In this document: piece by piece, positions 1 to 64,000 of the stretch
Numbering within the stretch: position 1 is the first letter of the stretch
How the letters are laid out: each line of letters opens with the position of its first letter
NCBI RefSeq assembly: GCF_030811475.1
Contig: NZ_JAUSQV010000001.1
Location: forward strand, 1,635,501 to 1,699,500
DNA from: Nakamurella flavida
GTDB lineage: Bacteria; Actinomycetota; Actinomycetes; Mycobacteriales; Nakamurellaceae
Length of the DNA stretch: 64,000 bases
Direction: 5' to 3'
Program-made: the position numbers and the translations under genes
The notes under the pieces: model-generated
What the model was told of the DNA's origin: nothing
What the model saw: the letters and a program-made list of their open reading frames with translations, nothing else
Database searches by the model: none

Positions 1-1285
1 CGTTGTCGATGAGGTTGCCGATCACGGTGACCAGCTCCTGGTCACCGCCGGCACCCTCCGGCAGCTCGGATCCGGGCCGGATCACCAGCTCGATGCCGCG
101 TTCGGCCGCCTGCGCCGTCTTGCCCAGCAGCAGGGCCGCGACCGCCCGGTTGCCGACCCCGTCGACGACCCGGTCGGCCAGGGCCTGGGACACCTGCAGC
201 TCCTGGACGGCGAAGTCCAGGGCGTGCTCGGGCTCGCCCAGTTCGATCAGCGAGATGACCGTGTGCAGCCGGTTGGCCGATTCGTGGGCCTGCGCCCGGA
301 GCGCGGTGGCGAAACTGTGCGCCCGGTCCAGCTCCCCGGTGAGGTTCTCCAGCTCGGTGTGGTCGCGGACGCTGACCACGGCGCCCAGGGTGCGGCCGTC
401 GAGCTGCGCGGGCCGCCGGTTGAACAGCAGCACCCGGTCGGCGGTGAGCACCAGTTCGTCGCGGACCGTGCCGCCGCCGGAGATCATCGCGACCAGCTCG
501 GCGGGGAAGCCGGCCTGCTGCGGGGTCGACCCGGCCACCGACTCGGGCAGGTCGAGCAACCGGCGCGCCTCCGGGTTGGCCAGCACGATGCGGCCGCCGG
601 TGTCCAGCAGCACCATCCCGTTGTGCGCGGACGCGAGCACCGCGTCGTAGTAGCTGAACATCCGGCCCAGCTCCTGCGGTCCCATGCCCAGGGTCTGCCG
701 ACGGACCCAGCGGGCGATGAGCAACGATCCGACCACCCCGATGACCAGCGCGCCGAGGGCGATCAGACCCAGGGTGATCCACCGCCCGCCGATGCCGATG
801 TGATCGACGGTCACCCCGACCGAGACGAGGGCGACGACGGTCCCGTCGGGGGCGGTGACGGGGGTGATGGCCCGGATCGACGGGCCGAGCGTCCCGACGT
901 AGGTCTCCGTGCCGGTTCCACCGGCCAGGGCCACGTCCCGGTTGCCGAGATAGGTCCGGCCGATCTGGGACGGGTCCGGGTGGGTCCACCGGGTGCCGTC
1001 CGGGGCCATGACGACGACGAAGTCGGCCCCCGTGCGCGTCCCCACGTCGAGCGCGAACGGCTGGAGCACCGCGGACGGACCGGTGACGGCCGCGGCCGCG
1101 GGGTAGGGATCGGTGACGGCGGCGAGCACCTGCGGAGCACTGGCCATGGTCTCCGCGATCGCGGTCACCCGTGCACCGGTGGCCTCGTCGGCCTGCTGAT
1201 CGGCGTCGACGCGGAGGGCGACCAGGATCGCCGCGAGCATGACGATCAGGACGACGGCCTGCAGGACGAGGATGCGCCGCGCCAT
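1..1285 (-). CDS. DctB/CitA/DcuS-like sensor histidine kinase (3' end outside window)
   Basis: Membrane sensor kinase of the two-component family that senses C4-dicarboxylates or citrate. Reading inward from ATG at 1285: an N-terminal membrane helix (residues ~3-22), an extracytoplasmic sensor domain of the PASTA-less CitA/DcuS kind, a second helix (~175-197), a PAS-like domain (~215-300), then an H-box with the phospho-acceptor in QAHESANRLHTVISL, and the beginning of the ATPase domain at VIGNLIDN, where the window ends. Only about 428 residues are visible; the ATP-binding part and any response-regulator gene lie beyond position 1. An in-frame GTG at 1312 is an alternative start. It is divergent from a DctA symporter gene, the usual arrangement when the kinase controls the transporter. 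The family assignment is firm, the ligand is inferred. Confidence 0.85.
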   Translation of the reverse strand, partial: MARRILVLQAVVLIVMLAAILVALRVDADQQADEATGARVTAIAETMASAPQVLAAVTDPYPAAAAVTGPSAVLQPFALDVGTRTGADFVVVMAPDGTRWTHPDPSQIGRTYLGNRDVALAGGTGTETYVGTLGPSIRAITPVTAPDGTVVALVSVGVTVDHIGIGGRWITLGLIALGALVIGVVGSLLIARWVRRQTLGMGPQELGRMFSYYDAVLASAHNGMVLLDTGGRIVLANPEARRLLDLPESVAGSTPQQAGFPAELVAMISGGGTVRDELVLTADRVLLFNRRPAQLDGRTLGAVVSVRDHTELENLTGELDRAHSFATALRAQAHESANRLHTVISLIELGEPEHALDFAVQELQVSQALADRVVDGVGNRAVAALLLGKTAQAAERGIELVIRPGSELPEGAGGDQELVTVIGNLIDN

Positions 1286-1514
1286 GGACCAACCGGACCC
1301 GGACAGGAACACGGCGCCTCCGGCCTCGATGCCTCGTCAGGTGTGTCTGCGGCCGGCGCGGCGACCGGCCGACTGCGGGACGAGCCTACGCGCGGAGCGG
1401 TCTGCGGATCGGGTGTGCGTTCTCTATGAACACATCGGCCGTCGGAGGGGCCTGGGGGGTGATCGTGGGCCCAGCGGCATCACCGCCGATACCCGCCGAA
1501 GGCCAGGAGAACCC

Positions 1515-2840
1515 GTGACGACAACGTCGAACGTCCCCGATCCCCACGAGCTGATGATCGCCCCGCCGCCGAAGAAGAAGATCGGCAGCCACTGGCTCTA
1601 CATCGCGGTCATCGTCGCCGTCGTCCTCGGCACCGCCGTCGGCCTCATCTTCGGCAAGAACGCGGCCGGCCTGGCCACGATCGGCACGGCGTTCGTCAAC
1701 CTCATCAAGATGATGATCGGGCCGATCATCTTCTGCACGATCGTGCTGGGCATCGGATCGGTCCGCAAGGCCTCCCAGGTCGGCAAGGTCGGCGGCATGG
1801 CCCTGGCCTACTTCCTGGTCATGTCGACGTTCGCCCTCGTCATCGGGCTCGTCGTCGGCAACGTGATCCACCCCGGCGACAGCCTCACCTCCGGCGCGAT
1901 CCCGACCTACACCCCGCCCGCCGCGACCGGCTCGGGCAACTTCCTGCTGGACATCATCCCGACCACCATCTTCTCCGCGCTGACCGCGGGCTCGGTGCTG
2001 CAGGCCCTGTTCATCGCCCTCATCGTGGGCTTCGCCCTGCAGGGCATGGGCCGCAAGGGCGAGCCGATCCTCTCGGCCATCGGCAGCCTGCAGAAGCTGG
2101 TCTTCAAGATCCTGGCCGGCATCATGTGGCTGGCCCCGATCGGTGCGTTCGGTGCGATCGCCGGTGTCGTCGGGAACGCGGGCTGGTCGGCCATCGCCGC
2201 CCTGGCCCTCCTGATGGGTGCCTTCTACCTGACCTGCGCGGCCTTCGTCTTCCTCGTCCTGGGGTCCCTGCTCAAGCTCGCCACCGGGTACAGCGTCTTC
2301 AAGCTCTTCTACTACCTGCGCCAGGAATTCCTGCTCATCGTGGCGACCTCCTCGTCGGAGACCGCACTCCCCCGGCTCATCGCCAAGATGGAGCACCTGG
2401 GCGTCTCCCGTCCGGTCGTCGGCATCGTGGTGCCCACCGGCTACTCGTTCAACCTGGACGGCACCGCCATCTACCTGACCATGGCCTCGCTGTTCATCGG
2501 CAACGCGCTGGGCAACCCGCTGTCGGTCGGCGAGCAGATCTCCCTGCTGGTCTTCATGATCGTGGCCTCCAAGGGCGCGGCGGGTGTCACCGGAGCCGGG
2601 CTGGCCACCCTGAGCGGTGGGCTGGCCTCACACCGCCCGGACCTGGTCGACGGCGTCGGGCTCATCGTGGCCATCGACCGCTTCATGTCCGAGGCCCGCG
2701 CGGTCACCAACTTCGCGGGCAACGCCGTGGCCACCCTCGTGCTGGGCACCTGGGTCAAGGAGGTCGATCGCACCCAGGTCGACGCGGTCTTCGCCGGGAC
2801 ATCACCGTTCGACGACAGCAACATGCTCGACGAGCACTGA
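1515..2840 (+). CDS. dctA: DctA-type C4-dicarboxylate:cation symporter (DAACS family)
   Basis: Secondary transporter importing dicarboxylates such as succinate, fumarate or malate with protons or sodium. The 441-residue product begins at GTG 1515 behind AGGAGA (1505-1510); an upstream extension in frame lacks a ribosome site. Family hallmarks are all present: the serine-rich re-entrant loop TSSSETALPRLI, the NLDGTAIYLTMA motif of helix 7, ASKGAAGVTGAG of the second re-entrant loop, and RFMSEARAVTNFAGN of helix 8. The length is close to the family norm of about 430-450. A cytoplasmic N-terminus with PPPKKKIGSH precedes the first helix. The divergent sensor kinase probably controls its expression. 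Glutamate as substrate cannot be excluded, because the GltP/DctA families share these motifs. Confidence 0.92.
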   Translation: MTTTSNVPDPHELMIAPPPKKKIGSHWLYIAVIVAVVLGTAVGLIFGKNAAGLATIGTAFVNLIKMMIGPIIFCTIVLGIGSVRKASQVGKVGGMALAYFLVMSTFALVIGLVVGNVIHPGDSLTSGAIPTYTPPAATGSGNFLLDIIPTTIFSALTAGSVLQALFIALIVGFALQGMGRKGEPILSAIGSLQKLVFKILAGIMWLAPIGAFGAIAGVVGNAGWSAIAALALLMGAFYLTCAAFVFLVLGSLLKLATGYSVFKLFYYLRQEFLLIVATSSSETALPRLIAKMEHLGVSRPVVGIVVPTGYSFNLDGTAIYLTMASLFIGNALGNPLSVGEQISLLVFMIVASKGAAGVTGAGLATLSGGLASHRPDLVDGVGLIVAIDRFMSEARAVTNFAGNAVATLVLGTWVKEVDRTQVDAVFAGTSPFDDSNMLDEH

Positions 2841-2892
2841 TCCCCTCCGACCACCGATCGACCGGGGCCCGCGCCCCACCCGCACTCCTCGG

Positions 2893-2917
2893 CCCGGACC
2901 GTCCACGACGGTCCGGG
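2893..2917 (+). terminator. Terminator after dctA
   Basis: An 11-bp perfect hairpin (arm CCCGGACCGTC, loop CAC) lies 52 bases after the dctA stop. There is no T tract, as is common in high-GC actinobacteria. It sits between the convergent dctA and map genes and could act in both directions. Confidence 0.75.
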
Positions 2918-2969
2918 TCGGGGTCGTTCGGGACCGGTCCGATCGGCGGCACGGCCGGGTCGGGTCGAG

Positions 2970-2999
2970 CCGGGCCGGGCCGGGCCGGGCCGGGCCGGG
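2970..2999. repeat. Pentanucleotide tandem repeat (CCGGG)6
   Basis: Six consecutive copies of the 5-base unit CCGGG occupy the gap between the convergent dctA and map genes, ending just before the map stop codon. It is non-coding; length variation here would not alter either protein. No function is evident. Confidence 0.8.
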
Positions 3000-3003
3000 G
3001 ACC

Positions 3004-3861
3004 TCAGTCCAGCGAGATGGGGGTGATGTCGTACCGGGCGAGGCGGGCGGCGCCGCCGTCCAGCGCGGTGGTGACGCAGATTCCCTCGTCGGTGACGGCG
3101 ACGGTGTGCTCGACGTGGGCGGCGCGCGCCCCGTCCTTGGTCACCACGGTCCAGCCGTCGTCCAGCTCGCGGGTGGAGGACTTGCCCAGGGTCACCATGG
3201 GTTCGATGGCCAGCGCCATCCCGTCGACGATGCGGACACCCTTCCCACGCTTGCCCTGGTTCGGGACGAACGGGTCCATGTGCATGGCGCTGCCGATGCC
3301 GTGCCCGCCGTAGCCGCTGACCGAGCCGTAGCGGCGGCCGTCCTCGTGGGCGGCCCGGAGCACGGCGGTCTCCACCGCCTGCGAGATGTCACCGATACGG
3401 CCACCCGCGCGGGTGGCGGCGATCCCGGCCCACAGGGCGACCTGGGCGGCGAGGATCAGATCGGTCTCGGCGGCACCGGCCTCGTCCTCGGGCGGGGACC
3501 CGACGTGCAGCGACACCGCGGAGTCCGCATGCCACCCGTCCACGATGCAGCCGGCGTCGATGGACAGCAGGTCACCGTCGCGGAGCACGCGGTCGGGCCG
3601 CGGGATGCCGTGGACCACCTCGTCGTTGACCGAGGCGCAGATGGTGGCGGGGAAACCGTGGTAGCCCAGGAAGTTGGGCCGCGCCCCCGCGTCGGCGATC
3701 ACCGCGGCGACCGCGGCGTCGACGTCCGCGGTGCTGGAGCCGGGAACGGCCGCGGCGCGGCCCGCCTCGATGGCACGGGCCAGCACGACCCCGGCGGCAC
3801 GCATGGACTGCAACTCCCCGCGGGTCTTGATCTCCACGGAGCGGTCGGGACGAGCGGACAT
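3004..3861 (-). CDS. map: Methionine aminopeptidase, type I
   Basis: Cytosolic metallopeptidase that removes the initiator methionine from nascent proteins. The 285-residue product from ATG 3861 shows the pita-bread fold ligands in order: two aspartates in SIDAGCIVDGWHADSAV, the histidine of GYGGHGIGSAMH, and glutamates in LAIEPMVTLG and HVEHTVAVT. The length is near that of other bacterial type I enzymes and no N-terminal SH3-binding extension is present. It is the last gene of secY-adk-map, a conserved order in which protein export, nucleotide balance and N-terminal processing genes are co-transcribed; the adk stop is 8 bases upstream. The usual next genes infA-rpmJ-rpsM are absent; dctA converges instead. 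Confidence 0.96.
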   Translation of the reverse strand: MSARPDRSVEIKTRGELQSMRAAGVVLARAIEAGRAAAVPGSSTADVDAAVAAVIADAGARPNFLGYHGFPATICASVNDEVVHGIPRPDRVLRDGDLLSIDAGCIVDGWHADSAVSLHVGSPPEDEAGAAETDLILAAQVALWAGIAATRAGGRIGDISQAVETAVLRAAHEDGRRYGSVSGYGGHGIGSAMHMDPFVPNQGKRGKGVRIVDGMALAIEPMVTLGKSSTRELDDGWTVVTKDGARAAHVEHTVAVTDEGICVTTALDGGAARLARYDITPISLD

Positions 3862-3869
3862 CGGGAGCC

Positions 3870-4433
3870 TCAGTTCGACGGGGAGCGCCGGTGCAGGGCG
3901 GCGAGGGCCCGTTGGGTGACCTCGTCGACGCCGCCGACACCGTTCACCGCGAGAACGCGGTCGTGGTAGTACTCCAGCAACGGGGTGGTGGAGGTGTGGT
4001 AGATGTCCAGCCTCTTGCGGATGGCCTCGGGGGTGTCGTCCTCCCGGGCCCGGGAGACCAGGCGGTCCATCAGCACCTCGGTGGGGGCCTCCAGCAGCAG
4101 GACCGCGTCGATGGACTGCCCGCGGGCGCCGAGCAGCTCGCCCAACCACCGGGCCTGGTCCAGGTTCCGCGGGAACCCGTCCAGCAGGAAGCCCTCGGCC
4201 GCGTCCTGCTGGTCGAGCCGGTCGGCCACCATCGAGTTGGTGACCTCGTCCGGCACCAGGTCGCCCTGGCTCATGTACTTCTGGGCCAGCAGGCCGAGCT
4301 CGGTCTTCTCCCCCACGTTCGCGCGGAAGATGTCGCCGGTGGAGATGTGCGCGATGTCCAGCGCCTTGGCCAGTCGGGTGGCCTGCGTACCCTTGCCGAC
4401 GCCCTGCGGTCCGACGATGAGCAGCCGGCTCAC
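3870..4433 (-). CDS. adk: Adenylate kinase (short form)
   Basis: Interconverts ATP + AMP and 2 ADP. The start is GTG 4433, whose GTGA overlaps the secY stop, so the two genes are translationally coupled. The P-loop is GPQGVGKGTQ at residues ~8-17, slightly different from the commoner GPPGAGKGT; the AMP-binding region STGDIFRANV and the LLDGFPRNLDQARWL segment follow. At 187 residues it is a short-LID enzyme: the ~30-residue insertion carrying the zinc-binding LID of Bacillus-type enzymes is missing, as in mycobacteria and E. coli-unlike short forms. Middle gene of secY-adk-map. Confidence 0.96.
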   Translation of the reverse strand: MSRLLIVGPQGVGKGTQATRLAKALDIAHISTGDIFRANVGEKTELGLLAQKYMSQGDLVPDEVTNSMVADRLDQQDAAEGFLLDGFPRNLDQARWLGELLGARGQSIDAVLLLEAPTEVLMDRLVSRAREDDTPEAIRKRLDIYHTSTTPLLEYYHDRVLAVNGVGGVDEVTQRALAALHRRSPSN

Positions 4434-5767
4434 CGCAGGAACCCTTCGTAGTTGCGCTGCATCAGCTGGGTCTCGATCTGCTTCACCGTGTCCAGGCCGA
4501 CGCCGACCATGATCAGCACAGCGGTGCCGCCGAACGGGAAGTTCTGGTTGTTGCCGTTGCCGGTGATCTCCAGGAACAGGTTCGGGAGGATCGCCACGAT
4601 GCCCAGGTAGAGCGAGCCCGGCAGGGTGACCCGGGACAGCACGTACTGCAGGTACTCCGCGGTCGGGCGGCCCGGGCGGATGCCCGGGATGAACCCGCCG
4701 TACTTCTTCAGCTCGTCGGCCCGCTCCGTGGGGTTGAACGTGATGCCGACGTAGAAGTAGGTGAAGAAGATGATCAGCGCGAAGTACAGGACGATGTGCG
4801 ACCAACTGCCCTGGTCGATCACCCAGACGTTGAGGAACTGCACCCAGCCGCTGACCACCGTGGTGCCGTCGGCGTTCACCGTGGTCGGGCTGATGAGCTG
4901 GACGATGAGGGTGGGCAGGTAGAGCAGCGACGTCGCGAAGATGACGGGGATGACGCCGGCCTGGTTGACCTTGAGCGGCAGGTAGGTCGAGGTGCCGCCG
5001 TACATCTTGCGGCCGATCATGCGCTTGGCGTACTGGACGGGCAGTCGCCGCTGGCCCTGCTCGACGAACACCACGGCACAGATGATGCCGAGCCCGATGG
5101 CGCAGACGATGGCGAAGATGACCGGGCCCTGGGTGTCCAGGATGTTCTTGCCCTCGGCCGGGATGCGCGAGGCGATCGAGGTGAAGATGAGGATCGACAT
5201 GCCGTTGCCGATGCCGCGCTCGGTGATCAGCTCACCCATCCACATGACGACGGCGGTGCCGGCGGTCATCGTCAGGACGAGGGTGATCAGCGCGAGGGCA
5301 CTGCGGTCGGGGACGATCTGATCGGTGACCGAGCAGCCCTGGAACAGCTGGCCGTTGATCGCCAGCGCCAGGAACGCGGTGGACTGCAGGATGCCCAGGC
5401 CGATGGTCAGGTAGCGCGTGTACTGGGTCAGCTTGGTCTGACCGGCCTGACCGAGCTTCTTGAGCTGCTCGAACCGCGGGATCACCACGGTGAGCAGCTG
5501 CACGATGATCGACGCGGTGATGTACGGCATGATGCCCAGCGCGAAGACGGAGAGCTGCAGGAGCGCGCCACCGGAGAACAGGTTGAGCACGGTCAGCAGG
5601 TCGTTGCCGGTTCCCGCCTCGGCGATGCACTGCTGGACGGCGGTGTAGGCCACGCCGGGCGAGGGCATCGTCGCGCCGAAGCGGTAGATGGCCACCAGGC
5701 CGAGCGTGAACAGGATCTTCTTCCGAAGATCGGGCGTCTTGAGCGCCGAGACAAATGCGGAGAGCAC
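4430..5767 (-). CDS. secY: Preprotein translocase subunit SecY
   Basis: Central pore of the Sec translocon in the cytoplasmic membrane, partner of SecE (encoded at 45542-46000) and SecG. The 445-residue protein starts at GTG 5767 behind a perfect AGGAGG at 5772-5777; longer in-frame extensions upstream have no ribosome site. About ten hydrophobic segments are visible. Recognisable blocks include FALGIMPYITASIIVQLL, ITERGIGNGMSILIF and the cytoplasmic loop RRLPVQYAKRMIG before GTSTYLPLKVNQAGVIPVIFA, split by the usual spacing. A strong terminator after rplO means that secY-adk-map probably has its own promoter in the 425 bases upstream. Confidence 0.97.
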   Translation of the reverse strand: MLSAFVSALKTPDLRKKILFTLGLVAIYRFGATMPSPGVAYTAVQQCIAEAGTGNDLLTVLNLFSGGALLQLSVFALGIMPYITASIIVQLLTVVIPRFEQLKKLGQAGQTKLTQYTRYLTIGLGILQSTAFLALAINGQLFQGCSVTDQIVPDRSALALITLVLTMTAGTAVVMWMGELITERGIGNGMSILIFTSIASRIPAEGKNILDTQGPVIFAIVCAIGLGIICAVVFVEQGQRRLPVQYAKRMIGRKMYGGTSTYLPLKVNQAGVIPVIFATSLLYLPTLIVQLISPTTVNADGTTVVSGWVQFLNVWVIDQGSWSHIVLYFALIIFFTYFYVGITFNPTERADELKKYGGFIPGIRPGRPTAEYLQYVLSRVTLPGSLYLGIVAILPNLFLEITGNGNNQNFPFGGTAVLIMVGVGLDTVKQIETQLMQRNYEGFLR

Positions 5768-6192
5768 GGATCCTCCTGGCCTCACCGGCCCCCCGTTCGG
5801 GAACCGATGGCGGGCCGCCGGCCTGATCGCCGTCGAACCCGTCCTCGTCGCGCGGGGTCTCCCCCGCACCTGGTGTGCCGCTGGGTGGTACCCAGCCGCG
5901 TCTTGCCGCTCGCCCGGCACCGGTCGGAACGGGATCTCCCCCGCGCCGACGATGGCGGTCTGCCCGATCCGACCCCCGCAGGGACCGATCGCGGATACGC
6001 CGACCCCCCGGGGCCCAGGTATCTCCCAGGAGAGTACCGGCCACCGGGGGGTGACGAAGCAACCTCGGCGGGCCGACTCTGGGCCGCTCTGCCGGGTGGA
6101 CCGCCGCGCGGGGCGGTGGTCACCACGGGTGGGTGCCGGACGGACGTGGTGCGGTGTGGCCGCACGCCCGGTCAGGGGTGTGCCTGATGCGA
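5768..6192. other. Non-coding gap between rplO terminator and secY
   Basis: These 425 bases hold no credible gene. They must contain the secY-adk-map promoter if the hairpin at 6193-6225 terminates. Only a weak candidate was seen (TTGCTT-like -35 near 6055-6060 with a 20-base spacer to TACTCT), so no promoter is called. Confidence 0.5.
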
Positions 6193-6225
6193 CACCGGCC
6201 CGTCCCGGGAAGGGACGGGCCGGTG
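6193..6225 (-). terminator. Terminator of the spc ribosomal cluster
   Basis: A 14-bp perfect hairpin (arm CACCGGCCCGTCCC, loop of five bases) lies 13 bases after the rplO stop. It separates rplO from secY, which in many bacteria are in one operon. Confidence 0.85.
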
Positions 6226-6237
6226 CGTGGAACGGGA

Positions 6238-6681
6238 CTACAGGGTGATGGCGGACCCGCCGGCCGAGGCCAGCTTCTCCTTGGCCGAGCCGGAGAACGC
6301 GTGCGCGCTCACCGTCAGGGACACCCCGGCGATGTCGCCGTCGCCGAGCACCTTGACCAGCTGGCCCTTGCGGACCGCGCCGGCCTCGACGATCTCGTCG
6401 ACACCGATGGTGCCGCCCTGCGGGAACAGGGTGACGAGCTGGCCGACGTTGACGACCTGGTAGCTGACACGGAACGCGTTGCGGAAGCCCTTGAGCTTGG
6501 GCAGACGCATGTGCAGCGGCAGGTTGCCACCCTCGAAGGACGCCGGCACGTTCTTGCGTGCGCCGGTGCCCTTGGTGCCACGGCCCGCGGTCTTGCCCTT
6601 GGAGCCCTCACCACGACCGAGTCGGGTCTTGGCCGTCTTGGCGCCCGGGGCGGGACGCAGATGGTGGACCTTGATCGTCAT
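6238..6681 (-). CDS. rplO: 50S ribosomal protein L15
   Basis: Late-assembly protein of the large subunit that binds 23S rRNA. The 147-residue product has the basic, glycine-rich extended N-terminus ([19 protein letters not shown]) followed by the globular domain with LPKLKGFRN and ending in [22 protein letters not shown] 6681 overlaps the rpmD stop by four bases, so translation is coupled. It is the last gene of the spc cluster, directly before the hairpin at 6193-6225. Confidence 0.98.
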
Positions 6682-6881
6682 GACTGATCACTTCCTTCCG
6701 CGGACAGCTCTTCCACGCTCAACAGGTGGGTGGCCGTCCGGATGTAGCCGCGGTTCACCGCGTTGTCGGTGACGACGACGCTGTGGTGGATCCGCTTGAG
6801 TCCGAGCGAGCGGACCGACTCGCGGGCCGGTCGCTTGTTCCCGATGGTCGACTTGACCTGGGTGACCTTCAGTTCAGCCAT
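6678..6881 (-). CDS. rpmD: 50S ribosomal protein L30
   Basis: Small 67-residue large-subunit protein of the L30/L7e ferredoxin-like fold. The family core [19 protein letters not shown] followed by [15 protein letters not shown] is clear. A C-terminal tail with an acidic finish ([11 protein letters not shown]) makes it a little longer than the usual ~60 residues. It starts one base after the rpsE stop and overlaps rplO by four bases. Confidence 0.97.
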
Positions 6882-6882
6882 G

Positions 6883-7545
<663 letters not shown>

Positions 7546-7594
7546 CAGATGTCCCTCTCAGTCGTCAGTGCGGGTGCTGCAGTGGTGGTCGACA

Positions 7595-7966
7595 TCAGAA
7601 CTCCAGCCCGGCGCCACGGGCGCCGTCGGCCAGAGCCGCGATGCGACCGTGGTACTTGTCGCCACCACGGTCGAAGACCGCGGAGGAGTAGCCGGCGGCC
7701 TGGGCCCGCTGCGCGAGCAGCTGGCCGACGAGCTTGGCCTTGGCGCTCTTGTCGCCCTCGTCGTTGCGCAGGTCGACCTCGAGGGTCGACGCCGAGGCGA
7801 CGGTGCGGCCGACGGAGTCGTCCACCAGCTGGGCGTTGATGTGCCGGGCGGAACGGGTGACGACCAGACGCGGCCGCACAGCGGTACCGACGACCTTCTT
7901 GCGCAGCCGGAAGTGCCGGCGGGCACGCGATCGAGCGCGCGCCTGAGAAACGTTGGCAGCCATCAT
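7595..7966 (-). CDS. rplR: 50S ribosomal protein L18
   Basis: Large-subunit protein that binds 5S rRNA together with L5 and L25. The 123-residue product shows [20 protein letters not shown] near the N-terminus, [21 protein letters not shown], and [20 protein letters not shown] at the C-terminus, all family signatures. Two consecutive ATG codons (7966 and 7963) overlap the rplF stop TGA; either could start translation. Followed after 49 bases by rpsE. Confidence 0.97.
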
Positions 7967-8499
7967 TTACCCGTCTTTCCGACCTTGCGCCGGACGACCT
8001 CGCCGGCGTACCGCACACCCTTGCCCTTGTACGGGTCGGGCTTGCGCAGCTTGCGGATGTTGGCCGAGACCTCTCCGACCAGCTGCTTGTCGATGCCTTC
8101 CACCCGGAACTTGACCGGCGACTCGACCACGAACGAAATGCCTTCGGGCGCCGTGACCGGCACCGGGTGCGAGTAGCCGAGGGCGAACTCGAGGTCCGAT
8201 CCCTTGGCCGCCACGCGGTAGCCGACGCCGACGATCTCCAGCGTCTTGACGTACCCCTGGGTGACGCCGATGACCATGTTGCTGACCAGCGTGCGGGTCA
8301 GGCCGTGACGGGCGCGGGAATCGCGCTCGTCGTCCGGCCGGGTGACCACGAGTTCGGTGGCCTCCTGGGCGACCGAGATGGGTTCGACGACCGTGTGCGT
8401 CAGGGATCCCTTGGGGCCCTTCACGGTCACCTGCGATCCGTTGATCGTCACGTCGACCCCCGCGGGAACGGGGATCGGCAGTCTTCCGATTCGCGACAT
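7963..8499 (-). CDS. rplF: 50S ribosomal protein L6
   Basis: Large-subunit protein near the factor-binding site, built of two similar domains. The 178-residue product starts [19 protein letters not shown] and ends with the highly conserved [20 protein letters not shown] block. Length is standard. It is separated from rpsH by ten bases and its stop overlaps the start of rplR. Confidence 0.98.
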
Positions 8500-8509
8500 G
8501 AGTTCTGCC

Positions 8510-8908
8510 TTACCAGACGTAGGCGAGGACTTCCCCGCCCACCTTCTTCTTGGCGGCCTGCCGGTCGGTCAGCAGACCGGTGGAGGTCGAGATGATGGCG
8601 ATGCCCAGTCCGCCGAGCACCTTGGGCAGCTCGGTGGAGCGCGCGTAGACGCGCAGGCCGGGCTTGGACACGCGACGCACACCGGCGATCGAACGCTCGC
8701 GGTTGGGCCCGTACTTCAGGGAGATCACCAGGTTCTTGCCGACAACGGCCTCGGACGTGGTCCAGGAGCCGATGTAGCCCTCCTTCACCAGGATGTCGGC
8801 GATGGTGCCCTTGAGCTTCGAGAAGGGCATCACGACCTCGTCGTGGTACGCGGAGTTCGCGTTGCGGATCCTGGTGAGGAAATCCGCGATGGGGTCGGTC
8901 ATGGTCAT
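8510..8908 (-). CDS. rpsH: 30S ribosomal protein S8
   Basis: Primary 16S rRNA-binding protein of the small subunit; in E. coli it also represses the spc operon by binding its mRNA. The 132-residue product from ATG 8908 ([18 protein letters not shown]) has the usual length; a second ATG lies two codons inside. C-terminal block [19 protein letters not shown] is diagnostic. A 156-base gap with a hairpin (9031-9057) separates it from rpsN, unusually wide for this cluster. Confidence 0.98.
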
Positions 8909-9030
8909 GCGGTGGTCACTCCTCTCGCCTGGTTCACCCGGTGCGGGTGCCTGTGACGAACGTGCCCGGCCGGGCCGGGCGGGATGACCCGGCGGATGTC
9001 TCCCGCCGGGGTGGTGCACCGATGCCGGGG

Positions 9031-9057
9031 CCGGCGTCGTCAAGGGGACGACGCCGG
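9031..9057 (-). terminator. Terminator-like hairpin inside the spc cluster (rpsN/rpsH gap)
   Basis: An 11-bp perfect stem (arm CCGGCGTCGTC, loop AAGGG) sits 8 bases after the rpsN stop. Palindromic GC stretches follow at about 8967-8980. It could partly terminate, stabilise a processed 3' end, or act as an attenuator for rpsH-rplO. Confidence 0.55.
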
Positions 9058-9064
9058 ACCCTGG

Positions 9065-9250
9065 TCACCAGCTGGACTTGGTGATGCCCGGCAGCTCGCC
9101 GGCGTGCGCCATCTCGCGGAGGCAGATCCGGCACAGGCCGAACTTGCGGTACACGGAGTGCGGGCGCCCGCAGCGGTTGCACCGGGTGTAGCCGCGGACG
9201 GCGAACTTCGGCTTGCGCTTGGACTTGTTGATCAGAGCGGTCTTCGCCAT
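9065..9250 (-). CDS. rpsN: 30S ribosomal protein S14, zinc-binding type
   Basis: 61-residue S14 of the zinc (C+) form. Two CXXC pairs, in [21 protein letters not shown], would hold one zinc ion; here the first pair is CNRC and the second CRIC. The zinc-free paralogue used under zinc starvation is not in this window. The gene starts six bases after rplE and precedes the hairpin at 9031-9057. Confidence 0.97.
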
Positions 9251-9256
9251 GACGGA

Positions 9257-9850
9257 TCAGTTCTCCTTGAACGGGAAGCCGAGCTGGCGGAGCAGCGCGC
9301 GTCCTTCGTCGTCGGTGGTGGCCGTGGTGACCACGGTGATGTCCATGCCACGGGGCCGGTCGATCCGGTCGATGTCGATCTCGTGGAACATCGACTGCTC
9401 GTTGAGCCCGAAGGTGTAGTTGCCGTTGCCGTCGAACTGCTTCGGCGACAGACCGCGGAAGTCACGGATACGCGGCAGGGCGATGGTGACCAGCCGATCC
9501 AGGAACTCCCACATGCGGTCGTTGCGCAGGGTCACCTTGGCGCCGATGGGCATGCCCTCGCGCAGCTTGAACTGGGCGATCGACTTGGTGGCCTTGCGGA
9601 CGGTGGGCTTCTGGCCGGTGATGGTGGCCAGGTCGCGCACGGCGCCCTCGATCAGCTTCGCGTCACGGGCCGCCTCGCCGACGCCCATGTTGACGACGAC
9701 CTTGACCACGCCGGGGATCTGCATGACGTTGCCGTAGGAGAACTGCTCCTGCAGCGCGGTCCGCACCTGCTCGCGGTACTGGGCCTTCATCCGCGGGACG
9801 ACCTTCTCGGTCGTCTCGGCGGTCTCGGCCGACAGGGTGGGGGTGCTCAT
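9257..9850 (-). CDS. rplE: 50S ribosomal protein L5
   Basis: Binds 5S rRNA in the central protuberance and contacts the P-site tRNA. 197 residues, with family blocks [19 protein letters not shown] and [20 protein letters not shown] and the C-terminal [11 protein letters not shown]-like region (here [18 protein letters not shown]). Its ATG overlaps the rplX stop by one base. The N-terminal ~15 residues (threonine/glutamate-rich) are an actinobacterial extension. Confidence 0.98.
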
Positions 9851-10170
9851 CAGAGATCCTTTCCGGACCGACGCGACACGCGGACGCGGCGGCCTTCGGA
9901 ATCGAGCCGCTTGCCCACGCGCGTCGGCTTGTTGTCGCCATCCACCACCATCACGTTCGAGATGTGGATCGGCGCTTCCTGGGTGACGATGCCGCCGGAC
10001 TGGGCACCACGCTGGGTCGTCGAGACCTTGGTGTGCTTCTTGATCCGGTTGACACCCTCGACCAGGACGCGATCGTTCTCCGGGTAGGCATGGATGACCT
10101 TGCCCTTCGCGCCCTTGTCCTTACCCGCGATGACCAGGACGGTGTCGCCCTTCTTCACCTTCAAGCTCAT
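9850..10170 (-). CDS. rplX: 50S ribosomal protein L24
   Basis: Assembly-initiator protein of the large subunit, with a KOW motif near the N-terminus ([20 protein letters not shown]). The product is 106 residues from ATG 10170, which overlaps the rplN TGA; a GTG one codon upstream is also possible. Block [12 protein letters not shown] and the [20 protein letters not shown] tail are conserved. Confidence 0.97.
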
Positions 10171-10538
10171 CACAGCACCTCCGGCGCCAACGAAATGATC
10201 TTCATGTACCGCTTGTCGCGCAGCTCGCGGCCGACCGGCCCGAAGATGCGAGTGCCCCGGGGGTCGCCGTCTGCCTTGAGCAGCACAGCCGCGTTCTCGT
10301 CGAAGCGGATGTAACTGCCGTCGGGACGCCGCTTCTCCTTGACCGTGCGCACGATGACCGCCTTGACGACGTCACCCTTCTTCACGCCGGCGCCGGGGAT
10401 GGCGTCCTTGACCGTGGCCACGATGATGTCGCCGATGCCGGCGTACCGACGCGCAGAGCCGCCGAGCACGCGGATGCACAGAATCTCCTTTGCGCCCGTG
10501 TTATCGGCGACGCGGAGCCTGGACTCCTGCTGAATCAC
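10170..10538 (-). CDS. rplN: 50S ribosomal protein L14
   Basis: 122-residue, strongly conserved large-subunit protein forming the intersubunit bridge with 16S r[23 protein letters not shown] at the N-terminus and [20 protein letters not shown] at the C-terminus are near invariant. The start is GTG 10538. A hairpin at 10625-10650 and a 127-base gap separate it from rpsQ, so this may be the first gene of a separate spc transcript. Confidence 0.98.
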
Positions 10539-10624
10539 GTCTGTTCCAACCTTTGCGATGTGTGCTGCCGGAGGCGGTTACCGCCCCCGGCCGTCACGGA
10601 TTGTTCTGGCCTCACGTCGTGCGC

Positions 10625-10650
10625 CCACCGGCCGGACTGCCGGCCGGTGG
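10625..10650 (-). terminator. Hairpin between rpsQ and rplN (S10/spc boundary)
   Basis: An 11-bp perfect stem (arm CCACCGGCCGG, loop ACTG) lies 15 bases after the rpsQ stop, at the classical boundary between the S10 and spc operons. Likely a terminator or attenuator. Confidence 0.7.
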
Positions 10651-10665
10651 ACCTGAAGACCAGGG

Positions 10666-10995
10666 TTACTGGGCCTTCTCGAGGATCTCGACCAGGCGCC
10701 AGCGCTTGGTCGCCGACAGCGGCCGGGTCTCCGACAGGAGAACGCGGTCGCCCACGCCGGCAGTGCCGTTCTCGTCGTGCGCCTTCACCTTGGTGGTGCG
10801 ACGGATGACCTTCGAGTACCGCGGGTGCTTCACCCGGTCCTCGAGGGCCACGACGATGGTCTTGTCCATCTTGTCCGAGACGACGAGACCCTCGCGGGTC
10901 TTGCGGTCGCCGCGGGTCTTGACCGCTGCGGCCGTGGTGGTCGCCTCGGTGGCGACGTCCGCCTGGGTCGCGGTGGTGTCCTGGTGCTCGCTCAT
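10666..10995 (-). CDS. rpsQ: 30S ribosomal protein S17
   Basis: Primary 16S rRNA-binding protein with an OB fold. The conserved core begins at [20 protein letters not shown] and contains [40 protein letters not shown] near the end. A ~30-residue threonine/alanine-rich N-terminal extension makes it 109 residues, longer than the ~85 of E. coli but normal for actinobacteria. Overlaps the rpmC stop by four bases; last gene of the S10 part. Confidence 0.97.
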
Positions 10996-11252
10996 GCGGC
11001 GCCCTCCGAATCGGTCGCGGTGATCGGCCCGTCGGGTCCGACGGACAACCCGAGCTCGCGCTCGCGCATGACCGTGTAGATGCGGGCGATGTCGTGCCGC
11101 ACGGTGCGCAGACGACGGTTGTTGTCCATCTGCCCGGTCGCCATCTGGAATCGCAGGTTGAACAGCTCTTCCTTGGCTTCGCGCAGGCGGAGAGTCAACT
11201 CGTCGGCTCCGAGCTCACGCATGTCGTTCGCAGTCGTTCCGGTGGCCATCAC
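10992..11252 (-). CDS. rpmC: 50S ribosomal protein L29
   Basis: 86-residue helical protein at the polypeptide exit tunnel, part of the docking site for trigger factor and SRP. The hallmark [22 protein letters not shown]-like helix is seen as [19 protein letters not shown], followed by [20 protein letters not shown]. The tail of ~20 residues after this is longer than in E. coli. Four-base overlaps join it to rplP and rpsQ. Confidence 0.97.
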
Positions 11253-11668
11253 GAATCACCACCTTCACGGGTCACGATGCGGCACTTCATGGGCAACTTG
11301 TGGATCGCGCGGCGCAGGGCCTCGCGGGCGATGGCCTCGGTCGGGTAGCTCATCTCGAAGAGCACGCGGCCGGGCTTGATGTTGGCGACCCACCACTCGG
11401 GCGAACCCTTACCGGAACCCATGCGGGTCTCGGCGGGCTTCTTGGTCAGCGGGCGGTCCGGGTAGATGTTGATCCACACCTTCCCGCCACGCTTGATGTG
11501 CCGGTTGATGGCGATGCGAGCGGACTCGATCTGCCGGTTGGTGACGTAGGCCGGCTCCAGAGCCTGGATGCCGTACTCGCCGAAGGTCACCTGGGTGCCA
11601 CCACTGGCCATACCGGTCCGGGTGGGCCGGTGCTGCTTGCGGTGCTTGACCTTGCGGGGGATGAGCAT
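11249..11668 (-). CDS. rplP: 50S ribosomal protein L16
   Basis: 139-residue protein next to the peptidyl transferase centre and A-site tRNA elbow. [20 protein letters not shown] opens the protein; [20 protein letters not shown] and [16 protein letters not shown] are the typical C-terminal blocks. The start at ATG 11668 lies two bases after the rpsC stop; longer in-frame extensions run into rpsC and are not real. Confidence 0.98.
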
Positions 11669-11670
11669 GA

Positions 11671-12507
11671 TCAGCTCTCCGAACTGGTGGTCTCGGGGGC
11701 GCCGACGGCCGCAGGGGTGTCGACGGCCGCGCGGCCGGCTTCGGTCGAGGTCGGGGTGGTCCCCGACGATCCGGAACGACGCGGGGGACGACGGTCGGCG
11801 GGACCGCGGTCGCGACCTGCACCGCCGCCGGCGTTGCGCTGAGCGGCGGCAGCCTCGGCCACGCGCTGCTCGGCGAGCGTGCCGACCTTGTCGCCCTTGT
11901 AGATCCAGACCTTCACACCGATGCGGCCGAAGGTGGTCTTGGCCTCGAAGAAGCCGTAGTCGATGTCCGCACGCAGGGTGTGCAGCGGAACGCGACCCTC
12001 GCGGTAGAACTCGCTGCGGCTCATCTCGGCGCCGCCCAGACGGCCGGCGCACTGGATCCGGATGCCCTTGACGGCACCGGAACGCTGCGCGGACTGCATG
12101 GACTTGCGCATCGCACGACGGAACGACACGCGGTTGGACAGCTGCTCGGCGACGCCCTGGGCGACGAGCTGCGCGTCGGACTCGGGATTGCGCACCTCGA
12201 GGATGTTCAGCTGCACCTGCTTGCCGGTCAGCTTCTCGAGCTGGCCGCGGATGCGATCGGCCTCGGCGCCGCGGCGACCGATGACGATGCCCGGGCGAGC
12301 GGTGTGGATGTCGACGCGGACGCGGTCACGGGTGCGCTCGATCTCCACCTTGGAGATGCCGGCCCGCTCCATGCCCTTGGCCATCAGCTTGCGGATGGCG
12401 ACGTCCTCGGCCACGTACTCGGCGTAGGCCTTGTCCGCGTACCAGCGGGAACTCCAGTCGGTGGTGATACCGAGCCGGAACCCGTGCGGGTTGATCTTCT
12501 GTCCCAC
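11671..12507 (-). CDS. rpsC: 30S ribosomal protein S3
   Basis: mRNA-entry-channel protein of the small subunit. The 278-residue product has the N-terminal domain ([20 protein letters not shown]), the KH motif around [20 protein letters not shown], and the C-terminal [20 protein letters not shown] block. After about residue 215 comes an alanine- and proline-rich disordered tail of ~60 residues, usual in actinobacterial S3. Start and stop are tightly packed between rplV and rplP. Confidence 0.98.
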
Positions 12508-12932
12508 TAGCGGGCCCCTCCCTTCGCGCTCTGGTCGCCGCGTGCGCGGCGCTGGTCGTTGCCCGTGGTCGGAAGCTGGGCAACTTCGATGGTGATGTGG
12601 CTGGTGCGCTTGCGGATCCGGAACGCGCGACCCTGGGCTCGCGGCTGGAAGCGCTTGAGCGTCGGGCCCTCGTCGACGTAGGCCGTCTGGACGACCAGCG
12701 CGTCGGGGTTCATCCCGTGGTTGTTCTCCGCGTTGGCGACCGCGGAGGCGAGCAACTTGGCCACCGGCCCGCTGGCCGCCTGCGGGGCGAAGCGGAGGAT
12801 GGCGGCGGCGTCGGCGGCGGAACGACCACGGATGAGGTCGACCACCCGGCGCGCCTTCATCGGCGTCATCCGCACGTGCCGCGCCTGCGCACGTGCGGTC
12901 GGGAGCTCGGCGGCTCCTGCCTTGGCATTCAT
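12507..12932 (-). CDS. rplV: 50S ribosomal protein L22
   Basis: Lines the exit tunnel with L4; its beta-hairpin is the site of macrolide-resistance changes. Start chosen at ATG 12932 because GGGAG lies eight bases upstream; an ATG at 12947 would add five residues without a ribosome site. The 141-residue product contains [35 protein letters not shown] and the hairpin segment [20 protein letters not shown], which looks wild type. Confidence 0.97.
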
Positions 12933-12993
12933 CGGGTTATCTCCCATTCGGTCTCACCCTGGAACATGATCACAGCGACGATGTGCACGGTGA

Positions 12994-13275
12994 TCAGCCC
13001 CGTCGGGCGCGACGGTCGTCCTTGATGTGACCCTTGAAGGTGCGGGTCGGAGCGAACTCGCCGAGCTTGTGGCCGACCATCGACTCGGTGACGAACACCG
13101 GGACGTGCTTGCGGCCGTCGTGCACGGCGATCGTGTGCCCGAGCATGTCGGGGATGATCGTCGAACGCCGCGACCAGGTCTTGATGACCGACTTGGAGTT
13201 CTTGTCGTTCGCCGCGTCCACCTTCTTGAGCAGGTGGTCGTCGATGAACGGACCCTTTTTGAGACTGCGGGGCAT
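12994..13275 (-). CDS. rpsS: 30S ribosomal protein S19
   Basis: 93-residue protein of the small-subunit head, complexed with S13 near the A site. [40 protein letters not shown] and [20 protein letters not shown] are near-universal blocks. It lies 83 bases downstream of rplB and 61 bases upstream of the rplV start. Confidence 0.98.
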
Positions 13276-13358
13276 CTGCTTACCTTCCTGCTCTCAGTTC
13301 TCGGTGGTACGGGGGGAAGTGCCGGTGGACGGCACCTTGGTGCAGGTGGAGAACAGGC

Positions 13359-14198
<840 letters not shown>

Positions 14199-14231
14199 GA
14201 TTACCTCAGTCCCTTACCGTGCTCAGCGAGC

Positions 14232-14528
14232 TCAGGCGCCCGAGAAGATCTCGATCGGCTTGCTGCCGGCCGACAAAGTGACGATGGCGCGCTTGGTCGA
14301 CTTGCGCGTGCCGTATCCGAACCGGGTCCGCTTGCGCTTCCCCTGCCGGTTGATGGTGTTGACCGAGACCACCTTGACCCCGTCGAAGATCTGCTCGATG
14401 GCGATCTTGACCTGGGTCTTGTTGGCGGAGGGGTGGATCTCGAACGTGTAGCGACCCGTCTCGAGCAGCGCGTAGCTCTTCTCGGAGACGATCGGCCGCA
14501 GGATGATGTCGCGCGGATCGGCGATCAC
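14232..14528 (-). CDS. rplW: 50S ribosomal protein L23
   Basis: 98-residue protein at the tunnel exit; main docking site for trigger factor and [23 protein letters not shown] and [19 protein letters not shown] are characteristic, followed by [24 protein letters not shown]-type overlap joins it to rplD. Confidence 0.98.
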
Positions 14529-15223
14529 TTCGTGGCCTCCTTGTCGAGGGCGATGGTCGAGTCGGACTCGGCCGCGACGGACCGCTGCGAGACGGAACGC
14601 GAGGCCTGGATCACGAACTCCTCGAGCGCGGACCGGGTGAAGACCACGTCGTCGCTGACCAGCACGTCGTAGGTGTTGAGCTGGTCGGCCGCGAGCAGGT
14701 GCACGGTCGGCACGTTGCGCAGGCTCTTCCAGCTGACCTCGTCCTCACGGCTGATGACCACGAGCACGTGCTTGGCGGTGCTCACCGAGGCGAGCGCGGA
14801 GACGGCGGTCTTCGTGCTGGGCGAGGTGCCCTCGACCACGCCGGACAGGACGTGCACGTTGCCGCTGCGGGCCCGGTCGGACAGGGCACCGCGCAGGGCG
14901 GCGGCCTTCATCTTCTTGGGGGTGCGCTGCAGGTACAGGTGCGGGACCGGGCCGTGCACGGTGCCACCGCCGACGAACTGCGGTGCACGGGTCGAACCCT
15001 GGCGGGCGCGGCCGGTGCCCTTCTGGCGGTACGGCTTCTTGCCACCGCCGGACACCTCGCCGCGGTTCTTGGCCTTGTGGGTGCCCTGACGGGCGGCGGC
15101 CAGCTGGGCCACGACGACCTGGTGCATGAGCGGCACGTTGGCCTGGACGTCGAAGACGGCGTCGGGCAGGTCCACGGAACCGGCGGCCTCACCCGTGGGG
15201 GAGGTGATCTGGACGGTGGTCAT
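14525..15223 (-). CDS. rplD: 50S ribosomal protein L4
   Basis: Exit-tunnel protein; in E. coli it also represses its own operon through the S10 leader. 232 residues. The tunnel loop is visible as [20 protein letters not shown], followed by [20 protein letters not shown]. The C-terminal domain ends with about 20 extra residues ([20 protein letters not shown]). It overlaps rplC by one base and rplW by four. Confidence 0.98.
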
Positions 15224-15882
15224 CAGGAAGCCTTCCCGGAGTTCTTGACGGCGGACTTGATGAACACGACGCCACCCTTGGAGCCCGGCAGCGCGCCCTT
15301 GATGAGCACGAGGCCCTTGTCGGCGTCCACCGCGTGGATGGTCAGGTTCTGGGTGGTGATCTTGTCGTTGCCCATTCGACCGGCCATGCGCATGCCCTTG
15401 AAGACACGGCCCGGGGTCGAGCAGCCACCGATGGAGCCCGGCGAGCGGTGCTTGCGCTGCACGCCGTGGCCGGCGCCGAGGCCCTTGAAGCCGTGACGCT
15501 TCATGACGCCCGCGTAGCCCTTGCCCTTGGACACGCCGGTGACGTCGACGAGCAGGCCGGCATCCAGGACGTCGGACGCGGTGAGCTCCTGGCCCACGGT
15601 GTATCCGGCGATGTCCGAGGTGCGGAGCTCGACGATGTGGCGGCGGGGGGTCGTGCCGGCGGCGGCGAAGTGGCCGGCCACGGGCTTGGTGACCTTGCGC
15701 GGGTCGATCTTCCCGAAGGCGAGCTGGACGCCGGTGTAGCCGTCCTTCTCCGGGGTGCGGACCGCGGTGACCACGACCGGCCCGGCCGCGACGACCGTGA
15801 CCGGGACGATCCGGTTCGAGGCGTCGAAGACCTGGGTCATCCCGAGCTTGTGGCCCAGGATTCCCTTGATCGCATTAGCCAT
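15223..15882 (-). CDS. rplC: 50S ribosomal protein L3
   Basis: Early-assembly protein near the peptidyl transferase centre. 219 residues: [14 protein letters not shown] at the N-terminus, [20 protein letters not shown] with the methylatable glutamine region replaced by [16 protein letters not shown], and [20 protein letters not shown]. All are canonical. Gap to rpsJ is 107 bases and holds a short GC hairpin only. Confidence 0.98.
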
Positions 15883-15989
15883 GATTGAAGTACCTATCTC
15901 CTCGATGCTGGTGCCGCCCTGACGGGCTCAAGCTGCGGTGTCGACCTCCACGCACGGACCGCGTGGGCCCGGGGGGATCGACCGGATCC

Positions 15990-16295
15990 CTACTGGATGT
16001 TGACGTCGACCGAGGCCGGGAGGTCGATGCGCATGAGCGCGTCCACCGTCTTGGGCGTCGGGTCGAGGATGTCGATCAGCCGCTTGTGCGTCCGCATCTC
16101 GAAGTGCTCGCGCGAGTCCTTGTACTTGTGCGGCGAGCGGATGACGCAGTACACGTTCTTCTCGGTGGGCAGCGGCACCGGGCCGACGACGCGGGCGCCC
16201 GTCCGGGTCACCGTCTCGACGATCTTGCGCGCGGACGCGTCGATCGCCTCATGGTCATAGGCCTTGAGCCTGATGCGGATCTTCTGTCCCGCCAC
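15990..16295 (-). CDS. rpsJ: 30S ribosomal protein S10 / NusE
   Basis: First gene of the S10 cluster; 101 residues from GTG 16295. In the ribosome it sits in the 30S head; free S10 (NusE) binds NusB and NusG in antitermination. [40 protein letters not shown]-like segment (here [20 protein letters not shown]) and [10 protein letters not shown] are diagnostic. A promoter is proposed ~430 bases upstream. Confidence 0.98.
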
Positions 16296-16714
16296 GCTTG
16301 CCGTCCTCTACTTGCCGGTGCTGGTCACTAACGAGTCTTCTCTGGTGGTGCTCCCGCCCCGGGTGTCGGCCGTGGGGCCGGACCGGTGCTGGGCGCACCG
16401 GGACAGAGGATCAGGGTGTCCCCGGCTGGAGCCGTGGAACGCAGCCGCTGTTCATCTGTCCAGGATCACCGGTCCACGCGGTCGGGCGTGTCGTGCTGTC
16501 TCCCATGGATCCGCCTCCAACTCCTGGCGGGCCCCGGTGGACCGGTCGCGCTCGCAGGGAGCGCCGTGGTGCTACATCTCTGGGTCCTACTGGTGGCCAC
16601 CCCGACCGGGACGTCCGAGCGGTTGGGCCTCGGGGCCCGCATGTGTCACGAGGACGATGCACCATCTCGAACCCGATCCGGACCGCAGAACAGCACGGCC
16701 CGTCAAAGGGCAAC
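16296..16714 (-). other. Long untranslated leader of the S10 cluster
   Basis: About 420 bases separate the proposed transcription start (near 16714) from rpsJ, with no credible gene in any frame. In E. coli the S10 leader carries the L4-responsive attenuator; in this lineage no such element is established, so regulation by the leader is only inferred from its length. No riboswitch class was recognised. Confidence 0.45.
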
Positions 16715-16720
16715 CCGAGA

Positions 16721-16750
16721 AGTATGCCAAACATCGGGCCCGACTTTCAA
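16721..16750 (-). promoter_or_regulatory. Candidate promoter for the S10 cluster
   Basis: On the minus strand, a -35 box TTGAAA (16745-16750) and a -10 box CATACT (16721-16726) are 18 bases apart, in the gap just after the DUF808 gene. Match to housekeeping sigma consensus is good; the predicted start is near 16714. Confidence 0.55.
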
Positions 16751-16789
16751 CTCGGGCCGCGTAGGTCACCCTCCGGCGCCCGGGCGTAC

Positions 16790-17767
<978 letters not shown>

Positions 17768-17832
17768 GGGTCCGTCGTGACATCCGGGACGCGTCGTCCC
17801 CTACACCCCGGTCCCCGCCCCGGAGACGCCGA

Positions 17833-17866
17833 AAGGGCCCCGCCACGGATCCGTGACGGGGCCCTT
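17833..17866 (-). terminator. Terminator after tuf
   Basis: A 10-bp GC-rich stem (arm AAGGGCCCCG) encloses a second palindrome CACGGATCCGTG (17844-17855), 36 bases after the tuf stop. It also reads as a terminator on the opposite strand. Confidence 0.8.
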
Positions 17867-17901
17867 CGACCGAGCAGCAGGCACAGGGCCTGCGAACGGG
17901 A

Positions 17902-19095
17902 CTACTTGATGATCTTGGTGACCGAACCGGCACCGACGGTGCGCCCACCCTCGCGGATGGCGAAACGCAGGCCGTCCTCGATGGCGATCGGCTGGATCAG
18001 CGAGACCGTCATCTCGGTGGTGTCGCCGGGCATGACCATCTCGGTGCCCTCGGGCAGCGTGACGACGCCGGTGACGTCCGTGGTGCGGAAGAAGAACTGC
18101 GGGCGGTAGTTGTTGAAGAAGGGGGTGTGACGCCCGCCCTCGTCCTTGCCCAGGATGTAGACCTGAGCCTCGAACTCGGTGTGCGGGGTGATCGAACCCG
18201 GCTTCACGACGACCTGCCCGCGCTCGACGTCCTCGCGCTTGGTGCCACGCAGCAGCAGACCGGCGTTGTCGCCGGCGGTCGCCGAGTCCAGCAGCTTGCG
18301 GAACATCTCGATGCCGGTGACCGTGGTCTGGAAGGACTTCGGCTTGATCCCGACGATCTCGACGGTGGCGTTGACGTTGATCGAGCCACGCTCGACCTTG
18401 CCGGTCACCACGGTGCCGCGGCCGGTGATGGTGAAGACGTCCTCGATGGGCATCAGGAACGGCTTGTCGGTGTCGCGCTCCGGATCCGGAACGGACTCGT
18501 CCACCGCGTTCATCAGCTCGACGACGGTCTCGACCCACTTCGGGTCACCCTCGAGAGCCTTGAGCCCGGAGGTGCGCACGACCGGAGCGTTGTCGCCGTC
18601 GAAGTCCTGCGACGACAGCAGCTCGCGGACCTCGAGCTCGACGAGCTCCAGGATCTCCTCGTCGTCCACCATGTCCGACTTGTTCAGCGCGACCAGGATG
18701 TAGGGCACGCCGACCTGGCGGGCCAGGAGCACGTGCTCCTTGGTCTGCGGCATCGGGCCGTCGGTCGCCGCGACCACGAGGATCGCGCCGTCCATCTGAG
18801 CGGCACCGGTGATCATGTTCTTGATGTAGTCCGCGTGGCCGGGGGCGTCCACGTGGGCGTAGTGACGCTTCTCGGTCTGGTACTCCACGTGCGCGATGTT
18901 GATGGTGATGCCGCGCTGACGCTCTTCGGGAGCCTTGTCGATCTGGTCGAACGCCGAAGCCTGGTTCAGGTTCGGGTACTTGTCGGCCAGGACCTTCGTG
19001 ATGGCCGCCGTCAGCGTCGTCTTGCCATGGTCGACGTGACCGATGGTGCCGATGTTGACGTGCGGCTTACTCCGGTCGAACTTCGCCTTCGCCAC
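17902..19095 (-). CDS. tuf: Elongation factor Tu
   Basis: GTPase that delivers aminoacyl-tRNA to the ribosome. 397 residues from GTG 19095 with GGAGG eight bases upstream. G motifs: [11 protein letters not shown] (P-loop), the switch [23 protein letters not shown] (NKXD) and a domain 2/3 region ending [11 protein letters not shown]. The switch I segment [11 protein letters not shown] is normal. It is separated from fusA by 259 bases with a hairpin, so transcription may be partly independent of the str operon. Confidence 0.99.
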
Positions 19096-19250
19096 TGCTG
19101 TCCTCCTCAGGACTCATGCTGTTGCGCCTTGCGACTGTCGTTCTCTGATCGTGCTGATTCAGGTCGTCAGGGCGTTGGTGGGTGGATCTGGACCGGCACC
19201 ACCATTTCGATGCCGGACCCGGGACGGGAAACCCCGTCACGACTGTGGAG

Positions 19251-19286
19251 GGTAACGGGACGACCACGGTGGGCCGTCCCGTCACC
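19251..19286 (-). terminator. Hairpin between fusA and tuf
   Basis: An 8-bp perfect stem (arm ACGGGACG at 19255-19262 with 19275-19282), extended by three more pairs after one mismatch, lies 69 bases after the fusA stop. It may terminate or attenuate read-through into tuf. Confidence 0.5.
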
Positions 19287-19354
19287 CCTGCTGCCGGGGC
19301 AGCGCACTGCTGGATGACGCGAGGGTGGAACAAGGAGCAGACGTCTCCGTCAGC

Positions 19355-21451
<2,097 letters not shown>

Positions 21452-21557
21452 GTGCGGTCTTCCTCGTCTCAGGTGTGTGGGTGGCCGACCCGTCCAGATG
21501 ACGGCGGCCGACCAGTTCAGCGCTCAGCGCCGAGTGGATGTTCCCCGGTGGGGGTGA

Positions 21558-21600
21558 CCCCCGGCCGGACGGCGAGTGAACTCGCCGCTCCGGGCCGGGG
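21558..21600 (-). terminator. Stem-loop between rpsG and fusA
   Basis: An inner perfect stem GGCGAG/CTCGCC with loop TGAA (21571-21586) is extended by GC arms CCCCGGCCGGA and TCCGGGCCGGGG with a bulge. It lies 13 bases after rpsG and may attenuate or protect the rpsL-rpsG message. Confidence 0.5.
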
Positions 21601-21612
21601 TCCCCGGCGGTG

Positions 21613-22083
21613 TTACCAGCGATAGTGCGCGAAGGCCTTGTTGGACTCGGCCATCTTGTGCGTGTCCTCGCGACGCTTCACCGCGGCGCCGAGGCCGTTC
21701 GAAGCGTCGAGCAGCTCGTTCATCAGGCGCTCGGTCATGGTCTTCTCACGACGGGCCTTGGAGTAGCCGACCAACCAGCGCAGCGCGAGGGTGGTCTGCC
21801 GGGTGGTGCGGACCTCGACCGGCACCTGGTAGGTGGCGCCACCGACTCGACGGCTGCGCACCTCCAGGGTGGGGCGGACGTTGTCCAGCGCGCGCTTGAG
21901 GGTGACGACCGGATCGGTGCCCGACTTCTCGCGGCAGCCCTCGAGGGCGCCGTAGACGATGGACTGCGCGATGGAGCGCTTGCCGTCCAGCAGGACCTTG
22001 TTCACCAGCTGGGTGACCAGCGGGGAGTTGTACACCGGGTCGGCGACCAACGGTCGCTTCGGTGCGGGACCCTTGCGAGGCAT
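21613..22083 (-). CDS. rpsG: 30S ribosomal protein S7
   Basis: 156-residue 16S rRNA-binding protein of the small-subunit head; represses the str operon in E. coli. [40 protein letters not shown] and [20 protein letters not shown] are standard blocks, the last also showing the C-terminal helix. It starts directly at the rpsL stop. Confidence 0.98.
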
Positions 22084-22457
22084 TAGCTCTTCTCCTTCTT
22101 CGCGCCGTAACGGCTGCGAGCCTGCTTGCGGTTCTTGACGCCCTGGGTGTCCAGCGAGCCGCGGATGATCTTGTAGCGGACGCCGGGGAGGTCCTTCACG
22201 CGACCGCCGCGCACCAGCACGATGGAGTGCTCCTGCAGGTTGTGGCCCTCGCCGGGGATGTAGGCGGTGACCTCGACCTGGCTGGTCAGCCGGACACGGG
22301 CGACCTTGCGCAGCGCGGAGTTGGGCTTCTTCGGGGTGGTCGTGTAGACGCGGGTGCAGACACCACGACGCTGCGGGCTCCCCTTGAGGGCCGGCGTCTT
22401 GGTCTTGCTCACCTTGTCGGTGCGGCCCTTGCGGACCAGCTGCTGGATCGTGGGCAT
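22083..22457 (-). CDS. rpsL: 30S ribosomal protein S12
   Basis: 124-residue decoding-centre protein; first gene of the str-type cluster. Start ATG 22457 gives the canonical [20 protein letters not shown]. The residues where streptomycin-resistance changes occur, the lysines in [12 protein letters not shown] and [13 protein letters not shown], are both wild type. rpoBC, commonly just upstream, are instead about 10 kb away (32308-39860), with a polyol-uptake cassette and the SigL locus in between. Confidence 0.98.
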
Positions 22458-22715
22458 GGTGCTGGCGGCTTCTTTCCTGGTGACGGTCGTGCTCAGGTCA
22501 TGAGGGTGGTGCGGGTCGCGCGTGGGGCCGGCGGGTCGGCCGGTGCCGTCCGTCCGGGGCGACCGGCGACGGGAGCGGACATCCGTTCCCGCTCGACACC
22601 GGCGACACCCCCGTGCGGAGGACCGGCACACCCGGCGAGCCGGGCACCTCCCCCGGAGGGCGGGCACCTGCTCCCAGGCATGCGTCGACCACCCAGTAAA
22701 CCGGGCCAGCTCTGA

Positions 22716-22745
22716 AGACTACCGCCGTCCCGCCGGAGCGGGCAA
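22716..22745 (-). promoter_or_regulatory. Candidate promoter for rpsL-rpsG-fusA
   Basis: Minus-strand -35 TTGCCC (22740-22745) and -10 TAGTCT (22716-22721) with an 18-base spacer, giving a leader of roughly 250 bases before rpsL. The -10 fits the actinobacterial TANNNT pattern; the -35 is moderate. Confidence 0.4.
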
Positions 22746-23316
22746 CACGGTTCGCTGGAACGATTGACGGCGTGACCGCGGCGAGAGCCCGAAACCGGCT
22801 CCGCACCCACCCCTGGGGGCTGTGCGGTCGTCGGCCGGCGTCGCGATCGGTCCGGTGTCGGACCCTCCACACCCGACGGACAGGTGCCGACCGGATCGAG
22901 CTCGGTCAGGAGGGCAGCACGCCGAACCTGCGCACTGGGTACTTCCACTACGCAGGATACCCCCGTTCCACCCACGCCTGCCCCGACCACCCGACCGGGT
23001 GCCGGATGCGCCCCGTCCCAGCTCCTCGACCGACATCCCGAGCCGGCCCCTCACCCCTGCTCCTCACCCCGGCCCATCGCCCCGGGGCGGGCCTGCGCCC
23101 GGGCCCGGAACCGCTCCGGGCGCCGGACCGCTCGACGGTTCCGGAGTACCGCGGCCGATCGCGCGGTGGGGACACCGGGCGCCCGAGCGGGCACCGGCTG
23201 CGTGGGGACGGGCACCGTCCGGGCACGATCCGGGCGGGCTCGACCCCATATCGGGCGCCCCGCCGGGAGGTCGGTTGCCCGACCGAGCCTGGAGCAGACA
23301 CTTTGCGAGGTAAAAC
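22746..23316. other. Non-coding region between rpsL promoter and the DeoR regulator
   Basis: About 570 bases with open frames in several phases on both strands, none with a recognisable protein family, a ribosome site or a consistent partner. I see no RNA gene here. The right end passes into the repeat cluster at 23317-23371. Confidence 0.5.
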
Positions 23317-23371
23317 GGTCACACATCGGTCACTCTGTGAAGGACATGTGACTCGACCGCCTCGTGTGACC
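23317..23371. promoter_or_regulatory. Cluster of GTCAC/GTGAC inverted repeats upstream of deoR-type gene
   Basis: Four half-sites alternate in orientation: GGTCACA (23317-23323), GGTCACT (23328-23334), TGTGAC (23347-23352) and TGTGACC (23365-23371). The outer pair is a perfect 7-base inverted repeat, and TCACTCTGTGA (23330-23340) is a compact palindrome. The array lies 90-145 bases before the regulator start, where a promoter would be. It is a plausible operator for the DeoR-type regulator or a cyclic-AMP-receptor-like protein, whose sites share TGTGA. Confidence 0.5.
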
Positions 23372-23461
23372 GGTGTTACTCCTTACAGGCATCACCGGAA
23401 CGGGTACGAAACCGGTGGCGCGGCCACGCCAGAGCGGACGCGGCGGTGAGAGGTGGGTGGG

Positions 23462-24235
23462 ATGCAGGCCAAACACGCCGAGGAACGACGGCGGCAGATC
23501 CTGGACCACGCCCGGGGCGCCGGCCACATCGACGTCACCGATCTCGCCGTCCAGCTCGACGTCGCCGCGGAGACGGTCCGTCGCGATCTGCGCGTGCTGG
23601 AGGAACACGGTCTGCTCCGCCGCACCCACGGCGGCGCGTACCCGGTGGAGAGCGCAGGGTTCGAGACCAACCTGGCCCATCGCTCCGAACACCGGGTGGC
23701 CGAGAAGCGGCGGGTCGCCGTGGCCGCCGCGGATCTCCTCGGGGATGCCGAGACCGTCTACGTGGACGAGGGTTTCACTCCGCAGTTGGTGGCCGAGCAG
23801 CTCGCCCAGGTCTCCCGGCCGATCACCGTGGTGACGTCCTCGCTGGCGGCCGCGGGCCTGCTGGCGCCGGTCGCGCACATCTCGGTCATCCTGCTGGGCG
23901 GCCGGGTCCGCGGACGCACGCTGGCCACGGTGGACCACTGGGCGACCGACATGCTCTCCGGCCTGGTCGTGGACCTGGCGTTCCTCGGGGCCAACGGCAT
24001 CACCCGCGACCGCGGGCTCACCACCCCCGACCCGGCCGTCTCCGCCGTCAAGGCGAAGGTCGTGTCGGTGTCCCGGCGGCGCGTGTTCGTCGGGGTCCAC
24101 CTCAAGTTCGGCGTGTCCAGCTTCTGCCGCTTCGCCGAAGTCTCGGACTTCCAGACCCTGGTCACCGACACGGGTCTGTCCAGTCACGAGGCGCACCGCT
24201 ACTCCGCACTCGGACCCCAGGTGATCCGGGTGTAG
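23462..24235 (+). CDS. DeoR/GlpR-family transcriptional regulator of polyol uptake
   Basis: 257-residue sugar-phosphate-responsive repressor. The N-terminal helix-turn-helix has the DeoR signature: ERRRQILDHARGAGHIDVTD, then VAAETVRRDLRVLEEHGLLR and RTHGGAY (residues ~7-60). The C-terminal DeoRC sensor domain contains ADLLGDAETVYVDEGFTPQL and LGANGITRDRGLTTPDP. Start chosen at ATG 23462 behind GAGGTGG; a GTG at 23453 would add three residues. It precedes an ABC uptake system and mannitol dehydrogenase in the same direction and very likely controls them. A phosphorylated ligand is usual for the family, yet no kinase gene is in the cassette. Confidence 0.9.
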   Translation: MQAKHAEERRRQILDHARGAGHIDVTDLAVQLDVAAETVRRDLRVLEEHGLLRRTHGGAYPVESAGFETNLAHRSEHRVAEKRRVAVAAADLLGDAETVYVDEGFTPQLVAEQLAQVSRPITVVTSSLAAAGLLAPVAHISVILLGGRVRGRTLATVDHWATDMLSGLVVDLAFLGANGITRDRGLTTPDPAVSAVKAKVVSVSRRRVFVGVHLKFGVSSFCRFAEVSDFQTLVTDTGLSSHEAHRYSALGPQVIRV

Positions 24236-24317
24236 GCGTCCACCCCTCGACCCCATGCACGTCGGCACCCGGCCCCCGGGCCGGTGGCTCCGTGCTGCCC
24301 GCACCACCGGCTCGACC

Positions 24318-24366
24318 GTTCCACCCGGCACCACGCACCACCGCACCACCGCACCACGCACCACCC
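24318..24366 (+). repeat. ACC/CACCGC-rich low-complexity spacer
   Basis: Imperfect repetition of CACCACCG and CACGCACC units within the 173-base gap between the regulator and the binding-protein gene. It lacks hairpins of note and may only reflect low-complexity GC-rich DNA; the binding-protein ribosome site GAAAGGA follows at 24393-24399. Confidence 0.5.
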
Positions 24367-24408
24367 CGTACGGCCCCGCCCCTCTCAGAGTTGAAAGGAC
24401 GACCCACG

Positions 24409-25799
24409 ATGCGTGTGTCACCGTTCCGATCGCCCACCCGACTGATGGCCGGCGCCACCGCCGCGCTGTTGGTCCTGGGCACAGCCGCATGTGGAGGAGC
24501 CGGCGGCGGCTCCAGCTCCGGGGGCGGTAGCGGCACCGCCGCCGCCGGTGCCCCGGTCCGCATCCTCATGGTCAACAACCCGCAGATGGTCGACCTGCAG
24601 AACCTGGCCCCGGAGTTCACCAAGGAGACCGGCATCCAGGTGCAGTTCACCGTTCTCCCCGAGAACGACCTGCGCGACAAGGTCTCCCAGGAGTTCACCA
24701 ACCAGTCCGGCCAGTACGACGTGGCCACCCTGTCCAACTTCGAGATCCCGTTCTACTCGAAGAACGGCTGGCTGACCTCGCTGCAGGACTACTCGGACAA
24801 GGACACCGAGTTCAACCAGGCCGACATCTTCCCGTCGATGACGGCCTCCCTGAAGGGCCCGGACGGCCTCCTCTACGGCGAGCCGTTCTACGGCGAGTCG
24901 TCCTTCCTGATGTACCGCAAGGACGTCATGGAGGCCAAGGGCCTGACCGTGCCGAACAACCCGACGTGGGACGAGGTGGCCGATCTGGCCGCGAAGGCCG
25001 ACGGCGCCCAGTCCGGCATGAAGGGCATCTGCCTGCGCGGTCTTCCCGGCTGGGGCCAGCTCTTCGCCCCGCTGACCACCGTGGTCAACACCTTCGGCGG
25101 CACCTGGTTCGAGAAGGACTGGACGGCCAAGGTCAACTCGCAGGAGTTCATCGACGCCACCAACTTCTACGTCAACCTGGTCAAGGAGCACGGTGAGGTC
25201 GGCGCCCCGCAGGCCGGATTCACCGAGTGCCTCAACGCCATGACGCAGAGCCAGGTCGCCATGTGGTACGACGCCACCTCGGCTGCCGGCAGCCTCGAGG
25301 CCGACGACTCGCCCGTCAAGGGCAAGGTCGGCTACGCGCAGGCCCCGGTCAAGGAGACCAAGTCCTCCGGCTGGCTGTACGCCTGGTCGTGGGCGATCGA
25401 GAAGAGTCCACCAACGCCGACAACGCCTGGAAGTTCATCTCCTGGGCCTCCTCCAAGAAGTACGAGGAGCTCGTGGGCGCCAAGCTCGGCTGGTCGAAGG
25501 TCCCGGCCGGCAAGCGCGCGTCGCTGTACGAGAACGCGGACTACAAGGCGGCTGCCGGTGCGTTCGCCGACGCCACCCTGGAGGCCATCCAGAACGCCGA
25601 TCCGACCAACCCGGGCGTCCAGCCCCGGCCGACCGTCGGCATCCAGTTCGTCGACATCCCGGAGTTCACCGATCTGGGAACGCGTGTCTCGCAGGATGTC
25701 TCGGCAGCCATCGCCGGCCAGACGACCGTCGAGGAAGCCCTGAACACCGGGCAGGAGCTCGCCCAGGCCGTGGGCGACAAGTACAAGGCCGCCGGCTGA
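24409..25799 (+). pseudogene. Polyol/sugar ABC transporter solute-binding lipoprotein, frameshifted
   Basis: Family 1 extracellular solute-binding protein, the capture component of a mannitol/sorbitol-type (SmoE/MtlE-like) importer. ATG 24409 follows GAAAGGA. A lipoprotein signal ends at LGTAACGG with the lipidated Cys28, then a glycine/serine linker, then the mature domain from ~residue 48 (VRILMVNNPQMVDLQNLAPE). The first frame is good up to WSWAIEK at 25404, and the next frame resumes with STNADNAWKFISWAS at 25407, continuing to a natural stop at 25799. One base has been lost (or two gained) at 25404-25407; unrepaired, the first frame runs to 25743 with an unrelated proline/serine/arginine-rich tail. 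It is either a real inactivating change or a sequencing error. Confidence 0.88.
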
Positions 25800-25998
25800 C
25801 CCAGCCACCGCACCACCGGGAGTCGGCCGACAGCCGGCCCCACCCGCCCGGCCCGGGGGTCCAGCACCCCCGGGCCGGGGCACCGGGCCGCAGGTGTCCC
25901 TGCCGCCCGCCGGCGCGCGACGCCGGCCCGGCGCGGGCCGGGTCACCCCCGCTCCACCCCGGACACCACGTGCCCGCCCCCTCCCGGAAGGACCCGGC

Positions 25999-26943
25999 AT
26001 GACCGCCACCACCGTCGACGATCCGGCTGCGCGCCACGCGCAGAAGGCAGCCAAGAAGGAGGGGTGGGTACGGCGGGGTCCGCTGCTGCCTGCCCTGATC
26101 TTCACCATCGTGATGACCCAGCTGCCCTTCGTGGCCACCCTGGTCATCTCGTTCCTGGACTGGCAGGCCTACTCCCCCGACACCCGCAGCTTCGCCGGGT
26201 TCGACAACTTCGTGAACGTCTTCAAGGACTCGGGGCTGCGCCAGTCGGTGTTCACCACCATCCTGTTGACGGTCACCGTGGTCCTGGTGTCCCTGGTGCT
26301 GGGCCTGGGCATCGCCCTGCTGCTCAACCGGAAGTTCATCGGCCGCGGCATCGTCCGGACGCTGATGATCACGCCGTTCCTGGTCGTCCCGGTGGCCGCC
26401 GCCCTGTTCTTCAAGCACGGCATCTTCAACCCCACCTCCGGCCTGATCAACGGTGTCATCTCGTGGATCTGGGGCCTGTTCGGCGACACCACCCCGCCGG
26501 TGCCGGTGTGGCTGACGGAGTTCCCGCTCATCTCGGTGGAGATCCAGCTGATCTGGCAGTGGACGCCGTTCATGACGCTGATCCTGCTGGCCGGCCTGCA
26601 GTCCCGCCCCGGTGACGTGCTCGAGGCCGCCGCGGTCGACGGCGCCAGCCCGTGGCAGACGTTCGCCAACATCACGATGCCGCACATGCGCCAGTACCTG
26701 GAGCTCGCCGGTCTGCTGGGGACCATCTACATCGTCCAGAACTTCGACTCGGTCTTCACCATCACGTCCGGCTCGCTGGGCACCGCGAACCTGCCGTACA
26801 CGATCTACACCACCGTGTTCAACGCCCAGGACTACGGCCTGGCCTCCGCGCAGGGGGTCATCGTGGTGATCGGCTCGATCATCATCGCCACCTTCGCGCT
26901 GCGCACCGTGTCCAGCCTGTTCCGCGAGGAGAGCACCCGATGA
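25999..26943 (+). CDS. ABC transporter permease, SmoF/MalF type
   Basis: 314-residue integral membrane permease of a carbohydrate (polyol) importer. Start ATG 25999 behind GGAAGGA. Six membrane segments are visible, beginning with PALIFTIVMTQLPFVATLVI. The ATPase-coupling EAA loop reads EAAAVDGASPWQTFANITMP, with the conserved EAA and G residues. The gene follows the binding protein after a 199-base gap and its stop overlaps the second permease start as ATGA. No ATP-binding subunit is nearby, so it presumably uses a shared ATPase such as the MsiK type known from Streptomyces. Confidence 0.93.
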   Translation: MTATTVDDPAARHAQKAAKKEGWVRRGPLLPALIFTIVMTQLPFVATLVISFLDWQAYSPDTRSFAGFDNFVNVFKDSGLRQSVFTTILLTVTVVLVSLVLGLGIALLLNRKFIGRGIVRTLMITPFLVVPVAAALFFKHGIFNPTSGLINGVISWIWGLFGDTTPPVPVWLTEFPLISVEIQLIWQWTPFMTLILLAGLQSRPGDVLEAAAVDGASPWQTFANITMPHMRQYLELAGLLGTIYIVQNFDSVFTITSGSLGTANLPYTIYTTVFNAQDYGLASAQGVIVVIGSIIIATFALRTVSSLFREESTR

Positions 26944-27833
26944 CCACCACCGCAGCCACCCCGGTCACCCCGCCCACCGCGACGACCAGGAGCAAGCCCG
27001 GACGCTCCTCGGGCTCCAAGGCGGGTTCGGCCTTCGCGGGCATCGCCGCCTGGATCATCGGCCTGATCTTCGTCCTGCCGGTCGCCTGGATGATCCTGAC
27101 CAGCTTCCACAGCGAGGCCCAGGCCGGCGCGCAGCGCCCGCAGGTGTTCGCCCCGCTGACCCTGGAGAACTACGACAAGTTCTTCGGTTCCACCGGCATC
27201 AACCCGTGGCCGCCGCTGATCAACTCGGCCACCGCGTCGATCATCTCGACGCTCATCGTGCTGTGCCTGGCCATCCCGGCCGCCTACGCGCTCTCGGTGA
27301 AGCCGGTGCGCAAGTGGACGGACGTGATGTTCTTCTTCCTGTCCACCAAGATGCTGCCCGCGGTGGCCGGCCTGCTGCCGATCTACATCATCGCCCAGAA
27401 CATCGGCCTGCTGGACAACATCTGGTTCCTGATCCTGCTGTACACGGCGATGAACCTGCCCATCGCGATCTGGATGATGCGCTCCTTCCTGGCCGACATC
27501 CCGCCGGCCCTGTTCGAGGCCGCCTCGCTGGACGGCGCCGGGCTGCTGCTGACCCTGCGCCGGGTCGTCGCCCCGATCGCCGCCCCGGGCATCGCCGCCA
27601 CCGCGCTGATCTGCTTCATCTTCAGCTGGAACGAGCTGCTGTTCGCCAAGTCCCTGACCGGCACGGTGGCCGGCACCGCTCCGGTGTTCCTCACCGGCTT
27701 CGTGACCTCCCAGGGCCTGTTCCTGGCCCAGGTGAGCGCGGCTGCCACAATCGTCTCCCTGCCGGTGCTGATCGCCGGTTTCGCCGCCCAGGACAAGCTG
27801 GTCCAGGGCCTGTCCCTGGGAGCCGTGAAGTGA
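26940..27833 (+). CDS. ABC transporter permease, SmoG/MalG type
   Basis: 297-residue second permease of the polyol importer. Start ATG 26940 overlaps the first permease by four bases, so they are translationally coupled. About 30 cytoplasmic residues rich in threonine and proline precede the first helix (IAAWIIGLIFVLPVAWMIL). The coupling loop appears as EAASLDGAGLLLTLRRVVAP. Six helices and the C-terminal DKLVQGLSLGAVK are typical of MalG relatives. It probably forms a heterodimer with the preceding permease. Confidence 0.93.
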   Translation: MTTTAATPVTPPTATTRSKPGRSSGSKAGSAFAGIAAWIIGLIFVLPVAWMILTSFHSEAQAGAQRPQVFAPLTLENYDKFFGSTGINPWPPLINSATASIISTLIVLCLAIPAAYALSVKPVRKWTDVMFFFLSTKMLPAVAGLLPIYIIAQNIGLLDNIWFLILLYTAMNLPIAIWMMRSFLADIPPALFEAASLDGAGLLLTLRRVVAPIAAPGIAATALICFIFSWNELLFAKSLTGTVAGTAPVFLTGFVTSQGLFLAQVSAAATIVSLPVLIAGFAAQDKLVQGLSLGAVK

Positions 27834-29350
27834 CCGGTAGCACCACTGCGAACACAGCAGTCACCGACCTGGACACGGCCGGTCTGGCCGCCATCGGTGC
27901 CACCGTCCCCGTCCCGACCTACGACCGCAGCCAGGTCACCACCGGGATCGTCCACTTCGGCGTGGGCGGCTTCCACCGGGCCCACCAGGCCATGTACCTG
28001 GACCGGTTGATGAACTCCGGCGAAGCCCTGGACTGGGGCATCTGCGGGGTCGGCGTGCTGCCGCACGACAAGCGGATGAAGGACGTCATGGACGCCCAGG
28101 ACTGCCTGTACACCCTGGTGCTCAAGGACGCCGACGGCACCTGGGAACCGCGGGTCATCGGGTCGATCGTGGAGTACCTGTTCGCCCCGGACGACCCGGA
28201 CGCCGTGGTGGAGAAGATGGCCGACCCGGCCACGCGCATCGTCTCCCTCACCGTGACCGAGGGCGGCTACAACTTCAACCAGATCACCGGTGAGTTCGAC
28301 GCCGAGAACCCCGACGTGGTCGCCGATCTCGTTCCCGGCGCGCTCCCCCGGACCACTTTCGGGCTGGTCGTCGAGGCGCTGATCCGACGCCGGGAACGGG
28401 GCGTCCCGCCCTTCACGGTGATGTCCTGCGACAACATCCAGGGCAACGGGCACGTGGCGCACAAGATGTTCACCTCCTTCGCCCGGCTCCGCGACGCGGA
28501 GTTCGCGGACTGGATGGAGGCCAACGTGCGCTTCCCGAACTCGATGGTCGATCGGATCACCCCGGTCACCACCGACGACGACCGGGCCGAGATCGAGAAC
28601 CGCTTCGGCATCCGTGACGCCTGGCCCGTGGTGTGCGAGCCGTTCACCCAGTGGGTCCTGGAGGAGTCCTTCACCCCGCAGGGCGACGCCCCCGCCCGGC
28701 CGCCGTACGAGGATGCCGGCGTCCAGGTCGTGCAGGACGTCGAGCCCTACGAGCTCATGAAGTTGCGCAACCTCAATGCCAGTCACCAGGGGCTCTGCTA
28801 CTTCGGCTACCTGGCCGGCTACCGGCTCGTGCACGACGTCTGCCAGGACCCGCTGTTCGCCGACTTCCTGCTCGCGTACATGAGCCGCGAGGCCGCGCCC
28901 ACCCTGGCCCCGGTGCCCGGCGTGGACATGGACGTCTACCAGCACGAGGCGGTGCGCCGGTTCTCCAACGCCCAGGTCCGGGACACCGTCGCCCGGCTGT
29001 GCGCGGAGAGCTCGGACCGCATCCCCAAGTGGCTCGTCCCGGTCATCGTGGAGAACCTGCGGGACGGCGGCGAGATCCGGCGGTCGGCGGCCATCGTGGC
29101 CAGCTGGGCCCGGTACGCCGAGGCGGTGGACGAGCAGGGTGAGCCCATCACCGTCGTGGACCGGTTGCGGGACAGCCTGGTCGCCGTGGCCCGCACCCAG
29201 CAGGACGATCCGTTGGCCTTCCTGCGCAACCGGGAGCTGTTCGGCGACCTCATCGACGACGAGCGCTTCGTCGAGGCCTACCTCTGGGCGCTGGACTCCC
29301 TGCACACGCGGGGCTCCCGGGCCACCCTGGAGGCGCTCGCCGGCCGCTGA
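27830..29350 (+). CDS. Mannitol 2-dehydrogenase family oxidoreductase
   Basis: 506-residue NAD-dependent long-chain secondary-alcohol dehydrogenase; the family oxidises D-mannitol to fructose, or related polyols such as D-arabinitol. GTG 27830 overlaps the permease stop. The nucleotide-binding start is IVHFGVGGFHRAHQAMYLDR, and the catalytic Lys/Asn/His trio is in KLRNLNASHQGLCYFG (K-X4-N-X2-H as in Pseudomonas mannitol 2-dehydrogenase). Length is typical (~490-500). As the last gene of the cassette it would act on the sugar alcohol taken up by the transporter. Mannitol versus arabinitol or sorbitol cannot be decided from motifs. Confidence 0.92.
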   Translation: MTGSTTANTAVTDLDTAGLAAIGATVPVPTYDRSQVTTGIVHFGVGGFHRAHQAMYLDRLMNSGEALDWGICGVGVLPHDKRMKDVMDAQDCLYTLVLKDADGTWEPRVIGSIVEYLFAPDDPDAVVEKMADPATRIVSLTVTEGGYNFNQITGEFDAENPDVVADLVPGALPRTTFGLVVEALIRRRERGVPPFTVMSCDNIQGNGHVAHKMFTSFARLRDAEFADWMEANVRFPNSMVDRITPVTTDDDRAEIENRFGIRDAWPVVCEPFTQWVLEESFTPQGDAPARPPYEDAGVQVVQDVEPYELMKLRNLNASHQGLCYFGYLAGYRLVHDVCQDPLFADFLLAYMSREAAPTLAPVPGVDMDVYQHEAVRRFSNAQVRDTVARLCAESSDRIPKWLVPVIVENLRDGGEIRRSAAIVASWARYAEAVDEQGEPITVVDRLRDSLVAVARTQQDDPLAFLRNRELFGDLIDDERFVEAYLWALDSLHTRGSRATLEALAGR

Positions 29351-29489
29351 CCCCGTCCATCCGGCGTGCCCTTCGGCCGCTCACGACTCGCCCCTCGGCG
29401 CGGACCCCCCACCGCACCGGGGGGCGACCTCGTTCCGGGGTCGGACCGGGTCCGGCCGCCGGGGTGGGGGTCGGTCCGTCGCCGGGGCC

Positions 29490-30320
29490 TCAGGGACTCC
29501 CACGCAGCACGGTCCGCCCGTCGGCCAGGCGCACCTCGACCGCCGCGATGTCCTCGGTGGTCAACGTGGTCGCCCCGTCCACCGTCGCCTCCGCCCCGGC
29601 CAGACCCAGCCAGGAGCCGGCCTGCTCGGTGCGGCCGTCGGTGCCGATGACCACGAGGTCGTAGGGCACGGACGGGTCACCACCGGAATCGGTGTAGCGG
29701 CAGGTGACCTGCACGCCCGTCCCCCAGGGTCGGGAGGTCAACGCCACCTCCGCCACCAGCGGAGCGCCGGACACCGCGGACAGCTCCACCGTCCGGACCG
29801 ACCCGGCCACCGGTGGGACGGGGTCCGGTCCGTCGAGCGCCACCGCGGTGCCGATGCCCGCGCCGACGGCGAGCACCGCCGCCGCGGCCAGCAGGACCAC
29901 CCGGCGCCGCCGCCGGTGCCGGAGCAGATCGACCCGCGCCAGCAGGCCGGGGAGCAGCCCGGGCGGCGGCTCGTCCGGTCCCCGGCCCTGGACGGCGGCG
30001 AGCCCGTCGTGACCGGTGTGGGCGAGCAGCCCGGCCACTCCGGCCAGCCGCTGCACGGCGTCGCTGCAGGCGGCACAGTCGAGCAGGTGCCGCTCGAAGC
30101 GCTGTCGCTCGGCCGGGTCGAGGGCCCCCAGCACGTAGGCCGCATCGTCGTAGCTGTGCGCGCCGTGTGCGCCGTCGTGGCCGTGCGCACCGTCGAACCC
30201 GTGCGCACCGTCGAACCCGTGTGCACTCCCGGTTCCGTGTCCGCCGTCCCGCCCGAGGGCGCCGTCCGGGCCGGTCCCGTCCGCTCCCCCGCTCCCGGGA
30301 GGGAGCCAGTCGCCGCTCAT
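29490..30320 (-). CDS. rslA: Zinc-type anti-sigma factor RslA
   Basis: 276-residue membrane anti-sigma factor that holds SigL inactive. Residues ~33-55 are an unusual His/Gly/Asp-rich repeat; the anti-sigma region follows with AAYVLGALDPAERQRFERHL and the zinc motif H78-X3-C82-X2-C85 (HLLDCAAC). A hydrophobic segment (~141-162, after RHRRRRR) would be the membrane helix, and an extracytoplasmic domain contains LTSRPWGTGVQVTCRYT and DIAAVEVRLADGRTVLRGS. The overall pattern resembles M. tuberculosis RslA closely. ATG 30320 overlaps the sigL stop (ATGA). In RslA, oxidation of the cysteine pair releases zinc and the sigma factor, which makes an oxidative-stress signal likely. Confidence 0.92.
   Translation of the reverse strand: MSGDWLPPGSGGADGTGPDGALGRDGGHGTGSAHGFDGAHGFDGAHGHDGAHGAHSYDDAAYVLGALDPAERQRFERHLLDCAACSDAVQRLAGVAGLLAHTGHDGLAAVQGRGPDEPPPGLLPGLLARVDLLRHRRRRRVVLLAAAAVLAVGAGIGTAVALDGPDPVPPVAGSVRTVELSAVSGAPLVAEVALTSRPWGTGVQVTCRYTDSGGDPSVPYDLVVIGTDGRTEQAGSWLGLAGAEATVDGATTLTTEDIAAVEVRLADGRTVLRGSP
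30183..30218. repeat. 18-base tandem duplication inside rslA
   Basis: Two exact head-to-tail copies of an 18-base unit encode the repeated hexapeptide of the His-rich segment; degenerate copies flank them. Expansion or contraction by slippage would stay in frame. Confidence 0.9.
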
Positions 30321-30871
30321 GTGACCACCCCCAGTTCCTGAAGAGCCAGCCGCAGCGCGTGCAGGCCGTAGTGCAGACGGGACTTCACCGTGCCGACCGG
30401 GATGCCCAGCCGGTGCGCGGCCTGCGCCGCGGTGCACCCGCGGTAGTAGCACTCGAGCAGCACGGCCCGGTGCTCCGCGCTGAGCCGGCGCAACGCCTGG
30501 GCGACGAGCAGGGATTCCAGGGCCGCGTCCGCGCCGTCCGGCTCCCCCCGTTCGGGGATGTCCCCGGGCAGGCTCAGTGGCCGACGCTGCGCCGCCCGCC
30601 ACTCGTCGACCACGATGTTGCGGGCCACGGTGAAGAGCCAGGAGCGGGCGGACCTGTCCTGCTGCTCCAGCACCTCCGGCCGGCGCCAGGCCCGCAGCAG
30701 CGTTTCCTGCACCACGTCCTCGGACCGGGCGCGGTCACCGCCGGTGAGCTGCAGCGCATACGCCCACAGGGCCCCGGCGTGGTCGGCGTGCAGCGCGCGC
30801 AGCAGCTCGCCCTCGGCGTCCGGACGAGCCGGCGCCGGGGCGGCGGGCGCACGCCGCGGCCGACCGGTCAC
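30317..30871 (-). CDS. sigL: ECF RNA polymerase sigma factor SigL
   Basis: 184-residue extracytoplasmic-function sigma factor. Region 2 carries SEDVVQETLLRAWRRPEVL and RSWLFTVARNIVVDEWRAA (residues ~50-93), region 4 SAEHRAVLLECYYRGCTAAQ then LGIPVGTVKSRLHYGLHALR (~131-173). The C-terminal RLALQELGV is characteristic of the mycobacterial SigL group. GTG 30871 overlaps the stop of the upstream membrane protein gene, and its own stop overlaps rslA. Two matches to the SigL-type promoter TGAACC-N16/17-CGT upstream and in the divergent direction support autoregulation. Confidence 0.93.
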   Translation of the reverse strand: MTGRPRRAPAAPAPARPDAEGELLRALHADHAGALWAYALQLTGGDRARSEDVVQETLLRAWRRPEVLEQQDRSARSWLFTVARNIVVDEWRAAQRRPLSLPGDIPERGEPDGADAALESLLVAQALRRLSAEHRAVLLECYYRGCTAAQAAHRLGIPVGTVKSRLHYGLHALRLALQELGVVT

Positions 30872-31293
30872 GACGCCCGGGTCCGCCGTTCCAGCAGGAT
30901 CCCGGCGATGCCACCGATCAGCGCGACCGCCTCGGACACCGCCCCCAGCCATTCGTTGACCCCCATGATCTGGGAGTTCACCCCGAAGAAGCCGATGGTG
31001 GCCGACAGGATGTAGGCACCCAGGGTGGCGGCGCCGAAGCCGGCGGCCAGGAATAGCGGGATCCACGACCGCCAGATCAGCAGCAGGACGCCGATCACCA
31101 GACCGGCGACGGCGTTGACGAGGAACATCGGGCCGACGACGTCGATGCTGTCGTATCCGTCGGCGGCGTACAGGTACAGGTGGACCACCGCGGACAGCAG
31201 GACACCCGCGGAGGTCAGCCCCCGGAGCACCCCGGCCAGCGGCATGGCCTCGAAGCTCACCGGGGCATCTGTGGTTCGGCTACGCACACTCAT
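30868..31293 (-). CDS. Four-helix membrane protein preceding sigL
   Basis: 141-residue hypothetical protein with four predicted membrane helices (e.g. TSAGVLLSAVVHLYLYAA, FLVNAVAGLVIGVLLLIW and AVALIGGIAGILLE). I do not recognise a named family beyond small actinobacterial membrane proteins. It is the first gene of the sigL operon: its stop overlaps sigL, and the proposed SigL promoter lies 72 bases upstream. A role connected with sensing or membrane stress is inferred from that place only. Confidence 0.7.
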   Translation of the reverse strand: MSVRSRTTDAPVSFEAMPLAGVLRGLTSAGVLLSAVVHLYLYAADGYDSIDVVGPMFLVNAVAGLVIGVLLLIWRSWIPLFLAAGFGAATLGAYILSATIGFFGVNSQIMGVNEWLGAVSEAVALIGGIAGILLERRTRAS

Positions 31294-31364
31294 CGGACGC
31301 TCCTGCGATCGGTGTTCTGGTCGGTCGTTCGCTCGGTCGCAGCGGACGACCGGACCCCACAGGA

Positions 31365-31392
31365 GTCACGCCGAGCGCGGCGAAAGGGTTCA
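31365..31392 (-). promoter_or_regulatory. Candidate SigL-type promoter of the sigL operon
   Basis: Minus strand: -35 TGAACC (31387-31392), 16-base spacer, -10 CGTGAC (31365-31370). This matches the published mycobacterial SigL pattern TGAACC-N16-18-CGT. Predicted start near 31357, leader about 64 bases. Confidence 0.65.
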
Positions 31393-31472
31393 GTCAGCCC
31401 TGTGCCACCGGACCGCCCCCGGGCCGAGCAGACCACGGATCCCTGTGAATCCGGCGGGGAATTCCCTCCGGG

Positions 31473-31501
31473 TGAACCCAAACGGGTCTGTTCGACGTAG
31501 G
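31473..31501 (+). promoter_or_regulatory. Candidate SigL-type promoter of the Rieske gene (leaderless)
   Basis: Plus strand: -35 TGAACC (31473-31478), 17-base spacer, -10 CGTAGG (31496-31501). The start codon at 31509 lies only seven bases further, so the message would begin at or next to the ATG. Confidence 0.6.
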
Positions 31502-31508
31502 ACAGGGC

Positions 31509-32174
31509 ATGACCACCACGCCGCAGGTCCTCCCCCCGTCCGCCACCGACCCCGTCCCGAACGGCACTGCCCCGGCCGCATGCGCATGCCAGGGTTGCGA
31601 CGCCCACTCCGCCGGCGCCGCCCGGAACGGCACCACCCGTCGTCGCGCCCTCCAGGTGGCCGGCGCCGGTGCCGGCGCGGCCTTCCTGGCCGCCTGCGGG
31701 TCGTCCGCGACCACCGCCGCCAGCTCCCCGGCGGCCACCTCCGCCGCGGCGACGTCCGCGGCGAGTTCCGCCGCGAGCTCGGCGAGCAGCGCGGCCCCGT
31801 CCAGCAGCGCGGCCACCTCGGCGGCCAGCAGTGCGGCCACCAGTGCCGCGTCGAGCTCCGCCAGCAGCGCGGCACCGGTGAGTGGGATCGTGGCCCTGGC
31901 GGACGTTCCGGTGGGCGGCTCGGTCTCCGCGACCGCGCCCGATGGTTCGCCGATCATCATCGCGCAGCCCACCGAGGGCTCCGCGGTCGCCTGGAGCGCC
32001 ATCTGCACGCACCAGGGCTGCACCGTCGTGCCGGCCTCGGGCACCGAGCTGGACTGCCCGTGCCACGGGTCGGTGTTCGACGCCGCCACCGGGGCGGCCA
32101 CCAAGGGACCGGCCAAGACCGCCCTACCGGCGTTCGCCGTGACGGTCGAGGGCGGGCAGGTCGTCGCGAGCTAA
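31509..32174 (+). CDS. Exported Rieske [2Fe-2S] lipoprotein (twin-arginine signal)
   Basis: 221-residue exported iron-sulphur protein. The order is: a 40-residue n-region with a CXCXXC motif (Cys25, 27, 30), twin-arginine TRRRALQVA (residues 43-51), hydrophobic core and lipobox LAAC with Cys63, an Ala/Ser-only linker of about 60 residues (64-122), then a compact Rieske domain. Cluster ligands are in CTHQGC (Cys166, His168) and CPCHGS (Cys183, His186), with the disulphide pair Cys171/Cys185. Export by Tat means the cluster is inserted before translocation. No bc1-type cytochrome gene is adjacent, so it is not part of QcrA's operon; its electron partner is unknown. Divergent from the sigL operon. 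Confidence 0.92.
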   Translation: MTTTPQVLPPSATDPVPNGTAPAACACQGCDAHSAGAARNGTTRRRALQVAGAGAGAAFLAACGSSATTAASSPAATSAAATSAASSAASSASSAAPSSSAATSAASSAATSAASSSASSAAPVSGIVALADVPVGGSVSATAPDGSPIIIAQPTEGSAVAWSAICTHQGCTVVPASGTELDCPCHGSVFDAATGAATKGPAKTALPAFAVTVEGGQVVAS

Positions 32175-32212
32175 CCCCGTCCGGCCGTGACCACGGCAGG
32201 CACCCCGAGAAC

Positions 32213-32254
32213 GCAGAACGGCCCGGCTCCCCTGAGGGAACCGGGCCGTTCTGC
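32213..32254. terminator. Bidirectional terminator between the Rieske gene and rpoC
   Basis: A 14-bp stem (arm GCAGAACGGCCCGG) with further pairing TCCC/GGGA around CTGA. It is placed 39 bases after the Rieske stop and 53 bases after the rpoC stop in the convergent direction, and would serve both. Confidence 0.85.
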
Positions 32255-32307
32255 ACTGCAGGACATCCCGGTCGGCGGTGTCCGGTGGACGCCGCCGACC
32301 GCTCGGA

Positions 32308-36234
<3,927 letters not shown>

Positions 36235-36407
36235 TGGTGGCACGTCCCTGTCTGTCGAAATATCAGGTGGCCGTCCGGGGCGACACCGTGGTGCGGTGCC
36301 GGCGGCCGACCGGGGTGGAGGTGGCGTCCCGGCGGGCCGGCCCACCCGTCTCAGGGGTGGACCGACCCGACCGGGTCTCCGTTCAGATCGCGGGGATCAC
36401 GGGGCGG

Positions 36408-39400
36408 TCAGTTGACCAGGTCGTCGACCGAGGCCGACTCGTTGCGCGACAGGTTGATCCCGAGGTTGGCCGCAGCCCGCTCGAGGTCGTCGTCGTCGGT
36501 GTCGCGCATCTCGATGGTCATGCCGTCGCTGGAGAGCACCTCGACGTTCAGGCACAGCGCCTGGAGCTCCTTGAGGAGCACCTTGAACGATTCGGGGATG
36601 CCCGGCTCCGGGATGTTCTCGCCCTTGACGATGGCCTCGTAGACCTTGACGCGGCCCACGATGTCGTCGGACTTGATCGTCAACAGCTCCTGCAGCGTGT
36701 AGGCGGCGCCGTAGGCCTGCATGGCCCAGCACTCCATCTCGCCGAATCGCTGTCCACCGAACTGCGCCTTACCACCCAGGGGCTGCTGCGTGATCATCGA
36801 GTACGGCCCGGTCGAACGAGCGTGGATCTTGTCGTCGACCAGGTGGAGCAGCTTGATGATGTACATGTAGCCCACGGCGACCGGGTACGGGAACGGCTCC
36901 CCGGTACGGCCGTCGAACAGGGTGGCCTTGCCCTCCTGGGAGACGAGGCGATCGCCGTCCCGGGTGGGGGTGGTGGAGCCCAGCAGGCCGATGATCTCGT
37001 CCTCCGAGGCACCGGAGAACACCGGCGAGGCGGTCTTGGTGAACGGCGCGGCGGACCGCGACGCCTCATCCAGGTTGGCGGCCCACTCGGGCAGCCCCTC
37101 CACGTTCCAGCCCTGTGCGGCGACCCACCCGAGGTGTGTCTCCAGGATCTGTCCGATGTTCATCCGTCGCGGCACACCGTGCGGGTTGAGCACGATGTCG
37201 ACCGGGGTGCCGTCGGGCAGGAAGGGCATGTCCTCGACCGGCAGGATCTTGCCGATGACGCCCTTGTTGCCGTGCCGGCCGGCGAGCTTGTCGCCGTCCT
37301 GGATCTTCCGCTTCTGGGCCACGTAGACGCGGACCAGCTCGTTGACGCCCGGGGGCAGCTCGGCGCCCTCGTCCTCGCGGTTGAAGACGCGGATGCCGAT
37401 GACCTTGCCGGTCTCGCCGTGGGGCACCTTGAGGGAGGTGTCGCGGACCTCGCGGGCCTTCTCGCCGAAGATCGCGCGGAGCAGGCGCTCCTCCGGGGTC
37501 AGCTCGGTCTCGCCCTTGGGCGTCACCTTGCCGACCAGGATGTCGCCGTCCTGGACCTCGGCGCCGATGCGGATGATGCCGCGCTCGTCGAGATCGGCCA
37601 GCACGTCCTCGGAGACGTTCGGGATGTCCCGGGTGATCTCCTCGGGCCCGAGCTTGGTGTCCCGGGCGTCGATCTCGTGCTCCTCGATGTGGATCGAGGT
37701 CAGCACGTCGTCCTGGACGATGCGCTGCGACAGGATGATCGCGTCCTCGTAGTTGTGCCCCTCCCACGGCATGAAGGCCACGAGCAGGTTCTTGCCCAGG
37801 GCCATCTCACCGCCGTCGGTGCACGGGCCGTCGGCGATGACGTCGCCGGCCTCCACGCGGGCGCCCTCGTCCACGATCGGCTTCTGGTTGAAGCTCGTGC
37901 CCTGGTTGGAGCGACGGAACTTGTTCAGCCGGTACGTGCGGTGGCTGCCGTCGTCGGCCATCACCGAGATGAAGTCCGCGGTCGCCTCCTCGACGACACC
38001 CGACTTCTCCGCGATGACGACGTCGCCGGCGTCCTTGGCCGCGCGGGCCTCCATGCCGGTGCCGACCAGCGGCGCCTCGCTGCGCAGCAGCGGGACGGAC
38101 TGACGCTGCATGTTGGCGCCCATCAGCGCACGGTTGGCCTCGTCGTGCTCCAGGAACGGGATCATCGCGGTGGCGACGGAGACCGTCTGCCGCGGGGACA
38201 CGTCCATGTACTCGACCTCGGACGGATCGACCTGGTCGACCTCGCCGGAGCCCTTGCGGCGCACCAGCACCCGGGCCTCGGAGAACGATCCCTCACCGTC
38301 CAGCTTGGCGTTGGCCTGGGCGATGATGAAGCGGTCCTCCTCGTCCGCGGTCAGGTAGTCGATCTGGTCGGTGACCCGACCGTCGGTGACCTTGCGGTAC
38401 GGGGTCTCGATGAAGCCGAACGGGTTCACCCGCGCGAAGGTCGACAGCGAGCCGATGAGGCCGATGTTCGGGCCCTCGGGGGTCTCGATCGGGCACATCC
38501 GGCCGTAGTGGGACGGGTGCACGTCGCGGACCTCGAGCGAGGCGCGATCACGGGACAGACCGCCGGGCCCGAGCGCCGACAGGCGACGCTTGTGGGTCAG
38601 ACCCGCGAGCGGGTTGGTCTGATCCATGAACTGCGACAGCTGGCTGGTGCCGAAGAACTCCTTGATGGAGGCGACGACGGGCCGGATGTTGATCAGGGTC
38701 TGCGGCGTGATGGCCTCGACGTCCTGCGTGGTCATCCGCTCGCGGACGACGCGCTCCATCCGGGACAGACCCACGCGGATCTGGTTCTGGATGAGCTCGC
38801 CGACCGTGCGCAGGCGACGGTTGCCGAAGTGGTCGATGTCGTCGGTCTCGACGGGCATCTCGCGGGTACCGCTGGGGTTCCACTCCGTCTGCCCCTCGTG
38901 CAGACGCAGCAGGTACTCCACGGTGGCCAGCAGATCGTTCTCGGTCAGGGTGCCGACACTGGTGGCGGTGTCCTGGCCGAGCTTCTTGTTGACCTTGTAC
39001 CGGCCGACCTTGGCCAGGTCGTAGCGCTTGTCCTTGAAGAACAGGTTCTCCAGCAGGGCCTGCGCGCTCTCGCGGGTCGGCGGCTCGCCGGGACGCAGCT
39101 TGCGGTAGATGTCCAGCAGCGCCTCGTCCGTGCCGGCGATGTGGTCCTTCTCCAGGGTGGCCAGCAGGACCGGCGACCAGGAGAAGTGCTCACGGATGCG
39201 CTCGGTGTCCCAGCCCAGGGCCTTCAGCAGGACGGTGACCGGCTGGCGCCGCTTGCGGTCGATGCGCACACCGATGGTGTCGCGCTTGTCGATGTCGAAC
39301 TCGAGCCAGGCACCCCGCGAAGGGATGACCTTGACGGAGAAGACGTCCTTGCCCGCGGTCTTGTCCAGGTTGCGGTCGAAGTACACACCGGGCGACCGGA

Positions 39401-39860
39401 CGAGCTGGGAGACCACGACACGTTCGGTGCCGTTGATGATGAAGGTGCCCTTGCTCGTCATCATGGGGAAGTCGCCCATGAAGACGGTCTGGGACTTGAT
39501 CTCACCGGTCTCGCGGTTCTCGAACTCGGCGGTGACGAAGAGCGGTGCCGAGTAGGTCATGTCCTTGTCGCGGCACTCCTCCTCGGTCGCCTTGACCTCG
39601 TCGAAACGCGGGTCGGAGAACGACAGGGAGAGATCGCCGGAGAAGTCCTCGATCGGGGAGATCTCGTCGAGGATCTCGTCCAGACCACTGGGCGTGGGCT
39701 CGGTCTGCCGGCTGCGCCAGACGGGGCCGCCGACCAACCAGTCGAAGGAGTCCGTCTGCAGGGCGAGGAGGTTGGGCACCTCGAGCGGTTCGCGGAGTTT
39801 GGCGAACGACACCCGCGAGGCGCCTGAGGAGGTGTTCTTGGGCGTGGCCGTGACTGCCAA
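36408..39860 (-). CDS. rpoB: DNA-directed RNA polymerase subunit beta
   Basis: 1150-residue subunit beginning at TTG 39860 with AAAGGA eight bases upstream; the open frame continues far upstream but without homology. N-terminal block [20 protein letters not shown] aligns with the mycobacterial start region. The rifampicin pocket is intact except two positions: [20 protein letters not shown] has Thr and Ala where E. coli has Asn518 and Ser522. The key Asp516, His526 and Ser531 are unchanged. C-terminal [18 protein letters not shown] is conserved. Confidence 0.98.
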
Positions 39861-40086
39861 GATTCGTCCTTTCGAGGACTGGCACTGACTACTGGGCGTG
39901 CATCTGGTTGCGCCCGCCCCCCCGGGCCACCACCGCACCCGTCCGGCCTGGGCGGACGAGCGGGGCGGTGCTGACTCGGGTGACGGAACCGCCCCGGAGG
40001 GCATACCCGCAGGTCCGGGGGCCGGAACTCCGGTGAGGAGCGGCTCAGGACAGACGGGCAGCACAAAGAGGGCAGCGCAATGACGA

Positions 40087-40115
40087 AGCCTAGCAGAGAA
40101 GGGCAGCCTTTTCCA
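40087..40115 (-). promoter_or_regulatory. Candidate promoter for rpoB-rpoC
   Basis: Minus strand: -35 TGGAAA (40110-40115), 17-base spacer, -10 TAGGCT (40087-40092). Leader of about 220 bases before rpoB TTG. The -10 is a common actinobacterial form; the -35 is weaker. Confidence 0.4.
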
Positions 40116-40482
40116 GACGTACCCTCCGGCCGACGATTCGACGGAGACCTCGGGGACGGTGGACACCCGGGTCGGCTCGGCCGATGTCGTACAGAAGGAC
40201 GCGGCCCGCAATATGACCGACGTCGAGTGCATAGCGTGGCCCGCGCGGGTGCCCTGCGTCAAGCACGACGCCGCATTTGCCGGCCGGGTTCGCACGAACG
40301 GGCAGGGGGACGCCCGGGTGGGTGGCCCCGGGACGACCCGGCCCGTCGAGCCAACGGCCGGGCCGCTCCCCCGCCGGTCCGAACCCCTCCCGTGCCGCCC
40401 CGGCCCTCTTGCGACAACGCCCCGAACCCTCGTACCCCGGGGCGCACACCGCACGACTGCGGACGACCCGCCGCCGGAACGC
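40116..40482. other. Non-coding gap between rplL terminator and rpoB promoter
   Basis: About 370 bases without a credible gene. A minus-strand TTGACG (rc at 40256-40261) and TATGCA have too long a spacing (23) to count as a promoter, and CATATT nearby lacks a partner. Additional rpoB promoters may lie here. Confidence 0.4.
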
Positions 40483-40522
40483 CGAACGGGGCGGGCCCGC
40501 TGATGCGGACCCGCCCCGTTCG
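40483..40522 (-). terminator. Strong terminator after rplJ-rplL
   Basis: A 13-bp stem (arm CGAACGGGGCGGG), one mismatch, then four more pairs around TGAT. It lies 66 bases after the rplL stop and separates rplJL from rpoBC. Confidence 0.85.
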
Positions 40523-40588
40523 AGCGGCGCCCGGGGTGAACCGGGCGGCGTGGTGGTGCGGTGGTACTGGAACGCGGTCAGCGCACCG

Positions 40589-40981
40589 TCACTTGACGGT
40601 GGCCTTGGCGCCGGCCTCTTCGAGCTTGGCCTTGGCAGCCTCGGCGGCCTCCTTGGGGGCCTTCTCCAGGATGGCCTTGGGGGCGGCGTCGACGAGATCC
40701 TTGGCTTCCTTCAGACCCAGGCCGGAGACGATCTCGCGGACGGCCTTGATGACCTGGACCTTCTTCTCACCGGCGGACTCGAGGATGACGTCGAACTCGT
40801 CCTGCTCCTCGACGGCCTCGGCGGGGGCGCCGCCACCCGGGCCGGCGGGGCCGGCCACGGCGACGGGGGCCGCGGCGGTGACGCCGAAGGTCTCCTCGAA
40901 GGACTTCACGAACTCGGACAGCTCGATGAGGGTGAGCTCCTTGAAGGCCTCGAGCAGCTCATCGGTGGACAGCTTCGCCAT
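40589..40981 (-). CDS. rplL: 50S ribosomal protein L7/L12
   Basis: 130-residue stalk protein that recruits elongation-factor GTPases. N-terminal dimerisation part [20 protein letters not shown], an Ala/Gly/Pro hinge, and the C-terminal factor-binding domain [20 protein letters not shown] with [10 protein letters not shown]. Follows rplJ after 108 bases, as usual; a terminator follows it. Confidence 0.98.
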
Positions 40982-41089
40982 GGTGGCGTCCTTTCAGATG
41001 CCGACCGCCTGGCTCGCGCGCAGGTGGTCGTGGGTGGGGATGTGACGTGTGGTTCGGGGTGGTGCGGGTACGGCAGGAGCGCGGTGCGC

Positions 41090-41689
41090 TCAGACCGCGG
41101 CGGTCTCGACCGGGGCCTCGGCGGCCTCGGCGGGACTGTCGGCAGCGTCGGCCGGAGCCTCGGCGGCCGGAGCGTCGCTCGCGCGCTGCTCCTGCAGGGC
41201 CGCAGCCAACCGGGCCACCTGGGAGGGCAGCTGGTTGAACATGACGGCGGCCTTGGTGAGGGTGCCCAGCATGGCGCCGGCCATCTTGGCCAGGAGGACC
41301 TCGCGGGACTCCAGATCGGCCAGCTTGGTGACCTCGGACGGGTCGAGGGCCTTGCCCTCGAGGTACCCACCCTTGATGACCAGCAGCGGGTGCGTCCGGG
41401 CGAAGTCGCGCAGCGCCTTCGCAGCGTCGACGGGCTCGCCGGAGATGAACGCGACCGCGGTCGGACCGGTGAACAGGTCGTCGAGGCCGGCGACGCCGGC
41501 ATCGGCGGCCGCCCGCTTGACCAGGGTGTTCTTCGCCACCGCGTAGGTGGTGTCGGCACCCATGGCGCGGCGCAGCTCGGTCAGCTGGGACATGGTCAGC
41601 CCGCGGTACTCGGTGATGACCGCGGCGCTGGAAGAGCGGAACTTCTCGGTGATCTCAGCCACCGTGGCGACCTTGTCGGCTTTGGCCAT
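41090..41689 (-). CDS. rplJ: 50S ribosomal protein L10
   Basis: Stalk base protein that binds L7/L12 dimers; in many bacteria it represses its own mRNA. Start ATG 41689 with AGGAGG at the ideal distance. 199 residues: [40 protein letters not shown], and a C-terminal region for L12 binding followed by a 30-residue Ala/Glu/Pro-rich tail. A long leader (about 280 bases) precedes it. Confidence 0.98.
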
Positions 41690-41975
41690 GTGTCGCCTCC
41701 TTTCCGGGCCGGCCCCGAGGGACCGGCTGTCTGCGTCGTGTCGCGGGGGCGGCGATGCCGCCCCACCCACGCCAGGACGCCGGATCGAGGAGCAGAGACG
41801 ACGAACGCCCCGGCGCAGGGCGCACGGGGCGGAAGGAAGCACCGGTGACGGCGCCTGCTCGAACCTCGTCCTCCTGCGTGGGCCGCCCGGGTGACTGCTC
41901 CGGGACCTTCATCCACGGTGACCCGGATGTTCTCGGGGCATGCGGAAGCCGACGGTCTTGGGTGGATCAGGACTG
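41690..41975 (-). other. Long rplJ leader with a hairpin (possible L10 leader)
   Basis: No gene in these ~285 bases. A stem CGCCCCG/CGGGGCG (41806-41831) encloses a second GCGC/GCGC stem and lies 115 bases before the rplJ start. L10-leader RNAs, the binding site for the L10(L12)4 complex, are known here in many phyla; the match to that class needs covariance testing. Confidence 0.45.
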
Positions 41976-42005
41976 ACAGTACGCCACCCGGGGCGGGACC
42001 ACCAA
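41976..42005 (-). promoter_or_regulatory. Candidate promoter for rplJ-rplL
   Basis: Minus strand: -35 TTGGTG (42000-42005), 18-base spacer, -10 TACTGT (41976-41981), just past the end of the upstream lipoprotein gene. Predicted start near 41969. Confidence 0.5.
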
Positions 42006-42037
42006 CCGGGGCCGTGACCGCCATCGGGTGAAGCGGC

Positions 42038-42928
42038 TCAGGGAGTGGCCACCTCGGCCGGATCGGGAGCCGTGACGCTCACGGCCTCGTCGAAGGCGCT
42101 GAAGACGAGGGTATCGCCGTACTCGACCCCGTCGGCGATCACGGTGGAGTCCAGCGTGCGCACGCGGTCCTGCTCGTCCACCGCGATGTCCACCGAGATG
42201 GAGCCCTCGACGTCATCGAACAGGGTGGTGTCGTCGAGCCATGCCATCCCGACGAGCATGGTGGAGGCGTCCCGCTCGGCGATCTCGACCCGGTACCGCT
42301 GGACCGCGGCCCCGTCCACGGTGTCCGCGCCCAGATCGAGCACCTCCTGCGCCCCGCCGATGAACGACAGGTCGTAGGCGAGGTCCTCCGGGTAGCCGTA
42401 ATCGCAGTAGTAAGCGATGAACGCCCCGGCGAGGGCTCCGTCGTCCTGATCGGCCTCGTCCACCTCCGGGTCGATCGGCACCTCCACCCAGGGGGTGGTG
42501 ACCTCCAGACCCTCGGGCGGCGGGCTCGCGTAGGCCCGCCGGTCGACGCAGCGGATCTCCTCGATGGACCAGAGTTCGACCGACGGCGGGGTGAAGGTGA
42601 CGACCCGGTCCACCCGGTCCCCCACCCGGGTCTCTTCCACCCGGTACTCGTCGGTCGACACCGGATCCCGGTGCACCACGGTCCGGGTCATCGACGACAG
42701 CGCGGCCTGGGCAGAGACCACCCCGTCGGCGAGCTCGGTCAGGTCCCGGGTGGACAGCGGCCGCTCGATCACGACTCCCGGTGCCGCCTGCGGGCTACCG
42801 GCGACCACCGAGGTGCAGGAGGTGAGCACCAGCACCAGCGGCACCAGGGCCGGCCAGAGCCGCCGGAGATGCAGCGGCCGACCACGACGGTCGTCGACCG
42901 GGTGGGGGGCGGTACCTGCTGGGATCAC
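42038..42928 (-). CDS. Hypothetical lipoprotein
   Basis: About 296 residues from GTG 42928 (GGAG just upstream; start uncertain). A signal with arginines then LVPLVLVLTSC gives a lipobox at about residue 35. The mature part (ERPLSTRDLTELADGVVSAQ, VVTFTPPSVELWSIEEIRCV and SVDIAVDEQDRVRTLDSTVI) resembles the LppX/LprG-like or LolA-like two-layer folds in outline, but I do not recognise a specific family. Its acidic, small-residue composition fits an exported soluble domain. It lies between rplA and rplJ, an unusual place; nothing links it with translation. Confidence 0.75.
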   Translation of the reverse strand: MIPAGTAPHPVDDRRGRPLHLRRLWPALVPLVLVLTSCTSVVAGSPQAAPGVVIERPLSTRDLTELADGVVSAQAALSSMTRTVVHRDPVSTDEYRVEETRVGDRVDRVVTFTPPSVELWSIEEIRCVDRRAYASPPPEGLEVTTPWVEVPIDPEVDEADQDDGALAGAFIAYYCDYGYPEDLAYDLSFIGGAQEVLDLGADTVDGAAVQRYRVEIAERDASTMLVGMAWLDDTTLFDDVEGSISVDIAVDEQDRVRTLDSTVIADGVEYGDTLVFSAFDEAVSVTAPDPAEVATP

Positions 42929-43155
42929 CGGGCTCCGATCCTGGCCGCACCCGGACGGATGCGAGGGACGTCCAGTATCCGGGGACCGATGGCCGCGCGG
43001 GCTCCCCGGACGGACGATTCCTCGGACCCGTTCGGGGCGGCCGGGCCGGATCGGCCGGCCCGACCGCACCTCCCACGGGATCGTCGGCGGACGCCCTGAC
43101 TCCCCGGACGCGATCTGGACCCACGCCGCCGCGCCGTGTGACCGCCCCCGGACAG

Positions 43156-43190
43156 CACGAAGCCCCGACCGGAACGGTCGGGGCTTCGTG
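43156..43190 (-). terminator. Terminator after rplK-rplA
   Basis: A 16-bp perfect hairpin (arm CACGAAGCCCCGACCG, loop GAA) lies 16 bases after the rplA stop. One of the strongest terminators in the window. Confidence 0.9.
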
Positions 43191-43206
43191 GAGCAGGAGC
43201 TCACCG

Positions 43207-43926
43207 TCAGGCGGTGGCGTCCTCGTTCTCGAGCAGGTTGCGGGTGCGGGACGGGTCGACCAGGATGCCCGGGCCCATCGTCGTCGCGAACGCGATCTTC
43301 TTGATGTACTTGCCCTTGGCCGCGGACGGCTTGATGCGGAGCACCTCGTCGAGGGCGGCGGCGTAGTTCTCCACCAGCTTCTCGGTCGGGAACGACACCT
43401 TGCCGATGACCAGGTGCAGGTTCGAGGCCTTGTCGACCCGGAAGTTCACCTTGCCGCCCTTGATGTCCGCGACGGCCTTGGCGACGTCGGCGGTGACCGT
43501 GCCGGTCTTCGGGTTCGGCATCAGACCACGCGGGCCCAGTACCCGGGCGATCCGGCCGACCTTGGCCATCTGGTCGGGGGTGGCGATCGCGGCGTCGAAG
43601 TCGAGCCAGCCGCCCTGGATGCGGGCGATCAGGTCGTCCGCACCGACGACGTCGGCGCCGGCGGCCTCGGCCTCGGCGGCCTTGTCACCGACGGCGAACA
43701 CGATGACGCGGGCGGTCTTGCCGGTGCCGTGCGGCAGGTTGACGGTGCCACGGACCATCTGGTCGGCCTTGCGGGGGTCGACCCCGAGGACCATGGCGAC
43801 CTCGACGGTGGCGTCCATCTTGGTCGCCGACGTCTTGCGGGCCAGCTCGGCAGCCTCGAGGGGGCTGTAGAGGTTGTCGCGGTCGATCAGTTCCGCGGCC
43901 TGGCGGTAGGCCTTGCTGCGCTTCAT
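43207..43926 (-). CDS. rplA: 50S ribosomal protein L1
   Basis: 239-residue stalk protein near the E site; autogenous repressor of rplK-rplA in E. coli. [40 protein letters not shown] and [20 protein letters not shown] are the family signatures. C-terminal [20 protein letters not shown]. Follows rplK by 113 bases and is closed by the hairpin at 43156-43190. Confidence 0.98.
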
Positions 43927-44039
43927 GTCATCTCCTGGATGTGGGGTGTGGAGTTCGTGGTCGACGGGCCGCGCTCGGCCCTCCCACGCGGTGACGACCC
44001 GGCCGGGTCGCTCGTGCAGGTGGAGCAGGGTGGATCGGA

Positions 44040-44474
44040 TCAGCCGCTGACGGTGATGCCCATGGAGCGGGCGGTGCCGGCGATGATCTTCTCGGCGGCC
44101 TCGACGTCGTTGGCGTTGAGGTCGGCCTGCTTGGTGGCGGCGATCTCGCGGATCTGCGCCGCGGTGACCGAGGCGACCTTGGTGGTGTGCGGCGTGCCGG
44201 AGCCCTTCTCCACACCGGCGGCCTTGAGCAGCAGGCGCGCGGCGGGCGGGGTCTTCAGCTTGAACTCGAACGAACGGTCCTCGTACACGGAGATCTCGAC
44301 CGGGACCACGTCACCGCGCTGGGACTCGGTGGCCGCGTTGTAGGCCTTGCAGAACTCCATGATGTTGACGCCGTGCTGGCCGAGTGCCGGGCCGACCGGC
44401 GGTGCCGGGTTGGCCAGGCCGGCCTTGATCTGCAGCTTGATGACAGCTGACAGCTTCTTCTTCTTCGGGGGCAT
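44040..44474 (-). CDS. rplK: 50S ribosomal protein L11
   Basis: 144-residue protein of the GTPase-associated centre and thiostrepton site. [40 protein letters not shown] and the C-terminal MGITVSG-type ending are characteristic. The prolines of the thiostrepton region are unchanged. It begins 90 bases after nusG. Confidence 0.98.
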
Positions 44475-44564
44475 GTCTCTTCCTCGTGGCAGTACTGGGT
44501 GTGCCGGTGGTACCGACCGGACGGTCGGACCGTGTGTTCCCCGCCGGGACTCGTCCAGATCTTG

Positions 44565-45440
44565 TTAGATCTTGGAGACCTGGCTGAACGACAGCTCGAC
44601 AGGCGTCTCGCGTCCGAAGATGGACACCAGGACCTTGAGCTTCTGGGCGTCGGCGTTGACCTCGTTGATCGTCGCCGGCAACGTGGCGAACGGGCCGTCC
44701 ATGACGGTGACCGATTCGCCGACCGAGTAGTCCACCTCGGTCCGGACCGGAGCGGCCGCTCCGGAGCTGGTGGCGGTCGCGGCCTTCTTCGGCGCGGCCG
44801 GGGTCAGGATCTTCACGACCTCGTCGACGGACAGCGCCGACGGTCGCTGGGCGGTGGCGCCGACGAACCCGGTGACCCCGGGGGTGTTGCGCACCGCGCT
44901 CCACGATCCGTCGGTGAGCTCCATCCGGACGAGGATGTAGCCCGGGTACACCTTGCGCTGGACCTGCTTGCGCTGCCCGTTCTTGATCTCGGTGACCTCT
45001 TCGGTCGGGACCTCGATCTGGAAGATGTGCTCCTCCATCTGGAGGGACCGGATGCGGGTCTCGAGGTTGGTCTTGACCTTGTTCTCGTACCCGGCATAGC
45101 TGTGCACGACGTACCAGTCGCCGTCGGCTCGCTTCAGCGCGGCCCGCAGCTCGGCGGCCGGGTCGATCTCGCCCTCGTCGGTCGCCGCGGCATCGCCGCT
45201 GACCGCGTCCTCGTCGGCACCGTCGGTGCTGACGTCGATGCCGGCCTCGGCCGCCGCGTGGATGGCGAGGTCGTCGGCCTGCACGGAGGTGTCCGGGTGG
45301 TCGCTGGAATCGTCGGAATCGGTGCTCACCAGCGCGGCCGCGTCGGCGGTGGCGGGGTCGGCGGAGCCGTCCAGCGTCACCTGGTCCTCATCGGGCTGTC
45401 CGCCCGGGGAATCGACATGGGTCGACACAGTTGTGCTCAC
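44565..45440 (-). CDS. nusG: Transcription termination/antitermination factor NusG
   Basis: Binds RNA polymerase and modulates pausing, termination and coupling to S10. Start uncertain: GTG 45440 has GAAGAAGG immediately upstream, GTG 45461 would add seven residues. About 291 residues, far longer than the ~180 of E. coli because of an acidic, Asp/Ser/Thr/Ala-rich N-terminal extension of about 110. The NGN domain follows ([33 protein letters not shown]), with an Ala/Lys/Thr insert before KOW ([20 protein letters not shown]). Long acidic N-termini are known in actinobacterial NusG. Confidence 0.96.
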
Positions 45441-45541
45441 TTCCTTCTTCCGCACGGCCACCGGACGGTGGTCGTGACTCTCACTGCCTACCGGGGCAGC
45501 CTCCGGAGCCGTCCGCGACGGGCGCGGTCGGCCCGCTCCGG

Positions 45542-46000
45542 TCAGCCGAAGACGCCGAGGACTCCCTTGGCGAACAGCAGGTCGAGCAGCGCCACCAACG
45601 TCACCATGAACACCACGAAGACGATGACCACGATGGTGTAGGTGACCATCTGGTTCCGATTGGGCCAGATGACCTTGCGGAGCTCGGCCACCACCTCCCG
45701 GAGGAAACGCGCCAACCGGGCGAAGATGTTCCCCCGCGCCGGAGCCTCGCTCCCCCGCCGCTGGGTGGGGGCACCCTTGCCCTCGTCGGCCTCCGCCGGA
45801 GCGGAGCCCGCCGAACGCCGGGCAGCGGCCCGGGCCGAACCCGCAGCCACCCCGGCGCCCACGGCAGCGGTCTCCCGGTCGCCGGTGGTGCCGGTGTCAC
45901 CGTCGGGTTCGGCGGCCTCGACCGTGCGTTCGGCGTCCTCGGGCGAGGGGGTCAGGGGCGAGGAGCCCGTGCCGTCCACGTCGTCGTGATCCTTGCTCAC
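45542..46000 (-). CDS. secE: Preprotein translocase subunit SecE
   Basis: Membrane partner that clamps SecY. 152 residues from GTG 46000 ([12 protein letters not shown]). The first ~95 residues are disordered and charged; then the amphipathic clamp [20 protein letters not shown] and one membrane helix [20 protein letters not shown]. The single-helix form and a long hydrophilic N-terminus are usual for actinobacteria. tRNA-Trp precedes and nusG follows, a conserved order. Confidence 0.95.
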
Positions 46001-46135
46001 GCCTTCGTCGTCCCTTGCTCGTCGATCCTCGGCCACCGGTGCTGGTCCGCGTACCGGCTCGCTCCGTGCTGTCCGGCAGCCCGCGGGGGCCACCGGGTAC
46101 CGCTCTGGTGTGCCGGCCGCCGAGCGACCGTCGTG

Positions 46136-46208
<73 letters not shown>

Positions 46209-46541
46209 TGGTCGATCCCGGAGGATCGTCCGACCCGTGGCACCCGACCGCGACTCTCCTCCCCCTGGGAGGAACCCGTGACCAGGAACAACAGGGCGGG
46301 GTGACGCCGCGACCGTCCGGACCTCGGATCCGGGCAAGCTGCGGCACACCCCAGCGCATCAGTGTAGGGCACTCCCCGACCCCCGGACCACCGTCGCGGA
46401 CCGGCAGCGGACCGCCGGCCTGCCGTCCGCCCGTCGACCCCGGCCCCCTCCGGTTCTCCCGATCGGGTCGCCCACGCCCCGACCCGATCCGATCCGGAGG
46501 GTGCGCGGTCGCCGCCCCGCAGGACGGGGAGGCATGCCACG
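46209..46541. other. Gap between tRNA-Trp and the aminotransferase
   Basis: About 330 bases between divergent units without a gene. A minus-strand -10-like TACACT (rc at 46361-46366), about 150 bases before tRNA-Trp, with only a weak TGGTCC -35 18 bases upstream, is a possible promoter for tRNA-Trp-secE-nusG; not called separately. Confidence 0.4.
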
Positions 46542-47807
46542 ATGTCGGGCATGAGCAGCTCGAGCAGCCCGGAGAGCACCACCCCGTCCCCGTCCCCGTC
46601 CGCGCCGCGCCGGGTCTCGGCCCGCATCGGCGGGATCGCCGAGTCGGCGACGCTGGCCGTGGACGCGAAGGCCAAGGCCCTCAAGGCAGCCGGTCGCCCG
46701 GTCATCGGCTTCGGGGCCGGGGAGCCCGACTTCCCCACGCCCGCCCCCATCGTGGCCGCCGCGGTGGCCGCGGCCGGTGACCCGGCCAACCACCGGTACA
46801 CCCCGGCGGCCGGGTTGCCCGATCTGCGGGCCGCGGTCGCGGCCAAGACCGCCCGCGACTCCGGCTACGACGTCGAGCCGTCCCAGGTGCTCATCACCAA
46901 CGGCGGCAAGCAGGCCGTCTACCAGGCCTTCGCCACCCTGCTCGACCCGGGCGACGAGGTCCTGCTGCCCGCCCCGTACTGGACGACCTACCCCGAGGCG
47001 ATCGCCCTGGCCGGTGGGGTCAGCGTGGTCGTGCCGACCGACGAGACCAGCGGGTACCTGGTGGACGTGGCCCAGCTCGAGGCCGCCCGCACCCCGCGCA
47101 CCAAGGTGCTGCTGTTCTGCTCGCCGTCCAACCCGACCGGCGCCGTGTACCCCCCCGAGCAGGTCGAGGCCATCGGCCGCTGGGCCGTCGAGCACGGCGT
47201 GTGGGTCGTCACCGACGAGATCTACGAACACCTCACGTACGGCGAGGCCCGGCACGTCTCCATGCCCGTGGTCGTCCCGGAGCTGGCGGACACCTGCGTC
47301 GTGCTGAACGGGGTGGCGAAGACCTACGCCATGACCGGCTGGCGGGTGGGCTGGATGATCGGCCCGAAGGACGTCATCACCGCTGCCGCCAACCTGCAGT
47401 CGCACCTGACGTCCAACGTCTGCAACGTCGCCCAGCGCGCCGCCCTGGAGGCGGTCAGCGGATCGCTCGACGCGGTGGCCGGCATGCGGGAGGCGTTCGA
47501 CCGTCGGCGGCGGACCATGGTCGCGATGCTCCGGGACATCCCCGGGGTCACCTGCCCCGAGCCGCAGGGGGCGTTCTACGTCTACCCGAGCATGGCCGGC
47601 CTCATCGGCAAGGACTTCGGTGGGGTCCGTCCGACCTCGTCGGCCGAGCTGGCCGCCCTGGTGCTCGAGCACGCTGAGGTCGCGGTGGTGCCCGGTGAGG
47701 CGTTCGGTACCCCGGGGTACTTCCGGCTGTCCTACGCCCTGGGCGACGACGACCTGGCCACCGGGGTGGGCCGCATGGCGCAGTTCCTGGGAACCGCACA
47801 GGACTGA
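46542..47807 (+). CDS. PLP-dependent class I/II aminotransferase (aspartate aminotransferase type)
   Basis: About 421 residues, fold type I. The substrate entrance starts [20 protein letters not shown] and [18 protein letters not shown] is handled by [35 protein letters not shown] (Asp/Tyr) and the Schiff-base lysine in [17 protein letters not shown]-terminal [12 protein letters not shown] holds the carboxylate-binding Arg. Best fits the aspartate/prephenate aminotransferase Ib subgroup; other acceptors are possible. A second ATG at 46551 would remove three residues. It is divergent from tRNA-Trp-secE and occupies the place where hadC lies in mycobacteria. Confidence 0.93.
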
Positions 47808-47824
47808 CCGGCACGCGAGGTGCA

Positions 47825-47858
47825 CGGGCCCGGTGGATGGCGACATCCACCGGGCCCG
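47825..47858. terminator. Terminator after the aminotransferase gene
   Basis: A 15-bp perfect hairpin (arm CGGGCCCGGTGGATG, loop GCGA) starts 17 bases past the stop. It lies in the gap to the convergent hadB and may serve both strands. Confidence 0.9.
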
Positions 47859-47953
47859 CGGTCGTTCGTACCGCTTGCGGGCGTCGAGGCATGGAGGCAG
47901 GAGAGACGGTCGACCGGCCGCCCCGCCGGTGCGGGACGGGGGCGGGCGACGGG

Positions 47954-48391
47954 TCAGCTCAGGCGGACGACGGCGCGGGCCTTGCCCAGGACGGTCTGAC
48001 CGTCGAACTTCGCGGTGATGTCGATCCGGGCGGTGCCGGCGCCCGTGTCGACGGCGCCGACGACGGCGGTGAGATCCAGCCGAGCCCCGGTGTCGTCGTC
48101 GGGGACCACCACCGGGCGGGTGAAGCGGACCTCGAAGGACACCACCCGGGTCGGGTCGCCCACCCAGTCGGTGACGATCCGCCCGGCCTGGGCCATGGTC
48201 AGCATCCCGTGCGCGATGACGTCGGGCAGCCCGACGGCGACGGCCGTCCGGGAGTTCCAGTGGATGGGGTTGAAGTCACCGGATGCGCCGGCGTACCGGA
48301 CCAGCTGGGCACGGGTGATCGACACCGTGAGACCGGGCAGGGCATCGCCGACCGCAGGCGTCGCGGAGGACGGGGCAGGGGCGGTCATCAT
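47954..48391 (-). CDS. MaoC-like dehydratase, catalytic subunit (HadB-like)
   Basis: 145-residue hot-dog protein corresponding to mycobacterial HadB, the catalytic half of (3R)-hydroxyacyl-ACP dehydratase. The hydratase-2 motif is visible as ASGDFNPIHWNSRTAVAVGL, with the catalytic Asp/His pair in DFNPIH, followed by IAHGMLTMAQAG. Adjacent ATG codons at 48391 and 48388 overlap the preceding gene stop. Function in fatty-acid elongation is known for mycobacteria; here a general acyl dehydratase role is inferred, because this lineage need not make mycolic acids. Confidence 0.88.
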   Translation of the reverse strand: MMTAPAPSSATPAVGDALPGLTVSITRAQLVRYAGASGDFNPIHWNSRTAVAVGLPDVIAHGMLTMAQAGRIVTDWVGDPTRVVSFEVRFTRPVVVPDDDTGARLDLTAVVGAVDTGAGTARIDITAKFDGQTVLGKARAVVRLS

Positions 48392-48828
48392 GCCCCCCGG
48401 GCGACGAGAGTGGTGGTTGCGGTGCACACGCCACCCTGCGGATCGGAGATCTCCACGCGCAGGGTCAGGACGTCGTTCCCGGCGAGCACGGCCATGGCCT
48501 CGACGTGCACCGTGCACGACAGCTCGTCGCCGGCCACGATCGGGCGGTGGTGGACGAAGCGCTGATCACGGTGGACCACGCGGGAGAAATCCAGGCCCAG
48601 CTCCGGGTCGGACAGCACGGCGTCCTGTGCCCGGGCGAGGACGGCGATCGCGAAGGTCGGCGGCGCGACGACATCGGCGTGCCCGGCCTCGCGCGCGGCG
48701 TGAGGATCCCGGAACAGCGGATGCGGGTCGCCGATGGCGTCGGCGAAACGGCGGATCGCCTCACGCCCGACCTGGTACGTCTCCCCCGGAGGGAAGGCGC
48801 GGCCCAGGTAGGCGGTGTTGAGCGGCAT
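48388..48828 (-). CDS. MaoC-like dehydratase, accessory subunit (HadA-like, FAS1-type)
   Basis: 146-residue hot-dog protein with the MaoC dehydratase N-terminal domain. Sequence order: YQVGREAIRRFADAIGDPHP, DVVAPPTFAIAVLAR, VVHRDQRFVHHRPIVAGDEL. The Asp/His catalytic set of hydratase 2 is incomplete, which fits the substrate-binding partner HadA. Start chosen at ATG 48828; the upstream frame runs into rpmG. A short gap follows rpmG and its stop overlaps hadB. HadC, present in mycobacteria, is absent. Confidence 0.88.
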   Translation of the reverse strand: MPLNTAYLGRAFPPGETYQVGREAIRRFADAIGDPHPLFRDPHAAREAGHADVVAPPTFAIAVLARAQDAVLSDPELGLDFSRVVHRDQRFVHHRPIVAGDELSCTVHVEAMAVLAGNDVLTLRVEISDPQGGVCTATTTLVARGA

Positions 48829-48872
48829 CGTCGGCGGCTGCGCTGCGGTGGCGGACGGGGCCCGACCGGCGA

Positions 48873-49037
48873 CTAGCGGGTCTCGCGGTGCTTGCGGTGG
48901 ATCTTGCAGTTCGGGCAGAACTTCTTGATCTCCAGCCGATCCGGGTCGTTGCGCCGGTTCTTGCGGGTGATGTAGTTGCGGTGCTTGCACTCCTCGCAGG
49001 CGAGGGTGATCTTCGGGCGAACATCGGTGGCGGCCAC
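48873..49037 (-). CDS. rpmG: 50S ribosomal protein L33, zinc type
   Basis: 54-residue large-subunit protein with two zinc-binding CXXC motifs, [17 protein letters not shown] and [15 protein letters not shown]. Start GTG 49037 with AAAGAGG upstream; in-frame codons further up overlap tRNA-Met. The order rpmG-hadA-hadB is conserved in mycobacteria. Confidence 0.95.
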
Positions 49038-49124
49038 GGCAGCTGCCTCTTTCTCGTTGCGTGATGGAGCGCGGGAAGGTTCGAGGAGGAACGTGTCGAA
49101 CCCGTCGTACGGAAGGACGTGCGG

Positions 49125-49197
49125 TAGCGGTGGCCGGACTTGAACCGGCGACACAGCGATTATGAGCCGCTTGCTCTACCAGCTGAGCTACACCGCC
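49125..49197 (-). tRNA. tRNA-Met (CAT), elongator type
   Basis: 73-base cloverleaf, acceptor GGCGGTG with a G.U first pair, D arm GCTCAGCTGGTAGAGC, anticodon loop CTCATAA, T loop TTCAAGT. The base-paired acceptor end and anticodon stem indicate an elongator, not the initiator. Confidence 0.94.
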
Positions 49198-49276
49198 GCG
49201 GGCTCCCGGAGGACCCCATGGCAAGAGGCCCCGAGCCTGCACCGATCTCCCGGCGACGGCTCGTGGCCACTTTCCG

Positions 49277-49349
49277 AGCCCCTTTACGGAATCGAACCGT
49301 AGACCTTCTCCTTACCATGGAGACGCTCTGCCGACTGAGCTAAAGGGGC
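49277..49349 (-). tRNA. tRNA-Thr (GGT)
   Basis: 73-base cloverleaf, acceptor GCCCCTT/AAGGGGC, D arm GCTCAGTCGGCAGAGC, anticodon stem TCTCC/GGAGA with loop ATGGTAA, T loop TTCGATT. First gene of the tRNA-Thr, tRNA-Met, rpmG, hadA, hadB unit. Confidence 0.95.
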
Positions 49350-49383
49350 CTGTCACAACTCGGCACTGCCTGCTGCGGGACCG

Positions 49384-49412
49384 ATCCTACGGGCCCTGCG
49401 GCACCGATCCAA
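49384..49412 (-). promoter_or_regulatory. Candidate promoter for tRNA-Thr/tRNA-Met/rpmG unit
   Basis: Minus strand: -35 TTGGAT (49407-49412), 17-base spacer, -10 TAGGAT (49384-49389); predicted start about 28 bases before tRNA-Thr. This is the best housekeeping-type match in the window. Confidence 0.65.
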
Positions 49413-49553
49413 ACCGCCCGGGAGAGGCGGATCGATCTTCTCGGCCACATCCGGCGGGGAGATGGGAGCCATCCTCCCCGACCCCCCGTGCTGCGCGGCC
49501 TCGACGACTCTACCCCACCCGCAGGGCCCGGCCGACATCGTGCCGGGCCGCTC

Positions 49554-52088
49554 TCAGCGCATCAGGCGCAGCACGTGGGTCCGGGGCTCCGGGCCGGGGA
49601 CACGCACCGTGCGGGACTCCAGCCATGCCTCGAATCGGTCCAGGGACAGCGGCCGCGAGAGCAGGAACCCCTGGATCTGGTCGCACTCCATGGTCCGCAG
49701 CACATCGCGGGCGGCCTCCTCCTCGACGCCCTCCGCGACCACCAGCAGCCCGAGGGAATGACCCAGGTCCACGATGGCCCGGACGATGGCCAGATCCCCG
49801 AGATCGGTGTTCATGCCCTGGACGAAGGAGCGGTCGATCTTGATCTCGTCGATGGGCAGACGGCGCAGGTAGGCCAGCGACGAATAGCCCGTCCCGAAGT
49901 CGTCGACCGACAACCGGACGCCCAGGGTGGCCAGTTCCCGCAGGATCGGCAGGGAGTGCTCCGGGTGGGTCATGACACTGGACTCGGTGATCTCGAAGGT
50001 CAGCAGCGTGGGGTCGACGTCGTACCGGTCCAGCGATCGGCGCACCATGCCCAGGAAGTCCTCGGCCAGCAGGTTGCGGACCGAGAGGTTCACCGCCACG
50101 CCGATCTGCATCCCGGTGCTGCGCCACTCGGACATCTGTCGCAGCACGATGTCCAGGACGTGCTCCAGCAGGATGTCGATCGATCCGGTGGCCTCGATGG
50201 CCTCCACGAACTCCGCCGGGGACACCAGGCCGAACTCCGGGTGCATCCAGCGGACCAGCGCCTCCGCCCCGACCACCTCTCGGTCACCGAGCCGCAGCTT
50301 GGGCTGGTAGTGCACGACGATCAGCCCCTGCTCGACGGCCTGCCGGAACTGGGTGACCAGTTGGAACCGGCGTCGGTACACCTCGCCCATGCTCGGTCGG
50401 TAGACCTGCAGGGTCTCGTCGTTGGACTGCGCGGCCAGCATGGCCATCTCGGCCCGCTGCAGCAGCACGCTGGCGTCGGTGGCGGCCTCGTCACAGCTGA
50501 GATGGGCCACCCCGGCACTGGCGTTCGGGTCGACCTCGATGCCGTTGAGCGAGTAGGCGCCGCCCACGACGGCGCGCAGGCGCTGGGCCTGGGCGACCAC
50601 CTGCTCCTCGGACGCGTCGTCCAGCAGGACGGCGAAGCGATCGGCCTCGATCCTGGCCACCGGGCGGTTCGCGCCGGCCGCCTCGACCAGACGGCTGCCG
50701 GCCATCCGCAGCAGGTGCTCCCCCCGGTCGTGCCCCAGGGCGTTGTTGACCTGGGACAGGACGTCCAGCTCGACGAGCATCACCGATCCCGCCCCGTGCT
50801 CACGGCCCTCGTTCACCGCGACCATGAAGCCCAGCCGGTTGCGCAACCCGGTGATGACGTCGTGGTAGGCCGCGTTGCGCAGGGAGTCCAGCAGCCGCAG
50901 GTTGTCCAGGCTGGTGGCCACGTGACCGGCGAGGGTCTCCAGCAGGGTGAGGTCGTTGTCGCTGAACCGACCCCACCGGCTGCGCCGGTCGCGGACCTCG
51001 AGGAAGCCCCGGTCCCGGTCGCCGGAACGCAGCGGGACGACCATGACGTCCCAGGCCTGCCGCGCGGTGAGGGCGGCGACCTCGGCCGGGTCGCTGGTGC
51101 GATCGGTGGAGACCTTCGCACTGCCGTGCTGCACCGCACGGCTCAGCAGCGGGTCACCCGCGGCCACCGGCGGTTCGCTCATCGCCCCGTCCGGACCGAC
51201 GACCAGGGTGGCCGACAGGTCCGAACCGTGGTCCAGGTGCAGGGCGGCGACGCTGGCGTTGAGCTGGTCACGGACGTGCTCGAGCAGATCCCGCCAGTCG
51301 TCGTCCGAGCTGGACACCCCGATGACCCGGCGCCCGAAGCTGTACATCTTGGCCAGGTCGGCGTGCTGGCGGAGGAAGTCGAAGTAGGTCTTGTAGACGA
51401 TGACCAGGACGACGGCCAGGGCGGCGCACAGGATCGGCCCGCCGGGCGAGCGCCAGACGTTGTAGGCGACGAGGGCGAACACGACGATCGCCGTCGCCGG
51501 GATCATCGAGCGGACGACCACCCGGACGAGGGGCTCGGCCGGGCCGAGCAGCCGGTAGGTCAGACCCACCGACACGGCGGAGGCCAGCGCGGCGACCAGC
51601 ACCCCGACCGCCACCCCGAGGTAGGCCAGCGGGCTCGGCCCCTGTTCGGGCAGCGGTCCGCCGGTGATCAGCTGGGCGATCAGCCCGGCCACCGCGGTCT
51701 CCAGCAGGATCAGCGACAGGTTGAGGGAGATGTTCTGCCAGCTGTCCCGCCGACACAGGTAGACGATGGCGCCGGCCACCAGGTGGGCCACGCCGACCAG
51801 CCACACGGGCATGAGCAGCAGGCCGATGACCAGGGGCAGTTCGGACACGCTGATCAGCAGGGTCTCGCGGCGGATCTCCACCCGGAGCGGGAAGATCTCC
51901 CCCGCCAGGAAGGCCAGGCACAGGATGCTGCCGGCGACGAGCGCGGATCGGGTGTCCAGACCGGCGCCGTCCTGGGAGACCGCCCACCACAGACCGACGG
52001 AGACGACCAGCATCGCCGCGGCCACGATCGGGAAGACCGCCCGGGACGAGTGGGCCGGGCGCCGCTTCTCCGCGACGTCGACGGTCAC
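49554..52088 (-). CDS. Membrane GAF-GGDEF-EAL protein (probable cyclic-di-GMP phosphodiesterase)
   Basis: 844 residues from GTG 52088 (the frame continues upstream through tRNA-Tyr but cannot be coding there). Order: eight or so N-terminal membrane helices (about residues 15-245), a GAF-like sensor (about 265-400), a GGDEF domain (about 415-565), and an EAL domain (about 590-830). The GGDEF signature is degraded to EADRF, so cyclase activity is unlikely. EAL catalytic residues look complete: AEALVRWMHP, NLSVRNLLAEDF, TFEITESSVM, SVDDFGTGYSSLAYL, EIKIDRSFV and EGVEEEAARD. It would hydrolyse cyclic-di-GMP, with the GGDEF remnant possibly regulatory. It lies beside the YajQ gene. Confidence 0.9.
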   Translation of the reverse strand: MTVDVAEKRRPAHSSRAVFPIVAAAMLVVSVGLWWAVSQDGAGLDTRSALVAGSILCLAFLAGEIFPLRVEIRRETLLISVSELPLVIGLLLMPVWLVGVAHLVAGAIVYLCRRDSWQNISLNLSLILLETAVAGLIAQLITGGPLPEQGPSPLAYLGVAVGVLVAALASAVSVGLTYRLLGPAEPLVRVVVRSMIPATAIVVFALVAYNVWRSPGGPILCAALAVVLVIVYKTYFDFLRQHADLAKMYSFGRRVIGVSSSDDDWRDLLEHVRDQLNASVAALHLDHGSDLSATLVVGPDGAMSEPPVAAGDPLLSRAVQHGSAKVSTDRTSDPAEVAALTARQAWDVMVVPLRSGDRDRGFLEVRDRRSRWGRFSDNDLTLLETLAGHVATSLDNLRLLDSLRNAAYHDVITGLRNRLGFMVAVNEGREHGAGSVMLVELDVLSQVNNALGHDRGEHLLRMAGSRLVEAAGANRPVARIEADRFAVLLDDASEEQVVAQAQRLRAVVGGAYSLNGIEVDPNASAGVAHLSCDEAATDASVLLQRAEMAMLAAQSNDETLQVYRPSMGEVYRRRFQLVTQFRQAVEQGLIVVHYQPKLRLGDREVVGAEALVRWMHPEFGLVSPAEFVEAIEATGSIDILLEHVLDIVLRQMSEWRSTGMQIGVAVNLSVRNLLAEDFLGMVRRSLDRYDVDPTLLTFEITESSVMTHPEHSLPILRELATLGVRLSVDDFGTGYSSLAYLRRLPIDEIKIDRSFVQGMNTDLGDLAIVRAIVDLGHSLGLLVVAEGVEEEAARDVLRTMECDQIQGFLLSRPLSLDRFEAWLESRTVRVPGPEPRTHVLRLMR

Positions 52089-52354
52089 GAGCCGTCCTGC
52101 CGGCGGCGCCGATGCGCGACCGCAACGCGCGCCTGCCCCTGGGCATGAGGGGAGCGGTACACCCGAGCGTTCCGTGGCATGCACGGAGCGTAGCCCTCGG
52201 TGACCCTGCAGACCACAGCTTCCGCCGGCGTGACGACCGACCCGGCGACCGCCCGTGCCCTGGTCGGACTCGAGGACCGGACGTGCGGGGGGAGATACGC
52301 CGCACCGCCCCCCGGGTGGAACTCGATCGGAGGGCGGTGCGGGTGGAACGGCGG

Positions 52355-52436
52355 TGGCAGGTGAGGGATTCGAACCCCCGTAGGCTGTGCCGGCTGATTT
52401 ACAGTCAGCTCCCTTTGGCCGCTCGGGCAACCTGCC
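52355..52436 (-). tRNA. tRNA-Tyr (GTA)
   Basis: 82-base class II tRNA with a long variable arm: acceptor GGCAGGT/ACCTGCC, anticodon loop CTGTAAA between CTGA/TCAG, T loop TTCGAAT. CCA not encoded. Confidence 0.96.
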
Positions 52437-52495
52437 AACGCGCGCCGGGCGGCCCGGGACGGATCCCGGCGACCATCCCGTGGATGCGCTGGGCA

Positions 52496-52526
52496 AGCGT
52501 ACAAGGCCACCCGGCCCGTTTCCCAA
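52496..52526 (-). promoter_or_regulatory. Possible promoter for tRNA-Tyr
   Basis: Minus strand: -35 TTGGGA (52521-52526), 19-base spacer, -10 TACGCT (52496-52501), about 50 bases before tRNA-Tyr. Spacer is long, so low confidence. Confidence 0.3.
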
Positions 52527-52652
52527 TCGCGCCCGGCGGGCCCACGCCACCCGCGCCGTGCGCGAGGATGGGAGGTCGGACCCGGCACCGGGCACGCGCC
52601 CCCGGGCACCCTCACCTGCGGGCGCCCGGCCATCGAACAGGAAGGACCGGAC

Positions 52653-53147
52653 ATGGCTGACTCATCGTTCGACATCGTGAGCAAGGTCGAACGGCAGGAG
52701 GCGGACAACGCCCTCAACCAGGCGGCCAAGGAGTTGACCCAGCGTTTCGACTTCCGCGGGACCGACGCCTCCATCGTCTGGGCCGGTGAGGAGTCCGTGA
52801 CGATCACCGCCGGCACCGAGGAACGCTGCAAGGCGGCGATCGACGTGTTCAAGGACAAGCTGATCAAGCGCGGCATCTCCCTGCGCGCCCTGGACATCGG
52901 TGACCCGGAGCCGTCCGGGAAGACCTTCAAGGTCACCGGCACGCTCGTCCAGGGCATCGCCTCGGACAAGGCGAAGGCCATCGCGAAGAAGATCCGGGAC
53001 GAGGGCCCGAAGGGTGTCCAGGCCCAGATCCAGGGCGACCAGCTGCGGGTGTCGGGCAAGAAGCGGGACGATCTGCAGGCCGTGATGGCGCTGCTGAAGA
53101 ACGCCGAGGACCTGGACATCGCGCTGCAGTTCACGAACTACCGCTGA
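52653..53147 (+). CDS. yajQ: YajQ family nucleotide-binding protein
   Basis: 164-residue cytosolic protein of the YajQ/DUF520 family with two ferredoxin-like halves. [35 protein letters not shown] and [20 protein letters not shown] are canonical. A Xanthomonas homologue binds cyclic-di-GMP and regulates transcription; in other bacteria the role is uncertain. GGAAGGA lies ahead of ATG 52653. It is divergent from tRNA-Tyr and the EAL protein, and rarD follows 26 bases later. Confidence 0.94.
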
Positions 53148-53173
53148 TCACCGGCCCGGGCCTGCGCCGTGGG

Positions 53174-54052
53174 ATGGCCTTCGGCGTCGCGGCCTACCTG
53201 ATCTGGGGGCTGTTCCCGCTCTACTGGCCGCTGCTGCACCCGGCCGGGGCCCTGGAGATCCTGGCCCACCGGATGATCTGGTCGCTCGCGGTCATGGCCG
53301 TGGTCATGACGGTGACCCGCGGCTGGCCCGCGCTGCGGGTACCCGCCCGGGTCTGGGTGCTCGTCGCGGCCGCCGCAGTGCTGATCGCCGTCAACTGGGG
53401 CGTGTACATCTGGGCGGTCAACAACGGCCGGGTGGTGGACGCCGCGCTGGGCTACTTCGTGAACCCCCTGGTCAGCGTGCTGCTGGGGGTGGCGGTCTTC
53501 CGGGAGCGCCTGCGCCCTGCGCAGTGGGTCGCGGTCGGCCTGGGAGCCGCCGCCGTCCTGGTGATCGGCGTGGCCGGCGGGTCGGTGCCCTGGGTGGCCC
53601 TGGTCCTCGCGGCCAGCTTCGGCCTGTACGGGCTGGTGAAGAAGGTGGTCCCGCTGCCCCCGGCCGCGTCGCTGACCGCGGAGGGGCTGGTGCTGTTGGT
53701 GCCGGCCCTGGGCTTCCTGGTCGTCCTGCAGGTCACCGGGGCGTCCACGCTCACCGGGAACGGCACCGGGCACGTCGTGCTCCTCGCGGGGGCGGGCCTG
53801 CTGACCTGCGTGCCGCTGCTCGCCTTCGCCACCGCGGCCCGGGCGCTCCCGCTGTCCACCCTCGGCCTGCTGCAGTACCTGACCCCGGTGGCGCAGTTCC
53901 TGCTCGGGGTGTTCTGGGCGCACGAGGCCATGTCGCCGTCCCGGTGGGTGGGGTTCGGGATGATCTGGCTGGCGCTGACCGTGCTCAGCGTGGACGGGCT
54001 GCGTCGGATACGACGGCAAGCAGCCGCCCCCACCCCCGCGCCCACGAGCTGA
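53174..54052 (+). CDS. rarD: EamA family transporter RarD
   Basis: 292-residue permease of the drug/metabolite superfamily with ten membrane helices. The N-terminus MAFGVAAYLIWGLFPLYWPL, then EILAHRMIWSLAVM, is the RarD signature; NWGVYIWAVNNGRVVDAALG and LGLLQYLTPVAQFLLGVFWA match the two EamA repeats. The natural substrate is unknown; the E. coli name refers to chloramphenicol sensitivity. Likely co-transcribed with yajQ, and closed by the hairpin at 54061-54114. Confidence 0.9.
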   Translation: MAFGVAAYLIWGLFPLYWPLLHPAGALEILAHRMIWSLAVMAVVMTVTRGWPALRVPARVWVLVAAAAVLIAVNWGVYIWAVNNGRVVDAALGYFVNPLVSVLLGVAVFRERLRPAQWVAVGLGAAAVLVIGVAGGSVPWVALVLAASFGLYGLVKKVVPLPPAASLTAEGLVLLVPALGFLVVLQVTGASTLTGNGTGHVVLLAGAGLLTCVPLLAFATAARALPLSTLGLLQYLTPVAQFLLGVFWAHEAMSPSRWVGFGMIWLALTVLSVDGLRRIRRQAAAPTPAPTS

Positions 54053-54060
54053 TCCCCGCC

Positions 54061-54114
54061 GGGTGGTGACCGGCCCGTCGGTGCGGCGTGCCGCGACGGT
54101 GCCGGTCCCCACCC
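54061..54114. terminator. Bidirectional terminator between rarD and the F420-type oxidoreductase
   Basis: Stacked stems: GGGTGG/CCACCC-type outer pairing, GACCGGC/GCCGGTC (54068-54074, 54101-54107), then CCGTCG/CGACGG (54075-54080, 54094-54099). It lies in the gap of two convergent genes. Confidence 0.75.
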
Positions 54115-54124
54115 GGGACGGTGG

Positions 54125-55105
54125 TCAGACCTGCGGCGCGGCCTCGCGCAGGGCGTCCAGGAGCGGCCCGGCGGCGGTGGCCAGGAACTCGTCCTGGGTC
54201 TCGTCGCCGATCTGCACCACCGCGATGTCGGTGAATCCGGCCTCCCAGTACTCCGAGACGGCCTTCACGACGGCGTCCAGGTCCGGCCCGCACGGGATCG
54301 CCTGCTCGACGTCGTCCTTGCGGACGAACTGACTGGCCGCCTCGAAACCCGCCGGGGTGGGCAGATCGGCGTTCACGCCCCAGCCGCCACCGAACCAGCG
54401 GAACGTCTCGTGGGCGCGGTCGATCGCGGCCCCCTTGTCGGGGCCCCAGCTGATCGGGATCTGACCGATCTTGCGGGACGAGGTCCCCGGGTGCAGTTCG
54501 TCCCACAGGGCGACGGCGTCGCCGTCGGGCTGGACGGCGATGAGGTGGTCGCCGATGGGCGCGAAGCGGTGGATCGACTGCGGCCCGGACACCGCCAGCC
54601 CGATCGGCACCGGCATCTCCGGGAGATCCCACAGCTTGGCCTGGTCGACGCGGAAGTACTCGCCGTCGTAGGTGACCCGGTCGCCGCTGAACAGCTCCTG
54701 GATGATCTCCACGGCCTCCTCCAGCATGTCCTGCCGCACGGCCACGGCCGGCCAGCCGGCGCCCACCACGTGCTCGTTGAGGTTCTCCCCGGACCCCAGG
54801 CCCAGGGTGAAGCGGCCGTCGGACAGCACGCCGAGGGTCGCGGCCTTCTGGGCCACCACCGCGGGGTGGTATCGCATGGTCGGGCAGGTCACGTAGGTCA
54901 TCAGCTCGATGGCGGAGGTGGCCTGGGCGACGGCACCCAGCACGGTCCACGCGTAGGGGGCGTGGCCCATGGATTCCAGCCAGGGGAAGTAGTGGTCGCT
55001 GGAGACGGCGAAGTCGAAGCCCGCGGCCTCGGCGCCGACGGCGTAGCGGACCAGTTCCTTGGGTCCGCTCTGTTCGGTCATCAGGGTGTAGCCGAAGTTG
55101 GTCAT
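54125..55105 (-). CDS. LLM-class F420-dependent oxidoreductase
   Basis: 326-residue TIM-barrel oxidoreductase of the bacterial luciferase family. MTNFGYTLMTEQSGPKELVR and FDFAVSSDHYFPWLESMGHA, then GRFTLGLGSGENLNEHVVG, match the glucose-6-phosphate-dehydrogenase-like F420 subgroup (family TIGR03557). Start taken at ATG 55105; GTG codons upstream would extend it by a few residues. The substrate is unknown; known FGD reduces F420 with glucose-6-phosphate, but this subgroup is distinct. It follows the prenyl synthase in the same direction after 99 bases. Confidence 0.88.
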   Translation of the reverse strand: MTNFGYTLMTEQSGPKELVRYAVGAEAAGFDFAVSSDHYFPWLESMGHAPYAWTVLGAVAQATSAIELMTYVTCPTMRYHPAVVAQKAATLGVLSDGRFTLGLGSGENLNEHVVGAGWPAVAVRQDMLEEAVEIIQELFSGDRVTYDGEYFRVDQAKLWDLPEMPVPIGLAVSGPQSIHRFAPIGDHLIAVQPDGDAVALWDELHPGTSSRKIGQIPISWGPDKGAAIDRAHETFRWFGGGWGVNADLPTPAGFEAASQFVRKDDVEQAIPCGPDLDAVVKAVSEYWEAGFTDIAVVQIGDETQDEFLATAAGPLLDALREAAPQV

Positions 55106-55204
55106 GCCCACAGGTGTACCGCGCTGTGCGGCCGTCAAACGACCCGGGGTCAGCAGACGGGGCGGGCGGCGCGGATCGGCACCGGAGAGCCTCGATCCGA
55201 CGGG

Positions 55205-56218
55205 TCAGCGGGTCCGACTGACGACGAAGTCGGCCAGCGAGGCCAGCGCGTCCCGGGAGGCCGAGGGCTGCAGCCGGTCGAGCTCGCGGCGGGCGTCGTC
55301 GGCGAAGCTGTCCAGGGTCTGCCGGGCCCGGGCCAGCCCGGCCGAGCCGCGGAGCAGCTCGACGGCCTCGTGCACCTCGGCGTCGTCCGCGATGGGGCCG
55401 GCGACCAGGACCTTGAGCCGGGGATCGGCGTCCGGGTCGGCCAACGTGTAGAGCGCGGCCAGCGTCGGGACACCCTCGCGGAGATCGGTCCCCGGGGTCT
55501 TGCCCGAATCGGTGGAGGCGATGTCGATGATGTCGTCGGAGATCTGGAACGCGATGCCCACGGCGCGACCGTAGCGGCGCAGCGCCTCGATCTCCTCCGG
55601 GCGGGCACCGGAGAACATGCCGGCGTACCGGGCGCAGGTGTCGATGAGGGCTGCGGTCTTCTCGTCCAGCACGGTCAGGTGATGGCTGATCGGGTCCGCG
55701 TTCAGCGGCGGGCCGACCGTCTCCCGGGTCTGCCCGGTCACCAGTTCGGCGAAGGTCTCCGCGATGATCCGCACCGCGTCCGGACCCAGGGGGGCGACCA
55801 GCCGGGAGGCCTGGGCGAAGAGGAAGTCGCCGGTGAGAATGGCGATGGAGTTGGTCCAGCGCGCGTTGGCCGAGGCGGCCCCGCGTCGAACGTCCGCCTC
55901 GTCCATGACGTCGTCGTGGTAGAGCGTGGCCAGGTGGATGAGCTCCACCACGGCCGACGCGGTGATGATGTCGGGCGACTCGGGGTCGGGTCCGATCCCG
56001 GCCGCGACCAGGGTGAACAGCGGCCGGAACCGCTTCCCGCCCGCGTTCATCAGGTGCGAGGCAGCCTCGGTGAGGAAGGGGAAGTCGCTGGCGAGCTCGC
56101 GCGCGAGGAGCTCCTCGACAGCCGCAAGACCCCGGGCGACCCGCTGACCGAGCGCGGGGTCGGCCAGGTCGATGCCGGACATTATCACCGGCGCCTTCCC
56201 CATCGCGGACACGCCCAC
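55205..56218 (-). CDS. Polyprenyl diphosphate synthase (menaquinone side chain)
   Basis: 337-residue trans-prenyltransferase. The first aspartate-rich motif is LYHDDVMDEADVRRG, the second GIAFQISDDIIDIASTDSG; other family features are GGKRFRPLFTLVAAGI and LTGDFLFAQASRLV. Residues before the first motif are Thr/Leu/Ala-like, consistent with long products (C35-C50) rather than FPP. Start GTG at 56218; internal ATGs at 56203 and 56182 give shorter forms. Sits 4 bases after nuoN, so quinone synthesis and complex I are linked, as with GrcC in mycobacteria-like genomes. Confidence 0.92.
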   Translation of the reverse strand: MGVSAMGKAPVIMSGIDLADPALGQRVARGLAAVEELLARELASDFPFLTEAASHLMNAGGKRFRPLFTLVAAGIGPDPESPDIITASAVVELIHLATLYHDDVMDEADVRRGAASANARWTNSIAILTGDFLFAQASRLVAPLGPDAVRIIAETFAELVTGQTRETVGPPLNADPISHHLTVLDEKTAALIDTCARYAGMFSGARPEEIEALRRYGRAVGIAFQISDDIIDIASTDSGKTPGTDLREGVPTLAALYTLADPDADPRLKVLVAGPIADDAEVHEAVELLRGSAGLARARQTLDSFADDARRELDRLQPSASRDALASLADFVVSRTR

Positions 56219-56222
56219 GACA

Positions 56223-57941
56223 TTACGACAGCAGAGGTAAAGGCACCGACAGGACGTCGAGCACGGCCGACGGGAGCACGCCCAGCAGGATGGTCACAGC
56301 GACGGACACCCCGATGACGACGCCGGTGAGCAGGCCGGGCACCACGATGTACGGCGCGGCCAGGACGGGGGTGCTGACCTGCGGCGATGACGTCCGGAGC
56401 GGGCCGGGGCCGCCGGCGGACGGGGCACTCCACCCGTCCGGGCCGACCTCGCCCACCGCCTGCCGACCGTCGTCACCGACCGGGTCGGGGGCCGGGTCGC
56501 CCGCCGGGTCGGTGAAGTACATGACCACGATCACCTTGAGATAGAAGAACGCGGTGATCGCGGTGGCCACCATCGCCACCACCACCAGCGGCGTCATGCC
56601 CGCGTCGACCGCGGCGGTGAACACGCTGAGCTTGCCGATGAAGCCGCTGGTGAGCGGGATCCCGGCGAAGGACAGCAGGAAGAGGGCCATCGCGCCGGCG
56701 AGCACGGGGGCCCGGCGGGCCAGGCCCGCCCAGTCGGACAGCTGCGAGGCCTCGCCGTCGCCCCGCCGGATCAGCGTGATGATCGCGAACGCGCCGATCG
56801 TGGCGAAGCCGTAGGTCAGCAGGTAGTACATCGTCCCGGAGACACCCCGCTCGGACAGCGACATCACCCCGAGGAGGATGAAGCCCGCGTGGGCGACCGA
56901 GGAGTACGCCAGCACCCGCTTCATGTCGCTCTGGGCGATGCCGATGATCGACCCGATGAGCATCGAGGCGATCGCGACCACCCACAGCACCGGCTGCCAC
57001 GACCAGCTCATCGGGGCCATCACCACCTGGAACACCCGGACCATCGCCGCGAAGGCGGCGACCTTCGTGCAGGCGGCCATGAACGCGGTCACCGGGGTGG
57101 GCGCGCCCTGGTAGACGTCCGGCGTCCACAGGTGGAACGGACCGACCGAGGCCTTGAACAGCAGCCCGACGGTCAGCAGGCCCAGACCCGCGAGCAGCAG
57201 GACGTCGTTCCCGCCGCCGGCGCGCTGCGCCTCGGCGATGGCGGAGAACCGCAGAGAGCCCGCGTAGCCGTAGAGCAGGCCCAGGCCGTACAGCAGGATC
57301 GCCGAGGTGAACGCGCCCAGCAGGAAGTACTTGACCGCGGCCTCCTGCGAGATCAGTCGGCGCCGGCGGGCCAGACCGCAGAGCAGGTAGAGCGGCAGGG
57401 AGAGCACCTCGAGGCCGACGAACAGGGTGAGCACGTCGGACGCGGCCGGGAACACGAGCATGCCGCCGACGGCGAACAGCGCGAGGGGGAACACCTCGGT
57501 CTGCATGGGTCGGGCGACCTGCATGGCCCGCCGGTCGCGGGACGACCCGGCCGGGGCGGAGGCCTGCGCGGCGAATGCTCCCCCGGGTTCGCTGACCCGG
57601 TCGGCGATGAGCAGCACCGAGGGCAGCGCCAGGGCCAGGAGCACGCCCCACGTCACCAGGGTGCCGCGGTCCACCGCGACGGAACCGCTGAAGGTCACCG
57701 TGTACTTCTCGGCGGCCCCGGCCCAGACGGTCCACGCCCCGGCCCCGAGCAGGGCGGCCACGGTGAGGAGCAGTTGCACCGGGTACCGCGCCGCCCGCGG
57801 CGCGAACGCCTCGACCAGAACCCCCAGGCAGGCCGCGCCCAGCACGATCATCACCGGCATGACCGGGACGAGATCCAGGGCGGGCGCGGTGATCGGGTCG
57901 GTCGGCGCGGCCTGCAGATGAGCGAGTGCGGCGGGGCTCAT
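56223..57941 (-). CDS. nuoN: NADH-quinone oxidoreductase subunit N
   Basis: 572-residue antiporter-like proton-pumping subunit of complex I. The conserved Glu/Lys helices are seen in LVFPAASDVLTLFVGLEVLS, SVGPFHLWTPDVYQGAPTPV and IAQSDMKRVLAYSSVAHAG. Two hydrophilic inserts (around SEPGGAFAAQASAPAG and VGDDGRQAVGEVGPDGWSAP) make it longer than the ~480 of E. coli. ATG 57941 overlaps the nuoM stop as ATGA. Confidence 0.96.
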   Translation of the reverse strand: MSPAALAHLQAAPTDPITAPALDLVPVMPVMIVLGAACLGVLVEAFAPRAARYPVQLLLTVAALLGAGAWTVWAGAAEKYTVTFSGSVAVDRGTLVTWGVLLALALPSVLLIADRVSEPGGAFAAQASAPAGSSRDRRAMQVARPMQTEVFPLALFAVGGMLVFPAASDVLTLFVGLEVLSLPLYLLCGLARRRRLISQEAAVKYFLLGAFTSAILLYGLGLLYGYAGSLRFSAIAEAQRAGGGNDVLLLAGLGLLTVGLLFKASVGPFHLWTPDVYQGAPTPVTAFMAACTKVAAFAAMVRVFQVVMAPMSWSWQPVLWVVAIASMLIGSIIGIAQSDMKRVLAYSSVAHAGFILLGVMSLSERGVSGTMYYLLTYGFATIGAFAIITLIRRGDGEASQLSDWAGLARRAPVLAGAMALFLLSFAGIPLTSGFIGKLSVFTAAVDAGMTPLVVVAMVATAITAFFYLKVIVVMYFTDPAGDPAPDPVGDDGRQAVGEVGPDGWSAPSAGGPGPLRTSSPQVSTPVLAAPYIVVPGLLTGVVIGVSVAVTILLGVLPSAVLDVLSVPLPLLS

Positions 57942-59788
57942 CGCGATCCCTCCTCACCCAGCGGCGGCGCCGGGTCGCTGTGCCCGGAGTCGCTGACGGT
58001 GCGCTCCGCGGTCGGGTTGATGACGTCGAGGACGGGTTGCGGGTAGACGCCGAGCAGGATGATCAGCCCGACCAGCGGGGAGAGCACCGCGATCTCGCGG
58101 GCCTTGAGGTCACCGAACCGCACGCGCACTCCGTGCCGCTCCGGGATGGCCTGGTCCGCGAGACCGACCGCCCCGGAGTGCGGCGTGCTGACGCGGCCGG
58201 GCGCGGTGACGACGCCGAGGGCCGCGGAGGCTCCCCCGCCCGGTCCGGAGCCGTCCGCCGGTTCCGGGTGCCGGGGGGACCCGGTCGGGTGCGTCGCGTC
58301 GAGCGCGGGGCCGTGCGGCGCCGGCCCGTGCACCAGGCGCTCGCCGCCCAGGACGGCGGCCCCGCGGATCGGTCCGGTCATCACCTTCTGGAACACCCAC
58401 AGCATGTAGGCCGCCGCCAGAACGATGCCGACGGTGGCGACCACGGCCCAGGCCGGGTGTCGGGTGAAGGTGCCCAGCAGCACGAGGAACTCCGAGATGA
58501 ACGAGTTCGTCCCGGGCACGGCGATGGTGGCCAGCGAGGCCACGAGGAACAACCCGCCGAGCACCGGTGCCACCTTCCACACCCCGCCGTAGTCCGCGAT
58601 GGACCGCGATCCGCCCCGGGCGGTGAGCATCCCGACGAGCAGGAACAGCAGCCCGGTGGCGATGCCGTGGTTGACCATGTAGAGCACGGCACCGGAGATC
58701 GACGAGGTGGTGAACGCGAAGACGCCCATCGCGATGAACCCGAAGTGGGCGATCGAGGTGTAGGTGACGAACCGCTTGAGGTCCGTCTGCCCGGCGGCGA
58801 CGATCGCGCCGTAGACGATGCCCAGCACGGCCAGCAGGATGATCAGCCAGGCCAGCCGGCTGCTGGCCGCCGGCAGCAGGGGCAGGCAGATGCGCAGGAA
58901 ACCGAAGGTGCCGACCTTGTCGAGCACGCCGACGAGCAGCGTGCCGGCCCCCGTCGGGGCCTCGGCACCGGCGTCGGGCAGCCAGGTGTGCAGCGGCACC
59001 AGCGGAGCCTTGATGGCGAACGCGACGGCGAACCCGGCGAAGATCCACAGCTGGGTGGACTCGGGGATGTCGTTCGCGATGGACCGCAGGGTGGCGAAGT
59101 CGAGCGTGCCCTCCCCCAGCACCCGGCCGGACGCGACGTACAGACCGATGAGCGAGGCGAGCATGAGCAGCCCGCCCAGCAGGGAGTAGAGGAAGAACTT
59201 CATCGCCGCGAAGGTGCGCCGCGGCCCGCCGAACCGACCGATGAGGAAGTACATCGGGATGAGCATGACCTCGAACATCACGTAGAACAGAAAGACGTCC
59301 GTCGCGGCGAACACGCCGACCATGGCGCCCTGCAGCCCGAGGACCAGCGCGAAGTAGCCGCCCTGCGAGCGCCCGGCGGGCAGCCGTTCCTCCCACGAGG
59401 CGCCCAGCACGATCGGCACCAGCAGCGCGATGAGCGCGATCATCACCAGCGAGATGCCGTCCACCCCGAGGGAGAACCGGATCCCGAACGAGGGGATCCA
59501 GTCGACGGAGACGGTCTGGTCGAACAGGGCGGACGAGGGAACGGGCGGGGTGGGTCCATCGGTGATCGGGGCGTAGGCGGTCCAATAACCCTGGTTCTGC
59601 CACTGCACGAAGTGGATCCACGACCCCACCGCCACCACGAACTCCACCAGGGAGAACGCGACGGCGGTGAGCTTGGCCGTCCGCTGATTCCCACCGCGCT
59701 GGTCACCACCGCGGGCGATCACTGCGACGACGATCGCGCCGAGGACGGGCCAGAACATCAGCACCAGCAGGTACGGGAAACCGCTCAT
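57938..59788 (-). CDS. nuoM: NADH-quinone oxidoreductase subunit M
   Basis: 616-residue antiporter-like subunit. Start ATG 59788 (MSGFPYLLVLMFWPVLG) overlaps the nuoL stop. Core blocks: FLFYVMFEVMLIPMYFLIG, APLVPLHTWLPDAGAEAPTG, AAGQTDLKRFVTYTSIAHFG. A hydrophilic insert of about 90 residues, rich in Pro/Gly/His/Ala, lies between the last helices (near MTGPIRGAAVLGG and IPERHGVRVRFGDL); it would be a cytoplasmic or periplasmic loop. Length of E. coli NuoM is about 509. Confidence 0.96.
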   Translation of the reverse strand: MSGFPYLLVLMFWPVLGAIVVAVIARGGDQRGGNQRTAKLTAVAFSLVEFVVAVGSWIHFVQWQNQGYWTAYAPITDGPTPPVPSSALFDQTVSVDWIPSFGIRFSLGVDGISLVMIALIALLVPIVLGASWEERLPAGRSQGGYFALVLGLQGAMVGVFAATDVFLFYVMFEVMLIPMYFLIGRFGGPRRTFAAMKFFLYSLLGGLLMLASLIGLYVASGRVLGEGTLDFATLRSIANDIPESTQLWIFAGFAVAFAIKAPLVPLHTWLPDAGAEAPTGAGTLLVGVLDKVGTFGFLRICLPLLPAASSRLAWLIILLAVLGIVYGAIVAAGQTDLKRFVTYTSIAHFGFIAMGVFAFTTSSISGAVLYMVNHGIATGLLFLLVGMLTARGGSRSIADYGGVWKVAPVLGGLFLVASLATIAVPGTNSFISEFLVLLGTFTRHPAWAVVATVGIVLAAAYMLWVFQKVMTGPIRGAAVLGGERLVHGPAPHGPALDATHPTGSPRHPEPADGSGPGGGASAALGVVTAPGRVSTPHSGAVGLADQAIPERHGVRVRFGDLKAREIAVLSPLVGLIILLGVYPQPVLDVINPTAERTVSDSGHSDPAPPLGEEGSR

Positions 59789-61707
59789 GCGAACCTCACC
59801 ACCAGCAGGGCGCCGACGAGCACGAAGGTCCCGCTCAGCATGGACAGCGCGTAGGACCGCACGAAGCCGTTCTGCCAGCGCCGCCATCGCTCGGCGAGTC
59901 CGCCGAGCAGGGTGGCGCTGCCCATCACCGCGCCGTCGACCCCACGGGTGTCGGCGGCGGTGAGCGTGCCGGTCAGCCAGATACCGGGCCGGGCGACCAG
60001 TGCCTCGTTCAGGGCGTTGCCACCGGCGTCGGCCCGGGCGAATGCGATGACCGGGTTGACCCGGGTGGGTGCGGTCCGCGGGACGGGCCGACGACCGACC
60101 AGCACCCAGGCCAGGGCGATACCGGCCGCGACCAGCAGCAGGGTGGCGATGGTGATCACGACGGGCGCGATCGGCGGCTCGGGGTGCTCGTACTCGCCGA
60201 GCGACGGGGTCAACCAGCCGGCGAGCCGGTCTCCGAGGGCCAGGAACGCACCGGCGCCGACGCTGCCGACGGCCAGCACGATCATCGGCACGGTCATCAG
60301 GGCCGGTGCTTCGTGCGGGTGGACGGCGTGCTCGCCGTTGCCGTCCCGCTCCCACCGCGGCTCGCCGAGGAAGGTGAGGATCATCAGCCGGGTCATGTAG
60401 AACGCGGTCAGTCCGGCACCGACGAGCGCTGCGGTGCCGAGCAGCACCCCCTGCAGACCCGGTGCGGCGTAGGCGGCCTCGATGATCGGGTCCTTGGAGA
60501 AGAACCCGGAGAACAACGGGAACCCGATCAGGGCCAGGTATCCGGCGACCATGGTCCAGAACGTGATGGGCAGCCGGCGGGCCAGGCCGCCGTAGTTGCG
60601 CATGTTCACGTCGTCGTCCATGGCGTGCATGACGGAGCCGGCGCCGAGGAACAGACCGGCCTTGAAGAAGCCGTGGGTGAGCAGGTGCAGGATGCCCAGC
60701 GCGTAGACCCCGGCACCGAGTCCGACGGCGAGCACCATGTACCCGATCTGCGAGACCGTCGAGTAGGCCAGCACCTTCTTGATGTCGTCCTTCGCGCACC
60801 CCGCGATGCACCCGACGAGCAGGGTGACCGCACCGACGATGGTGACCACGAGCCGACCGTCGGCCGTCAGGTCGTAGATCGGTGCACACCGGGCGATCAG
60901 GTACACCCCCGCGGTGACCATGGTGGCCGCGTGGATGAGGGCGGAGACCGGTGTCGGGCCCTCCATCGCATCCGGTAGCCACGCCTGCAGCGGGACCTGG
61001 CCGGACTTGCCGCACGCGCCCAGCAGGAGGAGCAGGGCGATGACCGTGACCGTGCCGGGGGAGGTGGCGGCGAGCTCGTCGATGCGGCTGAAGACGCCGT
61101 CGTAGGAGACGGTGCCCAGCTCCTTGAACATCAGGAAGATGGCCAGGGCCAGGCCCACGTCACCGACCCGGTTCATCAGGAACGCCTTCTTGGCCGCGGT
61201 GGCCGCGGCGGGGCGATCGGACCAGAAGCCGATGAGCAGGTACGAGGCCAGGCCGACGCCCTCCCACCCGGCGTAGAGGGTGACGAACGAGTTGCCCAGG
61301 ACCAGCAGCAACATCGCGGCGATGAACAGGTTGAGGTAGGCGAAGAACTTGCGACGGTCGGGATCGTGCGCCATGTAGGCGATGGAGTAGATGTGGATCA
61401 GCGATCCGACGCCGGTGATCAGCAGGACGAACACCATGGACAGCGGATCGATCAGCAGCCCCACATCGATGTGCAGGCCTCCGGTGTCGAGCAGGGTGAA
61501 CAGCGTGCTGGACGAGGTCCGGTCGTCGGCGGCCTGACCCAGACCGGTGAGGAACAGCGCCGCGCCGTACCCGAAGGCCAGGATGACCGCGGCGCACCCG
61601 ATCAGGTGCCCGACCCGGTCCAGGGCCCGTCCGCCGACGAGCAGCAGCACGGCGCCGGCCAGCGGCAGTCCGATCAACAACCACGCCGATGTGGAGATGG
61701 CAGTCAC
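59785..61707 (-). CDS. nuoL: NADH-quinone oxidoreductase subunit L
   Basis: 640-residue distal proton-pumping subunit with the long lateral helix. Signature blocks: LFIAAMLLLVLGNSFVTLYA, GWEGVGLASYLLIGFWSDRP, SGQVPLQAWLPDAMEGPTPV, AGCAKDDIKKVLAYSTVSQI. ATG start at 61707 is 16 bases after the nuoK stop. It has a conventional length and a C-terminal region with LWRRWQNGF-like residues. Confidence 0.97.
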   Translation of the reverse strand: MTAISTSAWLLIGLPLAGAVLLLVGGRALDRVGHLIGCAAVILAFGYGAALFLTGLGQAADDRTSSSTLFTLLDTGGLHIDVGLLIDPLSMVFVLLITGVGSLIHIYSIAYMAHDPDRRKFFAYLNLFIAAMLLLVLGNSFVTLYAGWEGVGLASYLLIGFWSDRPAAATAAKKAFLMNRVGDVGLALAIFLMFKELGTVSYDGVFSRIDELAATSPGTVTVIALLLLLGACGKSGQVPLQAWLPDAMEGPTPVSALIHAATMVTAGVYLIARCAPIYDLTADGRLVVTIVGAVTLLVGCIAGCAKDDIKKVLAYSTVSQIGYMVLAVGLGAGVYALGILHLLTHGFFKAGLFLGAGSVMHAMDDDVNMRNYGGLARRLPITFWTMVAGYLALIGFPLFSGFFSKDPIIEAAYAAPGLQGVLLGTAALVGAGLTAFYMTRLMILTFLGEPRWERDGNGEHAVHPHEAPALMTVPMIVLAVGSVGAGAFLALGDRLAGWLTPSLGEYEHPEPPIAPVVITIATLLLVAAGIALAWVLVGRRPVPRTAPTRVNPVIAFARADAGGNALNEALVARPGIWLTGTLTAADTRGVDGAVMGSATLLGGLAERWRRWQNGFVRSYALSMLSGTFVLVGALLVVRFA

Positions 61708-61723
61708 TGGAGCCTTCCCGAAC

Positions 61724-62020
61724 TCAGAACTTCAGGAGGTTCGCGTCGTCGACGGAGGCACTCCGCCGGCTCCGGAAGATGGACATGATGATGGCCAGCC
61801 CGACCACCACCTCGGCGGCGGCCACGACCATGACGAAGAAGGCCATCACCACCCCGTCGAGATTGCCGTGCATCCGGGAGAAGGTGACCAGGCTCAGGTT
61901 GGTGGCGTTGAGCATCAGCTCGATGCACATGAACACCACGATGGCGTTGCGCCGCACCAGGACCCCGACGGCACCGATGCCGAAGAGCAGGGCGGAGAGC
62001 ACCAGGTACTGGGTCGTCAT
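61724..62020 (-). CDS. nuoK: NADH-quinone oxidoreductase subunit K
   Basis: 98-residue, three-helix subunit of the proton channel. Blocks [20 protein letters not shown] and [17 protein letters not shown] carry the functional glutamate (CIELM), and [17 protein letters not shown] holds the second one. ATG 62020 overlaps the nuoJ stop by four bases. Confidence 0.97.
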
Positions 62021-63048
62021 GAGCGCTCCGCCCGGTCCTGGCCGGCCGGCGCGGCCGCCGACGGCCGATCAGGCGTGGCGCCCGACGGATTGCCGGGGAC
62101 GGAGGCGGTGAGCGGGAGACCGGCCGCGTCGGCGAAGGGCGAGTCGGGCGCCGGACCGGCGTCGAGCTGGGCCCGCCGCGGGGCGACCGGCGGCGGTCCG
62201 CCCGGCGGGCGCTGGTGGGCGGTGCCGACCGACTCGATCCCGGTCAGCGAGCGTCCTTCCCGGAAGGCCTGCGCCACCCGACGGCTCTCCGTCTGGTCGA
62301 CCAGTCCCGAGACCGACTCGGGCGCGATGGAGCCGTCGGGCAGCAGGGCGGGGGTGGCGTTCGACGACGAGGTGGCGAAGACGCCGGGCCCGGGGAGCGG
62401 CGACATCCGACCCGAGCGCATCCGCTCGGCCACCCGCTGACGCTGGGACTTCCGGCCCACCGCGGACTTCTCGACGTGGGTCAGCACCATGGCGCCGACG
62501 GCCGCGGTGATGAGCAGCGCACTGGTCAGCTCGAACGGGAAGAGGAAGTCGGTGAAGATCAGCGCGGCGATCGAACCGACCGGTCCGCGGTCGGCCAACG
62601 CGGCGTCCAGCCCGACGGTCGCCGTCCCGGCCCCCGTTCCGGTACCCATCGCCTGCAGGAACCCGGTGACCAGCAGCCCGACCAGGCCGATCCCGACGCA
62701 CGTGCCGATGACCCGCTGCCGACGCAACACCTCGAAGACCGAGTCGCCCGCCTCCCGCCCGGTCAGCATGAGCACGAAGAGGAACAGCATCATGATCGCG
62801 CCGGTGTAGACGATGATCTGCACGAAGCCCAGGAACTCGGCCTGCTGGGCGATGTACATGCAGCCCAGGCACAGCATGGTCAGCACCAGCCACAGCGCGG
62901 AGTGCACCGCGCCGCGGGCGAAGACCATGCCGACCGCGCCGAGCAGGGCCAGCGGAGCGAGGACCCAGAACGCGATCTGCTCACCGCCCGATCCCACCGC
63001 GTCGACCACGGCATCGGTGCCCGGAGCCGCGAGCAGGGCGCCGATCAC
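62017..63048 (-). CDS. nuoJ: NADH-quinone oxidoreductase subunit J with long C-terminal tail
   Basis: 343-residue subunit, much longer than the ~185 of E. coli. The membrane part (residues ~20-190) has [20 protein letters not shown] and [20 protein letters not shown]. It continues with about 150 hydrophilic residues ([20 protein letters not shown]-type, Pro/Ala-rich) that are predicted disordered and cytoplasmic. Such tails are recurrent in actinobacterial NuoJ. Overlaps nuoI and nuoK by four bases each. Confidence 0.95.
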
Positions 63049-63680
63049 CGCGGGGTCCCGGCGGTGTCGGCGTCGCGGGCGGCGGTGCCCGCTGTGTCAG
63101 CGTGCCCCGCTGCGGCGTGGTCGGTGGCCGCCCGGTCGGCAGTGAGCCGCTCCTGGCTGCGGCGGAACTCCGGGTCCCGCAGCAGTTGTGGCCCGTTGAC
63201 GTAGTAGTCGTGCTCGTCGCCGAGGCGCATCGGGTGGGGCGGCTGCTCCATGCCGGGCAGCAGCGGCGCCAGCAGCATGTCCTTGGTGTAGATGAGTCGC
63301 TGCCGGTCGTCGTCGGCCAGCTCGTACTCGTTCGTCATGGTGAGCGAACGGGTCGGGCACGCCTCGATGCACAGCCCACAGCCGATGCAGCGCAGGTAGT
63401 TGATCTGGTAGTTCTTCCCGTACCGCTCCCCCGGGGAGAAGCGCTCGGTCTCGGTGTTGTCGCCGCCCTCGACGAAGATCGCGTCGGCCGGGCAGGCCCA
63501 GGCGCACAGTTCGCACCCCACGCACTTCTCCAGCCCGTCCGGGTGCCGGTTGAGCTGATGGCGCCCGTGGTAGCGGGCGGCGGGGGTCTCCGGGTTCTTC
63601 GGGTAGTCCTCGGTCACCACCGGCTTGAACATGGTGGAGAAGGTGACCCCGAAACCCTTGACCGGATCAAGAAACGACAT
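63045..63680 (-). CDS. nuoI: NADH-quinone oxidoreductase subunit I
   Basis: 211-residue peripheral subunit carrying two [4Fe-4S] clusters (N6a/N6b). The cysteine motifs are [12 protein letters not shown] and [12 protein letters not shown], each CXXCXXCXXXCP. N-terminus begins [20 protein letters not shown] and [20 protein letters not shown] follows. A C-terminal tail of about 40 residues is rich in Ala/Asp. GTG/ATG start at 63680 overlaps the nuoH end. Confidence 0.97.
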
Positions 63681-64000
63681 CGCTGCCTGCCTTCTCGTGG
63701 AGGGCGGTCCCGGCCGGCACCGGCGGGCGCGTCGGGGTACGGCGGGGTGGGACGGGCACGACGAGATCCAGCGGCGGGACCGGATAGCGGCCGCCGGTGG
63801 GACCGACGACCGCCGGCGGCCGGTCGGATCCGCCCCGACCGTCCCGGTCCTCGTCCGGCCCGTCGGGATCGTCCGGGTCGTCGAGATCGACCTCGTCGAT
63901 CTCGTCGGTGTCGCGGTGGCGCTGCGGCCAGAGCAGGGCGATCAGCAGCACGACCACCACGGGACCGCCGACCCAGGCCATCGTCTCCACGGTGGTGAGG
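63667..64000 (-). CDS. nuoH: NADH-quinone oxidoreductase subunit H, C-terminal end (truncated)
   Basis: Only the last ~110 residues are inside the window: the final membrane helix ([20 protein letters not shown]) and a hydrophilic tail rich in Asp/Pro ([18 protein letters not shown], then [20 protein letters not shown]). The [14 protein letters not shown] ending is common in actinobacterial NuoH. The gene continues past 64000, where the proton/quinone part lies. It overlaps nuoI by about 14 bases. Confidence 0.8.

Follow-up and report, generated by a model that had tools for sequence, protein, structure and literature searches.

Iron, redox and envelope roles have all been reported for the ECF sigma factor SigL of Mycobacterium tuberculosis. 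Its zinc anti-sigma factor RslA loses the metal on oxidation, which frees the sigma factor (PMC2877774), and the Rip1-SigL work concerns low iron (PMC10449499). Crystallography and mutagenesis place in the SigL -10 element CG followed by T-12 G-11 N C/A-9 A-8 G-7, with His54 and Asp60 of the protein setting specificity at -12 and -11 (PMC6372665). The targets described in PMC6372665 and PMC13002591 are sigL itself, pks10/pks7 and Rv1139c, with no Rieske protein among them. The Nakamurella flavida locus described here very probably encodes a SigL-type sigma/anti-sigma module that regulates itself; judged from their sequence, its two divergent promoters would be recognised by the sigma factor of the module.

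The window (the whole stretch of DNA analysed, 64,000 nucleotides) corresponds to positions 1635501-1699500 of the contig, and the genome is one 4.32-Mb contig. The features of the locus, in window coordinates, are as follows.

29490-30320, minus strand: zinc-type anti-sigma factor gene, RslA-like, with an ATGA overlap with the sigma gene
30317-30871, minus strand: SigL-like ECF sigma factor gene, GTG start, with a GTGA overlap with the 4TM gene
30868-31293, minus strand: 4TM gene, which opens the operon and encodes a 141-aa membrane protein with four predicted helices
31368-31392, minus strand: predicted SigL-type promoter, TGAACC-N16-CGTGAC, facing the 4TM, sigma and anti-sigma genes
31473-31498, plus strand: predicted SigL-type promoter, TGAACC-N17-CGTAGG, facing the Rieske gene
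31509-32174, plus strand: Rieske [2Fe-2S] lipoprotein gene, 221 aa, divergent from the sigma operon

The GTGA and ATGA overlaps indicate that the 4TM, sigma and anti-sigma genes form one translationally coupled operon; as a correction to the initial annotation, the operon begins with the 4TM gene. Directly beyond the Rieske gene, and convergent with it, lies rpoC (32308-36345), which is also the neighbour of the sigma-Rieske locus in two genomes from the window's genus (L061, L069).

The assignment of the sigma factor as SigL-type is well founded. The protein scores 233.3 bits against NF007227/PRK09645 as a whole-protein profile, above the curated cutoff of 202, and its best solved match is M. 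tuberculosis SigL (6dv9, 184.5 bits), the next full-length sigma factor scoring 54.2 bits. The -10-reading residues His54 and Asp60 of M. tuberculosis SigL align with Arg and Gln, and thus the exact -10 preference may differ between the two proteins. These positions also vary among other non-mycobacterial sigma homologues, and identity at them was not counted as a required feature of the SigL family. A correlation of sigma residue 60 with promoter base -11 was considered and dropped, since there was no clear pattern across homologues. The anti-sigma factor carries HLLDCAAC, an Hx3CxxC motif (zf-HC2 match, 1e-7), and one apparent transmembrane helix, judged by eye from its hydrophobic stretch.

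The 4TM and Rieske genes are separated by a divergent gap of 215 bp that contains both motifs, each correctly oriented, with the two -35 boxes 80 bp apart. TGAACC-N16/17-CGT had been reported in both directions, and both copies are present, with end coordinates that were off by up to 3 bases. They fit the M. tuberculosis SigL promoter pattern as claimed, in which a TGAACY -35 box and a spacer of about 16 nt precede CGT at -14 to -12: the -35 box is TGAACC on both sides, and the spacer is 16 (sigma side) or 17 (Rieske side). The motif is not rare in itself. Four matches are found in the window against 1.75 expected (at least four in 13 of 100 shuffles), and the genome-wide scan, which had been proposed as a check, returned 191 TGAACC-N15-19-CGT sites, a count near chance for the bare motif. 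Rarity was therefore dropped as proof of the promoters; the pair is significant because of its position and orientation in the divergent gap and its recurrence at homologous loci. With exact spacers, there are 41 genome sites for N16 and 21 for N17, and nearly all of the former and most of the latter fall inside ORFs, as called crudely. In a stretch of 630 bp, TGAACC-N15-17-CGT has a background of 5%, so that chance could account for single unlinked matches. A wider regulon in the same genome was sought with the N16 and N17 scans and rejected, nearly all sites being in ORFs and the candidates being unconvincing singles.

L231: site before a CvpA/MarP-like gene, unconvincing
L240: site before a signal-peptidase-like gene, unconvincing
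L257: site before an FtsE-like gene, unconvincing

Of the -35 variants TGAACC, TGAACT and TGAACG, the genome-wide scan covered the first, and hence underestimates the regulon.

To assess conservation, sigma homologues were collected from 297 class members; the Rieske homologues came from 61 members of the order, 346 of the class and one named genome collection. Expected counts were obtained by shuffling the intergenic DNA of these loci with dinucleotides preserved. At 18 loci, which are partly non-independent (seven share family f48, four are from the window's genus), a Rieske gene lies near the sigma gene. Of these, 17 carry the Rieske-ward motif (0.10 expected), 15 carry one facing the sigma-side gene (0.08 expected) and 14 carry both (0.0005 expected). 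The set spans at least nine families (f1, f4, f8, f18, f39, f42, f48, f50 and Nocardioidaceae). The proposal of divergent SigL-type promoters shared by the sigma operon and the Rieske gene is thus borne out by a pair conserved in most of these loci. The spacer is 16 at every linked locus, the window's Rieske promoter (17) being the sole exception. Loci that depart from the motif have TGAACG-N16-CGT on the Rieske side (L167), or TGAACG-N16-CGT (L033) or TGAACT-N16-CGT (L162) on the sigma side; L044 is the only one of these exceptions in which no motif variant was found, on its sigma side. Intergenic lengths at linked loci range from 173 to 578 bp and the spacer sequences have diverged, indicating that the motif is the retained element. 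In G340, a genome of the window's genus (L032, L061), two tandem Rieske lipoprotein genes lie beside the sigma gene, with the motif at the first only.

Just upstream of the sigma gene, the motif is found in 23 of 29 sigma homologues, also where there is no Rieske neighbour, and many sigma loci have no such neighbour. Four mycobacterial sigL-type genes carry TGAACT-N16-CGT. At the sigL genes of L010, L011, L014 and L017 (f2 g2, same order, mycobacterium-like), TGAACT-N16-CGTKTCAG lies some 87 bp upstream of where the sigma match begins, with T, not C, at the last -35 position. In L078 (G220, Nocardioidaceae-type), the motif precedes a gene for a CHRD-domain exported protein (3836-4321) directly upstream of the sigma gene, a further candidate target.

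The motif also precedes Rieske genes without a sigma gene nearby (L046, L081 from Agromyces, L164, L171 and L185), which suggests a regulon membership of the Rieske gene in its own right. The Rieske-ward motif is absent at some sigma-linked loci (L174, L181), before some close unlinked Rieske genes (L163, L168, L169, L172, L173), and from the mycobacterial/f2 Rieske homologues checked (L104 from Mycolicibacterium arenosum, L183). The Rieske tree places most motif-bearing genes together in a group of 45 rows with loose support, and the motif is clustered on the tree relative to shuffles, at the low resolution afforded by 94 columns. Many distant Rieske paralogues lack the motif.

An alignment of 65 sites shows TGAACC followed by a preferred purine (G 58%, A 29%), N15, CGT, G/A (90%) and T (58%). 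This extended consensus, TGAACC-N16-CGT[G/A]T, is compatible with the M. tuberculosis SigL -10 element CG-TGN(C/A)AG (PMC6372665). The window's operon promoter (CGTGAC) agrees with that element at -14, -13, -12, -11 and -9, and the agreement of the Rieske promoter (CGTAGGA) is limited to -14 to -12 and -8. Base -11 is G on the sigma side and A on the Rieske side (A in 35% of aligned sites); with this A and its spacer of 17, the window's Rieske promoter is, as a predicted site, the least canonical. In seven loci including the window, the Rieske ATG follows CGT in frame after 9-10 nt (10 nt in the window), placing the expected transcription start at or within 1-2 nt of the ATG, and these species probably make a leaderless Rieske mRNA; other Rieske loci have longer leaders. 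Three loci (L034, L039, L042) have back-to-back -35 boxes forming a GGTTCA-N2-TGAACC palindrome, where competition between the promoters for a single holoenzyme may arise.

The irregular spacer and the non-G base at -11, together with the ease with which the bare motif arises by chance, could mean that only the sigma-side promoter is cognate and that the plus-strand match is degenerate, the Rieske gene being transcribed from another promoter. However, the near-universal Rieske-ward motif at linked homologues, the ATG spacing of 10 nt kept as in six other loci, and the window site being one of only four genome sites that fit TGAACC-N16/17-CGT-N9-11-ATG make this account very improbable. It could also be supposed that both promoters are used by another ECF sigma factor with overlapping specificity, as the genome has about ten sigma-like matches and ECF -35 and -10 elements overlap, with similar SigL, SigE and SigH sites (PMC4821874). 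This appears very improbable, as the motif accompanies this sigma gene from family to family, and its place directly upstream of the gene is the usual pattern of autoregulation; M. tuberculosis SigL likewise acts on its own promoter, P-sigL (PMC6372665). By analogy with P-sigL, autoregulation is the simplest reading. We hold with high confidence that both promoters are real as sequence elements, and with similarly high confidence that both would be used by the adjacent sigma factor.

The Rieske protein has a twin arginine (R44, R45), a LAAC lipobox with C63, a Ser/Ala-rich linker and the cluster ligands C166-x-H168...C183-x-x-H186. R44, R45, C63, C166, H168, C183 and H186 are invariant in the Rieske family alignment (A2). 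Also kept are the C171/C185 disulphide pair and Ser188 of the CPCHGS loop; the corresponding disulphide and loop Ser raise the potential in bc1-type Rieske proteins. The nearest solved relatives are the Rieske domains of b6f/bc1 and arsenite oxidase, with which the cluster motif C-x-H...C-P-C-H-G-S is shared. However, those are transmembrane-anchored complex subunits, whereas the window protein is a Tat lipoprotein with a Ser/Ala linker. Membership of bc1/b6f or arsenite oxidase complexes was rejected, as scores fall far under every curated equivalog cutoff (45.5 vs 250, 44.4 vs 275 and 38.5 vs 95.65 bits). From its family and export signals, it follows that the protein is a predicted envelope electron carrier.

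No Pfam or NCBIfam family was recovered for the 4TM protein in profile searches with the window protein and its homologues, three of which have weak DUF7475 matches (best 5e-4). Arg24, His38, Asn60 and Glu121 are among the residues invariant in nine aligned homologues. An AlphaFold model built from two sequences is of moderate confidence (pLDDT 78) and gave no significant PDB match. In several families, the 4TM gene either heads the operon or lies divergent beside the Rieske gene. Two genomes, Nocardioides ungokensis (L082) and G258, have it away from the sigma promoter and under a motif of its own, yet facing the Rieske gene as before. That the two genes stay paired is the best hint of a joint function of the 4TM and Rieske proteins. 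In L043 (G302), a DoxX/DoxD membrane domain is fused to a related Rieske domain; the fusion shows that Rieske and small 4TM partners occur, bearing on the 4TM protein only as an analogy.

The 4TM gene being co-operonic with the sigma gene, and sensor parts being encoded in the sigma operon in some systems, the Rieske and 4TM proteins might instead sense the signal, giving redox input to the anti-sigma factor. We consider this unlikely, as motif-bearing Rieske homologues away from the sigma gene are distributed as for a regulon target, and the sigma gene has no Rieske neighbour at many of its loci. The output reading is preferred, in which the main adjacent target of the sigma factor is most likely the envelope Rieske electron carrier, with the 4TM protein encoded in the sigma operon.

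In the mechanism we propose, an envelope or redox signal, suggested by the M. tuberculosis RslA and Rip1-SigL work, would inactivate the membrane zinc anti-sigma factor, and the freed sigma factor would bind RNA polymerase. The minus-strand promoter would then yield more 4TM protein, sigma and anti-sigma factor, making the response fast to switch on and self-limiting, while the plus-strand promoter would yield more of the Tat-exported Rieske lipoprotein. On the outer side of the membrane, the latter may serve as a one-electron carrier, perhaps together with the 4TM protein. The promoter sequences and their selective conservation, the order of the genes and the protein families are observed; the sigma-dependence, the signal, the electron-transfer role and its partner are the inferred parts of this scheme. 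A broader and somewhat doubtful extension is that the Rieske lipoprotein could be the ancestral core SigL target outside mycobacteria, forming with the new 4TM family and its invariant His and Glu an inducible path of extracytoplasmic electron transfer that serves redox repair of the envelope and was lost or replaced in mycobacteria. If the scheme is true, SigL-type sigma factors outside mycobacteria gain a target that is conserved and physically linked to them, and with the exported iron-sulphur electron carrier a specific biochemical output; the questions of what SigL senses and why it exists become directly testable in a small, self-contained module of harmless actinobacteria.

A SigL-Rieske link was not found in the open full-text literature, a coverage that excludes the primary regulon papers and the large ECF classification paper. 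The initial annotation had tentatively placed a Rieske target outside the described SigL regulon; this agrees with the open literature, the absence not being proven while Hahn 2005 and Dainese 2006 lie outside that coverage.

The module resembles M. tuberculosis SigL-RslA in sigma family, adjoining zinc anti-sigma factor, apparent autoregulation, TGAACN-N16-CGT promoter type and -10 element. It differs in the -10-reading residues of the sigma factor, and the mycobacterial sigL loci examined have no adjacent Rieske or 4TM gene, unlike the window. M. tuberculosis SigK-RskA, which drives mpt70/mpt83, is similar in combining an ECF sigma factor, a membrane anti-sigma factor and exported targets encoded nearby. 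However, SigK belongs to a different sigma group from the window protein (43 bits, vs 184 for SigL), and RskA is without a zinc motif (PMC7406223), unlike the window's anti-sigma factor. An autoregulated ECF sigma factor with an adjacent exported target is an already known kind of system; the new part is the Rieske/4TM output, and a SigL-Rieske envelope redox response is apparently undescribed.
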